Origin: an uncultured Marinoscillum sp. | GTDB taxonomy: Bacteria > Bacteroidota > Bacteroidia > Cytophagales > MED-G16 | DNA: 64,000 bases | Assembly: GCA_902529805.1 (NCBI GenBank) | Contig: CABZXU010000003.1 | Span: 1 to 64,000, forward strand | Reading direction: 5' to 3' | The notes under the pieces: model-generated | Databases searched by the model: none | Told to the model about the DNA's origin: nothing | Seen by the model: the letters and a program-made list of their open reading frames with translations, nothing else | Program-made: the position numbers and the translations under genes | Part shown: one piece after another, positions 1 through 64,000 of the stretch | How the letters are laid out: every line of letters starts with the position of its first letter | Numbering within the stretch: position 1 is the first letter of the stretch

Positions 1-16
1 TTATAAAAAATAAATT

Positions 17-208
17 ATGGCACATCCTAAAAGGAAAATATCTAAAACTAGAAGAAACAAAAGAAGAACTCATATTAAACTAAAGTCCAAAAATTTAACT
101 ATTTGTCCTACAACTGGAGAGACACATCTTCCTCATAGAGCACATTGGTATGAAGGAAAATTATATTACAAAGGAAAAGTTATTCTAGAAAAAGAAGTAT
201 TAGCTTAA
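17..208 (+). CDS. rpmF: 50S ribosomal protein L32
   Basis: [22 protein letters not shown]... is typical of L32; followed by fabH as in many bacteria. Confidence 0.95.
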
Positions 209-231
209 TTTTTTAAGCATAAAGTAATATA

Positions 232-1233
232 ATGAATTCAAAAATAATCAAATCTTGTATTCGAGGAATCCATGGGTATGTTCCTGAATATATTTTGTCA
301 AACGCTGAATTAGAAAAATTAGTTGACACATCTGATGAATGGATTATATCAAGAACAGGAATTAAGGAAAGAAGAATACTAAAAGGAGATAGCAAAGGAA
401 CTTCAATTATTGGAACTAAATGTGTAAAGGGTTTATTGGAAAAAACTAATACTAATCCAAAGGACATTGATTTATTAATATGTGCTACTGTTACACCAGA
501 TATGTTTTTTCCTTCAACGGCCAATATTATCTCAGATAATATTGGAGCAAAAAATGCCTATAGTTTTGACATATCAGCTGCATGTTCCGGGTTTTTATAT
601 TCTCTTATTACTGGATCTCAATTTATAGAATCAGGAACTCATAAAAAGGTAGTTGTAGTTGGAGCTGATAAAATGTCTTCAATTGTTGATTATGAAAATA
701 GAAATAATTGTGTATTATTTGGAGATGGTGGAGGTGCAGTTTTACTTGAACCATCTTTAGATGAAAATGGCATTATTGATCATATATTAAAAAGTGATGG
801 TTCAGGAGCTTCCTACCTTTGTATTAAGGGTGGAGGAAGTAAACATCCTGCATCTTTAGAAACTATAAAGAATAAGGATCATTTTATTTATCAAGAGGGT
901 AAAAAAGTATTTAAATTTGCTGTAACAAATATGGCAAATGTTTCAGAAGAAATTATGGTTAAAAATAATCTTAAATCAAATGATATATCCTATCTTGTAC
1001 CACACCAAGCAAATAAAAGAATCATTGATGCTACAGCAAAAAAAATGGGAATAGGTAATAATAAGGTTTTAATGAATATTGAAAAATATGGTAATACAAC
1101 CGCTGGAACTATTCCATTATGTTTATGGGATTTTGAAAAAAAACTTAAAAAAGGAGATAATTTAATACTATCTGCTTTTGGTGGTGGATTTACTTGGGGC
1201 TCTGTCTACTTAAAGTGGTCTTATAATTCTTAA
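232..1233 (+). CDS. fabH: 3-oxoacyl-[ACP] synthase III (FabH)
   Basis: SDEWIISRTGIKERR, DISAACSGF active-site Cys region, VPHQANKRI, GNTTAGTIP motifs. Confidence 0.96.
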   Translation: MNSKIIKSCIRGIHGYVPEYILSNAELEKLVDTSDEWIISRTGIKERRILKGDSKGTSIIGTKCVKGLLEKTNTNPKDIDLLICATVTPDMFFPSTANIISDNIGAKNAYSFDISAACSGFLYSLITGSQFIESGTHKKVVVVGADKMSSIVDYENRNNCVLFGDGGGAVLLEPSLDENGIIDHILKSDGSGASYLCIKGGGSKHPASLETIKNKDHFIYQEGKKVFKFAVTNMANVSEEIMVKNNLKSNDISYLVPHQANKRIIDATAKKMGIGNNKVLMNIEKYGNTTAGTIPLCLWDFEKKLKKGDNLILSAFGGGFTWGSVYLKWSYNS

Positions 1234-1237
1234 AACT

Positions 1238-1801
1238 ATGGCAACGACAACTGATATAAAAAATGGAACATGTATAGAGTTAAATGGAAACCTTTATTTT
1301 GTTGTTGAGTTTCAACACGTAAAACCAGGAAAAGGTCCTGCATTTGTCAGAACAAAGCTTAAAAATGTTAAGACAGGAAAAGTTGTGGATAATACATTTC
1401 CATCAGGCCATAAAATAACAACAGCAAGAGTTGAAAAAAGAAGCCATCAGTTTTTATACAAAAATTCTGATGAATATTTTTTTATGGATAATGCTTCTTT
1501 TGAACAAATAACTTTAGATAAAAATCAAATTGATTTTCCTGAATTTCTAATTGAAGGAAAAAATGTTGAAATATCTATTTATACTGAAAAAAATGAAATT
1601 ATCAATTGTGAACTACCTTCTCATATAGAAACAAAAATAATATCATCTGAACCAGGCATAAAAGGAGATACTGCTACTAATGCTACAAAAACTGCTACAA
1701 TAGAAAATAATATTGAAATTCAAGTGCCTCTTTTTATTAATGAAAATGATAAAATAAAAGTTGATATTAAACAGAAAAAATATATTGAAAGAGTAAAATA
1801 A
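1238..1801 (+). CDS. efp: Elongation factor P
   Basis: EFQHVKPGKGPAFVRTKLKN motif; length 187 aa. Confidence 0.95.
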   Translation: MATTTDIKNGTCIELNGNLYFVVEFQHVKPGKGPAFVRTKLKNVKTGKVVDNTFPSGHKITTARVEKRSHQFLYKNSDEYFFMDNASFEQITLDKNQIDFPEFLIEGKNVEISIYTEKNEIINCELPSHIETKIISSEPGIKGDTATNATKTATIENNIEIQVPLFINENDKIKVDIKQKKYIERVK

Positions 1802-1823
1802 TTTTATTGTAAATTTACATCTA

Positions 1824-2288
1824 ATGAAAAATAAAGAAATTGAGGATTTAATTAATTTTATTAAAAAATCTGATCTCGATGATGTGAGTATCGAAACTGA
1901 AAACTATAAAATTAGAGTTAAAAAAAACAAAAACAAGAGTATTCCTAAATCTAAAAAGGTAGTTGAAGAAAAAACAGAAACTACTAATGATATTCCAAAA
2001 CCTAAACAAAAATCAGATAAAATAAATGAGAATGATGAGTTAAATAATCATTTAGTAATAAAATCTCCAATGATTGGAACTTTTTACAGAGCTTCTAATC
2101 CAAAAAGTGATCCATTTATCAAAGAAGGTGATCTTGTTTCAGAGGGACAAACTCTTTGTGTAATTGAAGCAATGAAGTTATTTAATGAAATTGAATCTGA
2201 AGTATCAGGAAAAGTGATAAAAATTCTTGTTGATGACGCATCTCCAGTAGAATATGATCAAGATTTATTTGTTATAGATCCAAAATAG
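1824..2288 (+). CDS. accB: Acetyl-CoA carboxylase biotin carboxyl carrier protein
   Basis: C-terminal biotinyl domain with VIEAMKLFNEIE. Confidence 0.95.
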   Translation: MKNKEIEDLINFIKKSDLDDVSIETENYKIRVKKNKNKSIPKSKKVVEEKTETTNDIPKPKQKSDKINENDELNNHLVIKSPMIGTFYRASNPKSDPFIKEGDLVSEGQTLCVIEAMKLFNEIESEVSGKVIKILVDDASPVEYDQDLFVIDPK

Positions 2289-2303
2289 TCTCATAAGATT
2301 AAA

Positions 2304-3647
2304 ATGATAAATAAAATATTAATTGCAAATAGAGGGGAAATAGCTCTAAGAATAATTAGAAGCTGCAAAGAAATGGGAATAAATACGGTAGCTGTATATT
2401 CAACAATTGACAGAGAAAGTTTGCATGTTAAATTTGCAGATGAGGCAGTATGTATTGGTCCACCAAATTCTAAAGATTCTTATCTAAATATTCCAAAAAT
2501 AATTGCAGCAGCAGAAATAACAAATTCTGAAGCTATTCATCCAGGTTATGGTTTTTTAGCTGAAAATTCTGAGTTTTCTAAAATTTGTTCTGAAAGTAAA
2601 ATAAAGTTTATAGGACCAACTCATCAAATGATAGAAAGAATGGGAGATAAAATAACTGCAAAAAAAACAATGGAAAAAGCAGGAATTCCTACTGTTCCTG
2701 GATCAAAAGATTTGATAGAATCAGTGCTTCAGGGAAAAAAATTGGGGAAAAAAATTGGTTATCCAATTATTCTAAAAGCTACAGCTGGCGGTGGAGGCAA
2801 AGGCATGAGAATAGTTAATGCAGAAAAAGATTTTAAAAAATCATGGGAAGAAGCAACTAATGAGTCTAGTGCAGTTTTTGGAAATTCAGGTTTATATATT
2901 GAAAAGTACATTGAAGAGCCAAGACATATTGAAATACAAATAGTTGGAGATAAATATGGAAATGTTAGTCATTTATCAGAAAGAGATTGCTCAATACAAA
3001 GAAGACATCAAAAACTTATTGAGGAAACACCTTCCCCATTTGTTGATGAAGAATTAAGAGAAAAAATGGGTCAAACAGCAATAAAAGCTGGAAAAGCTAT
3101 AGATTATGAAGGCGCTGGTACAATAGAGTTTATTGTTGATAAAAATAAAAACTTTTACTTTATGGAAATGAATACAAGAATTCAAGTTGAACATGGAGTT
3201 ACAGAAGAAGTTACTGATTTTGATTTAATAAAAGAACAAATAAAAGTAACCGATGGAGCAAAAGTGTCTGGAAAAAATTATTATCCAAAACTTCATGCTA
3301 TTGAATGTAGAATTAATGCTGAAGACCCTAAAAGAAATTTTATTCCTTCTCCAGGAAAAATCACAAACCTTCATATACCCGGAGGTCATGGTGTTAGAGT
3401 TGATAGTCATGTTTATGCTGGATATACTATTCCACCAAATTATGATTCTATGATTGCTAAAATAATTACCACTCATCAATCTAGAGATGAAGCTATTGTT
3501 AGAATGAAAAGAGCTCTTGAGGAATTTGTTATAGAAGGGATTCATACAACAATCCCATTACATCTTAAATTAATGAATAATAAATCTTTCTGTGATGGAA
3601 ATTTTACAACCAAATTTTTAGATAATTATGACTTTAAATCCATTTAA
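2304..3647 (+). CDS. accC: Acetyl-CoA carboxylase biotin carboxylase subunit
   Basis: [43 protein letters not shown] motifs; follows accB. Confidence 0.96.
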
Positions 3648-4966
3648 TAATTAATTTCTTTGAAATTTATTCCCAAACTGTTTAATTCATTCAATATTGG
3701 ATTATAGATTTCTTTCTTGATTGGTAGATGAATACCTTTTAAATTTACTTTATTCATCAAAAATAATTTTATAAAAATTCCTATTGGGAGACCAACTGAA
3801 TGGGCCATTGCAGTTTCAGTTTGATTTTTACCATCCATATAAAAATAAGACATTAAGTTTTTCAACTTTTTATTTTTAAAATATTTAAATCTATGAAGCA
3901 TGATTACTCTATCCGTTTCATTTTTTTTCATCTTCCATTTTTTGCATAAAATATTTTCAAGAACATCTGCATAAGTTCCTCTTTTTATTCTGATCAGTTT
4001 ATCAGAAAATAATTCTAACCAATCTAAACATCTCATTTCTAATGAGTTTTTTTTAATATTAAACTTTGAAGATAATAATTCTTTTATCTCTCCTTTATCT
4101 TTTGTTAAAACTTTAGATTTTAAAAAATTATTATAAGTCATATTATAAGGTTTTTGAACAAATATTTTATCATCTGTTAATCCTAGTTTAATAAATAAAT
4201 CCCAAGCAGAACAAAATCCTCTATTTCTTAGTGTTCCTCTAAATATTGTTTTTATCTTTTTAAAATTATATATATCAATATATTTTATTGAATCTCGATT
4301 AGCATAACCTTCAAAAAAACCTAATTCAGGAATCTCAATTAAATTTATTTTATTAAATATTTCATCATAAGAAAGTTTAACTTCTTTATTGTTTTCAAGG
4401 TATGTAGCTCCCTGAGATCCAGCTAAAACTACATTTTTGGAATTCCAAGTAAATTTATAATTCCAAGGATTATATGATTTAGAATTAGGCGTTAATAGAC
4501 CACCAGTATAAGATTCAAAGCTTTTAATATCATAATTACTTTCTAATTTATCAATAATTTTCATTGCTGACATATGATCAATACCAGGATCTAACCCCAT
4601 TTCCATCAATAAAAAAGTGTTTTTTCTCAAAAATTCAGCATTTAATTTTTTTATTTCAGGAGTTAAATAAGAAGCTGTTATTAGATTCTTCCCAATATTT
4701 GAACAGGTTTTTGCAATTTTAAAATGCATAGAACTTGGGAGCATACTCACAACTAAATAAGAATCTATTATATTTTTATTCAACTGATTCATATTATTAA
4801 TATTAAGAACTATAGGTAATACATTATTAAGAGGATTATTTAAAAAATAAGATACATCAAGTGCTGCAACCTTTATTTTAAAATTAAAATTTTCAGATAA
4901 ATTTGATAAATACTTAATTAATACTAGAGATGACTTCCCTGCACCTAAAATCAAAATATTTTTCAT
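3644..4966 (-). CDS. Saccharopine dehydrogenase family protein
   Basis: N-terminal Rossmann fold [27 protein letters not shown] region typical of saccharopine dehydrogenase family; stop overlaps convergent accC stop. Confidence 0.8.
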
Positions 4967-4971
4967 TAAAA

Positions 4972-5721
4972 TTACTCTCTATTTATAACTGTTGATGATG
5001 CTTGATTCTTTGGAAAAATAGTAATATCACTAATGTTTACATTATCAGGTCTATTAATAATAAAATATATTACCTCAGCTACATCATTTGGTGTCAATGG
5101 CTTGATTCCATCATAAACTAAATTTGCTTTTTCTTTATCCCCCTTGAATCTTACTAGCGCAAACTCTGTTTCAACTAATCCAGGATTTACAGAAGAAACT
5201 TTAATATTAAATTTATTTAAATCTACTTGCATCGCTTTTGTTATTGCATCTACGGCATACTTTGAAGCACAATAAACATTTCCTTTAGGATAAATTTCCT
5301 TTCCTGCTATTGATCCTATATTAATTATTATTCCTTTATTTGATTTAGTCATAATTGGAATAATCAATTTACTTACATAGAGTAGTCCTTTAACATTTAT
5401 ATCAATCATTGCATCCCAATCACTAACATCGCCTTCATGAATTAAATCCATTCCATGAGCATTTCCAGCATTATTAATTAATATGTAAATCTTTTTCCAT
5501 TTATTAGGTAAAGAATTAAAACTTTTTATTATGTTCTTATTATCTCTAATGTCATAGCATAATGTATAAATGTCAGTGAGTTTTGATAATTCATTTTCTA
5601 TTTTATTTAATCTTGATTCACGTCTTCCGCATAAAATAAGCGCATAATCTTTAGCAAGAACTTTAGATATAGAATAACCAATCCCTGATGTTGCACCCGT
5701 TATAAAAGCAATTTTTTTCAT
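4972..5721 (-). CDS. SDR-family oxidoreductase (YdfG-like)
   Basis: FITGATSGIGYSI, NNAGNAHG, YCASKYAVDAIT motifs. Confidence 0.9.
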   Translation of the reverse strand: MKKIAFITGATSGIGYSISKVLAKDYALILCGRRESRLNKIENELSKLTDIYTLCYDIRDNKNIIKSFNSLPNKWKKIYILINNAGNAHGMDLIHEGDVSDWDAMIDINVKGLLYVSKLIIPIMTKSNKGIIINIGSIAGKEIYPKGNVYCASKYAVDAITKAMQVDLNKFNIKVSSVNPGLVETEFALVRFKGDKEKANLVYDGIKPLTPNDVAEVIYFIINRPDNVNISDITIFPKNQASSTVINRE

Positions 5722-5727
5722 AATAAT

Positions 5728-6462
5728 TTAATTAGGTCCTCCCTCGAAGGTAAAGAAAATTGATAAATTATGAGAAATTATTTTTTCAATTGGATCTGAA
5801 TAAATATTAGTAACTCCATTTTCAGATTTTTTAATCATATTAATTAATCCTCTTGAATATCTAATTTCAGGAGATAATTTAAAAAGTTCAAAAAAAATAT
5901 CAGCACCAAATCCTAATTCAAAAGATATATCATATGCTTTTAATCCTAAAATATCTTTACCAGCCTCATCTTTATTTTTAGCACCCACTTCAATTGCAGG
6001 TTTCAATCCAGAAATAATATACATTCTTAAATTTTTTCTTCTTTTTGATTTATATTTTATCAAAATAGGTAATTCTACTAAAGTTGCTGCCCTAGTGTCA
6101 GAAAATACATCGCCATTTAAATATTTATAGTCTAAAGAAAACTCATAAAAAGAAACTTGTAATAAGGTTCGCAAATCAAAAGGATAAATAATATTTATAT
6201 CTGAAACAAAACCTAATTTAAATCCAGGTTTTGATAATGGAACAATAGAATGTAAATTGGAGAATTCAGCAGAAGCGTATTTTTCAGAATAATTTATTCT
6301 ATAATAAGAAGAATGTAAACCTATTAAAAATCCAAAATGAATCCATGCCTCATCATAATTTGGTAAATTAATTGCAGAATTCTTAGACATCAAAATATTC
6401 TGAGATTTCAAATTACCTGAGAAAATCAAAATAAATAATAATACAATTAAATTATTTTTCAT
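5728..6462 (-). CDS. porT: Outer-membrane beta-barrel protein, PorT-like (T9SS component)
   Basis: Signal peptide, NLPNYDEAWIHFGFLIGLHSSYYRI resembling PorT family N-terminus, beta-barrel-like alternation. Confidence 0.6.
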   Translation of the reverse strand: MKNNLIVLLFILIFSGNLKSQNILMSKNSAINLPNYDEAWIHFGFLIGLHSSYYRINYSEKYASAEFSNLHSIVPLSKPGFKLGFVSDINIIYPFDLRTLLQVSFYEFSLDYKYLNGDVFSDTRAATLVELPILIKYKSKRRKNLRMYIISGLKPAIEVGAKNKDEAGKDILGLKAYDISFELGFGADIFFELFKLSPEIRYSRGLINMIKKSENGVTNIYSDPIEKIISHNLSIFFTFEGGPN

Positions 6463-6555
6463 TATTATGATAATAATATAATATGATAACTATTAAAATG
6501 AATATAAATTGCATATTAAATTTAATATTGATCATTTAGTTTTTTAAATAAATTA

Positions 6556-7158
6556 ATGAAAGTTTTTAAATCTGAATTTATAAAAAGTAGTAATAATTAC
6601 AAAGATTGTCCAAAAGATCAATTACCAGAATATGCATTCATAGGAAGATCAAATGTAGGAAAATCTTCTCTACTTAATATGCTAGTGAATAATAAAAAAC
6701 TATCTAAAACCTCTTCCAAACCAGGAAAAACAAAACTAATAAATCATTTTATGATTAATAAAAGCTATTTCTTAGTAGATCTTCCGGGTTATGGTTGGGC
6801 AAAATCAAGTAAAATTGAAAGAGAAAAATGGTTAAAAATGACTAAATTATATTTAAAAAATAGCGGTAAATTATCTTTAGTTTTTCAACTTATTGATTCA
6901 AGAATTAAACCACAAAATTCCGATATTGATTTTACATTATTTTTAGGAATAAATAAAATTCCTTTAAGCATTATTTTTACAAAAATTGATAAAATAAAAG
7001 AAACAATAGTTGAGAAAAATATTGAATTATATAAAAAAGAACTTTTGAAAAATTGGAAAAAATTACCAGAAATATTTATAACCTCATCTAAAAAACAAAT
7101 AGGTAGAAAAAAAATTTTAACCTATATATCTGAAATAAATAATTCTTTATTAAAATGA
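6556..7158 (+). CDS. engB: Ribosome biogenesis GTP-binding protein YsxC/EngB
   Basis: FIGRSNVGKSSLLNML, DLPGYGWA, TKIDK motifs. Confidence 0.93.
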   Translation: MKVFKSEFIKSSNNYKDCPKDQLPEYAFIGRSNVGKSSLLNMLVNNKKLSKTSSKPGKTKLINHFMINKSYFLVDLPGYGWAKSSKIEREKWLKMTKLYLKNSGKLSLVFQLIDSRIKPQNSDIDFTLFLGINKIPLSIIFTKIDKIKETIVEKNIELYKKELLKNWKKLPEIFITSSKKQIGRKKILTYISEINNSLLK

Positions 7159-8378
7159 TGTTATCACTTTATAATATAATTATTTATTTAAGCTCTATTT
7201 TAATATTTGTAGGATCATTTTTTTCAAAAAAATTAAATCTGTTGTATGAAGGCAGGAAAAAAGTAAAAATGTATTTTAAAACAATAAATATTACAAATGA
7301 AAAAAAAATATGGATACATGTTTCATCTGTCGGGGAATTTGAACAAGCTAAATCAATTATTTATTATTTTAAACAAAAATCAAAATTTAAAATTTTTATT
7401 ACTTTTTTTTCCCCTTCTGCGGAAAAAGTAATTCAAAAATTCAAATTAGTTGATTATTCATGTTATTTAACTGAAGATTCAAAAAATAAAATTTCATATT
7501 TATATAAAAAAATCAATCCCAAAATTTTATTATTAATCAAATATGAATTTTGGTATCATCTTATAAATGAAGGGAAGAAAATAAATATTCCAGTAGTTTC
7601 CATTTCATCAATTTTTAGAAAAAATCAAATTTATTTTAATGGATTTAGTTTTTTTTCAAAACCTTTAAAAAATATTGCTCATTATTATGTTCAAAATGAA
7701 GAATCTAAATCATTATTAAAATCAATAGATATAATTAATGTAACTGTAGTAGGAGACACAAGATTTGACAGGGTATATGATATTTATAAAGAATCAAAAA
7801 GTTATCCTAAGATTGAAAAATTTGTAAAAAAAAGTAATACTCTAATTATTGGTAGTTCTTGGAAATCAGATATAAATATTTTGAAAGATGGAATTGTAAA
7901 TAGTAATAAATTAAAATTCATCATTGCTCCTCATAATGTCAATGAAGATGAAATTGTTTTTATTGAAAATTTATTTGCAAACAATACAATTAGATATTCA
8001 AATTTAAAACTTGACAATTTTTATGATAAAAACATTTTAATTATTGATAATATCGGAATGTTGTCATCAATATATAGATATGGAAATATTGCATACATTG
8101 GAGGAGGTTTTGAAGGAACTCTTCACAATAGTTTAGAAGCTGCAATCTGGGATTTACCAATTTTATATGGTAATCATAAAAACAATAAAAAATTTAATGA
8201 AATTAGGAATATGGAAAAATTAGAATTGTCATTTCCAATTAATTCAATTATAGAATATGAAAAAAAAATAAATAAATTATTAAATAAGAAAAATACATAT
8301 GGAACTAAAAAATATGTTTTAAATAGTATAGGCGCTACAAAATTAATTTATAAATCATTAAATAAATTATTAAAGTGA
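7155..8378 (+). CDS. waaA: 3-deoxy-D-manno-octulosonic acid (Kdo) transferase
   Basis: WIHVSSVGEFEQAK, IGSSWKSD, YIGGGFEGTLHNSLEAA motifs; overlaps engB stop. Confidence 0.88.
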   Translation: MMLSLYNIIIYLSSILIFVGSFFSKKLNLLYEGRKKVKMYFKTINITNEKKIWIHVSSVGEFEQAKSIIYYFKQKSKFKIFITFFSPSAEKVIQKFKLVDYSCYLTEDSKNKISYLYKKINPKILLLIKYEFWYHLINEGKKINIPVVSISSIFRKNQIYFNGFSFFSKPLKNIAHYYVQNEESKSLLKSIDIINVTVVGDTRFDRVYDIYKESKSYPKIEKFVKKSNTLIIGSSWKSDINILKDGIVNSNKLKFIIAPHNVNEDEIVFIENLFANNTIRYSNLKLDNFYDKNILIIDNIGMLSSIYRYGNIAYIGGGFEGTLHNSLEAAIWDLPILYGNHKNNKKFNEIRNMEKLELSFPINSIIEYEKKINKLLNKKNTYGTKKYVLNSIGATKLIYKSLNKLLK

Positions 8379-9283
8379 TTGGAAGCATTATTAAATCAAC
8401 TGGATCATGGTATCTAATTAGAAATGATAAAGGAGAAATTTTCAATTCAAAGCTTAGAGGGAAATTTAAAATAAGTAATCACAACTTATCTAACCCTATT
8501 GCAACAGGAGATGAAGTTGAATTTGATGAAGATAAAAATAATTTAGGTAATTATATAATTAATAAAATTTTACCTAGAAATAACTATTTAATAAGAAAGT
8601 CAATCAAAAAAAAAAACAATGGACATATAATTGCATCAAATATTAATCAAGCGATAATAATATCATCATTAAAAAATCCATTCACTAAATCTGGATTTAT
8701 TGATAGGTTTTTAATTTCTTGTTTTGCCTATAGAATTCCTGCATTAGTAATTTATAATAAGAAAGATATTTTAAATAAAAAAGAAAAAAATAGACTTAAT
8801 CAAGAAATAGATTATTATAAAAAAATTGGATTCAATTCCTTATCAATCTCAGCTAAATTTGATAAAAAAATTAAAAAGTTAAAATCTATATTAAAAAATA
8901 AAACATCATTATTTATAGGAAATTCTGGAGTCGGAAAATCAACTTTAATTAATAGATTAAGTTACAACGCAAATCAAAAAACATCAGAAATTTCAAAAAA
9001 AAGTAATAAAGGAAAGCATAGGACAACTTTTTCCCAAATTTTTGATATAGATAAAAAAACAAAAATTATAGATACACCTGGAATTAAAACTTTCGAGTTA
9101 TTTGATATTGAAAAAAATCAAATTAAAAATTATTTTCCTGAGTTTATAAAAATTAATGATAAATGTAAGTTTAATAATTGTTTGCATATTAATGAACCAA
9201 GTTGTGAAATAAAGAAAGAAATAGATAAATCAATATGGAGAAGAAGATATAACAATTACTTATCTATAATTCGAGACTTTTAA
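8375..9283 (+). CDS. rsgA: Small ribosomal subunit biogenesis GTPase RsgA
   Basis: Circularly permuted GTPase: FIGNSGVGKSTLIN, DTPGIKTF, C-terminal CKFNNCLHINEPSCEIK zinc site; GTG start overlapping waaA stop. Confidence 0.93.
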   Translation: MIGSIIKSTGSWYLIRNDKGEIFNSKLRGKFKISNHNLSNPIATGDEVEFDEDKNNLGNYIINKILPRNNYLIRKSIKKKNNGHIIASNINQAIIISSLKNPFTKSGFIDRFLISCFAYRIPALVIYNKKDILNKKEKNRLNQEIDYYKKIGFNSLSISAKFDKKIKKLKSILKNKTSLFIGNSGVGKSTLINRLSYNANQKTSEISKKSNKGKHRTTFSQIFDIDKKTKIIDTPGIKTFELFDIEKNQIKNYFPEFIKINDKCKFNNCLHINEPSCEIKKEIDKSIWRRRYNNYLSIIRDF

Positions 9284-9295
9284 TTATATATAAAA

Positions 9296-10735
9296 TTATT
9301 TTAATTTTTTTATTCTTATTTTCATGTATGCAAATAGTATAGTCATTAAAGGACTAATTATACTAAAAAAACAATAAGGTAAATAAGTTAATGTACTAAC
9401 ATTTAAAACAGTAGCATGGTAAGCACCGCATGTATTCCACGGTACAAGAACCGAAGTCACTGTACCACCATCTTCAAGAGTTCTACTTAAATTCACAGGA
9501 TCTAATCCATTTTTTTTATACGTCTCGGAAAACATTCTCCCAGGAACTACTATTGAAAGATATTGATCAGAAGCAGTAAGATTAAAAAAAACACAAGTTC
9601 CTACTGTAGATGTAACTAAAGAACCTGTTGATTGAACAGAGGTTAGAATAGTATTTACAATTTTTTTTAGAAACCCAGAAACCTCCATCACTCCACCAAA
9701 AATCATAGCTGAAAAAATTAACCATATTGTACTTAACATTCCAAACATTCCTCCTGATGTTAACAATTCATTAACCATTTCATTGGAAGTAGAAATAGAA
9801 ATAGTTCCATATAATGATTTCATAATTCCAACAAAAAGACTTTTAAAATTAGAATCATTAATACCAGACACTTCTTTAACAAGATCAGGCTGAAAAATAA
9901 GTGCAAAAATTACACCTAAAAGGGTACCACAAAATAAGGAAGGAAGAGCCTTTATTTTTTTATAAATCAAAAAAATCACAAATAATGGAACAAAAAATAA
10001 TATTGGAGACAAATAAAATTTTTCAGAAATTGCATTAGAAATTAAAGTAGAATTAGTTTGATTAATATTACTATAATTACTTAGTCCTAAAAATAAAAAT
10101 AATACTAAACAAATCAATATTGAGGGAAAAGCAGTATAGGATAAGTATCTAATATGAGAAAAAAGATCACTTCCAGCAACAGCAGGGGATAAATTTGTTG
10201 TATCTGACAATGGAGACATTTTATCTCCAAAATATGCCCCACTCAAAATTGATCCAGCTATTAGACCTTCAGAAATACCTAATGCTTTCCCTATTCCAAT
10301 CAATGCAATTCCAATAGTAGCAGATGTTGTCCAAGAACTTCCAGTAGCTACAGAAACAATAATACAAATAAGACAAGAAGCAATCAAAAATATTTTTGGA
10401 TTAAGCAATTGAATTCCATAATAAATCATTGCAGGAACTATCCCACTTAACATCCATGAACCAGCCAATGATCCAACAAGAAATAAAATAAGTATTGAAG
10501 GTATTGCAGAACTAATACTATTTACTATACCTTTTTGTAACTCACTCCATTTGAAGCCTATATTTAATGCAATTGCCGATGCAATTGAAGCAGAAACAAT
10601 TAAAACTATTTGATTACTTCCATCTAAAGAAGAGTCTCTAAAAATAAAAACATTAATTGATAAAAAAATAATTAAAAAAAGTATGGGAAATATAGATTCT
10701 AAAAAAGTAGGAGCTCTTAATTTATTTATTTTCAT
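9296..10735 (-). CDS. nhaC: NhaC-family Na+/H+ antiporter
   Basis: Polytopic; ATGSSWTTSATIGIALIGIG, SGAYFGDKMSPLSDTTNLSPAVAG, VPWNTCGAY motifs. Confidence 0.88.
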   Translation of the reverse strand: MKINKLRAPTFLESIFPILFLIIFLSINVFIFRDSSLDGSNQIVLIVSASIASAIALNIGFKWSELQKGIVNSISSAIPSILILFLVGSLAGSWMLSGIVPAMIYYGIQLLNPKIFLIASCLICIIVSVATGSSWTTSATIGIALIGIGKALGISEGLIAGSILSGAYFGDKMSPLSDTTNLSPAVAGSDLFSHIRYLSYTAFPSILICLVLFLFLGLSNYSNINQTNSTLISNAISEKFYLSPILFFVPLFVIFLIYKKIKALPSLFCGTLLGVIFALIFQPDLVKEVSGINDSNFKSLFVGIMKSLYGTISISTSNEMVNELLTSGGMFGMLSTIWLIFSAMIFGGVMEVSGFLKKIVNTILTSVQSTGSLVTSTVGTCVFFNLTASDQYLSIVVPGRMFSETYKKNGLDPVNLSRTLEDGGTVTSVLVPWNTCGAYHATVLNVSTLTYLPYCFFSIISPLMTILFAYMKIRIKKLK

Positions 10736-10814
10736 AAATCAAATTAATAATATTTATTATAAAAAACTGGAAAACTTAATTAAATAAAACTATAATAGCT
10801 TTTAAAATGATAAT

Positions 10815-12056
10815 GTGAAAAAAAATAATTCTTACTTATTAGGTTTGATTAAATCACAAAAAGATAATTTTAGTCTAGATCAATCTTTTTACACCAGTAA
10901 AAGTATCTATGAAATGGATCTTAAAACTTTTTTTTTTAATCAGTGGGTCTTTGTTGGACATATATCAAGAATAAAAAATAAAGGAGATTATTTTTTATTT
11001 CAAATTGGAGATGAGTCAATTATATTAATTAGAGAAGATGAAAATAAAATTAATGCATTCTATAATGTATGCAGACATAGAGGCTCACACATATGTTTAG
11101 AAGAAGAAGGAAGGGTAAGGAAATTTATATGTCCTTATCATGCATGGAATTATGATTTGTCTGGAAAACTTTTAAAGGCAAGAATGATGGAAAATAATTT
11201 TAAACCAGAAAATTGGAGTTTAAAAAAATGTAACTCTATGGTTTTTGAAGGATTAATTTTTATAAATTTATCAGAAAATGCTTCTGATTTTGAAAATTTC
11301 ATTAATCCAATTAAAGATTTTATTAAACTACATGGATTAGGTAAAGCTAAAATAGCAGCAAGAAAAACATATCCCACCAAAGGAAACTGGAAACTCGCGT
11401 TAGATAATTTTCATGAGTGTTATCATTGTCAACCTTCTCATCCTGAATATTGTCATGTTCATAGCAAAGATTATATTCAAGCATATGGAGCTGGAAACAA
11501 TACAGGACCAGAATCAAAAAAGTTTAATAAAAAGTTAGAAATTTGGAATAAAAAAGTAAAAAAAATGGGTTATTTAACTGGTGAGTATTCAGAAAAAAAA
11601 TTTTCTAATTTTTTTAGAAGCGCAGAAAGAACACCATTTAGTAATGGGAAACTATCCGAAACAAAATCAGGAAAACCTGCTTCTATTTTGATGGGTGATT
11701 TTAATGAATTTGATGGCGGATATACAACTATCGGACCATCACCATTCAATAGTATTATAATGACAAATGATTTTGCAACTTTATTTACATTTATTCCTAA
11801 AAGTCCAACTGAAACAGAAGTTGAATTAATGTGGCTAGTAAACAAAAGAGCTGTTGAAGGAATTGACTATAATATAAATGAAATAACGTGGATGTGGGAT
11901 GAAACAACAAAAGCAGACAAAAGAATAATAGAAAATAATCAAAAAGGTGTTTTATCATCTAAATACGAACCTGGACCTTTATCAAAAATGGAGATCGGTT
12001 TAGATAAACTAAAAAAGTGGTATTTAAAACATCTTGAATTAGAAATAACTAAATAA
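10815..12056 (+). CDS. Rieske non-heme iron oxygenase alpha subunit (ring-hydroxylating / N-demethylating type)
   Basis: Rieske CRHRGSHICLEEEGRVRKFICPYHAWNY and mononuclear iron DNFHECYHCQPSHPEYCHVH motifs. Confidence 0.9.
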   Translation: MKKNNSYLLGLIKSQKDNFSLDQSFYTSKSIYEMDLKTFFFNQWVFVGHISRIKNKGDYFLFQIGDESIILIREDENKINAFYNVCRHRGSHICLEEEGRVRKFICPYHAWNYDLSGKLLKARMMENNFKPENWSLKKCNSMVFEGLIFINLSENASDFENFINPIKDFIKLHGLGKAKIAARKTYPTKGNWKLALDNFHECYHCQPSHPEYCHVHSKDYIQAYGAGNNTGPESKKFNKKLEIWNKKVKKMGYLTGEYSEKKFSNFFRSAERTPFSNGKLSETKSGKPASILMGDFNEFDGGYTTIGPSPFNSIIMTNDFATLFTFIPKSPTETEVELMWLVNKRAVEGIDYNINEITWMWDETTKADKRIIENNQKGVLSSKYEPGPLSKMEIGLDKLKKWYLKHLELEITK

Positions 12057-12077
12057 GACATCTTATTTAGTTATTTC
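12042..12077. terminator. Candidate bidirectional terminator: perfect 17-bp inverted repeat with 2-nt centre across convergent gene ends
   Basis: GAAATAACTAAATAAGA-CA-TCTTATTTAGTTATTTC. Confidence 0.55.
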
Positions 12078-13634
12078 ATTTATCATATTAATAGCATTTG
12101 CTCCATGAAGACCACCACCAGGATGAGTAGATGGGCTACAAATAAAAAGATTTTTGATATGAGTTCTATATTGTGATGAAGAAATTGTTGGTCTCATAAA
12201 TAAAAATTGATCTAGAGTCATTTCACCATGATTGAAACTACCTTCAGTATTATTTAAAGTTGACTCAAAGTCATATGGTGTAGAAATAGAAGAGTCAATT
12301 ATATCATCAGAAAAATTTGTAATATATTTATCTAATATAGAGGTCACATTATTAATAATATCATTTTTTAATTTATCTGACCATTTATTATTTTTTAGTG
12401 CATAGGGTATATATTGAATTGAAGCAGAAAGAACATGATTATTATCTTTTGCTAAAGAGGGATCAATTATACTAGAAATACAAAATTCTATATATGGAGA
12501 TGATGAAAAATTTCCATATTTAACTTCATCATATGCTTTTTCTAAATAATTTATTGAAGGAGAAATAGAAAATACAGTTTGCATCTGATCATCGTTAATA
12601 CCTTTAATTTTTGGCAAACTTTTTAACGCAAAATGTAATCTTGCAGTACTTCCTCTATATTTAATATTATTTAATTGTGTTCTTACATTTGGATATAAAT
12701 TTTCATTTCCTAATAATTTAATACAAGTATTTTCTTGATCTAATCCTGAAATTATATTTTTAGAAAAAAATATTTGGCCATCTGCTAAGGTAACTCCATC
12801 ACAGTTACCATTATTACAATTTATTTTTATAACCTCAGAGTTATTTTTAATTATAACTCCATAATCCTTTGCTTTTTTTGAAAAAACACTTGAAAGTGAA
12901 TTAGTACCTCCTCTAATAAATTTAGCATCTAAAATATTTAGACCCGAATATATATTATGGTGCAAAAAATTAAGAACTGTAGCTGCAGAATATGGGCCTT
13001 GATTCAAATGATGTATTCCACTAGCAGCAAGAGTTCCTCTTAATAATTTAGATTCAAACCATTCATCTAATAACTCCGGCATCATCATTGGTAATGTTCT
13101 CAAAATATCAGCTATACCTCTAGTCCCATGGCTTAAAATTGGATTAAGTAAATTTTTCATAGAAATCGCATCCCTTAAACCCATTTTTTGAATATTAGGT
13201 GGAGTTATTTTATAAAGAGGTTTCAAAAAAGAGGAAATTTTTGATATAAATAAAGTAAAATCATTCCATTTGTCTGCATCAGATTTTGAAATTTTGGAAA
13301 TAGATTCAATAGTTTTTTTATTATTTCTATGAAAAAAAATATGGTTACCATCTAAATCTAAAGAAACCCTATATATATCGTTAATTATCAATTCAATATC
13401 ATCTTTTTGAATATTTAATTCTTTCAAAACTCTTTCATCTAACCATTTTATATAATCATAAACCAAATTACATCTGAAGCCAGGTGAGAATTCAGATGTA
13501 GATGCCATTCCTCCTAATGAATCATTAGATTCGAATAACATTACAGATTTTTTCTTTTTAGCCAAAAGAGCAGCAGCAATTAATGAGTTTAATCCTCCAC
13601 CAATAACAATATAATCATATTTCTTATTTACCAT
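12063..13634 (-). CDS. FAD-dependent oxidoreductase (phytoene desaturase / PYROXD2-like family)
   Basis: YIVIGGGLNSLIAAALLAKKKKSVMLFESNDSLGG dinucleotide-binding; STHPGGGLHGANA C-terminal motif. Confidence 0.85.
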   Translation of the reverse strand: MVNKKYDYIVIGGGLNSLIAAALLAKKKKSVMLFESNDSLGGMASTSEFSPGFRCNLVYDYIKWLDERVLKELNIQKDDIELIINDIYRVSLDLDGNHIFFHRNNKKTIESISKISKSDADKWNDFTLFISKISSFLKPLYKITPPNIQKMGLRDAISMKNLLNPILSHGTRGIADILRTLPMMMPELLDEWFESKLLRGTLAASGIHHLNQGPYSAATVLNFLHHNIYSGLNILDAKFIRGGTNSLSSVFSKKAKDYGVIIKNNSEVIKINCNNGNCDGVTLADGQIFFSKNIISGLDQENTCIKLLGNENLYPNVRTQLNNIKYRGSTARLHFALKSLPKIKGINDDQMQTVFSISPSINYLEKAYDEVKYGNFSSSPYIEFCISSIIDPSLAKDNNHVLSASIQYIPYALKNNKWSDKLKNDIINNVTSILDKYITNFSDDIIDSSISTPYDFESTLNNTEGSFNHGEMTLDQFLFMRPTISSSQYRTHIKNLFICSPSTHPGGGLHGANAINMINEITK

Positions 13635-15208
13635 ATTTTAAGAATTTTTTTTGCAGCCATTTCTCCAGGAGACCCAGTTACTCCTCCACCTGGATGAGTT
13701 CCAGATCCACATTGAAAATAATTCTTTATTGGAGTGGTATAATCTGCCCACTTCACTGCAGGTCTAAATGAAAAAAGTTGTTGTAATGTAAGTTCACCGT
13801 GAAAAATATTTCCTTCAGTTAATCCAAAAGTTTTTTCTAAATCCATTGGTGTTAAAACCTGACGATGCAAAATTAAATCTTTGATATTTGGAGCAAATCT
13901 GGCTAGGGTATTGACCACTGCATCACCAAAAGCTTCTCTTTTAGTATCGTCCCATCCTCCATTAATATTATATGGCGCATATTGAACAAAACAAGACATA
14001 ACATGTTTACCTGGAGGTGCCATTTCAGGGTCAATTACAGAAGGTAAGATAATATCCATATATGGTTCTTTAGAAAAATTTCCATATTTGGCATCATCAT
14101 ATGCTTTTTCAAGGTGATCATAACTTGGACTAATTGAGATGGCTCCCCTTAAATGAGGGCCATTACCTGGTAAAGAAGTAAAATTTGGTAATCCATCTAA
14201 AGCTAAATTTACTTTTCCAGATGATCCTCTGATTCTAAACTTTTTTATATCATTAACAAAATCTTCTGGCAAATCACTTTCATCTAACATTTTCAAAAAA
14301 GTTAGTTTTGGATCTAATCCTGATATTACTATATCTGATTTGTATTCATCGCCATTTTCCAAAGCTACTCCTATGGCACTTCCATTTTTAACTATTACTT
14401 TATTTACGGCTGCTTCTGTTAATATTTTTGTACCAAAATGCATTGCAGAACGAGCTATAGTCATACTTAACTCACCAGTTCCTCCTCTTTGAAAACCCCA
14501 GGCACGAAATGAACCATCTATGTCACCCATATAATGATGTAACATAACATATGCTGAGCCTGGTGATCTAGGACCCATAAATGTACCAATAATTCCACTA
14601 GCTGCCATTGTTGACTTTAAAGGTTCAAATTCAAACCATTCATCAAGAAAGTCTGCGGAACTCATAGTCATAAGTTTACATAAATATTCAAAAGTTTCGT
14701 TATTAAGTCCTTTCACATGATTAAATAAACTTTTTAATGACATCAAATCCTTAAAACTTGGTCTTATAGCATTAGGAGCAATAGTTTCTAAAATTGGCCT
14801 TACCGCCATTCCAACTTGTCCCATCAATGGACCGAATCTCATATAATTCTCAGCATCTTTTTGAGAATGTCTATAAATTTCCTTATAAGTTTGATCATAA
14901 TCTGATGTTCTAAATAAATAATCATTATCAAGTGGAGTAAAAGTGCTTTCAAGAGGTAAAATTTCAAGACCAAAACGAGGTAACATAAGTTCCCTTATTA
15001 CATTAGCTTTCAATAAGCTTACTACATATGAACAAACAGAAAATTTAAAACCAGGAAAAACTTCTTCAGTAACAGCTGCACCACCTAATACGTGTCTTCT
15101 TTCTAATACTAAAACTTTTTTTCCAGCTTTTGATAAATATGCTGCTGCGGTCAATCCGTTATGACCCCCTCCTATAATTATAACATCATATTTATCTATT
15201 TTGGACAT
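13628..15208 (-). CDS. FAD-dependent oxidoreductase (phytoene desaturase / PYROXD2-like family), paralog of the next gene
   Basis: VIIIGGGHNGLTAAAYLSKAGKKVLVLERRHVLGGAA; GSGTHPGGGVTGSPG. Confidence 0.87.
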   Translation of the reverse strand: MSKIDKYDVIIIGGGHNGLTAAAYLSKAGKKVLVLERRHVLGGAAVTEEVFPGFKFSVCSYVVSLLKANVIRELMLPRFGLEILPLESTFTPLDNDYLFRTSDYDQTYKEIYRHSQKDAENYMRFGPLMGQVGMAVRPILETIAPNAIRPSFKDLMSLKSLFNHVKGLNNETFEYLCKLMTMSSADFLDEWFEFEPLKSTMAASGIIGTFMGPRSPGSAYVMLHHYMGDIDGSFRAWGFQRGGTGELSMTIARSAMHFGTKILTEAAVNKVIVKNGSAIGVALENGDEYKSDIVISGLDPKLTFLKMLDESDLPEDFVNDIKKFRIRGSSGKVNLALDGLPNFTSLPGNGPHLRGAISISPSYDHLEKAYDDAKYGNFSKEPYMDIILPSVIDPEMAPPGKHVMSCFVQYAPYNINGGWDDTKREAFGDAVVNTLARFAPNIKDLILHRQVLTPMDLEKTFGLTEGNIFHGELTLQQLFSFRPAVKWADYTTPIKNYFQCGSGTHPGGGVTGSPGEMAAKKILKIW

Positions 15209-16434
15209 GACATTTTTCTATTAGGATTATAAAAAGGTGTTTTTACAATTTTAGCTGGAGTTAAATGTCTAAAATGTTCTACTTTAATTTCAAAATCAAG
15301 AACAGTATCTAAACCAGCATATTTAGAATTAACATGAGCAAGTGCAATATATTTTTTTAGTATAGGTGACCAGCAACCACTAGAAGCATATCCAACTTGA
15401 TTTTTTCTATAATATAAAGGTACACTATCCCTCCAAGCACCATAAGGAAGATCAGGGGGAAGCCCAACATTTTTAAACAATTTCTCAAGATTATCCCACA
15501 AAATCTCAATACCAACAAATCTCCATTCCGATGGATTTTTTTTTTCTAATCTAAGAGCTTCAGACCCAACAAAACTTTCATCATTTAACTTTACTGTCCA
15601 TCCCAAACCCAATTCAAATGGAGAAGATTTTCTATCTTCAATTAATGCAGTTCTAGACGAAATATAATCAACATCCAATAAAATAAGAGAAGCTTCAATT
15701 CTAGATATATCAAGTGCATTTAATCCTACTGGAGTTATTCCATAGTTTTTGCCAAACTTAATTAACATATCCCAAACCTTTATAGAATCATCTGGCTTAA
15801 TCCAAATTTCATAACCTAAATCACCAGTATACCCAGTACGAGAGATTGAAACATTAATATCGTTTAATTTAGTATTCATGATTTCAAAAAACTTTAAACT
15901 ATTGATAGATTTTGAAGAAATAGAATTAATAATATCTCTAGATTTTGGGCCTTGAAGGGCTAGAGCAGCAATTTTATTTGATTCATCGTATATGTTTACA
16001 TCCATACCATAAGAATTTAATTCTAACCATGATAAGTTAGGTTCGGCGCTGGTAAGCCTAAAGTCATTTTCACCCAATCTTTGAATCGTGCCATCATCAA
16101 TTACTTTACCATTTTCATCACACCAGGTTGAATACATTACTTGACCTATTTTACAAATTTTAATATCTCTTGTTACCAATCTATTCAAAAATAAACTTGA
16201 ATCTTTTCCAGCAATTCTGTACTTATAAAGAGGTGAAATATCTAATAGTCCGGCTTTAGTTCTAATTGCAAAGTATTCATTATCATGATTGAGATCATAT
16301 TTGGTAGCAGATAGATATCCACCCCATCTTTTCCATTCCTGAGACGTATTTAATTTACTTGTTCTTTCAAAAAAAGGAGATGTTTTCATCTGCGTATTAG
16401 CAGTAAAATTCATTGAATTTTTAGATTGAAGCAT
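15196..16434 (-). CDS. GcvT/DmdA-like aminomethyltransferase family protein (folate-binding)
   Basis: RTKAGLLDISPLYKYRIAGKDSSLFLNRLVTRDI, SRTGYTGDLGYEIW, GLNALDISRIEASL motifs of the GcvT fold. Confidence 0.85.
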   Translation of the reverse strand: MLQSKNSMNFTANTQMKTSPFFERTSKLNTSQEWKRWGGYLSATKYDLNHDNEYFAIRTKAGLLDISPLYKYRIAGKDSSLFLNRLVTRDIKICKIGQVMYSTWCDENGKVIDDGTIQRLGENDFRLTSAEPNLSWLELNSYGMDVNIYDESNKIAALALQGPKSRDIINSISSKSINSLKFFEIMNTKLNDINVSISRTGYTGDLGYEIWIKPDDSIKVWDMLIKFGKNYGITPVGLNALDISRIEASLILLDVDYISSRTALIEDRKSSPFELGLGWTVKLNDESFVGSEALRLEKKNPSEWRFVGIEILWDNLEKLFKNVGLPPDLPYGAWRDSVPLYYRKNQVGYASSGCWSPILKKYIALAHVNSKYAGLDTVLDFEIKVEHFRHLTPAKIVKTPFYNPNRKMSCPK

Positions 16435-16475
16435 AGAAAGTTTATAATTAATAATAGAAATGTAATTTTATGGAT

Positions 16476-17559
16476 TTAATTTTCTTTTTGCAAAAGATAT
16501 GCTTTAATAAAATCATCAATATCTCCATTTAGAACATTTGAAACATCACTTCTTTCAATATTTGTTCTTATATCTTTAACTAATTTATATGGATGTAAAA
16601 TATAATTTCGAATTTGGGACCCAAAATCAATTTGCAGCTTTGTATTTTCAATTGATTCTCTCGATTTCATTTTTTTTTCTATTTCTAATTGATAAAGTTT
16701 GGATTTCAACATATTCATTGCTTTATCTTTATTTCGTAATTGACTTCTCTCCTGTTGACATTCAATAATTATACCTGATGGATCATGTTTTAATCTTACT
16801 GCAGACTCAATTTTATTTACACTTTGACCACCTGCTCCACTTGATCTAAAAGTCTGCCATTCAATATCAGAAGGATTAACAATTATTTCAATTGTTTCGT
16901 CAACTTCAGGATACACAAAAACTGAAGCAAAAGAAGTATGTCGTCTTCCTCCTGAATCAAATGGAGATATACGAATTAATCTATGAACTCCAATTTCAGA
17001 TTTTAAGTAACCATATGAAAAAGATCCTTCTATACCCAATGTTGCTGATTTTAAACCAGCAGTTTCTCCTTGTTGAATATTAATTTTTTTTACATTAAAC
17101 TTATGAGATTCAGCCCACATCACATACATTCTCATTAAAATTCCAGCCCAATCTTGACTTTCTGTTCCCCCAGCTCCTGGATTAATTTCAATTATTGCAT
17201 TTAACTGGTCTTCTTCTGAAGAGAGCATTTTTTGAAATTCAATGCTTTCTAGTTTTTTTAATAATTTATTAAATTCTTTCTCAATTTCTTCTTTATCAGC
17301 TTCTCCAGTTATATAAAACTCATTTAATGTAACAAGATCATCGTACATATTTTGAATTTCAAAATAAGAATCGGTCCAAATTTTATTTTTATTAATTTTT
17401 TTTAGAACAACTTCAGCATTTTTTTTGTCATTCCAAAAATTTGGTTTTGTAGTAGAAGATTCGTACTCCTTGATAATTTTTAATCTATTATCATAGTCAA
17501 AGATACCTCCTCAAAGCATCAACTCTTACTTTTAAATCTTTTATTTGATCTGAATTCAT
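16476..17559 (-). CDS. prfB: Peptide chain release factor 2, expressed via +1 programmed frameshift (ORF0: 17559..17500, slip at CTT TGA C, main frame from 17498)
   Basis: Minus strand reads ATG AAT TCA ... GCT TTG AGG AGG TAT CTT TGA C; +1 frame gives [29 protein letters not shown]... running in frame into the called ORF (MYDDLV...; GGQSVNK motif). Confidence 0.95.
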
Positions 17560-17561
17560 AT

Positions 17562-18614
17562 CTATAATTTAGTTATCCAATTATGATTATCATCAATAGA
17601 TCCATACTTTATTCCATCAAGTAAGTTCAAAAACTTACTTGAAAGCGAAGAGGAAGTATGATCTGGTAATTCATAATCTTTATTTTGATATCCAATAGTT
17701 TTAATCGGCGCAATTGTAGCTGCAGTTCCAGCACCAAAAGCTTCTTGCAATTTATTATCTTTGATTGAACTAATTATCTCATTAACTGATATTTTTCTTA
17801 CTTCAGTTGCAATATTTAAATCTTCAGCAAGAGCTAAAATACTATTTCTTGTAACACCATCTAAAACTGTATCCCCCAAAGGAGCGGTTAGCAAAGTATT
17901 ATTTATTACAAAAAAAAGATTCATAGTGCCAGACTCTTCAACATAATCATGAGTTTTTCCATCAGTCCAAATTAGCTGATCATAGTTTTCTTTCTGCGCT
18001 AAAAAAGAAGGGTATAGAGCAGCAGCATAATTTGCAGCTGTTTTTGAATACCCTACTCCTCCTTTAATAGCTCTAGTAAATTCTGTTTCAATTTTTACTT
18101 TTACGGGTTCAGAATAATAATTACCTGCAGGACAAGTGAATATATAAAATTTAAAATTTTCAGCTGGTTTAATACCGATAAATGGATCTAAAGCAATCAT
18201 CAAAGGCCTAATATAAAGAGAAGTATTTTTTGTATTTGGAATCCATTTTTTATCTATAATTAATAATTCAGATATTGCTTGAGTAAAATATTTTTCTGGA
18301 AAAGTAGGCATACACATCCTTTCGGCACTTATATTAAATCTTTTAGCATTTTTATCCATCCTAAAAACTGAAATTTTATTTTTTTTATTTTTATAAGCTT
18401 TTAATCCTTCAAAAATTGTTTGACCATAGTGTAAGGTAGTACAAGCTGGAGAAACAGTAATATCGTCAAATGGAATAATTTTAAAGTTTTTCCAAGCACC
18501 CTCTGAAAACTCGGCTTCAAACATATGATCAGAATGGAATTGACCAAATTTAATATTTGAAAAATCAACTTTATTTATATCTGATTTTTTTTTATGTATA
18601 ACATCTATTTTCAT
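17562..18614 (-). CDS. ilvE: Branched-chain amino acid aminotransferase
   Basis: LHYGQTIFEGLKAYK, GVGYSKTAANYAAAL, DGVTRNSIL, AFGAGTAATIAPI motifs. Confidence 0.94.
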   Translation of the reverse strand: MKIDVIHKKKSDINKVDFSNIKFGQFHSDHMFEAEFSEGAWKNFKIIPFDDITVSPACTTLHYGQTIFEGLKAYKNKKNKISVFRMDKNAKRFNISAERMCMPTFPEKYFTQAISELLIIDKKWIPNTKNTSLYIRPLMIALDPFIGIKPAENFKFYIFTCPAGNYYSEPVKVKIETEFTRAIKGGVGYSKTAANYAAALYPSFLAQKENYDQLIWTDGKTHDYVEESGTMNLFFVINNTLLTAPLGDTVLDGVTRNSILALAEDLNIATEVRKISVNEIISSIKDNKLQEAFGAGTAATIAPIKTIGYQNKDYELPDHTSSSLSSKFLNLLDGIKYGSIDDNHNWITKL

Positions 18615-18619
18615 TAAAC

Positions 18620-19309
18620 TTATTTAGGATTTTTTTTGTCCGATTCAATATTTCCATCCATTAACCTAACAATTCTTTTAGAATAAGCAGCAATATCATT
18701 TTCATGAGTAACCATAATTATAGTATTTCCAGAATCATGAAGTTTAGAAAACAAATCCATAATTCCCTCTGAAGTTTTACTATCTAAATTACCAGTTGGT
18801 TCATCTGCCAAAATAATACTAGGATTATTAACTAAAGCCCTAGCTATAGCTACCCTCTGTCTTTGCCCCCCCGATAATTCATTTGGTTTATGAGTAGCTC
18901 TATTTGTTAAATCGACACTTTTTAATGCTTTCATTGCCATAATATCTCTGATATTTTTTTTATAACCAGCATAAACTAAAGGAAGTGCTACATTATCAAG
19001 TGCAGAAGCTCTAGGTAATAAATTAAATGTTTGAAAAACAAAACCTATTTCTTTATTTCTAACATCTGCTAATTCACTTTCTGACATCGAGCTAACATTT
19101 TTACCATTAAGTACATATTTACCACCTGTTGGGGTGTCTAAACATCCAACAATATTCATAAGTGTTGATTTTCCTGAACCAGATGGTCCCATAAATGAAA
19201 CATACTCGTTTTTATTTATAGAAATTGAAATAGACCTTAAAGCTTTAACAACTTGTTTTCCTACCTGAAAATGTCTAGATATTTTAGATACACTAATTAT
19301 ATTTTTCAT
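18620..19309 (-). CDS. ABC transporter ATP-binding protein (MacB/LolD-like)
   Basis: Walker [10 protein letters not shown], signature [15 protein letters not shown], Walker [12 protein letters not shown]. Confidence 0.92.
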
Positions 19310-19348
19310 CTATTTAAAATAAAATATTTGATATTAAATCTATAAATT

Positions 19349-20149
19349 TTGATCAAATTTAATATTTTTATATCCTTTAAAAGACTTTTAATTGTGGAAA
19401 TATTTTTTGAATTAGAAACCTATATTGCACTTATTACACTCACTTTCCTTGAAATTATATTAGGTGTTGATAATATTATTTTTATTTCTATAGTTTCAAA
19501 TAAAGTAGATAAAGAGTTTAGACAAAGAATTAGAACAATCGGTTTATTTTTAGCAATGATTTTAAGAATAATTATGTTACTTGGATTAACATGGTTTATT
19601 GGGTTAACTGAACCAATATTTGAATCTACTGATGTTTTTAACACAGGGATAAATGTAAGTGTCAGCTGGAAAGATATAATTCTTGCTGCAGGTGGAATAT
19701 TTCTTATTTTAAAAAGCTCAATGGAAATAACACATAAAATTGATAGTAATTTTGATACAAATTCAACAAAATCATTACAAGTGTCATCATTGTATACAGT
19801 TGTTTGGCAAATAGTTGCTATAGATTTTATTTTTTCTGTGGATTCTATTCTAACCGCAATAGGACTTACTGAACAAGTTCTGCTTATGATAATAGCAGTA
19901 GTAATATCAATAATTGTAATGATGGTTTATGCATCAAAAATAAGTAATATTATTGAAAGATACCCTTCATTAGAAATTCTTGCATTATCATTTTTAATCC
20001 TAATTGGATTTAATTTAATTGTAGAAGCAGCTCACTATAGCATACCTAAGGGATATATATATTTTGCACTATTTTTTACATTAGGTGTGGAGTATATCAA
20101 CATTATTTTTAGGAATGTAAGTAAGAAAAAAATAAAAATTAAGGATTAG
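19349..20149 (+). CDS. TerC family integral membrane protein (true start probably internal)
   Basis: TLTFLEIILGVDNIIFISI and AIDFIFSVDSILTAIGL motifs typical of TerC. Confidence 0.88.
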   Translation: MIKFNIFISFKRLLIVEIFFELETYIALITLTFLEIILGVDNIIFISIVSNKVDKEFRQRIRTIGLFLAMILRIIMLLGLTWFIGLTEPIFESTDVFNTGINVSVSWKDIILAAGGIFLILKSSMEITHKIDSNFDTNSTKSLQVSSLYTVVWQIVAIDFIFSVDSILTAIGLTEQVLLMIIAVVISIIVMMVYASKISNIIERYPSLEILALSFLILIGFNLIVEAAHYSIPKGYIYFALFFTLGVEYINIIFRNVSKKKIKIKD

Positions 20150-20156
20150 AATTATA

Positions 20157-23100
20157 TTACTTTATAATTATTTTCTTATATAATTTTTTCTCTTTGTGAT
20201 TTAATTCTAATATATAAATACCTTGAGAATTTTTTGAAAAGTCTACCTTATGAGTATTGTAGCCAGATTTATTATTAAATATAGTTTGATATTTAGATCT
20301 CCCAAATATATCCAATACATTAATTCCAACATCACCTTTAAATACATCATTAAATTCAATGTTAAAGATTCCAGTAGAAGGATTTGGGTAAATATTAATT
20401 TTTTTGAAAGAAAGATCTTCTAATCCAGAAACAACTGGTTTATCCATTTGAACATACAAATCATCAATTGCCCATCCCCATCCTACAGTATATGGATCAG
20501 AGTGTAATTTAAATCTAACCTTAACTGTATCTCCAACAGAAAATGTAGGAGTAAATTCTATTTCTCTGTCTTTTAACATCGATGATGTAGCTGAAACTTC
20601 TGCAGCATATGCAGATAACCAATCTGAATGCGCTCTTGAATCATAGCCATCAACCAATGGCTTCCAACTATTTTCATTATGTTTTGATGCTTCAACAATA
20701 ACATAATCCCAAAATTCTGGATCTCCATAAGAAGTCCCTGCTTCTCCTATTTCAACAATGGCTACTTCTCTAAATTTTATTGATGGAGTATAATTTGATA
20801 CAACAATTGGAGTATTTAACGTAGCAAATAACTCTATGTATCCACCCGAACCAGCATTTTGATAAGGATGTGGCTGGGTATGAAGAATATCTCCAGAAAA
20901 ACCACTATATGAGCTTATAATAAATCCATCAAGGGTAAACTCATTTCCTAGCATATCAGAAAAATTTGTTCCATACTCACTTGAAACTTCAAGAGTTACA
21001 CCTATTATAATATCCAAAGTATTTGAAGGATAATTTAAACCATTTTTGTATCCAGTAGCAATAACAGGGAATGTACCTGCGTCATTAAAGGTTATATTAA
21101 CAGTATCAATCCCTACTGAATTTTGAGTAGAAATCGTGTGTAATAAAGTTGATCCAGTATTAAAAAGTACTGAATCAAATTCTGATTTAAGGTCAATTCT
21201 TATATCTATCTTGTATTCGGGTCCTGGTTGATTATATCCAATTAATTCTGGTTGTAATATAGCAGTTTTTGGAACGAAAGAAGATAAAGCAGGAATTGAT
21301 GCTGTCCAAACCCCTCTTCCATGAGTTGCTATAACAATTTCACCTTGATCTTTTATTTTCATATCCCAAATACTAACGTTTGGTAAATTACTGTCTACTA
21401 AATTCCATGTTGCTCCTCTATCGATAGATTCTACAAGTCCAATGTCAGTTCCTGCCCAAATTACATCACTATCAAACGGCATAACTACTAAACTATATAC
21501 ACCTACATTAGGAAAACCATTTGAAGATACACCTATCACATTATTAGCAGGAAATCCAGTAATATCATTCCAAGTTGCACCTAAATCTTTAGTTTCAATA
21601 ATTTTTGCCTTGCCATAAACTGAAAAAAGAACGTATGCAGTAGAATCTTCTGTTGGATGTGAATATAAACCAGAGATAGAACCAATTTCTTCAAAAACTG
21701 ATGTAGGTAAAAAAGTTTCACCCCAATCATTTGAAACAAAAATCTTACCAGGAAGAGTTGTTCCACTTAACTTCATCCTTCCTCCAGCCCAAACAAATCT
21801 TGGGTTTGCTTGAGACACCTCAACATCTGAGCCAGCCTTAAATCCCCAATCATCAACAATTTCAGATGTTTTCCATGAACCCCCAAAATTTGATGATTTA
21901 TGAACACCTTTCTGACTAATTGCATAAAGAACATCTGGGTTTTGGTAAGAAGTTGATAATCTAGTAAGAAATGGACCAAATTCCCTCATTTCACTGGTTG
22001 GAACATAATTCCATTGAGCTCCACCATTTAAAGATCTCCATAGGTAATTACCTTGGGCTCCACCAATCATAGAGTCTGGATTATTCCAATGAGTTATAAC
22101 TTCAAAACCATCTCCACCAATTTCATATGAATAGTCAGATGAAGAAGAAGCTATTTCACTTGAAGGAGAAAGCCAGGTTCCATTATCTTGAAACCCGCTA
22201 AAGTATTGATGTTTCCCTTTAACTTTATCTGCTCCATATGCTTGAGAAGTGTTGTAACCAGAAGTTCTTTCAAGTATAAAATCACCTTCAACTTCACCTG
22301 GAGTAGTACTTGATTTAGTAAGAGCTACACCACCGTCATTACCATTTAATATTCTGAATTTTCCACCTCCATCTTTAATTACAGTTAAAAAATGATGATC
22401 AACATGAACATCATTATTTAATGTATCAATATCATTATAACCATCAGTTAAGTGAGTAGTATTTTTATATAATAAATTTGTAAGCTTAGACTTATAGATA
22501 TCTACAGATCCTGTATAAAAGATACTATCATTATATGGATGAACAGCAATAGTATTTGCATACCAACCAAATATTTGTAGGTAATCTTCTATGGTACCAT
22601 CCTGGTTAGCAGCTTCAGTCCATGTTGAACCTCCATCAAATGAAACGAATACATGTGATTTTGCTGAAGTTCCTTCTAAGGCAGCATATAAAATATTAGC
22701 TGAATTATGTGATACGGCAATTTCAGCTCGATTGAATTGTCCAGAAACAGAACTACTGTATATAGGTAATTCATTCCATGTTGTGCCGGCATCAACAGAT
22801 TTTAAAGCACTACCTCTTCTAACTGCAGCATAAATGGTATCAAAACTAGTTGGAGCTGCAACAACTTGTTGTAATCTACCAGAACTTTTTTTTACTTCAG
22901 TCCATGTTGAACCTCCATCAGTAGATTTAAAAATATATGAATAACCATCAGGCGCAAGGGTAGTTGCAATAACAATATCAGCATTAGAAGGACTAGCAAT
23001 TACTCTACTCACTTGATAGAATTTGTCATCAACTATACCAGATGTTTTTGGAGAAACATTTGACCAATTTAAACCCCCATTAGTAGATTTGAAAACACCA

Positions 23101-23693
23101 CTACCGTCAATAGCATCAAAATTCCCTACCCAACTTTCTCCGGTACCAACATACAATACAGAAGGATTAGCTGCAGACTGTGCTAAACTTGATATGGCTA
23201 TATTTTCTAAGTCTTGAGATAATGAAGTCCATGAAGTACCAGAATTAGATGTTTTCCAAACTCCACCACCAACTCCACCAGCATACCATGTATTTCCAGT
23301 ATTATCAGCTGCATCTACTACAATAGCTCTTGTTCTCCCAGGGACATTAGTTGGACCTCTTTCAGTAAATGTTGCAGTAGCTGCAGCAGAAGTACCAAAG
23401 TTAGGAGTATTGTTATCTTTTTGAACAATTGATGAACGTAATAAAGATTTTTTATATAAGTTTTTTTTCATCTTTAAAAGTTCTTTTTCTTTATATCCTA
23501 TTGGATAAAGATTTTCATTTGACTCATCGCCTTTTTTAATAGACGAAAAATATTCTTTGAATTTATCTGGACTATCTTTTCTTACAATTTCTGAAACTTG
23601 AATTTTAGTAGAATTATCAAAATAATTAATAGTTACAGTTAATGAAATTATTAGTAGTAATACTGTTAATGATATGCTAAAAATATTCTTCAT
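20157..23693 (-). CDS. Secreted BNR/sortilin-type beta-propeller protein with T9SS type A C-terminal sorting domain (copy A; no Calx-beta)
   Basis: Repeated S-x-DGG-x-TW Asp-box motifs; C-terminal IYPNPSTGIFNIEF...LDIFGRSKYQT... sorting domain; N-terminal hydrophobic segment. Confidence 0.85.
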   Translation of the reverse strand: MKNIFSISLTVLLLIISLTVTINYFDNSTKIQVSEIVRKDSPDKFKEYFSSIKKGDESNENLYPIGYKEKELLKMKKNLYKKSLLRSSIVQKDNNTPNFGTSAAATATFTERGPTNVPGRTRAIVVDAADNTGNTWYAGGVGGGVWKTSNSGTSWTSLSQDLENIAISSLAQSAANPSVLYVGTGESWVGNFDAIDGSGVFKSTNGGLNWSNVSPKTSGIVDDKFYQVSRVIASPSNADIVIATTLAPDGYSYIFKSTDGGSTWTEVKKSSGRLQQVVAAPTSFDTIYAAVRRGSALKSVDAGTTWNELPIYSSSVSGQFNRAEIAVSHNSANILYAALEGTSAKSHVFVSFDGGSTWTEAANQDGTIEDYLQIFGWYANTIAVHPYNDSIFYTGSVDIYKSKLTNLLYKNTTHLTDGYNDIDTLNNDVHVDHHFLTVIKDGGGKFRILNGNDGGVALTKSSTTPGEVEGDFILERTSGYNTSQAYGADKVKGKHQYFSGFQDNGTWLSPSSEIASSSSDYSYEIGGDGFEVITHWNNPDSMIGGAQGNYLWRSLNGGAQWNYVPTSEMREFGPFLTRLSTSYQNPDVLYAISQKGVHKSSNFGGSWKTSEIVDDWGFKAGSDVEVSQANPRFVWAGGRMKLSGTTLPGKIFVSNDWGETFLPTSVFEEIGSISGLYSHPTEDSTAYVLFSVYGKAKIIETKDLGATWNDITGFPANNVIGVSSNGFPNVGVYSLVVMPFDSDVIWAGTDIGLVESIDRGATWNLVDSNLPNVSIWDMKIKDQGEIVIATHGRGVWTASIPALSSFVPKTAILQPELIGYNQPGPEYKIDIRIDLKSEFDSVLFNTGSTLLHTISTQNSVGIDTVNITFNDAGTFPVIATGYKNGLNYPSNTLDIIIGVTLEVSSEYGTNFSDMLGNEFTLDGFIISSYSGFSGDILHTQPHPYQNAGSGGYIELFATLNTPIVVSNYTPSIKFREVAIVEIGEAGTSYGDPEFWDYVIVEASKHNENSWKPLVDGYDSRAHSDWLSAYAAEVSATSSMLKDREIEFTPTFSVGDTVKVRFKLHSDPYTVGWGWAIDDLYVQMDKPVVSGLEDLSFKKINIYPNPSTGIFNIEFNDVFKGDVGINVLDIFGRSKYQTIFNNKSGYNTHKVDFSKNSQGIYILELNHKEKKLYKKIIIK

Positions 23694-23745
23694 AATATGT
23701 AAATAAGAGTATAAATATAAGGATTTTTAAAGTTATTATTAAAAA

Positions 23746-26700
23746 TTATTGTTTAACAACTTTTTTAATAACCTTTTTATTATCCATTACTAGTTCTATT
23801 ACGAAAATACCGTCAGATTTGTTTGATATATCGACTTGATGTTCTACTTGACCAGATGAATTATCAATATTTCTTTGATATTGTGATCTTCCAAAGATAT
23901 CTAATACTCTAAGATCCAAATTACCTTTCCAAGTATCATTAAATCTTATATTAAAGATTCCAGAACTAGGATTAGGATAAATACTGATCGAACCGTCAGA
24001 TCCTTGATCTTCAATTCCTGTTACCGTATCATCATCTGTGATGGTAATGGTTACAGTTGTATCACTAGATAAAGTTGCATTGATAACAGAATCAATTGAT
24101 ATTACTACGGTTTCATCATCTTCATCATCTGAATCCTGAACAGCAGTTACTGTTGCTGTACCAGTGGTTCCTGATGAAATTGTTATAGTTTTTGAACTTA
24201 AGGTATAATCAGCTGCAACAGCAGTGCCTCCAGCACCAAATTCTTTTAAAGCAACAACTACATCACCTGAATTTGGAGCTTTATCTAAAGTTGCAGTAAT
24301 TGTTGATACACCTGAGTCTTCGATTATAGAAGTATTATCAACAGAAAGAGATACAACTGGCGGAGTATTAGCTCCGTCATTATCTTTTACAGTTATTGTA
24401 ACCTGTTGGGTGCCTGATTCTTTACCGTTTACAACAGTTGAAATATCTACAATAATTGTTTCATCAGGCTCTACATCATTATCATCAGTAGTTGTAATTA
24501 TTATATTTCTAGACTTATTTGCAGAATCAAGTATTGTATAACTTGGACCTCCTAAAGTATATTCAAACGCTGAAAGAGTACCAGTTACAGATAGATTAAC
24601 TGTTATTGGACCATTAGGTGAAACATCCTTTTCAGCTGTAATAGTTAGTTTTGCATCTTGACCCTCAATAATATTAACTGTATCAACTGATAAGGTAACA
24701 ATATTTTCTTTTGGTTCCCAGTTAACAAGATCCGGTATAGTAGCTGTCCAGATTCCTCTTCCATGAGTAGCAAGCACAATCTCTCCTTGATCTTTAATTT
24801 TCATATCCCAAACTGTTACATGAGGAAAATTGGATGTTGCATAAGGTATAATATTCCAACTTGCTCCCCTATCTGTGGTTTCAACAATTCCTATATTAGT
24901 TCCAACCCAAATAACATCAGGATCATGTGGCATTATAACAAGACTATGAGTTTCTACATCAGGAAAACCAGCAGTTGAAGTACCTTCAGTAAAATTTGCT
25001 GGAAAACCAGTAATATCAGTCCAAGTAGCTCCTAAATCTCTACTTTCTAATACTTTTGATTTTTTTGGTCTTGAAAATAATATATAGACTGTGGAATCTT
25101 CGGTTGGGTGAGAATAAATTCCGGAAATTGAAGAGCTAACTCCAGCAGGCTTTGTTATAGGATTAAAAGTTTTTCCCCAATCTTTGGAAAGAAAAAGATT
25201 ATGATCAGATGTTATTGCACCTCCTGCCCAGACAAATCTTGGATTTGCAATGGATACTTCGACATCACTCCTACTATAATATTTGTTAGGTGAAGGATTT
25301 AAAATTTCAATGAGCTTAAATCTATCTCCTCCGAAGTCTTTAGACCTCCACACACCACTATCTCTATGAACAGCATACACAACATCAGGATCTTGATATG
25401 AAGTTGATAATCTTGTTATAAATGGAGCAATAGCACTACCTTTGGTGTTTTGTCCAATAGAACTAAACCATATACCATTGGTCATTCTTGCTAGTCCATT
25501 ATATTGAGATCCTGTCATCATTGAATCTTTATTTTCCCAGTGAGTAATAACCTCAAATCCATCGCCTGACCAAACTCTTGCATGAGGAGTAGTTCCTTTA
25601 GCTATAGAGTCTTTAGGGGATAGATATGAGCCATTATCTTGAGTTCCTCCAAGATATTGTTTTCTACCAATGACTTTATCTGCTCCATAAAATTGAGTGG
25701 ACCTATAACCAACATCTGTGGGTAAATATGGAACATTAGTAAATGCCCATTTATATTTAGTTGCTATCCATTCACCCTCATTTACACCCGGATCTGAAGA
25801 GGAATTTGAAATGGCCAAACCGCCATCATTTCCAACTATAAGTCTAAATTTTCCACCACCATCTGATACTGTTTTTATCGTATGTTGATCTGGATGAACA
25901 TAACCATTTTTTTTATTAATTCCATCTGATCCAACATCTTCATATACATCTGTTAAATGAACTGAATTTTTTGTGTTATCTGCTAAAACGGTAAACTTAA
26001 AAAGGTCTATACCTCCAACATAAACCACATTGTCATTTACTGGACTTAAGACAATACAATTATCATAATACCCTTGTTTATCTAACCAAAAATCTGTTGA
26101 ATATCTAGGATCACCTGAAGTACCATTCTCTTGAATATGCGTCCAAGTAGAACCACCATCAAGGGTTCTGTATAAATACGAAGGGCCACTAGTTGATGTT
26201 CTTATACCAGCATAAACTTTATTAGGATCAATATGAGAAACAGCTATTTCATAGCGACCATAGCTTCCAGATATTCCAAAAGGTGTAGTAGCTGTCCATG
26301 TATCTCCGGCATCAGTAGATTTTAATACAGGCTTACCTTTAGATACTGCATATTGAGTATTAAAATCTGATGGTGCAGCAACAATTTGAGTAATCTGATT
26401 ACAAGTTGAACCATTCCAACCACTTTCTAATTTTGTCCACGAAGTACCCCCATTAGTAGTCTTGTATATAAAGGTATCACACCAATAGTTTTCTCCAGTT
26501 GCAGCAATTACTACATCTGGGTTAGTTGGATCAACAATTATTCTAGTAACCGTTCCAAAACCAGAAATAACTTTTCCACCAGATTTTTTAGATACATTTG
26601 TCCAAGAACTACCGCCATCTGTTGATTTAAATATACCATCACCCCATCCACCTGATCCACCAATATGACTTTCTCCTGAACCAGCATAAATTATATTTGG

Positions 26701-27210
26701 ATTTGATTGAGATTGGGCAAGTGAATTAAAATTAATATTTGGCAATCCAGAGGTAAGATTCGTCCATGACACTTTCTCGTTAGCACCAGAGCCACTATGG
26801 ATTCCTTTCCATATACCACCACCAGGACTAGCAGCATAAAATGTTTTTCCAGATGCATCAGCAGCATCAACAATTAAACCCCTTGTTCTACCTGAAACAT
26901 TCCCGGGCCCTCTTTCAGTAAAAGTAGCAACCGCAGCTGCAGAACTCCCAAAATTAGGATTATCTTGATCACTAGAAGCACTTAAGGTAGGTCCACTTAA
27001 TCTAGTAAGCATTTTATCAAGTTCAACCTGTTTGTATCCTGGATAATAATTTGATCCTATTTCATTATAGGTAATGTCTCTAAAGTATTTTTCAAATTCA
27101 TCAGAATATTCAAGCTTAGAGTCTACAATAAGCCTCTCTTCTTGATTATAGGAAACAAAAATTAAAAACGAAAAAAAGAATATAGATATAAGAAAGTAAT
27201 ATTTTTTCAT
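23746..27210 (-). CDS. Secreted BNR/sortilin-type beta-propeller protein with two Calx-beta-like domains and T9SS tail (copy B)
   Basis: Asp-box repeats; Calx-beta-like DNDVEPDETIIVDI and DSDDEDDETVVISI; ISIYPNPSSGIFNIRF tail. Confidence 0.87.
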   Translation of the reverse strand: MKKYYFLISIFFFSFLIFVSYNQEERLIVDSKLEYSDEFEKYFRDITYNEIGSNYYPGYKQVELDKMLTRLSGPTLSASSDQDNPNFGSSAAAVATFTERGPGNVSGRTRGLIVDAADASGKTFYAASPGGGIWKGIHSGSGANEKVSWTNLTSGLPNINFNSLAQSQSNPNIIYAGSGESHIGGSGGWGDGIFKSTDGGSSWTNVSKKSGGKVISGFGTVTRIIVDPTNPDVVIAATGENYWCDTFIYKTTNGGTSWTKLESGWNGSTCNQITQIVAAPSDFNTQYAVSKGKPVLKSTDAGDTWTATTPFGISGSYGRYEIAVSHIDPNKVYAGIRTSTSGPSYLYRTLDGGSTWTHIQENGTSGDPRYSTDFWLDKQGYYDNCIVLSPVNDNVVYVGGIDLFKFTVLADNTKNSVHLTDVYEDVGSDGINKKNGYVHPDQHTIKTVSDGGGKFRLIVGNDGGLAISNSSSDPGVNEGEWIATKYKWAFTNVPYLPTDVGYRSTQFYGADKVIGRKQYLGGTQDNGSYLSPKDSIAKGTTPHARVWSGDGFEVITHWENKDSMMTGSQYNGLARMTNGIWFSSIGQNTKGSAIAPFITRLSTSYQDPDVVYAVHRDSGVWRSKDFGGDRFKLIEILNPSPNKYYSRSDVEVSIANPRFVWAGGAITSDHNLFLSKDWGKTFNPITKPAGVSSSISGIYSHPTEDSTVYILFSRPKKSKVLESRDLGATWTDITGFPANFTEGTSTAGFPDVETHSLVIMPHDPDVIWVGTNIGIVETTDRGASWNIIPYATSNFPHVTVWDMKIKDQGEIVLATHGRGIWTATIPDLVNWEPKENIVTLSVDTVNIIEGQDAKLTITAEKDVSPNGPITVNLSVTGTLSAFEYTLGGPSYTILDSANKSRNIIITTTDDNDVEPDETIIVDISTVVNGKESGTQQVTITVKDNDGANTPPVVSLSVDNTSIIEDSGVSTITATLDKAPNSGDVVVALKEFGAGGTAVAADYTLSSKTITISSGTTGTATVTAVQDSDDEDDETVVISIDSVINATLSSDTTVTITITDDDTVTGIEDQGSDGSISIYPNPSSGIFNIRFNDTWKGNLDLRVLDIFGRSQYQRNIDNSSGQVEHQVDISNKSDGIFVIELVMDNKKVIKKVVKQ

Positions 27211-27274
27211 AAAGTGGTTTAAAGATATAAATCTAAAAAATATAATTTAATTTATATAGAAAAAATTGAAGTGA

Positions 27275-30200
27275 TTATTGTTTAATAATCTTCTTTATCA
27301 CTCTTTTATCCTCTTGTGATAACTCTACAAAGAAAACTCCATCGGATTTGTTTGAAATATCTACTTCATGTTCAACATGACCAGATGAATTATCAATATT
27401 TCTTAGGTATTGTGATCTTCCAAAAATATCCAATACTCTAAGATCCACATTGCCTTTCCAAGTATCATTAAATCTTATCTTAAAGATTCCAGAAGTAGGA
27501 TTTGGGAAAATGGATATAGCTTTTCCTACTACAATATCTTCTAGTCCTGCAACCGTATTATCTCCATCCTTTATTGTGATTGTTACTCGTTGTGTTCCTA
27601 CTTCTTTTCCATTGGTTACAGAGGAAACATCTACAACCACAGTTTCATCATTTTCAACTTCTGTATCATTAAGTGCAGTAATTGTTGCTGTACCAGATTT
27701 TCCAGAAGTAATTGTAATTGTAGTTGAACTTAAAGTATAATCAGATGCAGAAGCTGTACCTCCAGCGCTTAAAGAAACTACTACAGGAAACAAAGGGTTT
27801 ACATCTCTTGTGGCAGTAGCGGTGATTGTAGCAACCCCTCCCTTTTCTTCTATATCTATACTTTGAGATCCATTAGTGGTTATTGTAATTGAATTTTCTT
27901 TTGGTTCTGAATTAATAAGATCTGGAATTGTCGCAGTCCAAATACCTCTTCCATGAGTAGCAAGTACAATCTCACCTTGATCTTTGACTTTCATATCCCA
28001 TATGTTAACGTGTGGTAAATTAGAAGAAACAATGTTCCAACTAGCACCTCTATCTGATGTCTCTACTATTCCTATATCTGTTCCCGCCCATATTATATTG
28101 GAATCAAAAGGCATAACACATAAACTAAAAACCTTTACATTTGGGAATCCTCTATCTGATACACCTTTTTGCCAATTAGCAGGGAATCCAGAAATATCAG
28201 TCCAAGTAACACCTAAATCTTTTGTTTCATAAATTTTAGATCTTCCAAAATAGGATAAAAGAACATATGCAGTAGAATCTTCATTGGGATGGGAATAAAT
28301 TCCTGAAGAACTTATATGATTATAATTTGGAATAATATCTGTAACTGGACTAAAAGATTCTCCCCAATCTTTAGAAAGATATAAATTACCACCTTCATTT
28401 CCAACTCTTGAACCAGCCCAAACAAAACGAGGATTAGCAAGTGATACTTCTACATCTTTACGATAACCATTCCATCCTCCATCTGAAATACTTTTCAAAT
28501 TCCAATTTGCTCCAAAATCTGTAGATTTCCAAATTCCAATCGTATCATGAATTGCATATACAACATCAGGTTCATGATATGGGCTTGATAATCTTACCAA
28601 AAATGGAGCAATGGGACTACCACTAATCCCTGATGAAATAGAAGTCCAAGTATTTCCTCCATTCAGACTTCTTCTTAACCCATTGTATTGAGATCCCCCC
28701 ATCATAGAATCAGGGTTATTCCAATGAGCAATCACTTCGAAACCATCCCCACCTATTCCATAACTATAATTTGTTGTTGCACTAGCATTTTCAGAACTCG
28801 AAGAGAATTGCGTTCCATTGTCTTGCATTCCACCAATGTATTGTTGTTTGCCCTTTATCTTATCTGCACCATAGAATTGTGCTGTATTAAATCCATCATT
28901 AGCTCTTTTCCAATCTCCAAAAGTCATACCGGGATTAGAAGTTACTTGAGTAGTATATGCAACACCACCATCGTTGGCATTTAATAATCTAAAATTACCA
29001 GCTCCATCATCTATTCCTTGAATAAATTGATGATCAACATGTGGACCACTCGCCATAGCTTCAGTATTTTTTGAACTATCATTTAAAACTGTAAATTTAT
29101 AAAGGGTTACACCCCCCCCGTATAATATATTGTCATCATAAGGATTTATACCTAGCGTATTATCTCTCCAGCCTTGTTGATTTAACCAATAATCTGGCAT
29201 ATGGTTTACATTACCAGAAACAACATTTTCCTGTATTTGATACCATGAACTACCGCCATTAACCGTTCTAAATAAATAAGAAGCTGGTGTTCCATGGCTA
29301 TATCTAGTTCCAGCATATACTTTATTAGGATTAGTATTAGATACAACTAATTCAACACGGCCATAATTAGATATACCAAAAGGAGCTGTTTGATTCCAGG
29401 TAGAGCCTGCATCTATTGATTTTAAAACTTTGGCACTTTGATTTCCAGCATATTGTATACTAAAATTACTTGGTGCTGCAACAATTTGTTGTATTATTCC
29501 TATTCCTTCTTCATGTACTTTATTCCAACTTGACCCACCATCAATTGATTTAAATATATATGATTCATTTTGTGAAAAAGAAAAAGTATTTGCAATAACT
29601 ATGTCTGAATTAGAAGGATCTACTATTAATCTATTAACACTACCAAATCGGTGGTCAATTAAGCCTCCAACTTGAGGAGAGATATTTGTCCATACTGGAT
29701 CAGGACCACTAACATCGATTTTAAAAACACCATCACCATCAATTGCAGTCGAAGCACCTAAAGCAGATTCTCCTGTACCAGCATATATAATGTTTGGATT
29801 ACTAGCAGATTGTCCTAAGGTAACTATAGCGAGGTTTTGGATTGTCACTGGGGTCATATTTGTCCAAGAGACATTTGTAGTTGTTGGATTATAAACTCCT
29901 TTCCATAATCCACCACCAACACCAGCAGCATACCATGTATTTCCTGTTGCATCAGCAGCATCTACAACAACACCTCTTGTCCTTCCAGGCACATCATTTG
30001 GCCCTCTTTCGGTAAAAGTTGAAGTAGCAGCAGCAGAAGAACTAAAAGGGATATCTTCCTTTCCTTGATTATTAACAATAGCAAAGCGATTAGTATTGTT
30101 TCTTTCCAACATCTTATTCAGTTCTACCTGCTTATATCCAGGATAATAATTTGGTCCCTCATCTAAATGTGAAATTTCATAAAAAAATTTAACATACTTG

Positions 30201-30334
30201 TCTGGTTCAGCATAATTAGATAAACTTTTATTTTTTATTTTCTTTTCATTATAAATTGAAAGAATAAGAAAAAAGGAAAATAATAATATAGATAAATAAA
30301 TAAATTTTTGCATAATGATGTTTACAAAAACCAA
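27275..30334 (-). CDS. Secreted BNR/sortilin-type beta-propeller protein with one Calx-beta-like domain and T9SS tail (copy C)
   Basis: Asp-box repeats; NDTEVENDETVVVDV; ISIFPNPTSGIFKIRF tail. Confidence 0.87.
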   Translation of the reverse strand: MVFVNIIMQKFIYLSILLFSFFLILSIYNEKKIKNKSLSNYAEPDKYVKFFYEISHLDEGPNYYPGYKQVELNKMLERNNTNRFAIVNNQGKEDIPFSSSAAATSTFTERGPNDVPGRTRGVVVDAADATGNTWYAAGVGGGLWKGVYNPTTTNVSWTNMTPVTIQNLAIVTLGQSASNPNIIYAGTGESALGASTAIDGDGVFKIDVSGPDPVWTNISPQVGGLIDHRFGSVNRLIVDPSNSDIVIANTFSFSQNESYIFKSIDGGSSWNKVHEEGIGIIQQIVAAPSNFSIQYAGNQSAKVLKSIDAGSTWNQTAPFGISNYGRVELVVSNTNPNKVYAGTRYSHGTPASYLFRTVNGGSSWYQIQENVVSGNVNHMPDYWLNQQGWRDNTLGINPYDDNILYGGGVTLYKFTVLNDSSKNTEAMASGPHVDHQFIQGIDDGAGNFRLLNANDGGVAYTTQVTSNPGMTFGDWKRANDGFNTAQFYGADKIKGKQQYIGGMQDNGTQFSSSSENASATTNYSYGIGGDGFEVIAHWNNPDSMMGGSQYNGLRRSLNGGNTWTSISSGISGSPIAPFLVRLSSPYHEPDVVYAIHDTIGIWKSTDFGANWNLKSISDGGWNGYRKDVEVSLANPRFVWAGSRVGNEGGNLYLSKDWGESFSPVTDIIPNYNHISSSGIYSHPNEDSTAYVLLSYFGRSKIYETKDLGVTWTDISGFPANWQKGVSDRGFPNVKVFSLCVMPFDSNIIWAGTDIGIVETSDRGASWNIVSSNLPHVNIWDMKVKDQGEIVLATHGRGIWTATIPDLINSEPKENSITITTNGSQSIDIEEKGGVATITATATRDVNPLFPVVVSLSAGGTASASDYTLSSTTITITSGKSGTATITALNDTEVENDETVVVDVSSVTNGKEVGTQRVTITIKDGDNTVAGLEDIVVGKAISIFPNPTSGIFKIRFNDTWKGNVDLRVLDIFGRSQYLRNIDNSSGHVEHEVDISNKSDGVFFVELSQEDKRVIKKIIKQ

Positions 30335-30362
30335 TCTACAAAAAATTATTAATCTTTAAAAT

Positions 30363-33300
30363 TTACTTCTTAAAAATCTTCTTTATGACTCTTTTATCCT
30401 CTTGAGATAACTCTACAAAGAAAATACCATCGGATTTGTTTGAAATATCCACTTCATGTTCTAGCTGACCAGATGAATTATCAATATTTCTCCTGTATTG
30501 TGATCTACCAAAAATATCCAATACTCTCAGATCCACATTACCTTTCCAAGTATCATTAAATCTGATCTTAAAGATTCCAGAAGTAGGATTAGGATAAATA
30601 CTAATCAAGCCTTCAGATCCTTGATCTTCAATTCCTGTAACAGCATCATCGTCTGTAATGGTAATGGTTACTTGTTGCGTACCCGACTCCGTTCCATTAC
30701 TTACTGATGAAATATCAATAACTACAGTTTCATCATTTTCATTATCAGAGTCCTGAACAGCAGTTACAGTTGCTGTACCAGTGGTTCCAGATGAAATTGT
30801 TATAGAAGTTGAACTTAAAGTGTAATCAGATGCAGATGCAGTGCCCCCAGCACTAAAAGAAACAACTACATTTCCTGAATTTGGTGCTTTATCCAATGTA
30901 GCAGTAATAGTAGAAACCCCTGCAGCTTCAGCAATAGAAGCATTATCAACAGATAAAGTTGCAACAGGAGGAGTATTATCTCCATCATCATCTTTAACAG
31001 TTATTGTCACTTGTTGACTACCAGATTCCTTACCATTCACAACAGAGGAAATATCAACTATTACAGTTTCATCGCTCTCTTGATCTGAATCATCTACTCC
31101 AGTAACAGTAACTGTTTTCGTAGTACCTGTAGAATCAAGAGTAACAGAAGTAGCACTTAACGTATATTCAGAACCAGCAGCAGTACCACTTGCAGCTAAA
31201 TTAACTGTAATTGGTCCATCAGGAGAAACATCTTTTCCAGCAGTTATAGTTAATGTTGCAACACCTCCATTTTCAGTAATATTTACAGTATCAACAGATA
31301 ATGTAAGTAGATTTTCTTTTGGTTCCCAACTCACAAGATCTGGTATGGTAGCTGTCCATATTCCTCTTCCATGCGTTGCTAATACGACTTCTCCTTGGTC
31401 TCGAACTTTCATATCCCAAACACTAACATGAGGAAAATTAGTTACTAAACTCCAACTAGCACCTCTATCAGTTGTTTCAACAATTCCTATATCTGTTCCA
31501 GCCCAAATTACATCAGTGTCATATGGCATAACAGCAAGGCTAGTTACTGCTACATTAGGAAAACCAGCTGAAGAAACCCCATAGCCCCAACCAGCTGGAA
31601 ATCCTGAAATATCAGACCAGGAATCACCTAAATCTTTGGATTCAAATATTTTCCCTCTTCCAAAAGAAGATAAAAGAATATAAACTGTTGAATCTTCAGT
31701 TGGATGAGAATATATTCCTGAAACACCAGCTCCTACACCAGTTGGTTTATTTGTAATCGCTTGAAAAGTATTACCCCAATCTTTAGATAAGTAAAGGTTT
31801 CCAGAACCAGATATAAAACCTGAAGCCCATACAAACCTTGGGTTTGACATTGAAACTTCTACATCTCCAGGACTCCAACCTCCAATATCAGGTGGAATTT
31901 TTAATTGCCAATTAGCTCCAAAATCTTTTGTTTTATATATGCCATCATCTCCTATTACATATGCTACATCAGCATCTTGATAAGAACCAGTAATTCTACT
32001 TATAAATGGCCCTCCGCCAGTTCCATTGTGAGGAGACCAAGTTGTTCCAATATATGTCCAATTCGTACCTCCATTAAGACTTCTACTAAATCCATTATAT
32101 TGATAACCACCTATCATTGAATCTGCATTGTCCCAATGAGTAAGAACTTCAAGACCATCTCCACCAACACCTCTAGTATAACTAGAACTAGCTACGGCTG
32201 TTGCAGCTGGATTGGAATACCATGTGCCATTATCCTGTGCTCCAGCAAGATAAGCATGGACACCTTTAATTTTATCTGCACCATAAAACTGAGTAGTTCT
32301 ATAACCATCAGTCGATGCAAAAAAATCATTATGGTTGATACCTGGATCTGCTGCAGAATTTGAAACTGCAATACCACCATCACTACCATTTAATATTCTA
32401 AATTTACCTCCTCCATCATTTATAGTCGTTAAAAAGTGATGATCTACATGAACATAATAGTTTTTACCATCAACATCCCAATAACCATCTGTTATATGAG
32501 TTGAATTTTTTGTATTATCTCCTAGAACAGTAAATTTAAAAAGCTGAATACCGCCAAGATAAACAACGTTATCATCTAATGGACTTACTGTAATACAGTT
32601 GTCATACCACCCCTGACCATCCAACCAAAAATCAGTTGTATATCTAGCATCTCCTGATGCACCATTTTCTGTAATATGAGTCCATGAAGTTCCTCCATCA
32701 AGACTTCTATATAGATATGATTGATCACCAGATTTTCTAACTCCTGAATAAACTTTGTTAGGATCAGTATGAGAAACAGCCAATTCGTACCTACCATATC
32801 CTGAAACTGAAAAGTCAGTAACTGCCGACCAATTATCACCAGCATCTGTAGATTTTAACATAGGATTTCCCCTAACAGCAGCATATTGTATATTAAAGTT
32901 ACTTGGAGAAGCAAGAATTTGTTGAATATTACCACTCCCTTGTTGCACCTGAGTCCATGAGGTTCCACCGTTGGTTGTCTTAAAAATATAAGAATTACCA
33001 CTGGCAATTTTTAGTGTACTTGCTAATACAATATTTTTATTTGCAGGGTCTACAATTATTCTACTAACGTTACCATACTTAGAGTCAATTACCCCGCCTG
33101 AAGTTGGAGTTATATTTGTCCATATTGGAGATGCTGGATCTGAAACATCTACTTTAAATATACCATCACCTGTAATTGCATCTACATTATATGACCAATC
33201 TTCTCCAGTTCCTACATATAGAATAGTAGGATCATTAGCAGATTGTGCAATCGTTGAAATTGCAATATTTGATACAGTTGTAGGAGTTAAATTAGTCCAT

Positions 33301-33755
33301 GTAACACTTTCTCCAGAACCATCACTAGCATATACACCTTTCCATAATCCACCACCTACTGCACCAGCATACCATGTGTTTCCAGTAGCATCGGTTGCAT
33401 CGACAACTATAGCTCTAGTCCTCCCTGGAACATTATTTGGTCCTCTCTCCGTAAAAGTGGCAGCTGCAGCAGCAGAAGTTCCATAACGAATAGAATTATC
33501 ACCTTCTTGAACATTACTCTGACCTAACCTAACAACATCTAACCTTGAAATCATTTTATCAAGTTCAACCTGTCTATATCCAGGATAATACCCTTCGCCC
33601 AATATTTCACTCTTATACTTATGAAATTTTTCTGGCCCCTTATATTTAGCAGTTTCTAAGTTGTTTTTTTTAAAAAAAGAAAAGACAAAAACGGAAATAA
33701 ATATTATAGAAAAAAAGTATTTTAAACTATTTTGAAATTTTGTAAGTGAGATCAT
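30363..33755 (-). CDS. Secreted BNR/sortilin-type beta-propeller protein with two Calx-beta-like domains and T9SS tail (copy D, promoter-proximal)
   Basis: Asp-box repeats; DDSDQESDETVIVDI and DSDNENDETVVIDI; ISIYPNPTSGIFKIRF tail. Confidence 0.87.
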   Translation of the reverse strand: MISLTKFQNSLKYFFSIIFISVFVFSFFKKNNLETAKYKGPEKFHKYKSEILGEGYYPGYRQVELDKMISRLDVVRLGQSNVQEGDNSIRYGTSAAAAATFTERGPNNVPGRTRAIVVDATDATGNTWYAGAVGGGLWKGVYASDGSGESVTWTNLTPTTVSNIAISTIAQSANDPTILYVGTGEDWSYNVDAITGDGIFKVDVSDPASPIWTNITPTSGGVIDSKYGNVSRIIVDPANKNIVLASTLKIASGNSYIFKTTNGGTSWTQVQQGSGNIQQILASPSNFNIQYAAVRGNPMLKSTDAGDNWSAVTDFSVSGYGRYELAVSHTDPNKVYSGVRKSGDQSYLYRSLDGGTSWTHITENGASGDARYTTDFWLDGQGWYDNCITVSPLDDNVVYLGGIQLFKFTVLGDNTKNSTHITDGYWDVDGKNYYVHVDHHFLTTINDGGGKFRILNGSDGGIAVSNSAADPGINHNDFFASTDGYRTTQFYGADKIKGVHAYLAGAQDNGTWYSNPAATAVASSSYTRGVGGDGLEVLTHWDNADSMIGGYQYNGFSRSLNGGTNWTYIGTTWSPHNGTGGGPFISRITGSYQDADVAYVIGDDGIYKTKDFGANWQLKIPPDIGGWSPGDVEVSMSNPRFVWASGFISGSGNLYLSKDWGNTFQAITNKPTGVGAGVSGIYSHPTEDSTVYILLSSFGRGKIFESKDLGDSWSDISGFPAGWGYGVSSAGFPNVAVTSLAVMPYDTDVIWAGTDIGIVETTDRGASWSLVTNFPHVSVWDMKVRDQGEVVLATHGRGIWTATIPDLVSWEPKENLLTLSVDTVNITENGGVATLTITAGKDVSPDGPITVNLAASGTAAGSEYTLSATSVTLDSTGTTKTVTVTGVDDSDQESDETVIVDISSVVNGKESGSQQVTITVKDDDGDNTPPVATLSVDNASIAEAAGVSTITATLDKAPNSGNVVVSFSAGGTASASDYTLSSTSITISSGTTGTATVTAVQDSDNENDETVVIDISSVSNGTESGTQQVTITITDDDAVTGIEDQGSEGLISIYPNPTSGIFKIRFNDTWKGNVDLRVLDIFGRSQYRRNIDNSSGQLEHEVDISNKSDGIFFVELSQEDKRVIKKIFKK

Positions 33756-33762
33756 ATTTGAT

Positions 33763-33778
33763 ATAAGTTATAACTTAT
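33763..33778. promoter_or_regulatory. Perfect 16-bp palindrome ATAAGTTATAACTTAT, extended with a 2-nt bulge by ATATTTG/CAAATAT flanks, overlapping a TATATTTG promoter-like box upstream of copy D
   Basis: Read directly at 33754-33786; minus strand TATATTTG at 33786..33779, ATG at 33755. Confidence 0.5.
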
Positions 33779-33819
33779 CAAATATATAGATTTTTATTTA
33801 GTGAATGAAGCTATTAAAA

Positions 33820-34692
33820 TTAATTTGCAGTGAATTCTTTCAACCTCATATTTTTTCCTGGCTCTCTTAATTTTTGTAAAGCTTTTTCTCTAATCTGCCT
33901 TACTCTTTCCCTGGTTAATCCCATGACATCTCCAATTTCTTCTAAAGTATAAGGGTTATCAAAACCAATACCAAAACTCATGACAATAACATCTCTTTCT
34001 CGAGGAGTCAATGTAGACAAAGCTCTCATAGTCTCAACTTTTAAGGAATCATTAAAAACTAAACCAGAATCTGTTGGATCTTCTGCATCATTTTCTAAAA
34101 CATCTAATAAAGAGCCTGAATCATCTTCACCAAAAGGAGCGTCCATAGACATTTGTTTAACCTCAGCTCCTAGAGTACTTCTTACCTCACTTGATTTAAT
34201 ATCTAAATTTTCAGCTAATTCCTCTTCAGTTGGCTCTCTTTCAAATTTTTGTTCTAATTCAGCGTAAGCTCTTCTTATTTGATTGATAGCCCCTGACTTG
34301 TTCATAGGAAGCCTAACAATTCTAGATTGTTCAGCTAAAGCTTGCATAATTGATTGTCTTATCCACCAAACTGCATATGAAATAAATTTAAAACCTTTTG
34401 TCTCATCAAACTTTTTTGCAGCTTTGATTAAACCAAGATTTCCTTCATTTATAAGATCATTAAGAGGCAAACTCCTATTTTGGTACTGCTTAGCAACTGA
34501 AACAACAAATCTAAGATTTGCTTTAACAAGTCTATCAAGCGCTCTTTGACTTCCCTTCTTAATCTGCTTAGCAAGTTTTACTTCTTCTTCAGGTGTTATC
34601 ATAGGAACACCACTAACTTCAGTAAAATATTTTTCAAGGGTATGACTCTCTCTTCTATTTGTTATTGATTGTGTTATTTTGAGTTGTCTCAT
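33820..34692 (-). CDS. rpoD: RNA polymerase primary sigma factor (Bacteroidota short form)
   Basis: [73 protein letters not shown]. Confidence 0.95.
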
Positions 34693-34728
34693 GCGGGATA
34701 AGGTGGTTTTGAGATGTTAAACAATTGA

Positions 34729-34759
34729 CAAATGTATTATATTATTATATATATATCAA
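34729..34759 (-). promoter_or_regulatory. Bacteroidota-type promoter of rpoD: TTG - 20 nt - TACATTTG
   Basis: Minus strand TACATTTG at 34736..34729, upstream TTG at 34759..34757; fits TTTG-N19-21-TAnnTTTG. Confidence 0.55.
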
Positions 34760-34814
34760 GATTAAATACGAAAGAAATCGATTAATGTTCCTTCTAATCA
34801 ATCAAATTAATTAT

Positions 34815-35087
34815 TTAATCAATTTCAATAATAATTTTTTCAGATCTAGGAAAAGACTGACAACATAAAACATACCCATCTTTTATCTCATCATCAGAAA
34901 GACCATCGTTTACTTCCATTTCAACATCACCCTCAACTAATTTACCTATGCATGATGTACATATTCCACTTTGACAAGAAAAAGGTATATCAATATCTTC
35001 ATCCATAGCTTTTTCAAGTATTGTAGTGTCTTTATCTACTTCCATTTCAAAAGTTTTGCCATCCATAAATACTTTTACGATACTCAT
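34815..35087 (-). CDS. 2Fe-2S ferredoxin
   Basis: CQSGICTSCIGKLVEG ... YVLCCQSFP plant-type ferredoxin cluster ligands. Confidence 0.9.
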   Translation of the reverse strand: MSIVKVFMDGKTFEMEVDKDTTILEKAMDEDIDIPFSCQSGICTSCIGKLVEGDVEMEVNDGLSDDEIKDGYVLCCQSFPRSEKIIIEID

Positions 35088-35162
35088 TTGTGTAAAATTT
35101 AATTGATGCTCAAATATAATTTAATGATTTGTTTTAAAATATCTCTTTCGTTAAATATTTCT

Positions 35163-35170
35163 TAATTTTG
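35163..35170 (+). promoter_or_regulatory. Putative -7 box TAATTTTG upstream of purB
   Basis: Matches TAnnTTTG 15 bp before the purB ATG; no clear -33 element. Confidence 0.35.
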
Positions 35171-35184
35171 CAAAAATCATAAAA

Positions 35185-36537
35185 ATGAATACACTTAATC
35201 TATCAGCAATAAGTCCCATAGATGGAAGATATAATAAAGTTACCGAAGACATATCTAAATACTTTTCAGAATTTGCATTGATAAGATATAGAGTTTATGT
35301 AGAAATAGAGTATTTCATAGCCCTATGTGAATTTAAATTACCCGAATTAAAAAATATTAAAAAAAGTGAAATAAAAAATTTGCGTGAAATCGTAAATAAC
35401 TTTTCTATAAATGATGCAAAAAGAATAAAAAAAATTGAAGAAAAAATAAATCATGATTTGAAAGCAGTAGAATATTTTATAAAAGAAAAATTCAAAAAAT
35501 TAGGAATAGATGAATACAAAGAATTTGTACATTATGGACTTACTTCACAAGATATTAATAACACGGCGGTGCCTTTAATGCTAAAAGATTGTCTTAAAAA
35601 ATCTATTATTCCTTCAATTAAAATTCTTTTGAAATCTATAAAAAATAAGTCAAAAAGATTTAAAAATATAGCTATGGTTAGTAGAACACATGGACAACCA
35701 GCCAGCCCTACCACTTTTGGAAAAGAATTTCAGGTTTTTCATGAAAGAATCAAGGTTCAATTAGATTCTTTAAACAAAATTCCAAATAATGGTAAATTTG
35801 GTGGTGCATCTGGAAACCTAAATGCTCATTATGTATCTTATCCAAAAATTAATTGGGATTCCTTTTCAGACACATTTTTAAAAAAAATTGGATTGATTAG
35901 AAGTAAGCCAACAACTCAAATTGAACATTATGATAACATGGCTGCTATTTTTCATTGCTTGTCTAGAATCAATACAATTTTAATTGATTTTTCTAGAGAT
36001 ATATGGCATTATATATCCATAAATTACCTTAAACAAAAAGTAAATAAAAATGAAGTAGGATCCTCTGCAATGCCACATAAGGTTAATCCAATAGATTTTG
36101 AAAATGGTGAAGGAAATTTAATGATGGCAAATAAAATATTTCAATTTCTTTCTGAAAAATTGCCAATTTCAAGACTTCAAAGAGATTTAACAGATTCAAC
36201 TGTATCAAGAAATATTGGCATTCCAATTTCACATACTAAAATTGCATTAAACTCCTTATTGAAAGGGTTAGAAAAAATAGAGGTTAATAAAAAAGAAATA
36301 GAAAGTGATTTAGAAAACAATTGGTCAATAATTTCTGAGGCAATCCAAACTATATTAAGAAGAGAAAAAGTTCCAAATCCATATGAAAAGCTAAAACAAA
36401 TTACGAGAGGAAATTCAAAAATTGATAAAAAATTATATTTAGAATTTATAGATAAACTTCCGGTTAATAATAAAGTAAAAAAGGAATTAAAAAATATATC
36501 TCCAAAAAATTATTTAGGAAATAGTCAAAATCAATAA
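35185..36537 (+). CDS. purB: Adenylosuccinate lyase
   Basis: SAISPIDGRYN, SRTHGQPASPTTFGKE, GSSAMPHKVNPIDFEN. Confidence 0.96.
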   Translation: MNTLNLSAISPIDGRYNKVTEDISKYFSEFALIRYRVYVEIEYFIALCEFKLPELKNIKKSEIKNLREIVNNFSINDAKRIKKIEEKINHDLKAVEYFIKEKFKKLGIDEYKEFVHYGLTSQDINNTAVPLMLKDCLKKSIIPSIKILLKSIKNKSKRFKNIAMVSRTHGQPASPTTFGKEFQVFHERIKVQLDSLNKIPNNGKFGGASGNLNAHYVSYPKINWDSFSDTFLKKIGLIRSKPTTQIEHYDNMAAIFHCLSRINTILIDFSRDIWHYISINYLKQKVNKNEVGSSAMPHKVNPIDFENGEGNLMMANKIFQFLSEKLPISRLQRDLTDSTVSRNIGIPISHTKIALNSLLKGLEKIEVNKKEIESDLENNWSIISEAIQTILRREKVPNPYEKLKQITRGNSKIDKKLYLEFIDKLPVNNKVKKELKNISPKNYLGNSQNQ

Positions 36538-36539
36538 AA

Positions 36540-37307
36540 ATGTTCAGTAAAATTATTGGGTTTTTATTAAAAAAATTTCCTAGACCTTTCTTACAAAGAA
36601 TCAGTAAGCCAATCTTTTTAATTATCAGATTATTTTATATAGGAGATAAAGTACTTTGCTCTATTTGTAAAAAAAAATTTGATAAGTTTCTTCCATATGG
36701 AAGAAAAATTAGAAAAAATGCTTTGTGTCCAAATTGTTTGTCTCTTGAAAGACATAGACTTCTATATCTTTTCCTTGAAAGAAAAACTAATATTTTTAAA
36801 AAAGATATAAAACTTTTACATATTGCCCCTGAACAATGTTTGATTAATGTTTTTAGCAATTCAAAAAACATAGATTATGTATCAGGGGATTTATTTTCAC
36901 CTTTAGCAAAAATAAAAATGGATATACATAACATGCCATTTCAAAATAATTCGTTCGATATTATTCTTTGTAATCATGTTCTTGAGCATGTTGAAGATGA
37001 TAAAAAAGCAATTAAAGAAATAAATAGAGTTATGAAAAAAGATGGTTTTTCTATTCTTCAAGTTCCATTTTATTATCCAATTCCGAAAAACACTATAGAA
37101 GATAAATCAATACTATCTGAAAAAGAAAGAGAAAAAGTTTATGGGCAATCAGATCATTTAAGAAAATATGGAAAGGATTATGATAAAAGGATATTATCCC
37201 AAGGGCTGAAAGTAAAAAAATCAAATTTTATTAATTCATTCTCTAAAAAAGAAAAAAAATATTTTGGGCTACAAGAAAAAGAGATAATATATTATTGCTA
37301 TAAATAA
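36540..37307 (+). CDS. SAM-dependent methyltransferase with N-terminal CxxC...CxxC zinc-ribbon-like motif
   Basis: CSICKK...CPNCLSLERHR and ILCNHVLEHVEDDKKAIKEINRVMKKDG. Confidence 0.82.
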   Translation: MFSKIIGFLLKKFPRPFLQRISKPIFLIIRLFYIGDKVLCSICKKKFDKFLPYGRKIRKNALCPNCLSLERHRLLYLFLERKTNIFKKDIKLLHIAPEQCLINVFSNSKNIDYVSGDLFSPLAKIKMDIHNMPFQNNSFDIILCNHVLEHVEDDKKAIKEINRVMKKDGFSILQVPFYYPIPKNTIEDKSILSEKEREKVYGQSDHLRKYGKDYDKRILSQGLKVKKSNFINSFSKKEKKYFGLQEKEIIYYCYK

Positions 37308-38266
37308 TTTTTAATCCAAGCTTTCAAATATCCTGTTCCATAAGCAAAAAATTGAATAAAAGTTGTTATTACTGATAAAAGACCAACTAATGGATTTTTG
37401 TTTAAGATACTTGATTCTAAAAATATTAACATAAAATAGATACCATAAATACATTGAATTAAAAAAATGAAATTAAAATCAATTTTAAATAGTAAAAGTA
37501 AACACATGAAAACAAAAAAAATAAAAAATAAAGAGGGTAATAAATGAAAAAATCTAAATGTACCCTTATGCTTTTGGTTTAATTTAACTCTAGCATTACC
37601 TGAAGAAAAAATTTGATTAAAAAATCCAATTAAATTATTTCTTCTTTTATGATAAACATATGCGGCTTTAAGAATACTTGATTTTGCACCTGAAGACAAA
37701 AGTCTATATGTCAAGTCTAGGTCTTCACCAAATCTCATAGAGGAAAACCCTCCTACCTGCAAAAAGTTTTCTTTCTTCACACCCATATTAAATGATCTTG
37801 GTAAAAATTTATCAACTGTATATTTAGAACCTCTAATACCACCTGTTGTTAACATTGATGTCATTGAATAATTAATTGCTTTTTGTAAAAAACTAAAACT
37901 TTTATTTGATTTATCTGGGCCACCAAAAAAATCAACTTCTGTATTAGATTTTAAAAACTCATTGACTTCATAAAAATAATTTTTTGGAATTATACAGTCA
38001 GAATCAAAAAAAATTATCCACTCAGAATTTGCAAATTTTACACCATGATTTCTAGCTAGGCCAGGGCCTTGATTTGATATTTCATGATACTGCAAATTAA
38101 TTTTATTTTTAAAACTATTTATAATATCATTTGATGATATTGAAGATCCATCTTCAATAACTATAATTTCAAGATCTCTATATTTTTGATCTATTATACT
38201 CTGAATTAAATCGTTTATTTCATCAGGCCTGTTGAATACAGGTATAATTATCGAAAATTTCATCAA
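37298..38266 (-). CDS. Family 2 glycosyltransferase
   Basis: FSIIIPVFNRPDEINDLI, FFDSDCIIP, GGFSSMRFGEDLDLTYRL. Confidence 0.9.
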   Translation of the reverse strand: MMKFSIIIPVFNRPDEINDLIQSIIDQKYRDLEIIVIEDGSSISSNDIINSFKNKINLQYHEISNQGPGLARNHGVKFANSEWIIFFDSDCIIPKNYFYEVNEFLKSNTEVDFFGGPDKSNKSFSFLQKAINYSMTSMLTTGGIRGSKYTVDKFLPRSFNMGVKKENFLQVGGFSSMRFGEDLDLTYRLLSSGAKSSILKAAYVYHKRRNNLIGFFNQIFSSGNARVKLNQKHKGTFRFFHLLPSLFFIFFVFMCLLLLFKIDFNFIFLIQCIYGIYFMLIFLESSILNKNPLVGLLSVITTFIQFFAYGTGYLKAWIKNYL

Positions 38267-39231
38267 TCAAAACCTTTCTTATCACTAACAACCTGGTCAT
38301 CATTTTTAGAACTAACTTTCACAACTATTTCTGCTAAAAAACCAGCTAAAAATAATTGAACACCAATAATTATAGATACAAGTGCAATAAAAAAGAGAGG
38401 TTGGTCAGTTACCGGTCTAATTTCATCCAGAGGGACACCTGTATATATTTTAGAAACTTTATCATAAATTATAATACCTGCCCCAATCAATCCAAATAAA
38501 AAAGAAAAAACACCCATCGTTCCAAAAAAATGCATAGGTTTTTTCTTAAACCTATAAACGAAACTAACAGATATCAAATCTAAAAATCCATTGATAAACC
38601 TTTCGATCCCAAATTTTGTCTTACCGTATTTTCTTGGGTTGTGATTCACTATTTTTTCTCCTATTTTATTAAAACCATTCCATTTTGCTATTAAAGGAAT
38701 ATATCTATGCATTTCACCATATATAGAAATATTTTTTATAACAGAATTTTTATATGCTTTAATACCACAATTAAAATCATTTAATTTAATTCCTGAAAAA
38801 AGTCTAGTTACAAAATTAAAAAATTTTGAAGGTAAAGTTTTAGTTATAGGGTCAAATCTGATTTTTTTCCAACCTGAAACTAAGTCATAGTCTTGATCAA
38901 CAATCATTTTGTAAAGAGGCATAATCTCTTTTGGGTCATCCTGTAAATCAGCGTCCATAGTAATAACTACTTTGCCGGATGAATTTTTAAAACCAATATC
39001 TAATGCTGCTGATTTTCCATTATTTTTATTAAATTTAATACCTTTTACAGATGAATTTTTTAAAGCTTCATTTTTTATAAACTTCCATGAGTTATCTGAA
39101 CTACCATCATCAATGATAATAATTTCATATAAAATGGATGAAGAAATAGTATCATTAATTGAACCAATTAACTCAGGGATAGACTCTTCTTCATTATATG
39201 CAGGAATTATTATAGATAAATCCATATGCAA
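38263..39231 (-). CDS. Polyprenyl-phosphate glycosyltransferase (DPM1/ArnC-like GT2 with C-terminal TMs); start more likely ATG at 39225
   Basis: LSIIIPAYNEEESIPELI, TMDADLQDDP, two C-terminal hydrophobic segments; called start is TTG. Confidence 0.9.
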   Translation of the reverse strand: MHMDLSIIIPAYNEEESIPELIGSINDTISSSILYEIIIIDDGSSDNSWKFIKNEALKNSSVKGIKFNKNNGKSAALDIGFKNSSGKVVITMDADLQDDPKEIMPLYKMIVDQDYDLVSGWKKIRFDPITKTLPSKFFNFVTRLFSGIKLNDFNCGIKAYKNSVIKNISIYGEMHRYIPLIAKWNGFNKIGEKIVNHNPRKYGKTKFGIERFINGFLDLISVSFVYRFKKKPMHFFGTMGVFSFLFGLIGAGIIIYDKVSKIYTGVPLDEIRPVTDQPLFFIALVSIIIGVQLFLAGFLAEIVVKVSSKNDDQVVSDKKGFD

Positions 39232-39238
39232 ATTTAGT

Positions 39239-40513
39239 TTAATAATTAAATTTTGATTTTTTAGAGTTTATGACACCAAAGACTTTACCTTTCAATGACC
39301 AATTTAACCAAGGGGAATTAAAAGATTTGGAGATATTATTATCTAAAGTATAATCCCATGAACCATTACTATCGAAAATAGTCATAGAAGCATTTGACCC
39401 GACTTTTATAGATCTATCTTCGATATTAAGAATTTTTCTAGGATTAGAAGTAAATTTTGTAATCAAAGATTCTAAAGAAATTTTTGAAGATAAAATTAAT
39501 ATATTACTAAAAAATGTTTGAAGAGAAATCATTCCATTTTCAGCATTATTAAATTCAACTGATTTGTTTTCAATGTTTTGAGGTTGATGATATGAAGAAA
39601 TCACATCTATGATCCCATCCTCTAATCCTTTTATCAAAGCATCAATATCATCTTTTGTTCTAAGTGGAGGATCCAATTTATAATTGGTATCAAAATTTGT
39701 TATATGACTATCATCCAATAATAAATTATAAATAGAAACATCACAAGTTACATTTAATCCCTCTTCTTTTGCTTTTCTTATTATATCTACTGAAGATTTA
39801 GTAGATATTCCTGAAAAATGTAATTTTCCTCCAGAATATTTCAAAATTGACAAATCTCTATTTAACATTATTTCCTCAGCAATATTTGGGATACCTTTTA
39901 AACCAGAAATGGTACTATTATGTCCTTCATTTACAATACCTAGCCTTGATAAACTAAAGTCCTTAGGTTTATTTATTAAAAGACCATCAAATTGTTTAAT
40001 ATAAAGTAAAGCTTTATACATCATATCTGAATTTTGCAATTCTTTTTCACCATCAGTAAATGCGACTGCACCTGCTTCATTTAAATCTAAAATTTCATTT
40101 AGTTGAGTTCCGTCTGTATTTTTAGTTATAGCAGCTGTTGGATGAATAGTTGAAAGGCTGTTTTCAGTTTTATTTTTTACATAATAAATATCATTTTTAG
40201 ATTGTAAAACAGGATTTGTATTTGGCATCAATAAAATATCTGTAAAACCTGAAGATGAAGCTAAGTTAGATCCTGAGGTTAAATCTTCTTTATGTTCATG
40301 TCCAGGATCACAAAAATTTGTTCTAAAATCAAACCAACCATTAGATACCATCATTCCATTACAATCAATAACCTTTGTGTTTGAATTTTTTAAATTTATT
40401 TTAGATGAACTGATCTTATCTATGATACCATTATTAATTAAAATATTTACTTTTTTAGAATTATACTTAGAATTTAAATCAACAACTATAATAGATTTTA
40501 AAAGTAATGACAT
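39239..40513 (-). CDS. Dihydroorotase-family amidohydrolase, probably non-catalytic
   Basis: DPGHEHKEDLTSGSNLASSSGFTDILLMPNTNP and C-terminal amidohydrolase region, but HxH and other ligands substituted. Confidence 0.82.
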   Translation of the reverse strand: MSLLLKSIIVVDLNSKYNSKKVNILINNGIIDKISSSKINLKNSNTKVIDCNGMMVSNGWFDFRTNFCDPGHEHKEDLTSGSNLASSSGFTDILLMPNTNPVLQSKNDIYYVKNKTENSLSTIHPTAAITKNTDGTQLNEILDLNEAGAVAFTDGEKELQNSDMMYKALLYIKQFDGLLINKPKDFSLSRLGIVNEGHNSTISGLKGIPNIAEEIMLNRDLSILKYSGGKLHFSGISTKSSVDIIRKAKEEGLNVTCDVSIYNLLLDDSHITNFDTNYKLDPPLRTKDDIDALIKGLEDGIIDVISSYHQPQNIENKSVEFNNAENGMISLQTFFSNILILSSKISLESLITKFTSNPRKILNIEDRSIKVGSNASMTIFDSNGSWDYTLDNNISKSFNSPWLNWSLKGKVFGVINSKKSKFNY

Positions 40514-40535
40514 AAACAGCTAGAAAATATTTGCA

Positions 40536-40543
40536 CAAAAATA
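40536..40543 (-). promoter_or_regulatory. Putative -7 box TATTTTTG upstream of the dihydroorotase-like gene
   Basis: Matches TAnnTTTG 23 bp upstream of its ATG. Confidence 0.35.
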
Positions 40544-40591
40544 TAATATATTTTGATATATTATAATTAGTTTGATAAATCGTATTATAAT

Positions 40592-41368
40592 TTATTTTTT
40601 AAAAGGTGAAGCTTCAAGATGTTCTATTATTGCCATTCTAGCAAAAAGAATTGCAACACCTAAGGTAGCAACGCCGCCTAACCATATACCAGGCACAAAA
40701 TCCAAGAATAAAAAATAATCATAAAATGCATGCATGGTTATAGATACAAAAAGGGATAAGAATACATAAAACCATTTTTTTCCAAGGTTGCAAGTTTTTG
40801 CTTTACCTAAATAATATCCCATTATAACAGCAAAAGCAAAATGTGCAGGAACTGCTGTCAACATTCTGAAAAATGCAACTGATGAGGATCCTTGTAAAAC
40901 GTAAGTAATATTTTCAGCAGTTGCAAAACCCATACCAACAAATACTGAATAAACAATGCCATCGAATGGCTCATCAAAACTTTTATTAGGAAAAATAATT
41001 AAGAATACCACAATAAATTTTAACATCTCTTCGGTTATAGAAACAGTTAATGCTTCTCCTCCCACTCGTAAAAAAATATTTTCAGCATTTATATATGAAA
41101 AAACAAACTCAAGAATATCAACATCAAAATGTAAATTTATTGCTCCAAGAATAAAACAAGTTGCTAGAAGCCATACCGGCTCTTTATCATATTCATCAGA
41201 ATGATAAATAAAAAACATAATGAAAATTCCAGGTGAAATAGAAAGAGTCACAAGCAACATGTCGTACCAATCAAATCTATGAATTAATACCAATGGATAG
41301 AATAAAACAAGATAAAGAAGTGTAGCCATTATGCTACCATATAAACTATCTAAAAATATTTTTTTCAT
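40592..41368 (-). CDS. PrsW-family intramembrane protease-like protein
   Basis: Polytopic; SITEEMLKFIVV, FDEPFDGIVYSVFVGMGFATAENI, AVPAHFAFAVIMGYY conserved family motifs. Confidence 0.85.
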   Translation of the reverse strand: MKKIFLDSLYGSIMATLLYLVLFYPLVLIHRFDWYDMLLVTLSISPGIFIMFFIYHSDEYDKEPVWLLATCFILGAINLHFDVDILEFVFSYINAENIFLRVGGEALTVSITEEMLKFIVVFLIIFPNKSFDEPFDGIVYSVFVGMGFATAENITYVLQGSSSVAFFRMLTAVPAHFAFAVIMGYYLGKAKTCNLGKKWFYVFLSLFVSITMHAFYDYFLFLDFVPGIWLGGVATLGVAILFARMAIIEHLEASPFKK

Positions 41369-41372
41369 TCAA

Positions 41373-44300
41373 CTAAAATTTTAAAGAAACCATCCATTCA
41401 TCATAAGTCAAACTACTATCATCTAAATCATATGCTTTAGCCCAACCTACAGATAAAGTTGCTGCTAGATGAGAAAACATTACAAGTCTCGTATCCAATT
41501 GAAACCCTATATTATAAAAGTTCTGATTAACATCATTACCAGAGATGTTAATATCTTTTGCAGTAAGAAACCCTGCAAAAATTGTTGGATGAGACCATGA
41601 TGCAAAAAAGTTAAAAAATCCTACTTTTCTATACCTTAGTGGAGGAAGCAATAATTCAGCTGTAGTTTTAAAAAAGTTTTTTGCAATAATATTTCTACCT
41701 GAATCAAAGCTTACCCCAGGAAAAGAATAAATCCCTCTATATCTTTTTGAAGATAAATAGTCTATATAATTATTGCCAAAAGCTGCAAATCCAAATCTAG
41801 TAAATGGATTTACTTTTTTACTAAATGAATTTCCAGAGGATGTTCTAAACCAAAGAGAGGTGTGATTAACTGGTAGCTGAATACCAAAATCAAAATTACC
41901 AGTAAAAGTTGGATAAAAATTCCCTTCAGAAATTGAAGAAGAAGCATTTAATGACATATTAACTCCTTTTTCTCCATCTACTGCACCTACAGATCTTCTA
42001 ATATTTCTATAAGTTAATGAGGAAAAAATATCATAAAATAGATTTGTATCATAATCTTTATCAAAATTATCAATTTGCTGAAAATCTGGCGATTGATCTA
42101 AACCATAAAAACCTCTAAAACCAGTGGTTAAATCTAAGTTTTTTGGATTATCCCATATCAAGGACTTTTTATTATTAAAACCAAACAATAATCCTTTTCT
42201 TGATCTTTTAGTAGGGCCAAATAAATCATAAAAATTGTCTTTGTTATAATGTGCAAAGAAATCATAACTTCCAGATAAAAAGCCACCAATTTTACTTGTT
42301 GAAAAGTTTAAAGAGCCATGAAATTGTTCGTCATCATCAATAGTTGCATTACCATCACTTAATTGATTTTTCCATTGTTTTGGCGTAAAAGAAAATGAAA
42401 GATCAAATGATCTAAAGCTAAATGGATCTTCAAAATTAAATTTATAACCTATACCGATATTATCTTTATAACCTACCACTATTGGATAAGCATAATTTAA
42501 TTTCATTTCCTTTCTAGGAAGATAAAGACCGTTTTTTTCAATAGTTATTTCATCTAAATTGACTGTCTGAGGAGTAGGCAAATCATTCCTCCATTCTTTA
42601 AGTTCTGGATGTTTTTTGATAGTTTCATTTCCTAAATATTTAATCGTTTCAATTTCTAGAACAGTATTATTAGGTATGTAAACAGGAAGAAAACCATCAC
42701 TAGTATATCTAAAAGCAAAAATTCTATCTTTATCTATTTGAATAGGTCGAAAATACCCTGTAACTGCATTAGACATTAAATCTATATCATCTGCTTGATA
42801 AGTATTTGCATCTACTCTCCATATATTACTTACACCTGTATAATAAGAAGAACCAAAAAGATAATTACCATCTTCGGTATATCTAAAACTTTGAGGTGAA
42901 GAAACATCAAAATTAAAAACCTCCTTATAAACTATATCTTCTTTACCTCCTTTATCAAAAGATTCAATATCATATATATGAAGGTATTGATTGCCAAAGT
43001 AATCAGCAACCGCTGCACTTAAACTTTTACCGTCAGGTGAAATATCTATATCAAAAATATCATGACCAAATGGTAATGTATATTTTTGATTCCAATTTGT
43101 ATAATAATCATTTGGAGATTCAGAATTATATTTTGGTATCTTAACGATTGTATTGTAACCATTTAGGTGTCTAATACCCCATAAAGATTCGTCTTTTTTA
43201 TTAAAAGCTAAATCACCAATGTGTTCATTTTTTTGTAACAATTTTGTTTCACCAGTTTTTAAATTGTAACTATTTAAATCTCTATTTGCATTGTTATCAG
43301 TTGAATATATAAGAAGATCATTTTTTTCATCGTAGGTAAGTGAAGCAACATTAAATAAAGCTGGTCCCTTTACATCTTTTAGTCTATCAATCTCACCTGT
43401 TTCTAAATCAATGCTAGCGATATGAGGAACTTTGCCAGGATAATTAACAGCAACATAAATTTTATTTCTTTTTTTATCATGAAATGCATGAGAAACACCG
43501 CCCAGTACTTTTTCAGTAATAGGTTCATATTGAGTAATAGGAAATTTTTTAAGTCTATTAATATTTTCATCCTGAAAGGAACGTTCAAAATCAATCCAAG
43601 TATCCCAAGCTTTACTAATTGATAAACCAAATACGTTTTTAAAATTGGATGCAAACCCACGTTTGCTTTGATCTTTTCTTTTTATCCATTCAATTAAATT
43701 ATTAGGTCCATATTCGTGAGCTACATAACTCATAAATCTTGTTCCATAGTAGTATGAATTAGCTTTAGACATAAAATCTGCAGAAGTACCTTCTGATTCC
43801 AATCCTTGAGCTGAATAAATCCTAGAGTTTTCAAGTGTTCTAGTTCTAAAAAACATTTCATCATAACTACCTAAAGCATTTCCCTTTCCACCATCCATCC
43901 AAGTTTCAATAAATACAGCAATACCTTCATGGAACCATCTAGGAGAATAATATCTTGGATTAGTGAGATAGCTATAAAACATAGAAACAGGATGGTCGTT
44001 TGTATTTCTAACTTTTCCAGCAAAAAGTTTTCTATAAAAAACATCTGTTTTTGAATAATTATCGAGCGCAACTATATGTACAAGTTCGTGATTCATGATA
44101 GCAAATACTCTTTCACCAGCTATACTTGACTCAAAAGAATAATTCATTGGTGAAATACAAGTTGAAACCATATTATTAGGAATTGAGGTTGCTCCTCCAT
44201 TTCCATAATCTCCAAAATCTTGAATCATAACATGAATTTTATCTCTTGGTTCGTAGTCAAATAACTTTTTATGAAAATTAAGAGCACTATGAGCACATCT

Positions 44301-44444
44301 TGCTGCATGAGGTAAAACAAATGCTTCACCAATTCCCATAGAAACAATATCAAAATTTTCTATTTCTAATTTATCCATTTGAGAAAAAGAACTATTAAAA
44401 TAAAAAAAGAAAATAAACGATAATGGAATGGATAATTTTTTCAT
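41373..44444 (-). CDS. Predicted outer-membrane gluzincin-type metallopeptidase with TolB-like propeller and C-terminal beta-barrel
   Basis: Signal peptide; IMNHELVHIVALD and WFHEGIAVFIETW; SPDGKSLSAAVAD propeller; barrel-like C-terminus ending VSLKF. Confidence 0.75.
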   Translation of the reverse strand: MKKLSIPLSFIFFFYFNSSFSQMDKLEIENFDIVSMGIGEAFVLPHAARCAHSALNFHKKLFDYEPRDKIHVMIQDFGDYGNGGATSIPNNMVSTCISPMNYSFESSIAGERVFAIMNHELVHIVALDNYSKTDVFYRKLFAGKVRNTNDHPVSMFYSYLTNPRYYSPRWFHEGIAVFIETWMDGGKGNALGSYDEMFFRTRTLENSRIYSAQGLESEGTSADFMSKANSYYYGTRFMSYVAHEYGPNNLIEWIKRKDQSKRGFASNFKNVFGLSISKAWDTWIDFERSFQDENINRLKKFPITQYEPITEKVLGGVSHAFHDKKRNKIYVAVNYPGKVPHIASIDLETGEIDRLKDVKGPALFNVASLTYDEKNDLLIYSTDNNANRDLNSYNLKTGETKLLQKNEHIGDLAFNKKDESLWGIRHLNGYNTIVKIPKYNSESPNDYYTNWNQKYTLPFGHDIFDIDISPDGKSLSAAVADYFGNQYLHIYDIESFDKGGKEDIVYKEVFNFDVSSPQSFRYTEDGNYLFGSSYYTGVSNIWRVDANTYQADDIDLMSNAVTGYFRPIQIDKDRIFAFRYTSDGFLPVYIPNNTVLEIETIKYLGNETIKKHPELKEWRNDLPTPQTVNLDEITIEKNGLYLPRKEMKLNYAYPIVVGYKDNIGIGYKFNFEDPFSFRSFDLSFSFTPKQWKNQLSDGNATIDDDEQFHGSLNFSTSKIGGFLSGSYDFFAHYNKDNFYDLFGPTKRSRKGLLFGFNNKKSLIWDNPKNLDLTTGFRGFYGLDQSPDFQQIDNFDKDYDTNLFYDIFSSLTYRNIRRSVGAVDGEKGVNMSLNASSSISEGNFYPTFTGNFDFGIQLPVNHTSLWFRTSSGNSFSKKVNPFTRFGFAAFGNNYIDYLSSKRYRGIYSFPGVSFDSGRNIIAKNFFKTTAELLLPPLRYRKVGFFNFFASWSHPTIFAGFLTAKDINISGNDVNQNFYNIGFQLDTRLVMFSHLAATLSVGWAKAYDLDDSSLTYDEWMVSLKF

Positions 44445-44471
44445 TAGATAATTTTTTTGTTTAAGATAAAA

Positions 44472-44506
44472 AAAAAAGGAGAAAAATTAATGTTTTCTCC
44501 TTTTTT
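44472..44506 (-). terminator. Intrinsic terminator downstream of the nonapeptide-repeat gene
   Basis: Perfect inverted repeat AAAAAAGGAGAAAA / TTTTCTCCTTTTTT with 7-nt loop; long T-run in minus-strand transcript. Confidence 0.8.
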
Positions 44507-44530
44507 ATAAAATGTAAATTAATGTAAATA

Positions 44531-45709
44531 CTAATTTACAGCACCTTTAGCAAATTTTTGAAATTCTGCTCCTTTCATAAACTTCTGAAATTCTGCTCCT
44601 TTCATAAACTTCTGAAAAGATGAACCTTTTGCAAATTTAGAATAAGCACCGCTTTTCATAAATTTTTGAAAATCAGCACCTTTCATAAACTTCATAAAGT
44701 CTCCATTTTTAGCAAACTTCTGAAACTCAGCTCCCTTAGCAAACTTCTGAAGATCAGCTCCCTTAGCAAACTTCTGAAGATCAGCACCTTTCATAAACTT
44801 CTGAAGTTGAGCATCTTTCATAAACTTCTGCAGTTCAGCTCCTTTCATAAACTTCTGAAATTCTGCTCCTTTCGCAAACTTCTGAAATTCTGCTCCTTTA
44901 GCGAACTTTTCAAAGTCTGCTCCTTTAAAAAACGCTGATCTAATAACTGGTGCTGCAACTAATACACCTAGTGTTATCGCGAAGTTGAACTCACCACCCA
45001 CTTTCATAAACTTCTGATATTCTGCTCCTTTCATAAACTTCTGAAATTCTGCTCCTTTCATAAACTTCTGAAATTCTGCTCCTTTCGCAAACTTCTGAAA
45101 TTCTGCTCCTTTCATGAACTTTTGAAATTCACCTAACTTCATTAGAAGCTTTCCAGGAGTACCCCTACTATCTGAAGTTTTATTATTATTGTCACCTAAT
45201 TCTCTTCCACCACTTGAAGATATTGATCTTCCAGCTCCACCATCTTGATTAAAATTAGATAAACTAGAAGTTCCTTGTCTTAAATCATCTTCGCCAATAC
45301 CTCCTCCAGAACCTCCTCCAGACTTACCGTCTCTTTGTGTATATGGTTCTTGCTCATTTGAGGTCATCAAATCATCATTTCCCATAACATCAGCAACAAT
45401 GCTGAATACAGGATCATCAAGGACCTTCAAAAACTCATCATTCTCAACAAGTTTAGCAAATTCAGGAGTTGCAATCATTTTCATGAAGTCTTCATTTTGT
45501 AAAACTTCCTGAATCTCCTCACCTTCTAACTCAACAGCAATAGTATTTTTCTCAGAATACTTCTCAGCTTTCTTAATACTAGTAATACCTGAACCAGCAC
45601 CCATTGACGGATCAATAGAACCAGTTTGAATAAGAAGATAACCTACAGCAGCAATTGCTACTACAGTACAAACAATCAAAATATTTAATTTATCATGTAC
45701 TCTTTTCAT
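44531..45709 (-). CDS. Membrane-anchored nonapeptide-repeat protein (19 x AEFQKFMKG-like), function unknown
   Basis: N-terminal TM LNILIVCTVVAIAAVGYLLI; 5 + 14 consecutive 9-residue repeats; Gly/Ser-rich linker. Confidence 0.9.
   Translation of the reverse strand: MKRVHDKLNILIVCTVVAIAAVGYLLIQTGSIDPSMGAGSGITSIKKAEKYSEKNTIAVELEGEEIQEVLQNEDFMKMIATPEFAKLVENDEFLKVLDDPVFSIVADVMGNDDLMTSNEQEPYTQRDGKSGGGSGGGIGEDDLRQGTSSLSNFNQDGGAGRSISSSGGRELGDNNNKTSDSRGTPGKLLMKLGEFQKFMKGAEFQKFAKGAEFQKFMKGAEFQKFMKGAEYQKFMKVGGEFNFAITLGVLVAAPVIRSAFFKGADFEKFAKGAEFQKFAKGAEFQKFMKGAELQKFMKDAQLQKFMKGADLQKFAKGADLQKFAKGAEFQKFAKNGDFMKFMKGADFQKFMKSGAYSKFAKGSSFQKFMKGAEFQKFMKGAEFQKFAKGAVN
44543..44920 (-). repeat. 27-bp coding tandem repeat block 2 (14 units)
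   Basis: aa 264-389: ADFEKFAKG ... AEFQKFAKG in uninterrupted 9-aa register. Confidence 0.95.
44999..45133 (-). repeat. 27-bp coding tandem repeat block 1 (5 units)
   Basis: aa 193-237: GEFQKFMKG AEFQKFAKG AEFQKFMKG AEFQKFMKG AEYQKFMKV. Confidence 0.95.
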
Positions 45710-45752
45710 AATATTTAAAATTTATAATTAATTAAATTGTAAAAAATTTAAA

Positions 45753-45810
45753 AAATTATTTTATAATGGAGTTGTATGAGAAAAGTCATAGTTCGATTAT
45801 AAAATAATTT
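45753..45810 (-). promoter_or_regulatory. Leader hairpin: perfect 15-bp inverted repeat around a nested TATGA/TCATA stem, followed by a T-rich run
   Basis: AAATTATTTTATAAT (45753-45767) and ATTATAAAATAATTT (45796-45810). Confidence 0.55.
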
Positions 45811-45821
45811 AAAAACGTAGG

Positions 45822-45829
45822 CAAAGATA
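45822..45829 (-). promoter_or_regulatory. Putative Bacteroidota -7 box TATCTTTG for the nonapeptide-repeat gene
   Basis: Minus strand TTATCTTTGCC about 113 bp upstream of the ATG at 45709. Confidence 0.5.
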
Positions 45830-45858
45830 ATAAAAAAATTATAGTTTTTCTATTTAAA

Positions 45859-47124
45859 TTATACTAATACCGTTTGATTTCTATCTGGACCAACAGAAAC
45901 TAACTTAATAGGTATTTTTAAATTATTTTCTATAAACTGAATATAATTTATTAATTCTTTTGGAAAATCAGATTTTTCTTTACAATTAGATATATCATTT
46001 TTCCACCCATCAAATGATTCATAAATAGGTTCGAGTGTGGAATCACCAATAGTAGATGGAAAATAATCAATTTCTTTTCCTTCAAATAAATATTTAGTGC
46101 AAAGGAAAACTTTATCAAAACCTGATAAAACATCTGCTTTCATCATAAATAATTCTGTAACACCATTTAACATTAACGCATATTTAAGTGCTAATAAATC
46201 TAACCATCCACATCTTCTCGCTCTTCCGGTGGTAGAGCCAAACTCATTTCCTTTTTTTGCTATTTTCTCACCTTCTTTGTCAAATAGTTCAGTAGGAAAA
46301 GGTCCTTTCCCAACTCTTGTGCAATATGCTTTAAAAACACCATACACTTTATCTACTTTTTTTGGTGAAACACCTAATCCTATACATGCGCCTGCAGTAG
46401 TTGTATTAGAAGAGGTAACAAAAGGATAGCTACCAAAATCAATATCCAGCAATGTTCCCTGAGCTCCTTCAGCTAAAACATTTTTTCCTTTATTTAAATT
46501 TTTATTAATCAAGTATTCCGTATCTGTTAAATTAAATTTTTTTAAAAAATTTATTGAATCAAAAAATTGTTTTTCTTCAGAATTAAATTCTTGTAAATTA
46601 ATATCCTTAAATAAATATGAATGCATCTCTTTTTGTCTTTCATATTTATTTTTAAAACTTTCATATTTAATATCTCCTACCCTTAAGCCATGCCTACCTA
46701 TCTTATCTTGGTAAGTGGGACCTATTCCTCTTAATGTTGACCCTATTTTTTTATCTCCTTTTTCTTTTTCTAAAATTTTATCAATAAACCTATGGGATGG
46801 AGTTATTAATTGAACTTTATTAGAAATAAAAAGATTATCAAACAATTTTAGTCCAAATTTTAATTCTATTTTTTCTATTTCGTTCTTAAAAATCACAGGG
46901 TCAAGAACAACACCATTTCCAATAATATTTAATGAGTTTTTGCTAAATATTCCAGATGGAATTTGATGAAGAACATGCTTTTTATTATCAAATTCAAGAG
47001 TATGACCCGCATTTGGCCCTCCTTGAAATCTAGCTACCAAATCATATTTATTTGAAAGATAATCAACTACCTTACCTTTTCCTTCATCACCCCATTGGAG
47101 ACCTAACAAAACATCTAAAGACAT
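45859..47124 (-). CDS. purA: Adenylosuccinate synthetase (start corrected to MSLDVLLGLQWGDEGKG)
   Basis: GLQWGDEGKGKVVDYLS, FQGGPNAGHTL, STTGRARRCGWLD; preceding MVRKRKRKRK reads the fur 3' hexamer tract. Confidence 0.95.
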   Translation of the reverse strand: MSLDVLLGLQWGDEGKGKVVDYLSNKYDLVARFQGGPNAGHTLEFDNKKHVLHQIPSGIFSKNSLNIIGNGVVLDPVIFKNEIEKIELKFGLKLFDNLFISNKVQLITPSHRFIDKILEKEKGDKKIGSTLRGIGPTYQDKIGRHGLRVGDIKYESFKNKYERQKEMHSYLFKDINLQEFNSEEKQFFDSINFLKKFNLTDTEYLINKNLNKGKNVLAEGAQGTLLDIDFGSYPFVTSSNTTTAGACIGLGVSPKKVDKVYGVFKAYCTRVGKGPFPTELFDKEGEKIAKKGNEFGSTTGRARRCGWLDLLALKYALMLNGVTELFMMKADVLSGFDKVFLCTKYLFEGKEIDYFPSTIGDSTLEPIYESFDGWKNDISNCKEKSDFPKELINYIQFIENNLKIPIKLVSVGPDRNQTVLV

Positions 47125-47128
47125 TATC

Positions 47129-47578
47129 TTAACTTTTCTTTTTCTTTTTCTTTTTCTTACCAAAAAAATATAGAGAATGACTATCTATTTCTACATCATA
47201 AATTTTCTCTATTGAATTTTTTATTAGTTGTATTCTAGGATCACAAAATTCTAATATTTCATCATTTTCTAAAATCAAATGATCATGTTGTCTGTACCCA
47301 AAAGCCTTTTCATATTTAAATGTATTGTTCTTAAATATATGTTTAGTTACAAGATCTAGGTCTACAAGTAAATCAAGAGTATTATATATAGTAGCTCTAC
47401 TTACGCTAAATTTACTTTTTTTCATTCTATTATATAACTCATCGGCATCAAAATGATGGTTAAAATCATATATTTCTTCTAGTATAGCATATCTCTCAGG
47501 GGTCTTTCTCTGTTTTTTTAATTCTATGTGATTATCAAGAATTTTTTTAATTTGATCCATTACTTTACTTTGACTCAT
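47129..47578 (-). CDS. Fur-family transcriptional regulator with C-terminal octalysine
   Basis: RKTPERYAILEEIY, SRATIYNTLDLL, YRQHDHLIL; ends GKKKKKKKKS. Confidence 0.88.
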   Translation of the reverse strand: MSQSKVMDQIKKILDNHIELKKQRKTPERYAILEEIYDFNHHFDADELYNRMKKSKFSVSRATIYNTLDLLVDLDLVTKHIFKNNTFKYEKAFGYRQHDHLILENDEILEFCDPRIQLIKNSIEKIYDVEIDSHSLYFFGKKKKKKKKS

Positions 47579-47599
47579 TACTTTTGCTATTAAAATATT

Positions 47600-49795
47600 T
47601 TATTCCTCAAATCTAGATACTTTAATTACATTTCTAACCTTTTGAAGTTTTTTTATTAGTCTTAAAAGATGAATTGTATTATTTACATACAATTGTATCT
47701 TACCTTCAAAAACACCACTATTAGAATTAATAGATATTGATTTCATATTAACTTTTAATTCAGATGAAATAATCTTTGAGATATCATCAATAATGCCAAC
47801 CCTATCAGTTCCTTTAATTTTTAGCGAACTTAAAAAAGAAATTTCATTTTTCGAATGCCACTTTGCTTTTAAAATTCTATAAGCATATTTTGATAATAAT
47901 TCAGGTGAATTTTTACAATTTGTTCTATGAATTTTGACACCATCTTTTATTGTTATAAAACCAAATACATCATCACCTGGGATTGGGTTACAACATTCAG
48001 AAAATTTGTAATCCATTAAACCAACCCTGTCGTCTAATACTATGTAATTATCATTATCAGATTTTTTTAGAGTTTTCTTAGATTTAGTATTTGACTTTGG
48101 GTTTATTTTTTTCTTTTCTAAATCAATTGATTCTTTATACTTCTTTAAGCTCTTTAAATCAATTTTATCTTTTCCTGTATCAAAATATAAATCCACAATA
48201 TTTTTATAACCAAAATAATTAGAAATAGAAGAAATATTTTTTTCAAAATCAATATTTAAATTATTCAATTTTCTTTTTAAAGTTTCTTTGCCAAGTGAAT
48301 AGTAGTTTTTATTACTTTTACTAAAACTTAGTTTAATAGCTGATTTCGATTTAGAACTTACAACAATATTCAACCAATCTTCAGAGGGTTTTTGATTTTT
48401 AGATGTTAAAATATCAATTTGATCACCATTTTTAACTATATGGTTTATTGGAACTAATTTTTGGTTAATTTTTCCACCTATACACTTTAAGCCTATTTCC
48501 GAATGAATTGCAAATGCAAAATCTAAAACAGTTGAATTAAAAGGTAGAGTTATCAAATCTCCCTTAGGAGTAAATACAAATACCTCATCATTATAAAGTT
48601 CACCTTTGAAATCTTCAAGTAGCTCTAGTGCATTTGAATCATTTTGATCTAAAAATTCTCTAACATTGTTAATCCATTTTTCTAACTTACTATCACTTTT
48701 CGAATTTTCTTTATACTTCCAGTGAGCTGCAAATCCCTTTTCAGCAATATCATCCATTCTTTTAGTTCTAATTTGAACTTCAACCCATTGCCCAGTATTA
48801 CTCATCACTGTAGTATGAAGAGACTCATATCCATTACTTTTAGGAGTTGAAACCCAATCCTTTAATCTATCAGGGTTCGGTTGGTAGCAGTCAGTAACAA
48901 TCGAATAAATTTTCCAGCAAATTGACTTTTCTTCAACTAATGGGGAATCCATTATTATTCTAATTGCAAATAAATCATAAACTTCATCAAAAGTAATATC
49001 TTGTTTTTTCATTTTATTATAAATTGAAAATACAGATTTAGGACGACCAAAAATTTTGATCTTTTTATCTAAATCTTTAGTTCTATTTTTAATTGGTCTA
49101 ATAAATGATTTTATGAATTTATCTCTTTTCTCTTTGGATGAACTGAGTTTTTTAATGATAGAAATATAATCTTTCTTATTAGTATACTTTAAATATAAAT
49201 CTTCCAATTCAGTCTTAATTGAAAAAATTCCTAATCTATGAGCGAGAGGAGCATAGATATATATACTTTCTGATGCAATTTTTATTTGAGATTTTCTATT
49301 CATACTATCCAATGTTCTCATATTATGAAGTCTATCAGCCAATTTTATTAAAACAACTCTTAAATCATCTGAAATTGTAAGAATCATTTTTTTAAAATTT
49401 TCAGCTTGTTTAGAGATTTCAGGACTAAAAAATCCAGATATTTTTGTTAATCCATCACAAATTTTTGAAACTGGTTTTCCAAATTCTTTCTCTAAATAAT
49501 CTAGTGTTAGATCAGTATCTTCTACCACATCATGTAATAATGCACAAATTATAGATGTAGAATCTAAACCTAATTCTTTAATACAAATTTGAGCAACAGA
49601 TAAAGGATGCAAAATATATGGCTCTCCAGATTTTCTTCTCATATTTTTATGAGCTTCTAAAGAAATTTTAAATGCTTTTTTAATAAGAACTAATTCATCT
49701 TTATTAATTACAGATTGAGAATATCTAAGTAATTTTCTATAATCACGTAGAATAAGTTTTTTGTCTAGTTCTTTAGTAACATTATTAGATTTCAT
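47600..49795 (-). CDS. rel: Bifunctional (p)ppGpp synthetase/hydrolase, RelA/SpoT family
   Basis: HD domain ALLHDVVEDTDLTL, synthetase DLFAIRIIM / PKSNGYESLHTTV, TGS and ACT regions. Confidence 0.94.
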   Translation of the reverse strand: MKSNNVTKELDKKLILRDYRKLLRYSQSVINKDELVLIKKAFKISLEAHKNMRRKSGEPYILHPLSVAQICIKELGLDSTSIICALLHDVVEDTDLTLDYLEKEFGKPVSKICDGLTKISGFFSPEISKQAENFKKMILTISDDLRVVLIKLADRLHNMRTLDSMNRKSQIKIASESIYIYAPLAHRLGIFSIKTELEDLYLKYTNKKDYISIIKKLSSSKEKRDKFIKSFIRPIKNRTKDLDKKIKIFGRPKSVFSIYNKMKKQDITFDEVYDLFAIRIIMDSPLVEEKSICWKIYSIVTDCYQPNPDRLKDWVSTPKSNGYESLHTTVMSNTGQWVEVQIRTKRMDDIAEKGFAAHWKYKENSKSDSKLEKWINNVREFLDQNDSNALELLEDFKGELYNDEVFVFTPKGDLITLPFNSTVLDFAFAIHSEIGLKCIGGKINQKLVPINHIVKNGDQIDILTSKNQKPSEDWLNIVVSSKSKSAIKLSFSKSNKNYYSLGKETLKRKLNNLNIDFEKNISSISNYFGYKNIVDLYFDTGKDKIDLKSLKKYKESIDLEKKKINPKSNTKSKKTLKKSDNDNYIVLDDRVGLMDYKFSECCNPIPGDDVFGFITIKDGVKIHRTNCKNSPELLSKYAYRILKAKWHSKNEISFLSSLKIKGTDRVGIIDDISKIISSELKVNMKSISINSNSGVFEGKIQLYVNNTIHLLRLIKKLQKVRNVIKVSRFEE

Positions 49796-49853
49796 TTAAA
49801 AAAATTTCTAATTGAAATTTAATCTAATTTTTCTCATTAAAATAATTTATTTC

Positions 49854-49861
49854 TACATTTG
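49854..49861 (+). promoter_or_regulatory. -7 box TACATTTG 13 bp upstream of tRNA-Leu
   Basis: Exact match to TAnnTTTG at appropriate distance. Confidence 0.5.
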
Positions 49862-49874
49862 CTGTCCAATAAAA

Positions 49875-49956
49875 GCGGATGTGGCGAAATTGGTAGACGC
49901 ACTAGACTTAGGATCTAGCGCCGAAAGGCATGGGGGTTCGAGTCCCTCCATCCGCA
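49875..49956 (+). tRNA. tRNA-Leu (anticodon TAG)
   Basis: GCGGATG/CATCCGC acceptor; CTAGA CTTAGGA TCTAG anticodon stem-loop; GGGTTCGAGTCCC T-arm; 3' CCA not encoded. Confidence 0.95.
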
Positions 49957-49973
49957 CTATAAAAAGTTAATAT

Positions 49974-51320
49974 ATGAATATTTCTATTACTAAAAAATCA
50001 ACAACTGAGTCAATTATTATAATAAAAATTATTCCAAGTGATTATTTAAATAAAATTGATAATAAAATTAATGAGATAAAACCAAAACTTAATTTAAAGG
50101 GCTTCAGGCCAGGAAAAGTCCCATCTCAACTTATAAAAAAAATGTATGGTAAAAGCATATTAATTGAAGAGATTAATAAATTAACAAGTCATGAGTTAAC
50201 AAATTATATAAGAGAAAAGAAAATAAATATGATAGGCGAACCAGTTGCAGAAAAATCAGATGAAACAAAAATAAATTGGGAAAAAGAAACCGATTTTGAA
50301 TTCAAATTTAGAATTGGTATGGTAAGCGAATTTAAATTAGAAAAATTCTCTAAATCCACAAAATTTAATAAATATGATATTAAAATTGATAAAAAAATTA
50401 TAAATGAAACTATACAAAATTTACAAAATCAATTCCCAGTATTTGTTGACTCAAAAGAAGTTAAAAATGATTCTATAGTGGAAGGAAAAATTATTAATTC
50501 TGAAAAATATCAAAAACAAAATTTAAAATTATTTTTAAAATCATTAAATCAAAATGAAACTAAAAAATTTTTAAAGAAAAAAATTAGCAATAAGATTGAT
50601 TTTTCATTGTACAAATTAAGTGATTCAAATGTCCACCAGCTAAATCAAATTTTTCAAACAAACCATAAATCAATTAATGAATTTGAGGATAAAATCAGTT
50701 TTCAAATTGATAAAATTTCAACACAAAAACCCGCAGATATCAATGATGAATTATTTGAAAAAGTGTTTGGAAAGGGAAACATAAAAAATAAATCAGAATT
50801 TGAGAATAAAATTAAAGAATCTATAAAATCAAATTATGATAGAGAAAGTGATATACTTTTGAATAGATCGATTCAAAAACAAATTACAAATAAACATAAC
50901 ATCTCCATCCCTGATGAATTTTTAAAAAATTGGATTCAAAAAAACAATGATAAAAAATCATCAGACGAAATAATTAATAAGAATTATAAAAATTATTGTC
51001 AAGAATTAAAATGGACATTTATTGTCGATAAAATTGTAGAAAAAGAAAGTATTAAAGTAGAAAATAATGAAATTGAAGAAACTGCTAAAAATCAAATAAG
51101 ATATCAACTAGCGTCCTCAGGAATTCAAAACCCAGAAAAGGAGTTAGATAAATTTGTAAAAAGTTATTTAGGCCAAAAAAATGGTGACAACTATTTTAAA
51201 ATACACAATCAATTAAAATCAGATAAAGCAATGAATGCAATTAAAAAAAGAATATCTATCTCAAATAAAAATATTACTTTTGATAAATTTAAATCTTTAT
51301 CAATAAAAGAGTTAAAATAA
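49974..51320 (+). CDS. tig: Trigger factor
   Basis: N-terminal LNLKGFRPGKVPSQLIKKMYGKSI motif; upstream of clpP. Confidence 0.9.
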   Translation: MNISITKKSTTESIIIIKIIPSDYLNKIDNKINEIKPKLNLKGFRPGKVPSQLIKKMYGKSILIEEINKLTSHELTNYIREKKINMIGEPVAEKSDETKINWEKETDFEFKFRIGMVSEFKLEKFSKSTKFNKYDIKIDKKIINETIQNLQNQFPVFVDSKEVKNDSIVEGKIINSEKYQKQNLKLFLKSLNQNETKKFLKKKISNKIDFSLYKLSDSNVHQLNQIFQTNHKSINEFEDKISFQIDKISTQKPADINDELFEKVFGKGNIKNKSEFENKIKESIKSNYDRESDILLNRSIQKQITNKHNISIPDEFLKNWIQKNNDKKSSDEIINKNYKNYCQELKWTFIVDKIVEKESIKVENNEIEETAKNQIRYQLASSGIQNPEKELDKFVKSYLGQKNGDNYFKIHNQLKSDKAMNAIKKRISISNKNITFDKFKSLSIKELK

Positions 51321-51347
51321 TTTATCTTTAATATTAAATTTTAGTAT

Positions 51348-52022
51348 ATGAATATCAAAAAAGAGTTTAGAGATTATGTTGTTAAAAACAAAAATATTAG
51401 TGGTCATGTGTTTGATTCATATGTAGAAAAAGTTGAGAATATGACAAGAGCAGTAATTGAAGAAAGACCAACTAATTTTAGAGAAATTGATGTTTTTTCT
51501 AGACTAATTATGGATCGAATTATTTTTTTAGGGATGCAAGTAGAAGAGAACATATCAAATATAATCACAGCTCAATTATTGTTTTTAGAATCAGTTGATT
51601 CAAAAAAAGATATTTTATTATATATAAATAGTCCAGGCGGCTCTGTTTATGCAGGCCTTGGTATTTACGATACCATGCAATATGTATCACCTGATGTGGC
51701 AACTATATGTACTGGAATGGCGGCTTCAATGGGTGCAGTTTTACTAGCAGGGGGAGCTAAAAATAAAAGATCTGCTTTAAAACACTCAAGAATTATGATT
51801 CATCAGCCAAGTGGAGGAATGCATGGCCAATCGAAAGATATGGAAATTAGTCTTAAACAGATGCAAGAACTAAGAAAAGATATATACACAATTTTATCTG
51901 AACACACTGGTAAGACATATAATCAAATCGAAAAGGATTCTGATCGTGATAATTGGATGCGAGCTGAAGAAGCTAAAAAGTATGGATTAATTGATGAAAT
52001 TTTAGTTAGAAAGGTAAAATAA
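51348..52022 (+). CDS. clpP: ATP-dependent Clp protease proteolytic subunit
   Basis: INSPGGSVYAGLGIYDTM, GMAASMGAVLL, SRIMIHQPSGG. Confidence 0.96.
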   Translation: MNIKKEFRDYVVKNKNISGHVFDSYVEKVENMTRAVIEERPTNFREIDVFSRLIMDRIIFLGMQVEENISNIITAQLLFLESVDSKKDILLYINSPGGSVYAGLGIYDTMQYVSPDVATICTGMAASMGAVLLAGGAKNKRSALKHSRIMIHQPSGGMHGQSKDMEISLKQMQELRKDIYTILSEHTGKTYNQIEKDSDRDNWMRAEEAKKYGLIDEILVRKVK

Positions 52023-52024
52023 AT

Positions 52025-53131
52025 TTATTTCTCCATAATATGTGAAGCAATTTTAGAAATAACATTTCTTTTATTTAGAACTCTTATTATTTCTTTATAT
52101 CCATTTTTAATTTTATTGTTATAATCATTATTTGAAAGTATTCTATTTATTTCTCCTTTTACTTTTTTTGGATTAAAATCATTTTGTATAAGCTCTTTAA
52201 TTAACTGTTTATTAAGTATCAGGTTAACTAAAGAAATATAATTTATTTTTAATAGCATTTTACCTATTAGATATGATAAATAAGAAGTTTTGTAAACTAC
52301 TATCTGAGGAATATTTAATAAGGCAACTTCTAAACTAGCTGTTCCAGAAACAGTAACTGCAACATCAGATTGTTTTACTAGGTCATAAGTACGGCCAGTA
52401 ATTAGCTTAACATTTTTTAAATTTTTAATAGGTTCATAAAGTGTACTATCAATATGATCAACATATGAAACAAAAAATAAATTATCTGGCATTGAACAAA
52501 TTATTTCTTTAAAAATTGGAATTGAATTAGAAACTTCAGAAACTCTACTTCCAGGTAATAATGATATAGTATTTTTATAGTTAGATTTAAATTCAATTTT
52601 TTTAAATTTATATTCATCAATTATTGAATATAATGGGCTTCCGTAATAAAAGATTTTTAAATTATATTTTTTATAAAAATCTACTTCAAATGGTAATATT
52701 GAAAATGTTATATCTACATGTTTTTTAATTTGATAAATTCTTTTTGAGTTCCATGCCCAAACTTTAGGAGGTATAAAATAAATCACTTTTATACCCTTTC
52801 TCTTACAATATTTTGCAAGTCTTAAATTAAAACCAGGAAAGTCAATTAATATTACAACACTTGGCTTAGTATCATCCAAATGTTTTTTAATTAAATTAAT
52901 CTTATTTAAAAAAATATGAAAATTTTTAATTACCTCATAAAAACCCATAAAATTATAGGACTTGTAATGCTGCAGAAGATTTCCTCCAGCTTCTTTCATC
53001 ATATCACCACCCCAATAATTAATGACTGCATTTGGATTAATATTGAGTAACTCCTTGATTAATTTGCTTCCATATAGATCTCCAGATTTTTCACCAGCAA
53101 TTAAAAAAAAATTATTTGCCCTCTGAACCAT
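52025..53131 (-). CDS. lpxB: Lipid-A-disaccharide synthase
   Basis: IAGEKSGDLYGSKLIKEL, FIPPKVWAWNSKR, SLLPGSRVSEV, SGTASLEVAL. Confidence 0.94.
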   Translation of the reverse strand: MVQRANNFFLIAGEKSGDLYGSKLIKELLNINPNAVINYWGGDMMKEAGGNLLQHYKSYNFMGFYEVIKNFHIFLNKINLIKKHLDDTKPSVVILIDFPGFNLRLAKYCKRKGIKVIYFIPPKVWAWNSKRIYQIKKHVDITFSILPFEVDFYKKYNLKIFYYGSPLYSIIDEYKFKKIEFKSNYKNTISLLPGSRVSEVSNSIPIFKEIICSMPDNLFFVSYVDHIDSTLYEPIKNLKNVKLITGRTYDLVKQSDVAVTVSGTASLEVALLNIPQIVVYKTSYLSYLIGKMLLKINYISLVNLILNKQLIKELIQNDFNPKKVKGEINRILSNNDYNNKIKNGYKEIIRVLNKRNVISKIASHIMEK

Positions 53132-53543
53132 AATATTCTACTGAATTTTTTGGGGTTTCATAAAGTTTAATACGGTGTAAAAAACATTTATAATCTTCTA
53201 AAGAAGAAATTTTTTTCTCTAAAATATTCCAAAACTCTATAACAACATTTTCGGTAGATGTAATTTTATTTTTTAAAAATGGGACATCTAAATTCAAGTT
53301 TTTATGATCAACCTTACTTATTATTTCATCATTAATTATTTTAGATAAAAGCTTTAAGTTAATAACCATTCCATCATCATTATTAACTTTTCCTTTTATT
53401 GTAACAAACAATTCATAATTATGACCATGCCAATTTTCATTAGAACAATCACCGTATACTTGAAAGTTTTTTTCTTTTGACCACGATGGGTTATATAGCT
53501 TATGAGCTGCATTAAAATGCTCTTTTCTAGTTAAATAAATCAT
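53112..53543 (-). CDS. queD: 6-carboxytetrahydropterin synthase / QueD-PTPS family
   Basis: FNAAHKLYNP, CSNENWHGHNYELFVTIKG zinc-binding motif. Confidence 0.88.
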   Translation of the reverse strand: MIYLTRKEHFNAAHKLYNPSWSKEKNFQVYGDCSNENWHGHNYELFVTIKGKVNNDDGMVINLKLLSKIINDEIISKVDHKNLNLDVPFLKNKITSTENVVIEFWNILEKKISSLEDYKCFLHRIKLYETPKNSVEYYGSEGK

Positions 53544-54025
53544 AATAAATATCCTTCATTTTTTTTAAAATCAATTTTAATATGTTCATTAATTGTTGTA
53601 TTTAATTTTACTCCACTATATTTTGCAAGAATAGGAAATTTTTTATGGCTTCTATCTACCAAAACTGCTACTTCTATTTTTTTTGGATAAAAAGGTAAAA
53701 TTAAATTAATAGAATACGCAATTGTTTTACCTGAATTAAGAACATCATCAACTATAATAACAACCTTTCCATTTAATGAATCCCTTTCTAAATCTAATTT
53801 ATTAAGTGTAGAATTATTAACATCTATCTTAAGGTTATAAGATTCTATATTTACTGGAAATAAATTATCTAAATTTTTTTTAATTCTATTTGATAAAATA
53901 TTTCCATTAGAATTTATTCCAAATAATATAACTTTTTTCTCTTCTAAATTATTTTCATATAATTCATATGAAAGTCTTTTTATTTTTTGACTTATTTGAT
54001 TTGAATTCAGGATTACATTAGACAT
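53540..54025 (-). CDS. Phosphoribosyltransferase (PyrR-like)
   Basis: VVIIVDDVLNSGKTI PRPP-binding motif. Confidence 0.85.
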   Translation of the reverse strand: MSNVILNSNQISQKIKRLSYELYENNLEEKKVILFGINSNGNILSNRIKKNLDNLFPVNIESYNLKIDVNNSTLNKLDLERDSLNGKVVIIVDDVLNSGKTIAYSINLILPFYPKKIEVAVLVDRSHKKFPILAKYSGVKLNTTINEHIKIDFKKNEGYLL

Positions 54026-54095
54026 AAAACTAAAATATTAAATATATAATTATTGATTGGCAAATATTATTATAATAGTATAAAGAACTATACAG

Positions 54096-55280
54096 TTACC
54101 TCATTTTTTTTAGAAAAATCCGTGAATCAGCATTTATTTTTTCACCTCTCTTAGTCAATCTCATAACTTTATTAAAATATCTCTTTGCAGAATAATAGTC
54201 CTTTTCATTAAAAGCAAATTTTCCTAGGGAAAAATATGAATGTAATGTATAACCCATTTTTTCAGCATTAATTATTTTAGCCATTTCAATGGATTCATTA
54301 TAAAAATTTTTTGATAATTCGATTTCTGATTTGCTATTATATATTTCTCCTAAAAAAAAGGCAGCTTGTCTTACTAAATTATGTTTATATCCATATTTAT
54401 TTTTTTTAAAATTTTCAATAATAATTAATGACTCTTTCTCACATTCATTAAATCTACCTGATCGATATAGTAGTGAATTATTAACACCATGAAAAATAGA
54501 GTTGTTTGGAAATAAATCAGACAAATAATTAGATAATTGAAAAGACTTAGAAATATTATTCTCTTGAGACAAAATTTTCATTAAAAAAAATTGAGCTTCA
54601 GTCCTTGTATAAAAAGAATTTTTTGCTGCATTATCTAATTGAGAAATTCCCTTTTTCTTATCACCTTTTGGAAATAATCTAATTATCGGTTTTAATAATG
54701 GATATTCCTCTGCTACCCATATCGAATAGTAATTAAAAAGCCCATTTCCAAAGGAAATTTCGGGAATAAAATTGTCTTCACCTTTTACCTCTTTTAGAAA
54801 TTTGAGCGCGTTCCTTCCTGAAAATGCAGCTTTTCTCCATTTTTTTCTCTCAGAAAGTAATCTGCCCTTAAATCCATAAGATGCAGCTAAAAAAAAAGCT
54901 CCTTCTATTTTATTGTAATCTTTATAAATTTTCTTCGATAAAATTATTGAAGTATCCATTAAAAATAAAAACTGATTATCTAAACTTTTATTTTCTAAAT
55001 CTGGAGCAATTTTCCACCAGGTGCTTAATCCTAGTAGAAAATATGGAAGTGGGTGCCAACCATATTCTTGGATTAACCAATTAAATTGTTTGTCCGATTT
55101 TTCAAATTGAAAATCATACATTAAATTGATAGCTTCAGTAGTTTCTATCTGAATATCAATATTTAATAAAAGTGGTATAGAATCATAATCAGCTTTTTTT
55201 GCATATATATTTTTTTCTATTGAAAAGAATGAAAATAATATCAATATGAAAAAAAAAGATTTTGATTTTCTAAAAAACAT
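54096..55280 (-). CDS. Exported hypothetical protein, TPR-like helical repeats
   Basis: N-terminal hydrophobic segment; C-terminal GYTLHSYFSLGKFAFNEKDYYSAKRYFNKVMRLT TPR-like unit. Confidence 0.65.
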   Translation of the reverse strand: MFFRKSKSFFFILILFSFFSIEKNIYAKKADYDSIPLLLNIDIQIETTEAINLMYDFQFEKSDKQFNWLIQEYGWHPLPYFLLGLSTWWKIAPDLENKSLDNQFLFLMDTSIILSKKIYKDYNKIEGAFFLAASYGFKGRLLSERKKWRKAAFSGRNALKFLKEVKGEDNFIPEISFGNGLFNYYSIWVAEEYPLLKPIIRLFPKGDKKKGISQLDNAAKNSFYTRTEAQFFLMKILSQENNISKSFQLSNYLSDLFPNNSIFHGVNNSLLYRSGRFNECEKESLIIIENFKKNKYGYKHNLVRQAAFFLGEIYNSKSEIELSKNFYNESIEMAKIINAEKMGYTLHSYFSLGKFAFNEKDYYSAKRYFNKVMRLTKRGEKINADSRIFLKKMR

Positions 55281-55357
55281 ATTTTTCGCAAATTAAGTCA
55301 AACAATAGATTATCATTAATATAATTTGTATTATTTTCGTTCATAAAAATAAAAAAA

Positions 55358-58303
55358 TTGAATTTTCAGAAAATAAATGATATAACTGGATGGATAATGT
55401 TTGTTATATCTTTTATTGTCTATTCAATAACTGTAGAAGATACAGCAAGTTTTTGGGATTGTGGTGAGTTTATCGCTGTATCCTATAAGCTAGAAGTGCC
55501 ACATCCTCCAGGAGCTCCATTTTATCTATTGTTAGGTAGAATTTTCTCATTCCTGGCTTTAGGTAATGTTGAAAAGATATCTTTAGCAATCAATTTTCTT
55601 AGCGTAATAACAAGTGCTTTTACTATATTATTTCTATTTTGGACTATAACTCATTTTTCCAAAAAACTTTTTGAAACTAATAATAATATTAATCTTATTT
55701 TAGTAATCTCATCAGGTATTATTGGTTCACTTTCATACACTTTTACGGATTCATTTTGGTTTTCAGCTGTCGAAGCTGAAGTTTATGCTATGTCATCTTT
55801 TTTTACCGCATTTGTTTTTTGGGCCATATTAAAATGGGAAAATATTGAAGATGAAAAGAAAAAAAATAGATGGATAATATTAATCGCCTATATGATGGGG
55901 TTATCTATAGGGGTACATTTATTAAATTTAGTCACTATTCCAGCACTAGCCCTAATAATATATTTCCATAAAACAAAAACAATTAACTTATTAGGAATTT
56001 TTTATACCCTAGTTATAAGCGCATTTTTAATTGGTTTTATAATGATAGGAATTATTCCTGGATTACCCACTTTAGCCAGCAATTTTGAAATATTTTTTGT
56101 AAATAGTCTTAACCTCCCATTTGGATCTGGAATAATATTTTTTTCAATTTCTTTACTTTTAGGATTAGTATATTCTATAATATATTCTCAACAAAAACAA
56201 ATTGTTTGGTTAAATACTTCTTTGATTGCTTTAAGTTTTGTGCTAATTGGTTACTCATCATATTCTTTAGTATTAATTAGGTCAAGCTTTAATCCTCCAA
56301 TAGATGAAAACAATCCGGAAAATATTTTGAGTTTCATATCTTATTTAAAAAGAGAGCAATATGGAAATAGACCACTTTTTCATGGGCAATATTATGATGC
56401 AGAAGTTATAGATCAAAAACAAGAAAAAATAGTTTATAAACGAGGAAAAGAAAAATATGAAATAAAAGATAAAAGCTTTAGTTACGTCTATGATCCTAAA
56501 AGAACAACAATATTTCCAAGAATGTACAGTGGATCAAATCCAAATCATAAAGAAAGATATAGAGAGATTGTAGGGCTTGGAAAAAATGAAAAACCAAATT
56601 TTTCAGACAATTTGGAGTTCATGTTTAAATATCAAATTGGCCATATGTATTTAAGATATTTACTATGGAATTTTTCAGGAAGAGAATCTGATATTCAAGA
56701 TGCTAATTGGTTAAGCATTAATGATAAATTTAAAAATGTGCCTGAAGAAATTCATAATAACAAAGCAAGAAATAATTATTATATGATTCCTCTAATTTTA
56801 GCTTTAATTGGTCTTTTTTACCATTATTTTAGAGATAAAAAAAACTTTTCAGTTGTAATGGCCCTATTTATACTTACAGGAGTAGCACTTGTAGTATATT
56901 TAAATAGCCCCCCATCAGAACCTAGAGAGAGAGATTACATTTATGCAGGTTCCTATTATGCATTTTCAATTTGGATAGGAATAGGAGTTTTATCTATTTT
57001 TTCATTTCTTTATTCAATTTTAAAAAATAATAAAATTTCTCTATTTATTTCTATCATAATTGGTGTAATAAGTCCAATAATCTTATGTATTGAAAACTGG
57101 GATGATCATGATCGGTCAAATAGATATTTATCCGTAGATTCAGCTAAAAATTTACTGGCTTCCTGTGCTCCAAATTCTATATTATTCACAGGAGGAGATA
57201 ACGATACATTTCCTCTTTGGTATGTACAAGAAGTAGAAGGTTTTCGAACTGATGTGAGAGTCATTGTTTTAAGTTATTTCAATACAGATTGGTATATAGA
57301 CCAAATGAGAAGTAAAAAAAATGATTCTGAAAAATTAAAATTTCTACTCACAGATGAAAATTATGAACAGGGAGGACTTAACGACTATTTACCTTTCATT
57401 AAAAATCCAAAAATAAACAATGCTTCAATTAATTTGAATGCATATCTTAATCTGATAAAATCTGAAAATAAAGGTATTCAAGTTCCAGCTTCTCTAAGTA
57501 ATTATAATATTCTTCCATCTAAATCATTATATCTAGATATTGATACAAATAATTTAAATCTGAAAAAAATAATTCCTCAACAGTTTTTAAAATTTTTAGT
57601 TAATAGATTAATTATAAATTTAAAAGAAAATAAAGGTGGTTTGGAAAAAAAAGATTTAGCAATATTAGATTTTATTAATTCAAATAACTGGGAAAGACCA
57701 ATATATTTTAATAATACATCATTAAATGGAACAAATCTGAATTTTAAAAGAAATGTTATTCAAGAAGGACTTGCTTATAGATTGTTACCATTGGTAAATC
57801 CAAATCCATCAAAAAACTTTATAAATACCAATATAATGTATGATAATATGATTAATAAATTTTATTGGAGAGAATTAGATAACGAAAAAACATATTATTC
57901 TGAAGACCATAGAGGATTTGTTTTAAATTATAGAGCTACATTTAATACACTTGCGGCTGAACTAATCAAAATTGGGGAGACTGAAAAAGCAAAAAATGTA
58001 ATAAAAACTTGTTTAGAATTAATACCTGATAAAGCAGTGAATTTTGATCATTTTTCTGTACAAAAAGTTGATATGCTTTTATCGATGGGAGAAAATGAAA
58101 CGGCAAACAATATTGCAGAAATTACAAGTAAAAGATCTGATCAGATGTTAGAATATCTTATTAATAATAATGTAAACAATAAATATCAAATTCAAAGAAA
58201 TCTAGTTTCTCTAAATGCCTTAGCTAGGGCATATAATAAAGATGGTCAATATGATTTAGCAACCAAGTATAATGACTTATTTGAAAAACATTACAAAAAT
58301 TAG
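55358..58303 (+). CDS. DUF2723-family polytopic membrane protein (TTG start)
   Basis: DTASFWDCGEFIAVSYKLEVPHPPGAPFYLLLGR and many TM segments; EPRERDYIYAGSYYAF. Confidence 0.88.
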   Translation: MNFQKINDITGWIMFVISFIVYSITVEDTASFWDCGEFIAVSYKLEVPHPPGAPFYLLLGRIFSFLALGNVEKISLAINFLSVITSAFTILFLFWTITHFSKKLFETNNNINLILVISSGIIGSLSYTFTDSFWFSAVEAEVYAMSSFFTAFVFWAILKWENIEDEKKKNRWIILIAYMMGLSIGVHLLNLVTIPALALIIYFHKTKTINLLGIFYTLVISAFLIGFIMIGIIPGLPTLASNFEIFFVNSLNLPFGSGIIFFSISLLLGLVYSIIYSQQKQIVWLNTSLIALSFVLIGYSSYSLVLIRSSFNPPIDENNPENILSFISYLKREQYGNRPLFHGQYYDAEVIDQKQEKIVYKRGKEKYEIKDKSFSYVYDPKRTTIFPRMYSGSNPNHKERYREIVGLGKNEKPNFSDNLEFMFKYQIGHMYLRYLLWNFSGRESDIQDANWLSINDKFKNVPEEIHNNKARNNYYMIPLILALIGLFYHYFRDKKNFSVVMALFILTGVALVVYLNSPPSEPRERDYIYAGSYYAFSIWIGIGVLSIFSFLYSILKNNKISLFISIIIGVISPIILCIENWDDHDRSNRYLSVDSAKNLLASCAPNSILFTGGDNDTFPLWYVQEVEGFRTDVRVIVLSYFNTDWYIDQMRSKKNDSEKLKFLLTDENYEQGGLNDYLPFIKNPKINNASINLNAYLNLIKSENKGIQVPASLSNYNILPSKSLYLDIDTNNLNLKKIIPQQFLKFLVNRLIINLKENKGGLEKKDLAILDFINSNNWERPIYFNNTSLNGTNLNFKRNVIQEGLAYRLLPLVNPNPSKNFINTNIMYDNMINKFYWRELDNEKTYYSEDHRGFVLNYRATFNTLAAELIKIGETEKAKNVIKTCLELIPDKAVNFDHFSVQKVDMLLSMGENETANNIAEITSKRSDQMLEYLINNNVNNKYQIQRNLVSLNALARAYNKDGQYDLATKYNDLFEKHYKN

Positions 58304-58310
58304 ATGATTT

Positions 58311-58652
58311 CTATTTCTTAAGAAATTTTAAAGCTTTTTTATACTTTGATTTATCATTAGCTACAATTATAAAATAATAACCGTTTGATATTTCCTTGAC
58401 TGAAAATTTAATTTTATTATTTGAAATAATATTACTTGAAATATTAATTTTATTACCTATTATACTATGAATTTGAAAATTGAAATCTTGAATATTTTTA
58501 GTATTAGATTCAAGAATTACAAATTCTGAAGCGGGATTTGGGTATATATCAAATTTAAATTCATTTTTTAATTCTTGAGCATTTACTAGAATTGGGAATA
58601 AAAATAATAAAAATAATAAGATGTGTTTTTTCATTAAAAAAAAATTAATCAA
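58311..58652 (-). CDS. Small exported protein made almost entirely of a T9SS type A sorting domain
   Basis: Signal peptide to AQE, then FDIYPNPASEFVILES ... NGYYFIIVANDKSKYKKALKFLK. Confidence 0.8.
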   Translation of the reverse strand: MINFFLMKKHILLFLLFLFPILVNAQELKNEFKFDIYPNPASEFVILESNTKNIQDFNFQIHSIIGNKINISSNIISNNKIKFSVKEISNGYYFIIVANDKSKYKKALKFLKK

Positions 58653-58674
58653 TCATAAAATTAGATAAAAAAGA

Positions 58675-60171
58675 TTAATTATCTATTTTTTTAAATGCTT
58701 TTGGTAAAGAGTTAATTAAATCTGTTGCCATCAAAGATTCTTCTCCTAGATTTTTTTTTGTAATATCACCTGATAATCCATGAATGTATACACCCATAAT
58801 CATTGCATCAAAAGGTTTATAGCCTCTACCAATTAAACCGGTAATAATTCCAGTTAATACATCTCCGCTTCCACCTGTTGCCATTCCCGGATTTCCTGTT
58901 GTATTAATAAATAATTCACCATTAATATCTGTCATCATAGAGTAAGGACCTTTTATTAAAATATTTAATTTAAATTTTTTGCTCAGTTTTTTCTGAAGTT
59001 TGATCCTTTGATTAGAATCTTTATATGTTCCGACTAACCTTTTGAATTCCTTTGGATGTGGAGTTAATATAGAGTGGTTGGGTAAAAATTTTAAAATATT
59101 TTTATTTCTTGCAATAATGTTAATTGCATCAGCATCTATAACTAAAGGAATTTTTGCTACTTTAATTAATTTTATAATAGCCTTCTCGGTATCCTTATGT
59201 AGTCCTATTCCTGGACCTATACCAATTGAATTAAAAACTTCTAATTTAGGAATTGAAGATATATGATTTTTTTTAGTATCTGTAATGGTCATTGCTTCAG
59301 GAACTGAAGTTTGAATTATTGATTCACCAACTTTTGGAACATATACAGAAAGAAGTCCTATACCTGATTTTAAGGCAGCTTTACATGACATGATACAAGC
59401 CCCCATTTTACCTTTACTACCAGAAATAATAAGACCATGCCCAAAAGTTCCCTTATGAGAAATTAAACTTCTACTAATTATTCTATTTTTTATATCATTT
59501 TTTTCTATTAAAGATGCTGAAGGCAATAGTTTATCTATTACATCTTTATCTAAACCAATATCTGTTATAAGAACTTCGCCAATAAAATTTATGTATTCAG
59601 GGAAAAAAAAAGATAATTTCGGTGTTTGAAATGTAAATATGTAATCTGAATTAAAAAAAACATTCCCAAGAACTTCGTCTGGTGAAATACCAGAAGGAAT
59701 ATCAATAGAAATTTTTTTACCCTTTAAATTATTTAAGTGTTTAATTAAATCAATACATGGTGCCTCTAATTTTCTAGATAAACCATATCCAAATAAACCA
59801 TCTATTATAAGTTCTGAATCTTTAATTTTAGGAATTATATTATCATTTATATAAAAAACAGGAATTTTCTGATTCAAATTATTTAATTGGAATAAACAAT
59901 CTTTAGATATTTTATTTTGATGATTTAAAAAAAACACTTTTACATTATATCCATTATCATAAAGCTTATTTGATATAAGTAATGCATCGCCTCCATTATT
60001 TCCAAAACCGCAAAAAATTTGTAGGTTATTAGATTTAGAAAATTTTGATATAAACCAAGTCGTAAAACTCTCGCAAGCTCTTTCCATAAGTTTCAAAGAA
60101 GATATTCTCTGATTTTCAATGGTTTTAAGATCAAGACTTTTAAGGTTTGAAGAAGATAAAACTTTAAGCAT
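58675..60171 (-). CDS. nnr: Bifunctional NAD(P)H-hydrate epimerase / ADP-dependent dehydratase
   Basis: CGFGNNGGDALLISNKL and TGNPGMATGGSGDVLTGIITGLIGRG. Confidence 0.94.
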   Translation of the reverse strand: MLKVLSSSNLKSLDLKTIENQRISSLKLMERACESFTTWFISKFSKSNNLQIFCGFGNNGGDALLISNKLYDNGYNVKVFFLNHQNKISKDCLFQLNNLNQKIPVFYINDNIIPKIKDSELIIDGLFGYGLSRKLEAPCIDLIKHLNNLKGKKISIDIPSGISPDEVLGNVFFNSDYIFTFQTPKLSFFFPEYINFIGEVLITDIGLDKDVIDKLLPSASLIEKNDIKNRIISRSLISHKGTFGHGLIISGSKGKMGACIMSCKAALKSGIGLLSVYVPKVGESIIQTSVPEAMTITDTKKNHISSIPKLEVFNSIGIGPGIGLHKDTEKAIIKLIKVAKIPLVIDADAINIIARNKNILKFLPNHSILTPHPKEFKRLVGTYKDSNQRIKLQKKLSKKFKLNILIKGPYSMMTDINGELFINTTGNPGMATGGSGDVLTGIITGLIGRGYKPFDAMIMGVYIHGLSGDITKKNLGEESLMATDLINSLPKAFKKIDN

Positions 60172-60175
60172 AAAA

Positions 60176-61246
60176 TTACTTAATCAATTGATCAACTCTA
60201 TTTGCAATCCAATCACCTACCTCATTGGTTTTATAAAATGTATTATCGTTGATATCTTCTGTAACTATTCCATTATTTAAAGCATCATTAACAGCATCGA
60301 TAATAATTTTTTCTTCAAATCCCATATTAAAAGAATAATTGATCATCATCGCAGAAGATAAAATCATTGCCATTGGATTTGCAATATTTTTTCCTGCTAC
60401 TTGGGGATAAGAACCATGTATTGGTTCAAACAAACTTATATCTTTTCCCACAGAAGCAGATGGCAACATTCCAAGTGAACCTGTTATTACTGAAGCTTCA
60501 TCTGTAATTATATCTCCAAACATGTTTTCTGTTAAGATAACATCAAAGTCAGAAGGGTTAGATATAATTTTCATAGCTGCATTATCAACAAATAAATAAT
60601 CAACTTTCACATCAGAATAATTTTTAGAAATATTTTGAACAACTTGTCTCCATAATCTCGATGTTGACAATACATTTGCTTTATCTACTAATGTAAGCTT
60701 TTTGTTTCTTTTTAAGGCCTCATTAAATGCTAAAACAGAGATTCTTTCAATTTCACTTTTTTTATAAACACAAGTATCATAGGCTTTATTACCATCATCT
60801 GAAATTCCTTTTTCACCAAAATAAATTCCACCTGTTAACTCTCTGAAAACGACAAAATCTACATTTTTTAGAATCTTATTTTTTAAAGGAGAATATTCAA
60901 TTAAAGAATTATAAGTTTTTACAGGCCTTATATTAGCAAATAAACCTAAAAATTTTCTCATCTCTAACAGTCCATCCTCTGGCCTAATTTTAGCTTTTGG
61001 ATCATTATCATATTTTGGATCGCCTATAGCTCCAAACAAGATTGCATCAGATGATTTACAAATATCTTTTGTATTATCTGGGAAAGGATTACCTTTTTCG
61101 TTTATTGCTGATGCCCCGACTAGAGCTTTAGAATAGTTAAATTTTATTCTACTTTTTTTAGAAATAATATCCAAAACTTTAATAGCTTCTTTCATTACCT
61201 CAGGACCAATGCCATCTCCTTCTAATACAGCAATATTTTTTGTCAT
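60176..61246 (-). CDS. leuB: 3-isopropylmalate dehydrogenase
   Basis: VLEGDGIGPEVMKEA, FRELTGGIYFGEKG, ENMFGDIITDEASVITGSLGMLPSAS. Confidence 0.96.
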   Translation of the reverse strand: MTKNIAVLEGDGIGPEVMKEAIKVLDIISKKSRIKFNYSKALVGASAINEKGNPFPDNTKDICKSSDAILFGAIGDPKYDNDPKAKIRPEDGLLEMRKFLGLFANIRPVKTYNSLIEYSPLKNKILKNVDFVVFRELTGGIYFGEKGISDDGNKAYDTCVYKKSEIERISVLAFNEALKRNKKLTLVDKANVLSTSRLWRQVVQNISKNYSDVKVDYLFVDNAAMKIISNPSDFDVILTENMFGDIITDEASVITGSLGMLPSASVGKDISLFEPIHGSYPQVAGKNIANPMAMILSSAMMINYSFNMGFEEKIIIDAVNDALNNGIVTEDINDNTFYKTNEVGDWIANRVDQLIK

Positions 61247-61839
61247 ACTTTATTCAATTTTTCAAACTCTAATATTGAATCTTTCTTACTATTCAAATAA
61301 TCGATACTATCATATCCATTAATTAGGCATGTTTTATTAAAACTATTAATACTAAATGACTCATTGAATGATCCATTATTAGTAAAAAATACTTGATTCT
61401 CCAAATCAACATTAAATTCAATTTTTTCATTTTCTCTAATTAATTCAAAAACTTTACTTAAAGATTTTTCATTTAATTTTATAGTCAATAGACCATTATT
61501 TAGTGCATTGTTGTTGAATATATCTGCAAAAAAACTGCTAACTACTACTCTAAATCCAAAATCATAAATTGCCCATGCAGCATGTTCTCTACTTGAACCA
61601 CATCCAAAATTTCTTCCTGCTATCAATATTTTATTTTGTTTATCCGATCTATTTAATATAAAATCAGTAATAGGCTTGTTCATGTTATCATATCTCCAAT
61701 CTCTAAATAAATTATCTCCAAAACCATCTCTAGATATAGCTTTCAAAAATCTAGCTGGTATAATTTGATCTGTATCGATATTCTCAATAGAAATTGGAGT
61801 TGCCTTAGATAAAATATTTTTAAATTTTTCCATAATCAA
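61243..61839 (-). CDS. leuD: 3-isopropylmalate dehydratase small subunit
   Basis: [35 protein letters not shown]. Confidence 0.95.
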
Positions 61840-63233
61840 ATATAGTCTCTAACATCCGTTACATATCCATTTACTGCAGTTGCAGCAGCAGTTAAAGGAC
61901 TAGCTAGCATTGTTCTAGAGCCTGGTCCTTGCCTTCCTTCAAAATTTCTATTTGAAGTAGAAACACAAAATTTACTTTTAGGTATCTTATCTTCGTTCAT
62001 TGCAAGACAAGCAGAACAACCTGGTTGTCTAAATTCAAAACCTGCATTTTTAAATATCTTATCTATTCCTTCTTCGATAGCCATCTTTTCTACTTGTTTA
62101 GATCCAGGGATAACCCATGCACTAACACCCGATGCTTTTTGTTTTCCATCAATAAATTTCGCTGCTATTCTTAAATCCTCCATTCTTGAATTTGTACAAC
62201 TACCTATAAAAACATAATCTATTTTTTTGTTTAATATATGGGTCCCAGATTTTAAACCCATATAATTCAAAGATTTATCAAATGAATCTTTAGATCCCTC
62301 CAATGGTAATTCGGGTATTTTATCTCTTATTTTCATTCCCATTCCAGGATTTGTTCCATATGTTATCATGGGTTCAATATCTTTAGCATCAAATTTTAAA
62401 ACCTTATCATATTTAGCATTGCTATCAGAAACCAAAGTTTTCCAATACTTTACTTTATTATCAAAATCAATACCATCAGGTGAAAATTTTTTATTTTCAA
62501 CATATTCAAAAGTTTTTTGATCAGGAGCAATCATACCTCCCCTAGCACCCATTTCAATACTCATATTACAAATAGTCATTCTAGCTTCCATTGATAGAGA
62601 AGAAATTGTAGAGCCAGAATATTCTACAAAATACCCTGTTCCACCTGAAGAAGAAATTTTTGAAATAATGTATAATATTATATCCTTAGAAAAAACACCA
62701 TTTTGTAATTCTCCATTTATTTCAATCAACATAGTTTTAGGTTTTTTTTGAAGTAAACATTGAGTTGCTAATACCATCTCTACCTCACTTGTACCTATTC
62801 CAAAAGCAATAGAACCAAATGCTCCATGTGTTGAAGTATGACTATCTCCACATACAATAGTCATCCCTGGTTGAGTTATACCAAGTTCTGGACCAATAAC
62901 ATGGACTATTCCTTGATATTTATGACCAAGTCCATATAATTCAATTCCAAAATCTTTACAGTTTTTTGTAAGTTGGTTTAGTTGATTTCTAGATAATTCT
63001 TCCTTAATTGGCAAATGTTGATTTAATGTTGGAACATTATGATCAGCAGTTGCAATAGTTTTTTCAGGACGCAAAACCTTAAGTCCTCTTTTTCTTAATC
63101 CTAAAAAAGCTTGAGGGCTAGTTACCTCATGAATTAAATGTTTATCTACATATAAAATACTTGGACCGCTAGGAATTTCGTCTACCACATGAGATTCCCA
63201 TACTTTATCAAATAAGGTTTTAGGATGATTCAT
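61836..63233 (-). CDS. leuC: 3-isopropylmalate dehydratase large subunit
   Basis: [55 protein letters not shown]. Confidence 0.96.
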
Positions 63234-63242
63234 ATTAGTGAA

Positions 63243-64000
63243 TTATTTTTTTTTCTTAACTAATTCATATAAATCTTCATCATGAATTAATTTCTTTTTA
63301 TCTGCCATCTCAAGAAATTTAGTGTAAAGTGTTTCCAACTCAATTTTACTTAGTGTAATACCCAATAAAGAAAGTCTATGAGATAATGCTGCTCTTCCAC
63401 TTCTGGCAGTTAAGTCAATTGAAGAAGAATCAACCCCTACAACTTCAGGATCTATAATTTCATAAGTTTCTCTATGTTTAAGAAAACCATCTTGATGTAT
63501 TCCAGATGAATGAGCAAAAGCATTTGCTCCCACTATTGCTTTATTTCTCTGCACAGGCATATTCATTAGTTTACTAACTTTTTTGCTTAATGGAACAATT
63601 TTTTTTGTGTTTATACCTGTTCTGAAATTTAAATGTTTATGAGCATGAAGAGCCATTACTACTTCCTCAAGAGAAGTATTTCCTGCTCTTTCTCCGATAC
63701 CATTCATTGTGACTTCAACTTGTCGTGCACCATTTTGTAATCCTGCAATTGAATTAGCTGTAGCTAATCCCAAATCATTATGACAATGAACTGAAATTGT
63801 AGCTTTATCAATATTAGGAACATTGTTTTTTAAAAATTTAATTTTTTCACCATACATATCAGGTAAATTATATCCTGTTGTATCTGCAATGTTTATAACA
63901 GTAACACCTGCTTTGATTACTTCTTCAACCATTTTAGATAAAAAATCATGATCAGCTCTTCCAGCGTCTTCAGGATAAAATTCAATGTCGTCAAAATATT
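63243..64000 (-). CDS. leuA: 2-isopropylmalate synthase, 5' end beyond window
   Basis: Frame stays open to the edge ([27 protein letters not shown]...); [40 protein letters not shown]. Confidence 0.94.

Follow-up and report, generated by a model that had tools for sequence, protein, structure and literature searches.

What does a bacterial protein do that consists of one membrane segment and a long series of nine-residue units, and with which partners does it act? The question is raised by a gene in a 64,000-nucleotide stretch of DNA from an uncultured Marinoscillum sp., here called the window. A first-pass annotation regarded it as a separately regulated gene and proposed that its product, belonging to no named repeat family, forms a filament or lattice or interacts with membranes or nucleic acids. 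We compared the protein and its neighbours with libraries of known families and structures, with relatives in the window's own family of bacteria and, through phylum-wide profile searches that reached genomes of other classes, with distant homologues; beyond the window's family these genomes are a sample and not a census.

The repeat is indeed unnamed, as no Pfam, NCBIfam or PADLOC family matched the protein, and the only library matches below an E-value of 0.01 were two PHROGs without assigned function (E = 5e-4 and 0.008). A phage origin was rejected, there being no relative in viral contigs and the PHROGs being two weak families of unknown function, as was a role in anti-phage defence, given the lack of a PADLOC match.

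Structure of the repeat protein

The reading frame previously placed at 44531–45709 is correct and is encoded by the minus strand; translated from the plus strand, this interval contains 18 stops (Table 1). The gene is single-copy in its own genome, two further matches being the same DNA in other frames. Translated from the opposite strand, the array gives another open frame, likewise repetitive and 90 residues long (44666–44938, plus strand), a by-product of the 27-bp period.

Table 1. Features of the repeat-protein locus in the window.
Feature	Position	Strand	Evidence
First cassette gene (gene 1), membrane protein with nonapeptide repeats, 392 aa	44531..45709	minus	
Transmembrane (TM) segment, about residues 8–28	45626..45688	minus	hydropathy; helix 2–28 in low-confidence AlphaFold model
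Membrane-proximal conserved motif AGSGITSIKKAEKYSEKN, residues 38–55	45545..45598	minus	homologue comparison
Divergent nonapeptide units, residues 66–101	45407..45514	minus	homologues; low-confidence model helices 66–70, 73–79, 82–88, 91–98
Gly/Ser/Asn-rich linker, about residues 105–190	45140..45397	minus	found in the window's family only
Array 1, five units xEFQKF[MA]KG	45002..45130	minus	strict pattern and TRF
Interruption with second hydrophobic stretch (GEFNFAITLGVLVAAPVIRSAFF)	44921..45001	minus	hydropathy, homologue comparison
Array 2, fourteen units	44540..44920	minus	strict pattern and TRF
TATCTTTG, candidate Bacteroidota -7 promoter element	45822..45829	minus	seen in sequence
A/U-rich leader hairpin (or purA end)	45753..45810	minus	-14.3 kcal/mol, z -3.8
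Intrinsic terminator, interval between gene 1 and protease gene	44472..44506	minus	stem conserved in five genomes
Gene 2, secreted metalloprotease, about 1,020 aa	41373..44444	minus	HELVH and HEGIA signature
Gene 3, PrsW-family intramembrane metalloprotease, 258 aa	40592..41368	minus	PF13367, E = 2.1e-32

The protein has a single N-terminal TM segment, as had been described (one hydrophobic segment at about residues 10–28, Kyte–Doolittle mean 2.5). Since a short, basic tail of about seven residues, MKRVHDK, precedes it, the N-terminus is probably inside and the repeats outside; repeats outside the cytoplasm are also the most likely topology because relatives carry an anti-sigma domain, a TM segment, the membrane-proximal motif and repeats in this order. 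The motif follows a family pattern, [VI]x[KRE]Ax[RK]Yx, common even to relatives with differing repeats. The linker noted earlier ahead of the arrays is present, rich in Asn as well as Gly and Ser. Nineteen units fit [FLY]xKF[AM]Kxxx, five before and fourteen after a 27-residue interruption; this agrees with the earlier count, which nevertheless overlooked three or four divergent units beside the membrane. These occupy residues 66–101 (EVLQNEDFMKMIATPEFAKLVENDEFLKVLDD) and are of the same kind, and homologues run through them unbroken. TRF scored the array at 346 (period 27, 21.6 copies), far above all other repeats in the window. A further hydrophobic stretch, FAITLGVLVAAPVIRSAFF, lies within the interruption. 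The hydrophobic 19-mer found there occurs in G014, from another genus, and is missing from the same-genus genome G001 and from G005 and G002, and it may represent an old polymorphism, an exchange or a second membrane segment.

An AlphaFold model built from a four-sequence alignment contains local helices only, each unit forming a seven-residue helix and a two-residue turn, and its pLDDT of 43.5 is too weak to support a fold. A PDB fold search with this model gave no match, and a search of solved structures with the protein matched the linker only.

Conservation and charge of the units

The window units have the consensus FQKFMKGAE, and 13 of the 19 are distinct. They share with RTX proteins a nine-residue tandem period in secreted or exported proteins; unlike those, they lack a Gly/Asp-rich Ca-binding consensus and are predicted to be helical, not beta-roll, and an RTX identity was rejected because FQKFMKGAE does not fit GGxGxDxxx. 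The net charge per unit, put at about +1 by the first-pass annotation, was measured at +1.16. Averages of -0.4 to +0.2 were found outside the window's family, to which charges of about +1.2 are restricted, and a nucleic-acid or membrane interaction deduced from what is a family-level quirk finds no backing. Nothing favours assembly into a filament or lattice.

Unit counts and selection values were taken from strict patterns. The suggestion that copy number varies was correct: there are 19 units in the window, 17 in G001, 15–17 in three other family members (counted by pattern) and 28–37 elsewhere. Divergence between units is mainly synonymous, with pS 0.59, pN 0.19 and pN/pS 0.32 in the window and pS 0.81, pN 0.13 and pN/pS 0.16 in G399, whose 36 units nearly all read FA[EGQ]L[AML]KDAR and, as FAELAKDAR, are the most regular; other arrays show a similar or stronger synonymous excess. 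The repeat units are under purifying selection, and the gene product is supported as a real envelope protein, as had been supposed. Unit identity is 0.46–0.83 within a lineage versus about 0.13–0.47 between distant lineages. Synonymous sites of the longer arrays are close to saturation, and the likeness within lineages points to selection for a lineage-specific unit and not to recent duplication alone; older gene conversion may be an added source.

A conserved three-gene cassette

The idea of a lone, separately regulated gene is not supported: the gene is the first of a conserved cassette that also encodes a metalloprotease and a PrsW-family protease, and these conserved neighbours rule out an orphan. 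We found no description of this cassette in the open literature, a weak negative to which subscription papers do not contribute.

The metalloprotease (gene 2) has a signal-peptide-like N-terminus, an HExxH motif, a propeller-like middle with weak TolB/lactonase (beta-propeller) matches, and a beta-rich C-terminus that we infer to be an outer-membrane barrel. It combines HExxH with a downstream Glu, as in the Peptidase MA clan, and H119, E120, H123 and E173 are invariant in 11 homologues; the match to Pfam Peptidase_MA_2 (E = 0.0048) is below the cut-off. Its AlphaFold model (four-sequence alignment) had a pLDDT of 32, at which domains are not assignable. Gene 3 carries the motifs EExxKF and GFAxxEN and two His, all invariant in six homologues, and with 150 bits against a cut-off of 225 for the NCBIfam PrsW equivalog it is a family member, not the equivalog. 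In its single TM segment, its extracytoplasmic part and the PrsW encoded beside it, the repeat protein resembles an RsiW-type RIP substrate.

A metalloprotease of about 1,000 residues, related to gene 2 (39–99% identity in the pairs compared), follows the repeat gene in all covered nonapeptide loci except the second copy of G109, and is usually followed by a PrsW-family intramembrane protease. Repeat protein, protease and PrsW follow one another in this sequence within the window's family, and likewise in two further families of the same order. The second G109 repeat protein (L103:1283-2362) is followed directly by a PrsW-like gene (2564-3346), without a metalloprotease. Among loci with the downstream side covered, those whose repeat protein is TM-anchored have PrsW beside the protease in 25 of 26 cases (the exception being G409), those with a signal peptide in none of 7 (Fisher p 2e-6, which is not independent evidence because the correlation follows clades). 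This is the pattern to be expected were the repeat protein's anchor the target of PrsW.

The first-pass annotation would have doubted the gene if close relatives lacked it, and it is indeed absent from 8 of 14 family relatives (G003, G004, G006, G007, G008, G010, G011 and G013); the partner protease, however, is missing from the same eight. Repeat and protease genes are present together in six genomes of the family and absent together in eight, and gain or loss has thus affected the cassette as a whole. The G012 contig breaks off upstream of the protease gene.

Of the regulatory elements proposed earlier, the terminator hairpin is the strongest: its stem is conserved in five family genomes while the flanks diverge. 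It lies between the repeat and protease genes. The gene's own promoter comes down to a candidate: TATCTTTG resembles the Bacteroidota -7 consensus and is kept in G001. The structured leader is a genuine hairpin (z -3.8), but it was found in the same genus only and could be the end of purA. Rfam gave no match above threshold at the locus.

Relatives fused to an anti-sigma domain

In genomes of other classes the repeat gene belongs to an operon for an RsbW-like kinase (HATPase_c_2, E = 4e-14), STAS, an ECF sigma factor, an anti-sigma factor, the TM-repeat protein, the protease and PrsW; in G708 a GAF-SpoIIE phosphatase is encoded as well. In 10 genomes (G654, G708, G481, G697, G409, G819, G821, G793, G817 and G815; G409 is without an adjacent PrsW) a single polypeptide carries the anti-sigma domain, joined in frame, ahead of the TM segment and repeats; in seven more (G399, G616, G747, G528, G804, G655 and G464) an adjacent gene encodes the domain. 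At G655, G604, G464 and G409 the anchor and the motif are kept, but the repeats are of other, less strict kinds. A profile built from 15 of the anti-sigma domains found Bacillus subtilis RsiW as its best PDB match (E = 6.8e-7, 70 of 73 positions). Two NCBIfam anti-sigma models match 8 and 7 of the 15 members (best E about 1e-6; these are E-values, the output carrying no curated cut-offs), and no Pfam anti-sigma model matched the fused or adjacent domain significantly. In RsiW, PrsW cleaves site 1 and RasP site 2 (PMC3498285).

The window protein has no room for a cytoplasmic anti-sigma domain in its N-terminal tail, and the proposal that it is itself an anti-sigma factor is false. No sigma or anti-sigma gene lies near the repeat gene at the locus, and the one strong ECF match in the window genome is located elsewhere, at C4, with no obvious anti-sigma gene beside it. 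The protein is much better supported as a putative outside half of an RsiW-type system. In polymorphic-toxin systems PrsW is fused N-terminal to toxin domains (PMC3482391); such a system was rejected, as the window locus contains no toxin domain.

A predicted regulated-proteolysis system

With moderate confidence we regard the window protein as a periplasm-facing sensor and substrate, anchored in the inner membrane, of a regulated-proteolysis cassette that here lacks a sigma module of its own. The anatomy, homology, gene order, gene fusion and selection on units from which we start are established; from them we infer the topology, the order of the proteases, the signal, the output and proteolysis itself. 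Each nonapeptide would be a short amphipathic helix with F1, L/F4 and A/M5 turned inward and a turn at positions 7–9, and because each unit is probably one such helix, the array would form a long helical strip, variable in length in steps of one unit. What this strip most likely engages is the protease or its propeller. A change in the envelope could then lead the protease to clip the strip or to uncover the conserved membrane-proximal segment (GSGIxxVKKAxKY), whereupon PrsW would cut next to or within the membrane. In the relatives the piece released would carry an RsiW-like anti-sigma domain that holds the ECF sigma factor, the operon being a partner-switch one of the RsbW/STAS kind. The cassette of the window's lineage, where that domain and the sigma genes are missing from the locus, may signal via another partner or be an envelope proteolysis device only. 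Against the sensor-substrate reading stand the missing cytoplasmic domain of the window protein, the lack of sigma or anti-sigma genes near it, the fused protein of G409 without an adjacent PrsW, and the terminator between the repeat and protease genes here.

The repeat protein would then be the outer half of a bacterial signalling system not described before. The cassette resembles RsiW/PrsW/sigma-W of B. subtilis in that the relatives combine, in one operon, an anti-sigma domain of the RsiW type with a single TM segment and a protease of the PrsW family. It differs in having a long tandem nonapeptide array as its outer part, a dedicated metalloprotease of about 1,000 residues and an RsbW/STAS pair, and in the window member by the missing anti-sigma part. 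This gives an unnamed repeat family its first functional context and would link three otherwise unannotated marine proteins to anti-sigma regulated proteolysis, an idea that the fused relatives make directly testable. If the units are the recognised element, the cassette would be a natural example of a receptor with a tandem array as its ligand-facing surface, differing from lineage to lineage in steps of complete units.

Alternative explanations and a branch with longer units

More distant proteases of the same family (profile E <= 1e-187) lie downstream of genes for Sec-secreted proteins with [VI]xxAxRYR after the signal peptide. These proteins contain 6–16 near-identical 15–16-mers (for example SGSQLDELGSKYGWVR, 16 times, SSALNELGSRYGFVR and SASQVEALGSAYIFGR), each ending in R/K, and are under strong purifying selection (pN/pS 0–0.21); the units vary between species mostly at positions 2–3, 6–7 and 10–15. 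PrsW is absent, and OppA/B/C, a Ser/Thr kinase with TPRs, a sigma-54 activator and histidine kinases occur nearby in varying combinations. Several contigs end inside or just before an array, as expected from assembly breaks at repeats. Arrays of this kind beside the protease were seen at L180, L181, L182, L183, L177, L184 and L175, and such loci are a possible peptide signalling cassette in their own right. As in RRNPP systems with Opp import in Gram-positive bacteria, a secreted precursor-like protein, a protease and an oligopeptide transporter are adjacent; unlike those systems, the arrangement is absent from the window's lineage, has many copies per precursor, occurs in hosts of Gram-negative type, and its processing is predicted.

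This branch raises the alternative that the window array is itself a multi-copy precursor, cut by the protease into short signal peptides that some lineages import through Opp. Yeast alpha-factor is a parallel for such a precursor. The shared protease family and the [V/I]xxAxRYR motif common to nonapeptide and 15–16-mer proteins argue for it, together with the selection on the longer units, their variation between species, their R/K ends and the adjoining transporter and kinase genes. The window protein itself is TM-anchored, its units lack near-identity and its gene has no Opp genes nearby; the anti-sigma-fused homologues read as an attached domain, and the Opp linkage may reflect coincidental operon make-up. 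We consider a precursor unlikely here, although released units would amount to a new peptide signalling route in bacteria of Gram-negative type. Rather doubtful, too, is the broader proposal that two-gene units of a lineage-specific repeat and an envelope metalloprotease embody one ancestral signalling principle throughout the phylum, in which the array, as a multi-copy peptide or a strip open to cleavage, would be read either by RsiW/PrsW/ECF sigma or through Opp import and kinases; it would imply peptide-type signalling in Bacteroidota-type bacteria with species-specific repeat 'dialects'.

The Met-rich hydrophobic grooves of STI1 domains bind TM segments (PMC13083928), and the array might analogously be an STI1/ubiquilin-like chaperone strip whose groove binds exposed hydrophobic segments of misfolded envelope proteins and thereby senses or buffers envelope stress. 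The units would be short Met/Phe-rich helices; as in STI1/HOP DP and ubiquilin STI1, short helices starting from N/S-P turn Phe/Leu/Met inward, and distant homologues pass the Pfam cut-offs (STI1-HOP_DP 44.7 and 51.2 bits, cut-off 29.1; UBQLN1 31.3, cut-off 27; all whole-protein scores). These scores, however, are summed over many repeats, with no single stretch passing alone for STI1 in its two high-scoring homologues, and the window protein reaches 9.0 (STI1) and 11.4 (UBQLN1) bits, both under the cut-offs. The cassette repeats are strictly of nine residues, in 12–42 copies and extracytoplasmic, the PDB fold search found no match, and the likeness may be convergence on NPxFxxL. Decidedly unlikely as a rival, chaperone-like binding is compatible with the sensor reading as its sensing step. 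A structural tether or filament, spanning the periplasm from the inner membrane to an outer-membrane partner without signalling, would accommodate the TM anchor, linker, long array and variable copy number, and the terminator would let the repeat protein outnumber the protease; for a passive part, however, steady protease pairing and anti-sigma fusion elsewhere are unexpected, and we think it very improbable.

Other features of the window

Four consecutive genes of about 1,010–1,180 codons with Por_Secre_tail lie at 20157–33755; three have Sortilin-Vps10 propellers, and two that were compared are 47% identical. They form a tandem family of T9SS-secreted proteins. At the junction of a Fur-like regulator gene and purA (47129–47163), a TTTTCT run, a possible slippage site, encodes overlapping Lys/Arg-rich protein ends, KKKKKK and RKRKRK.
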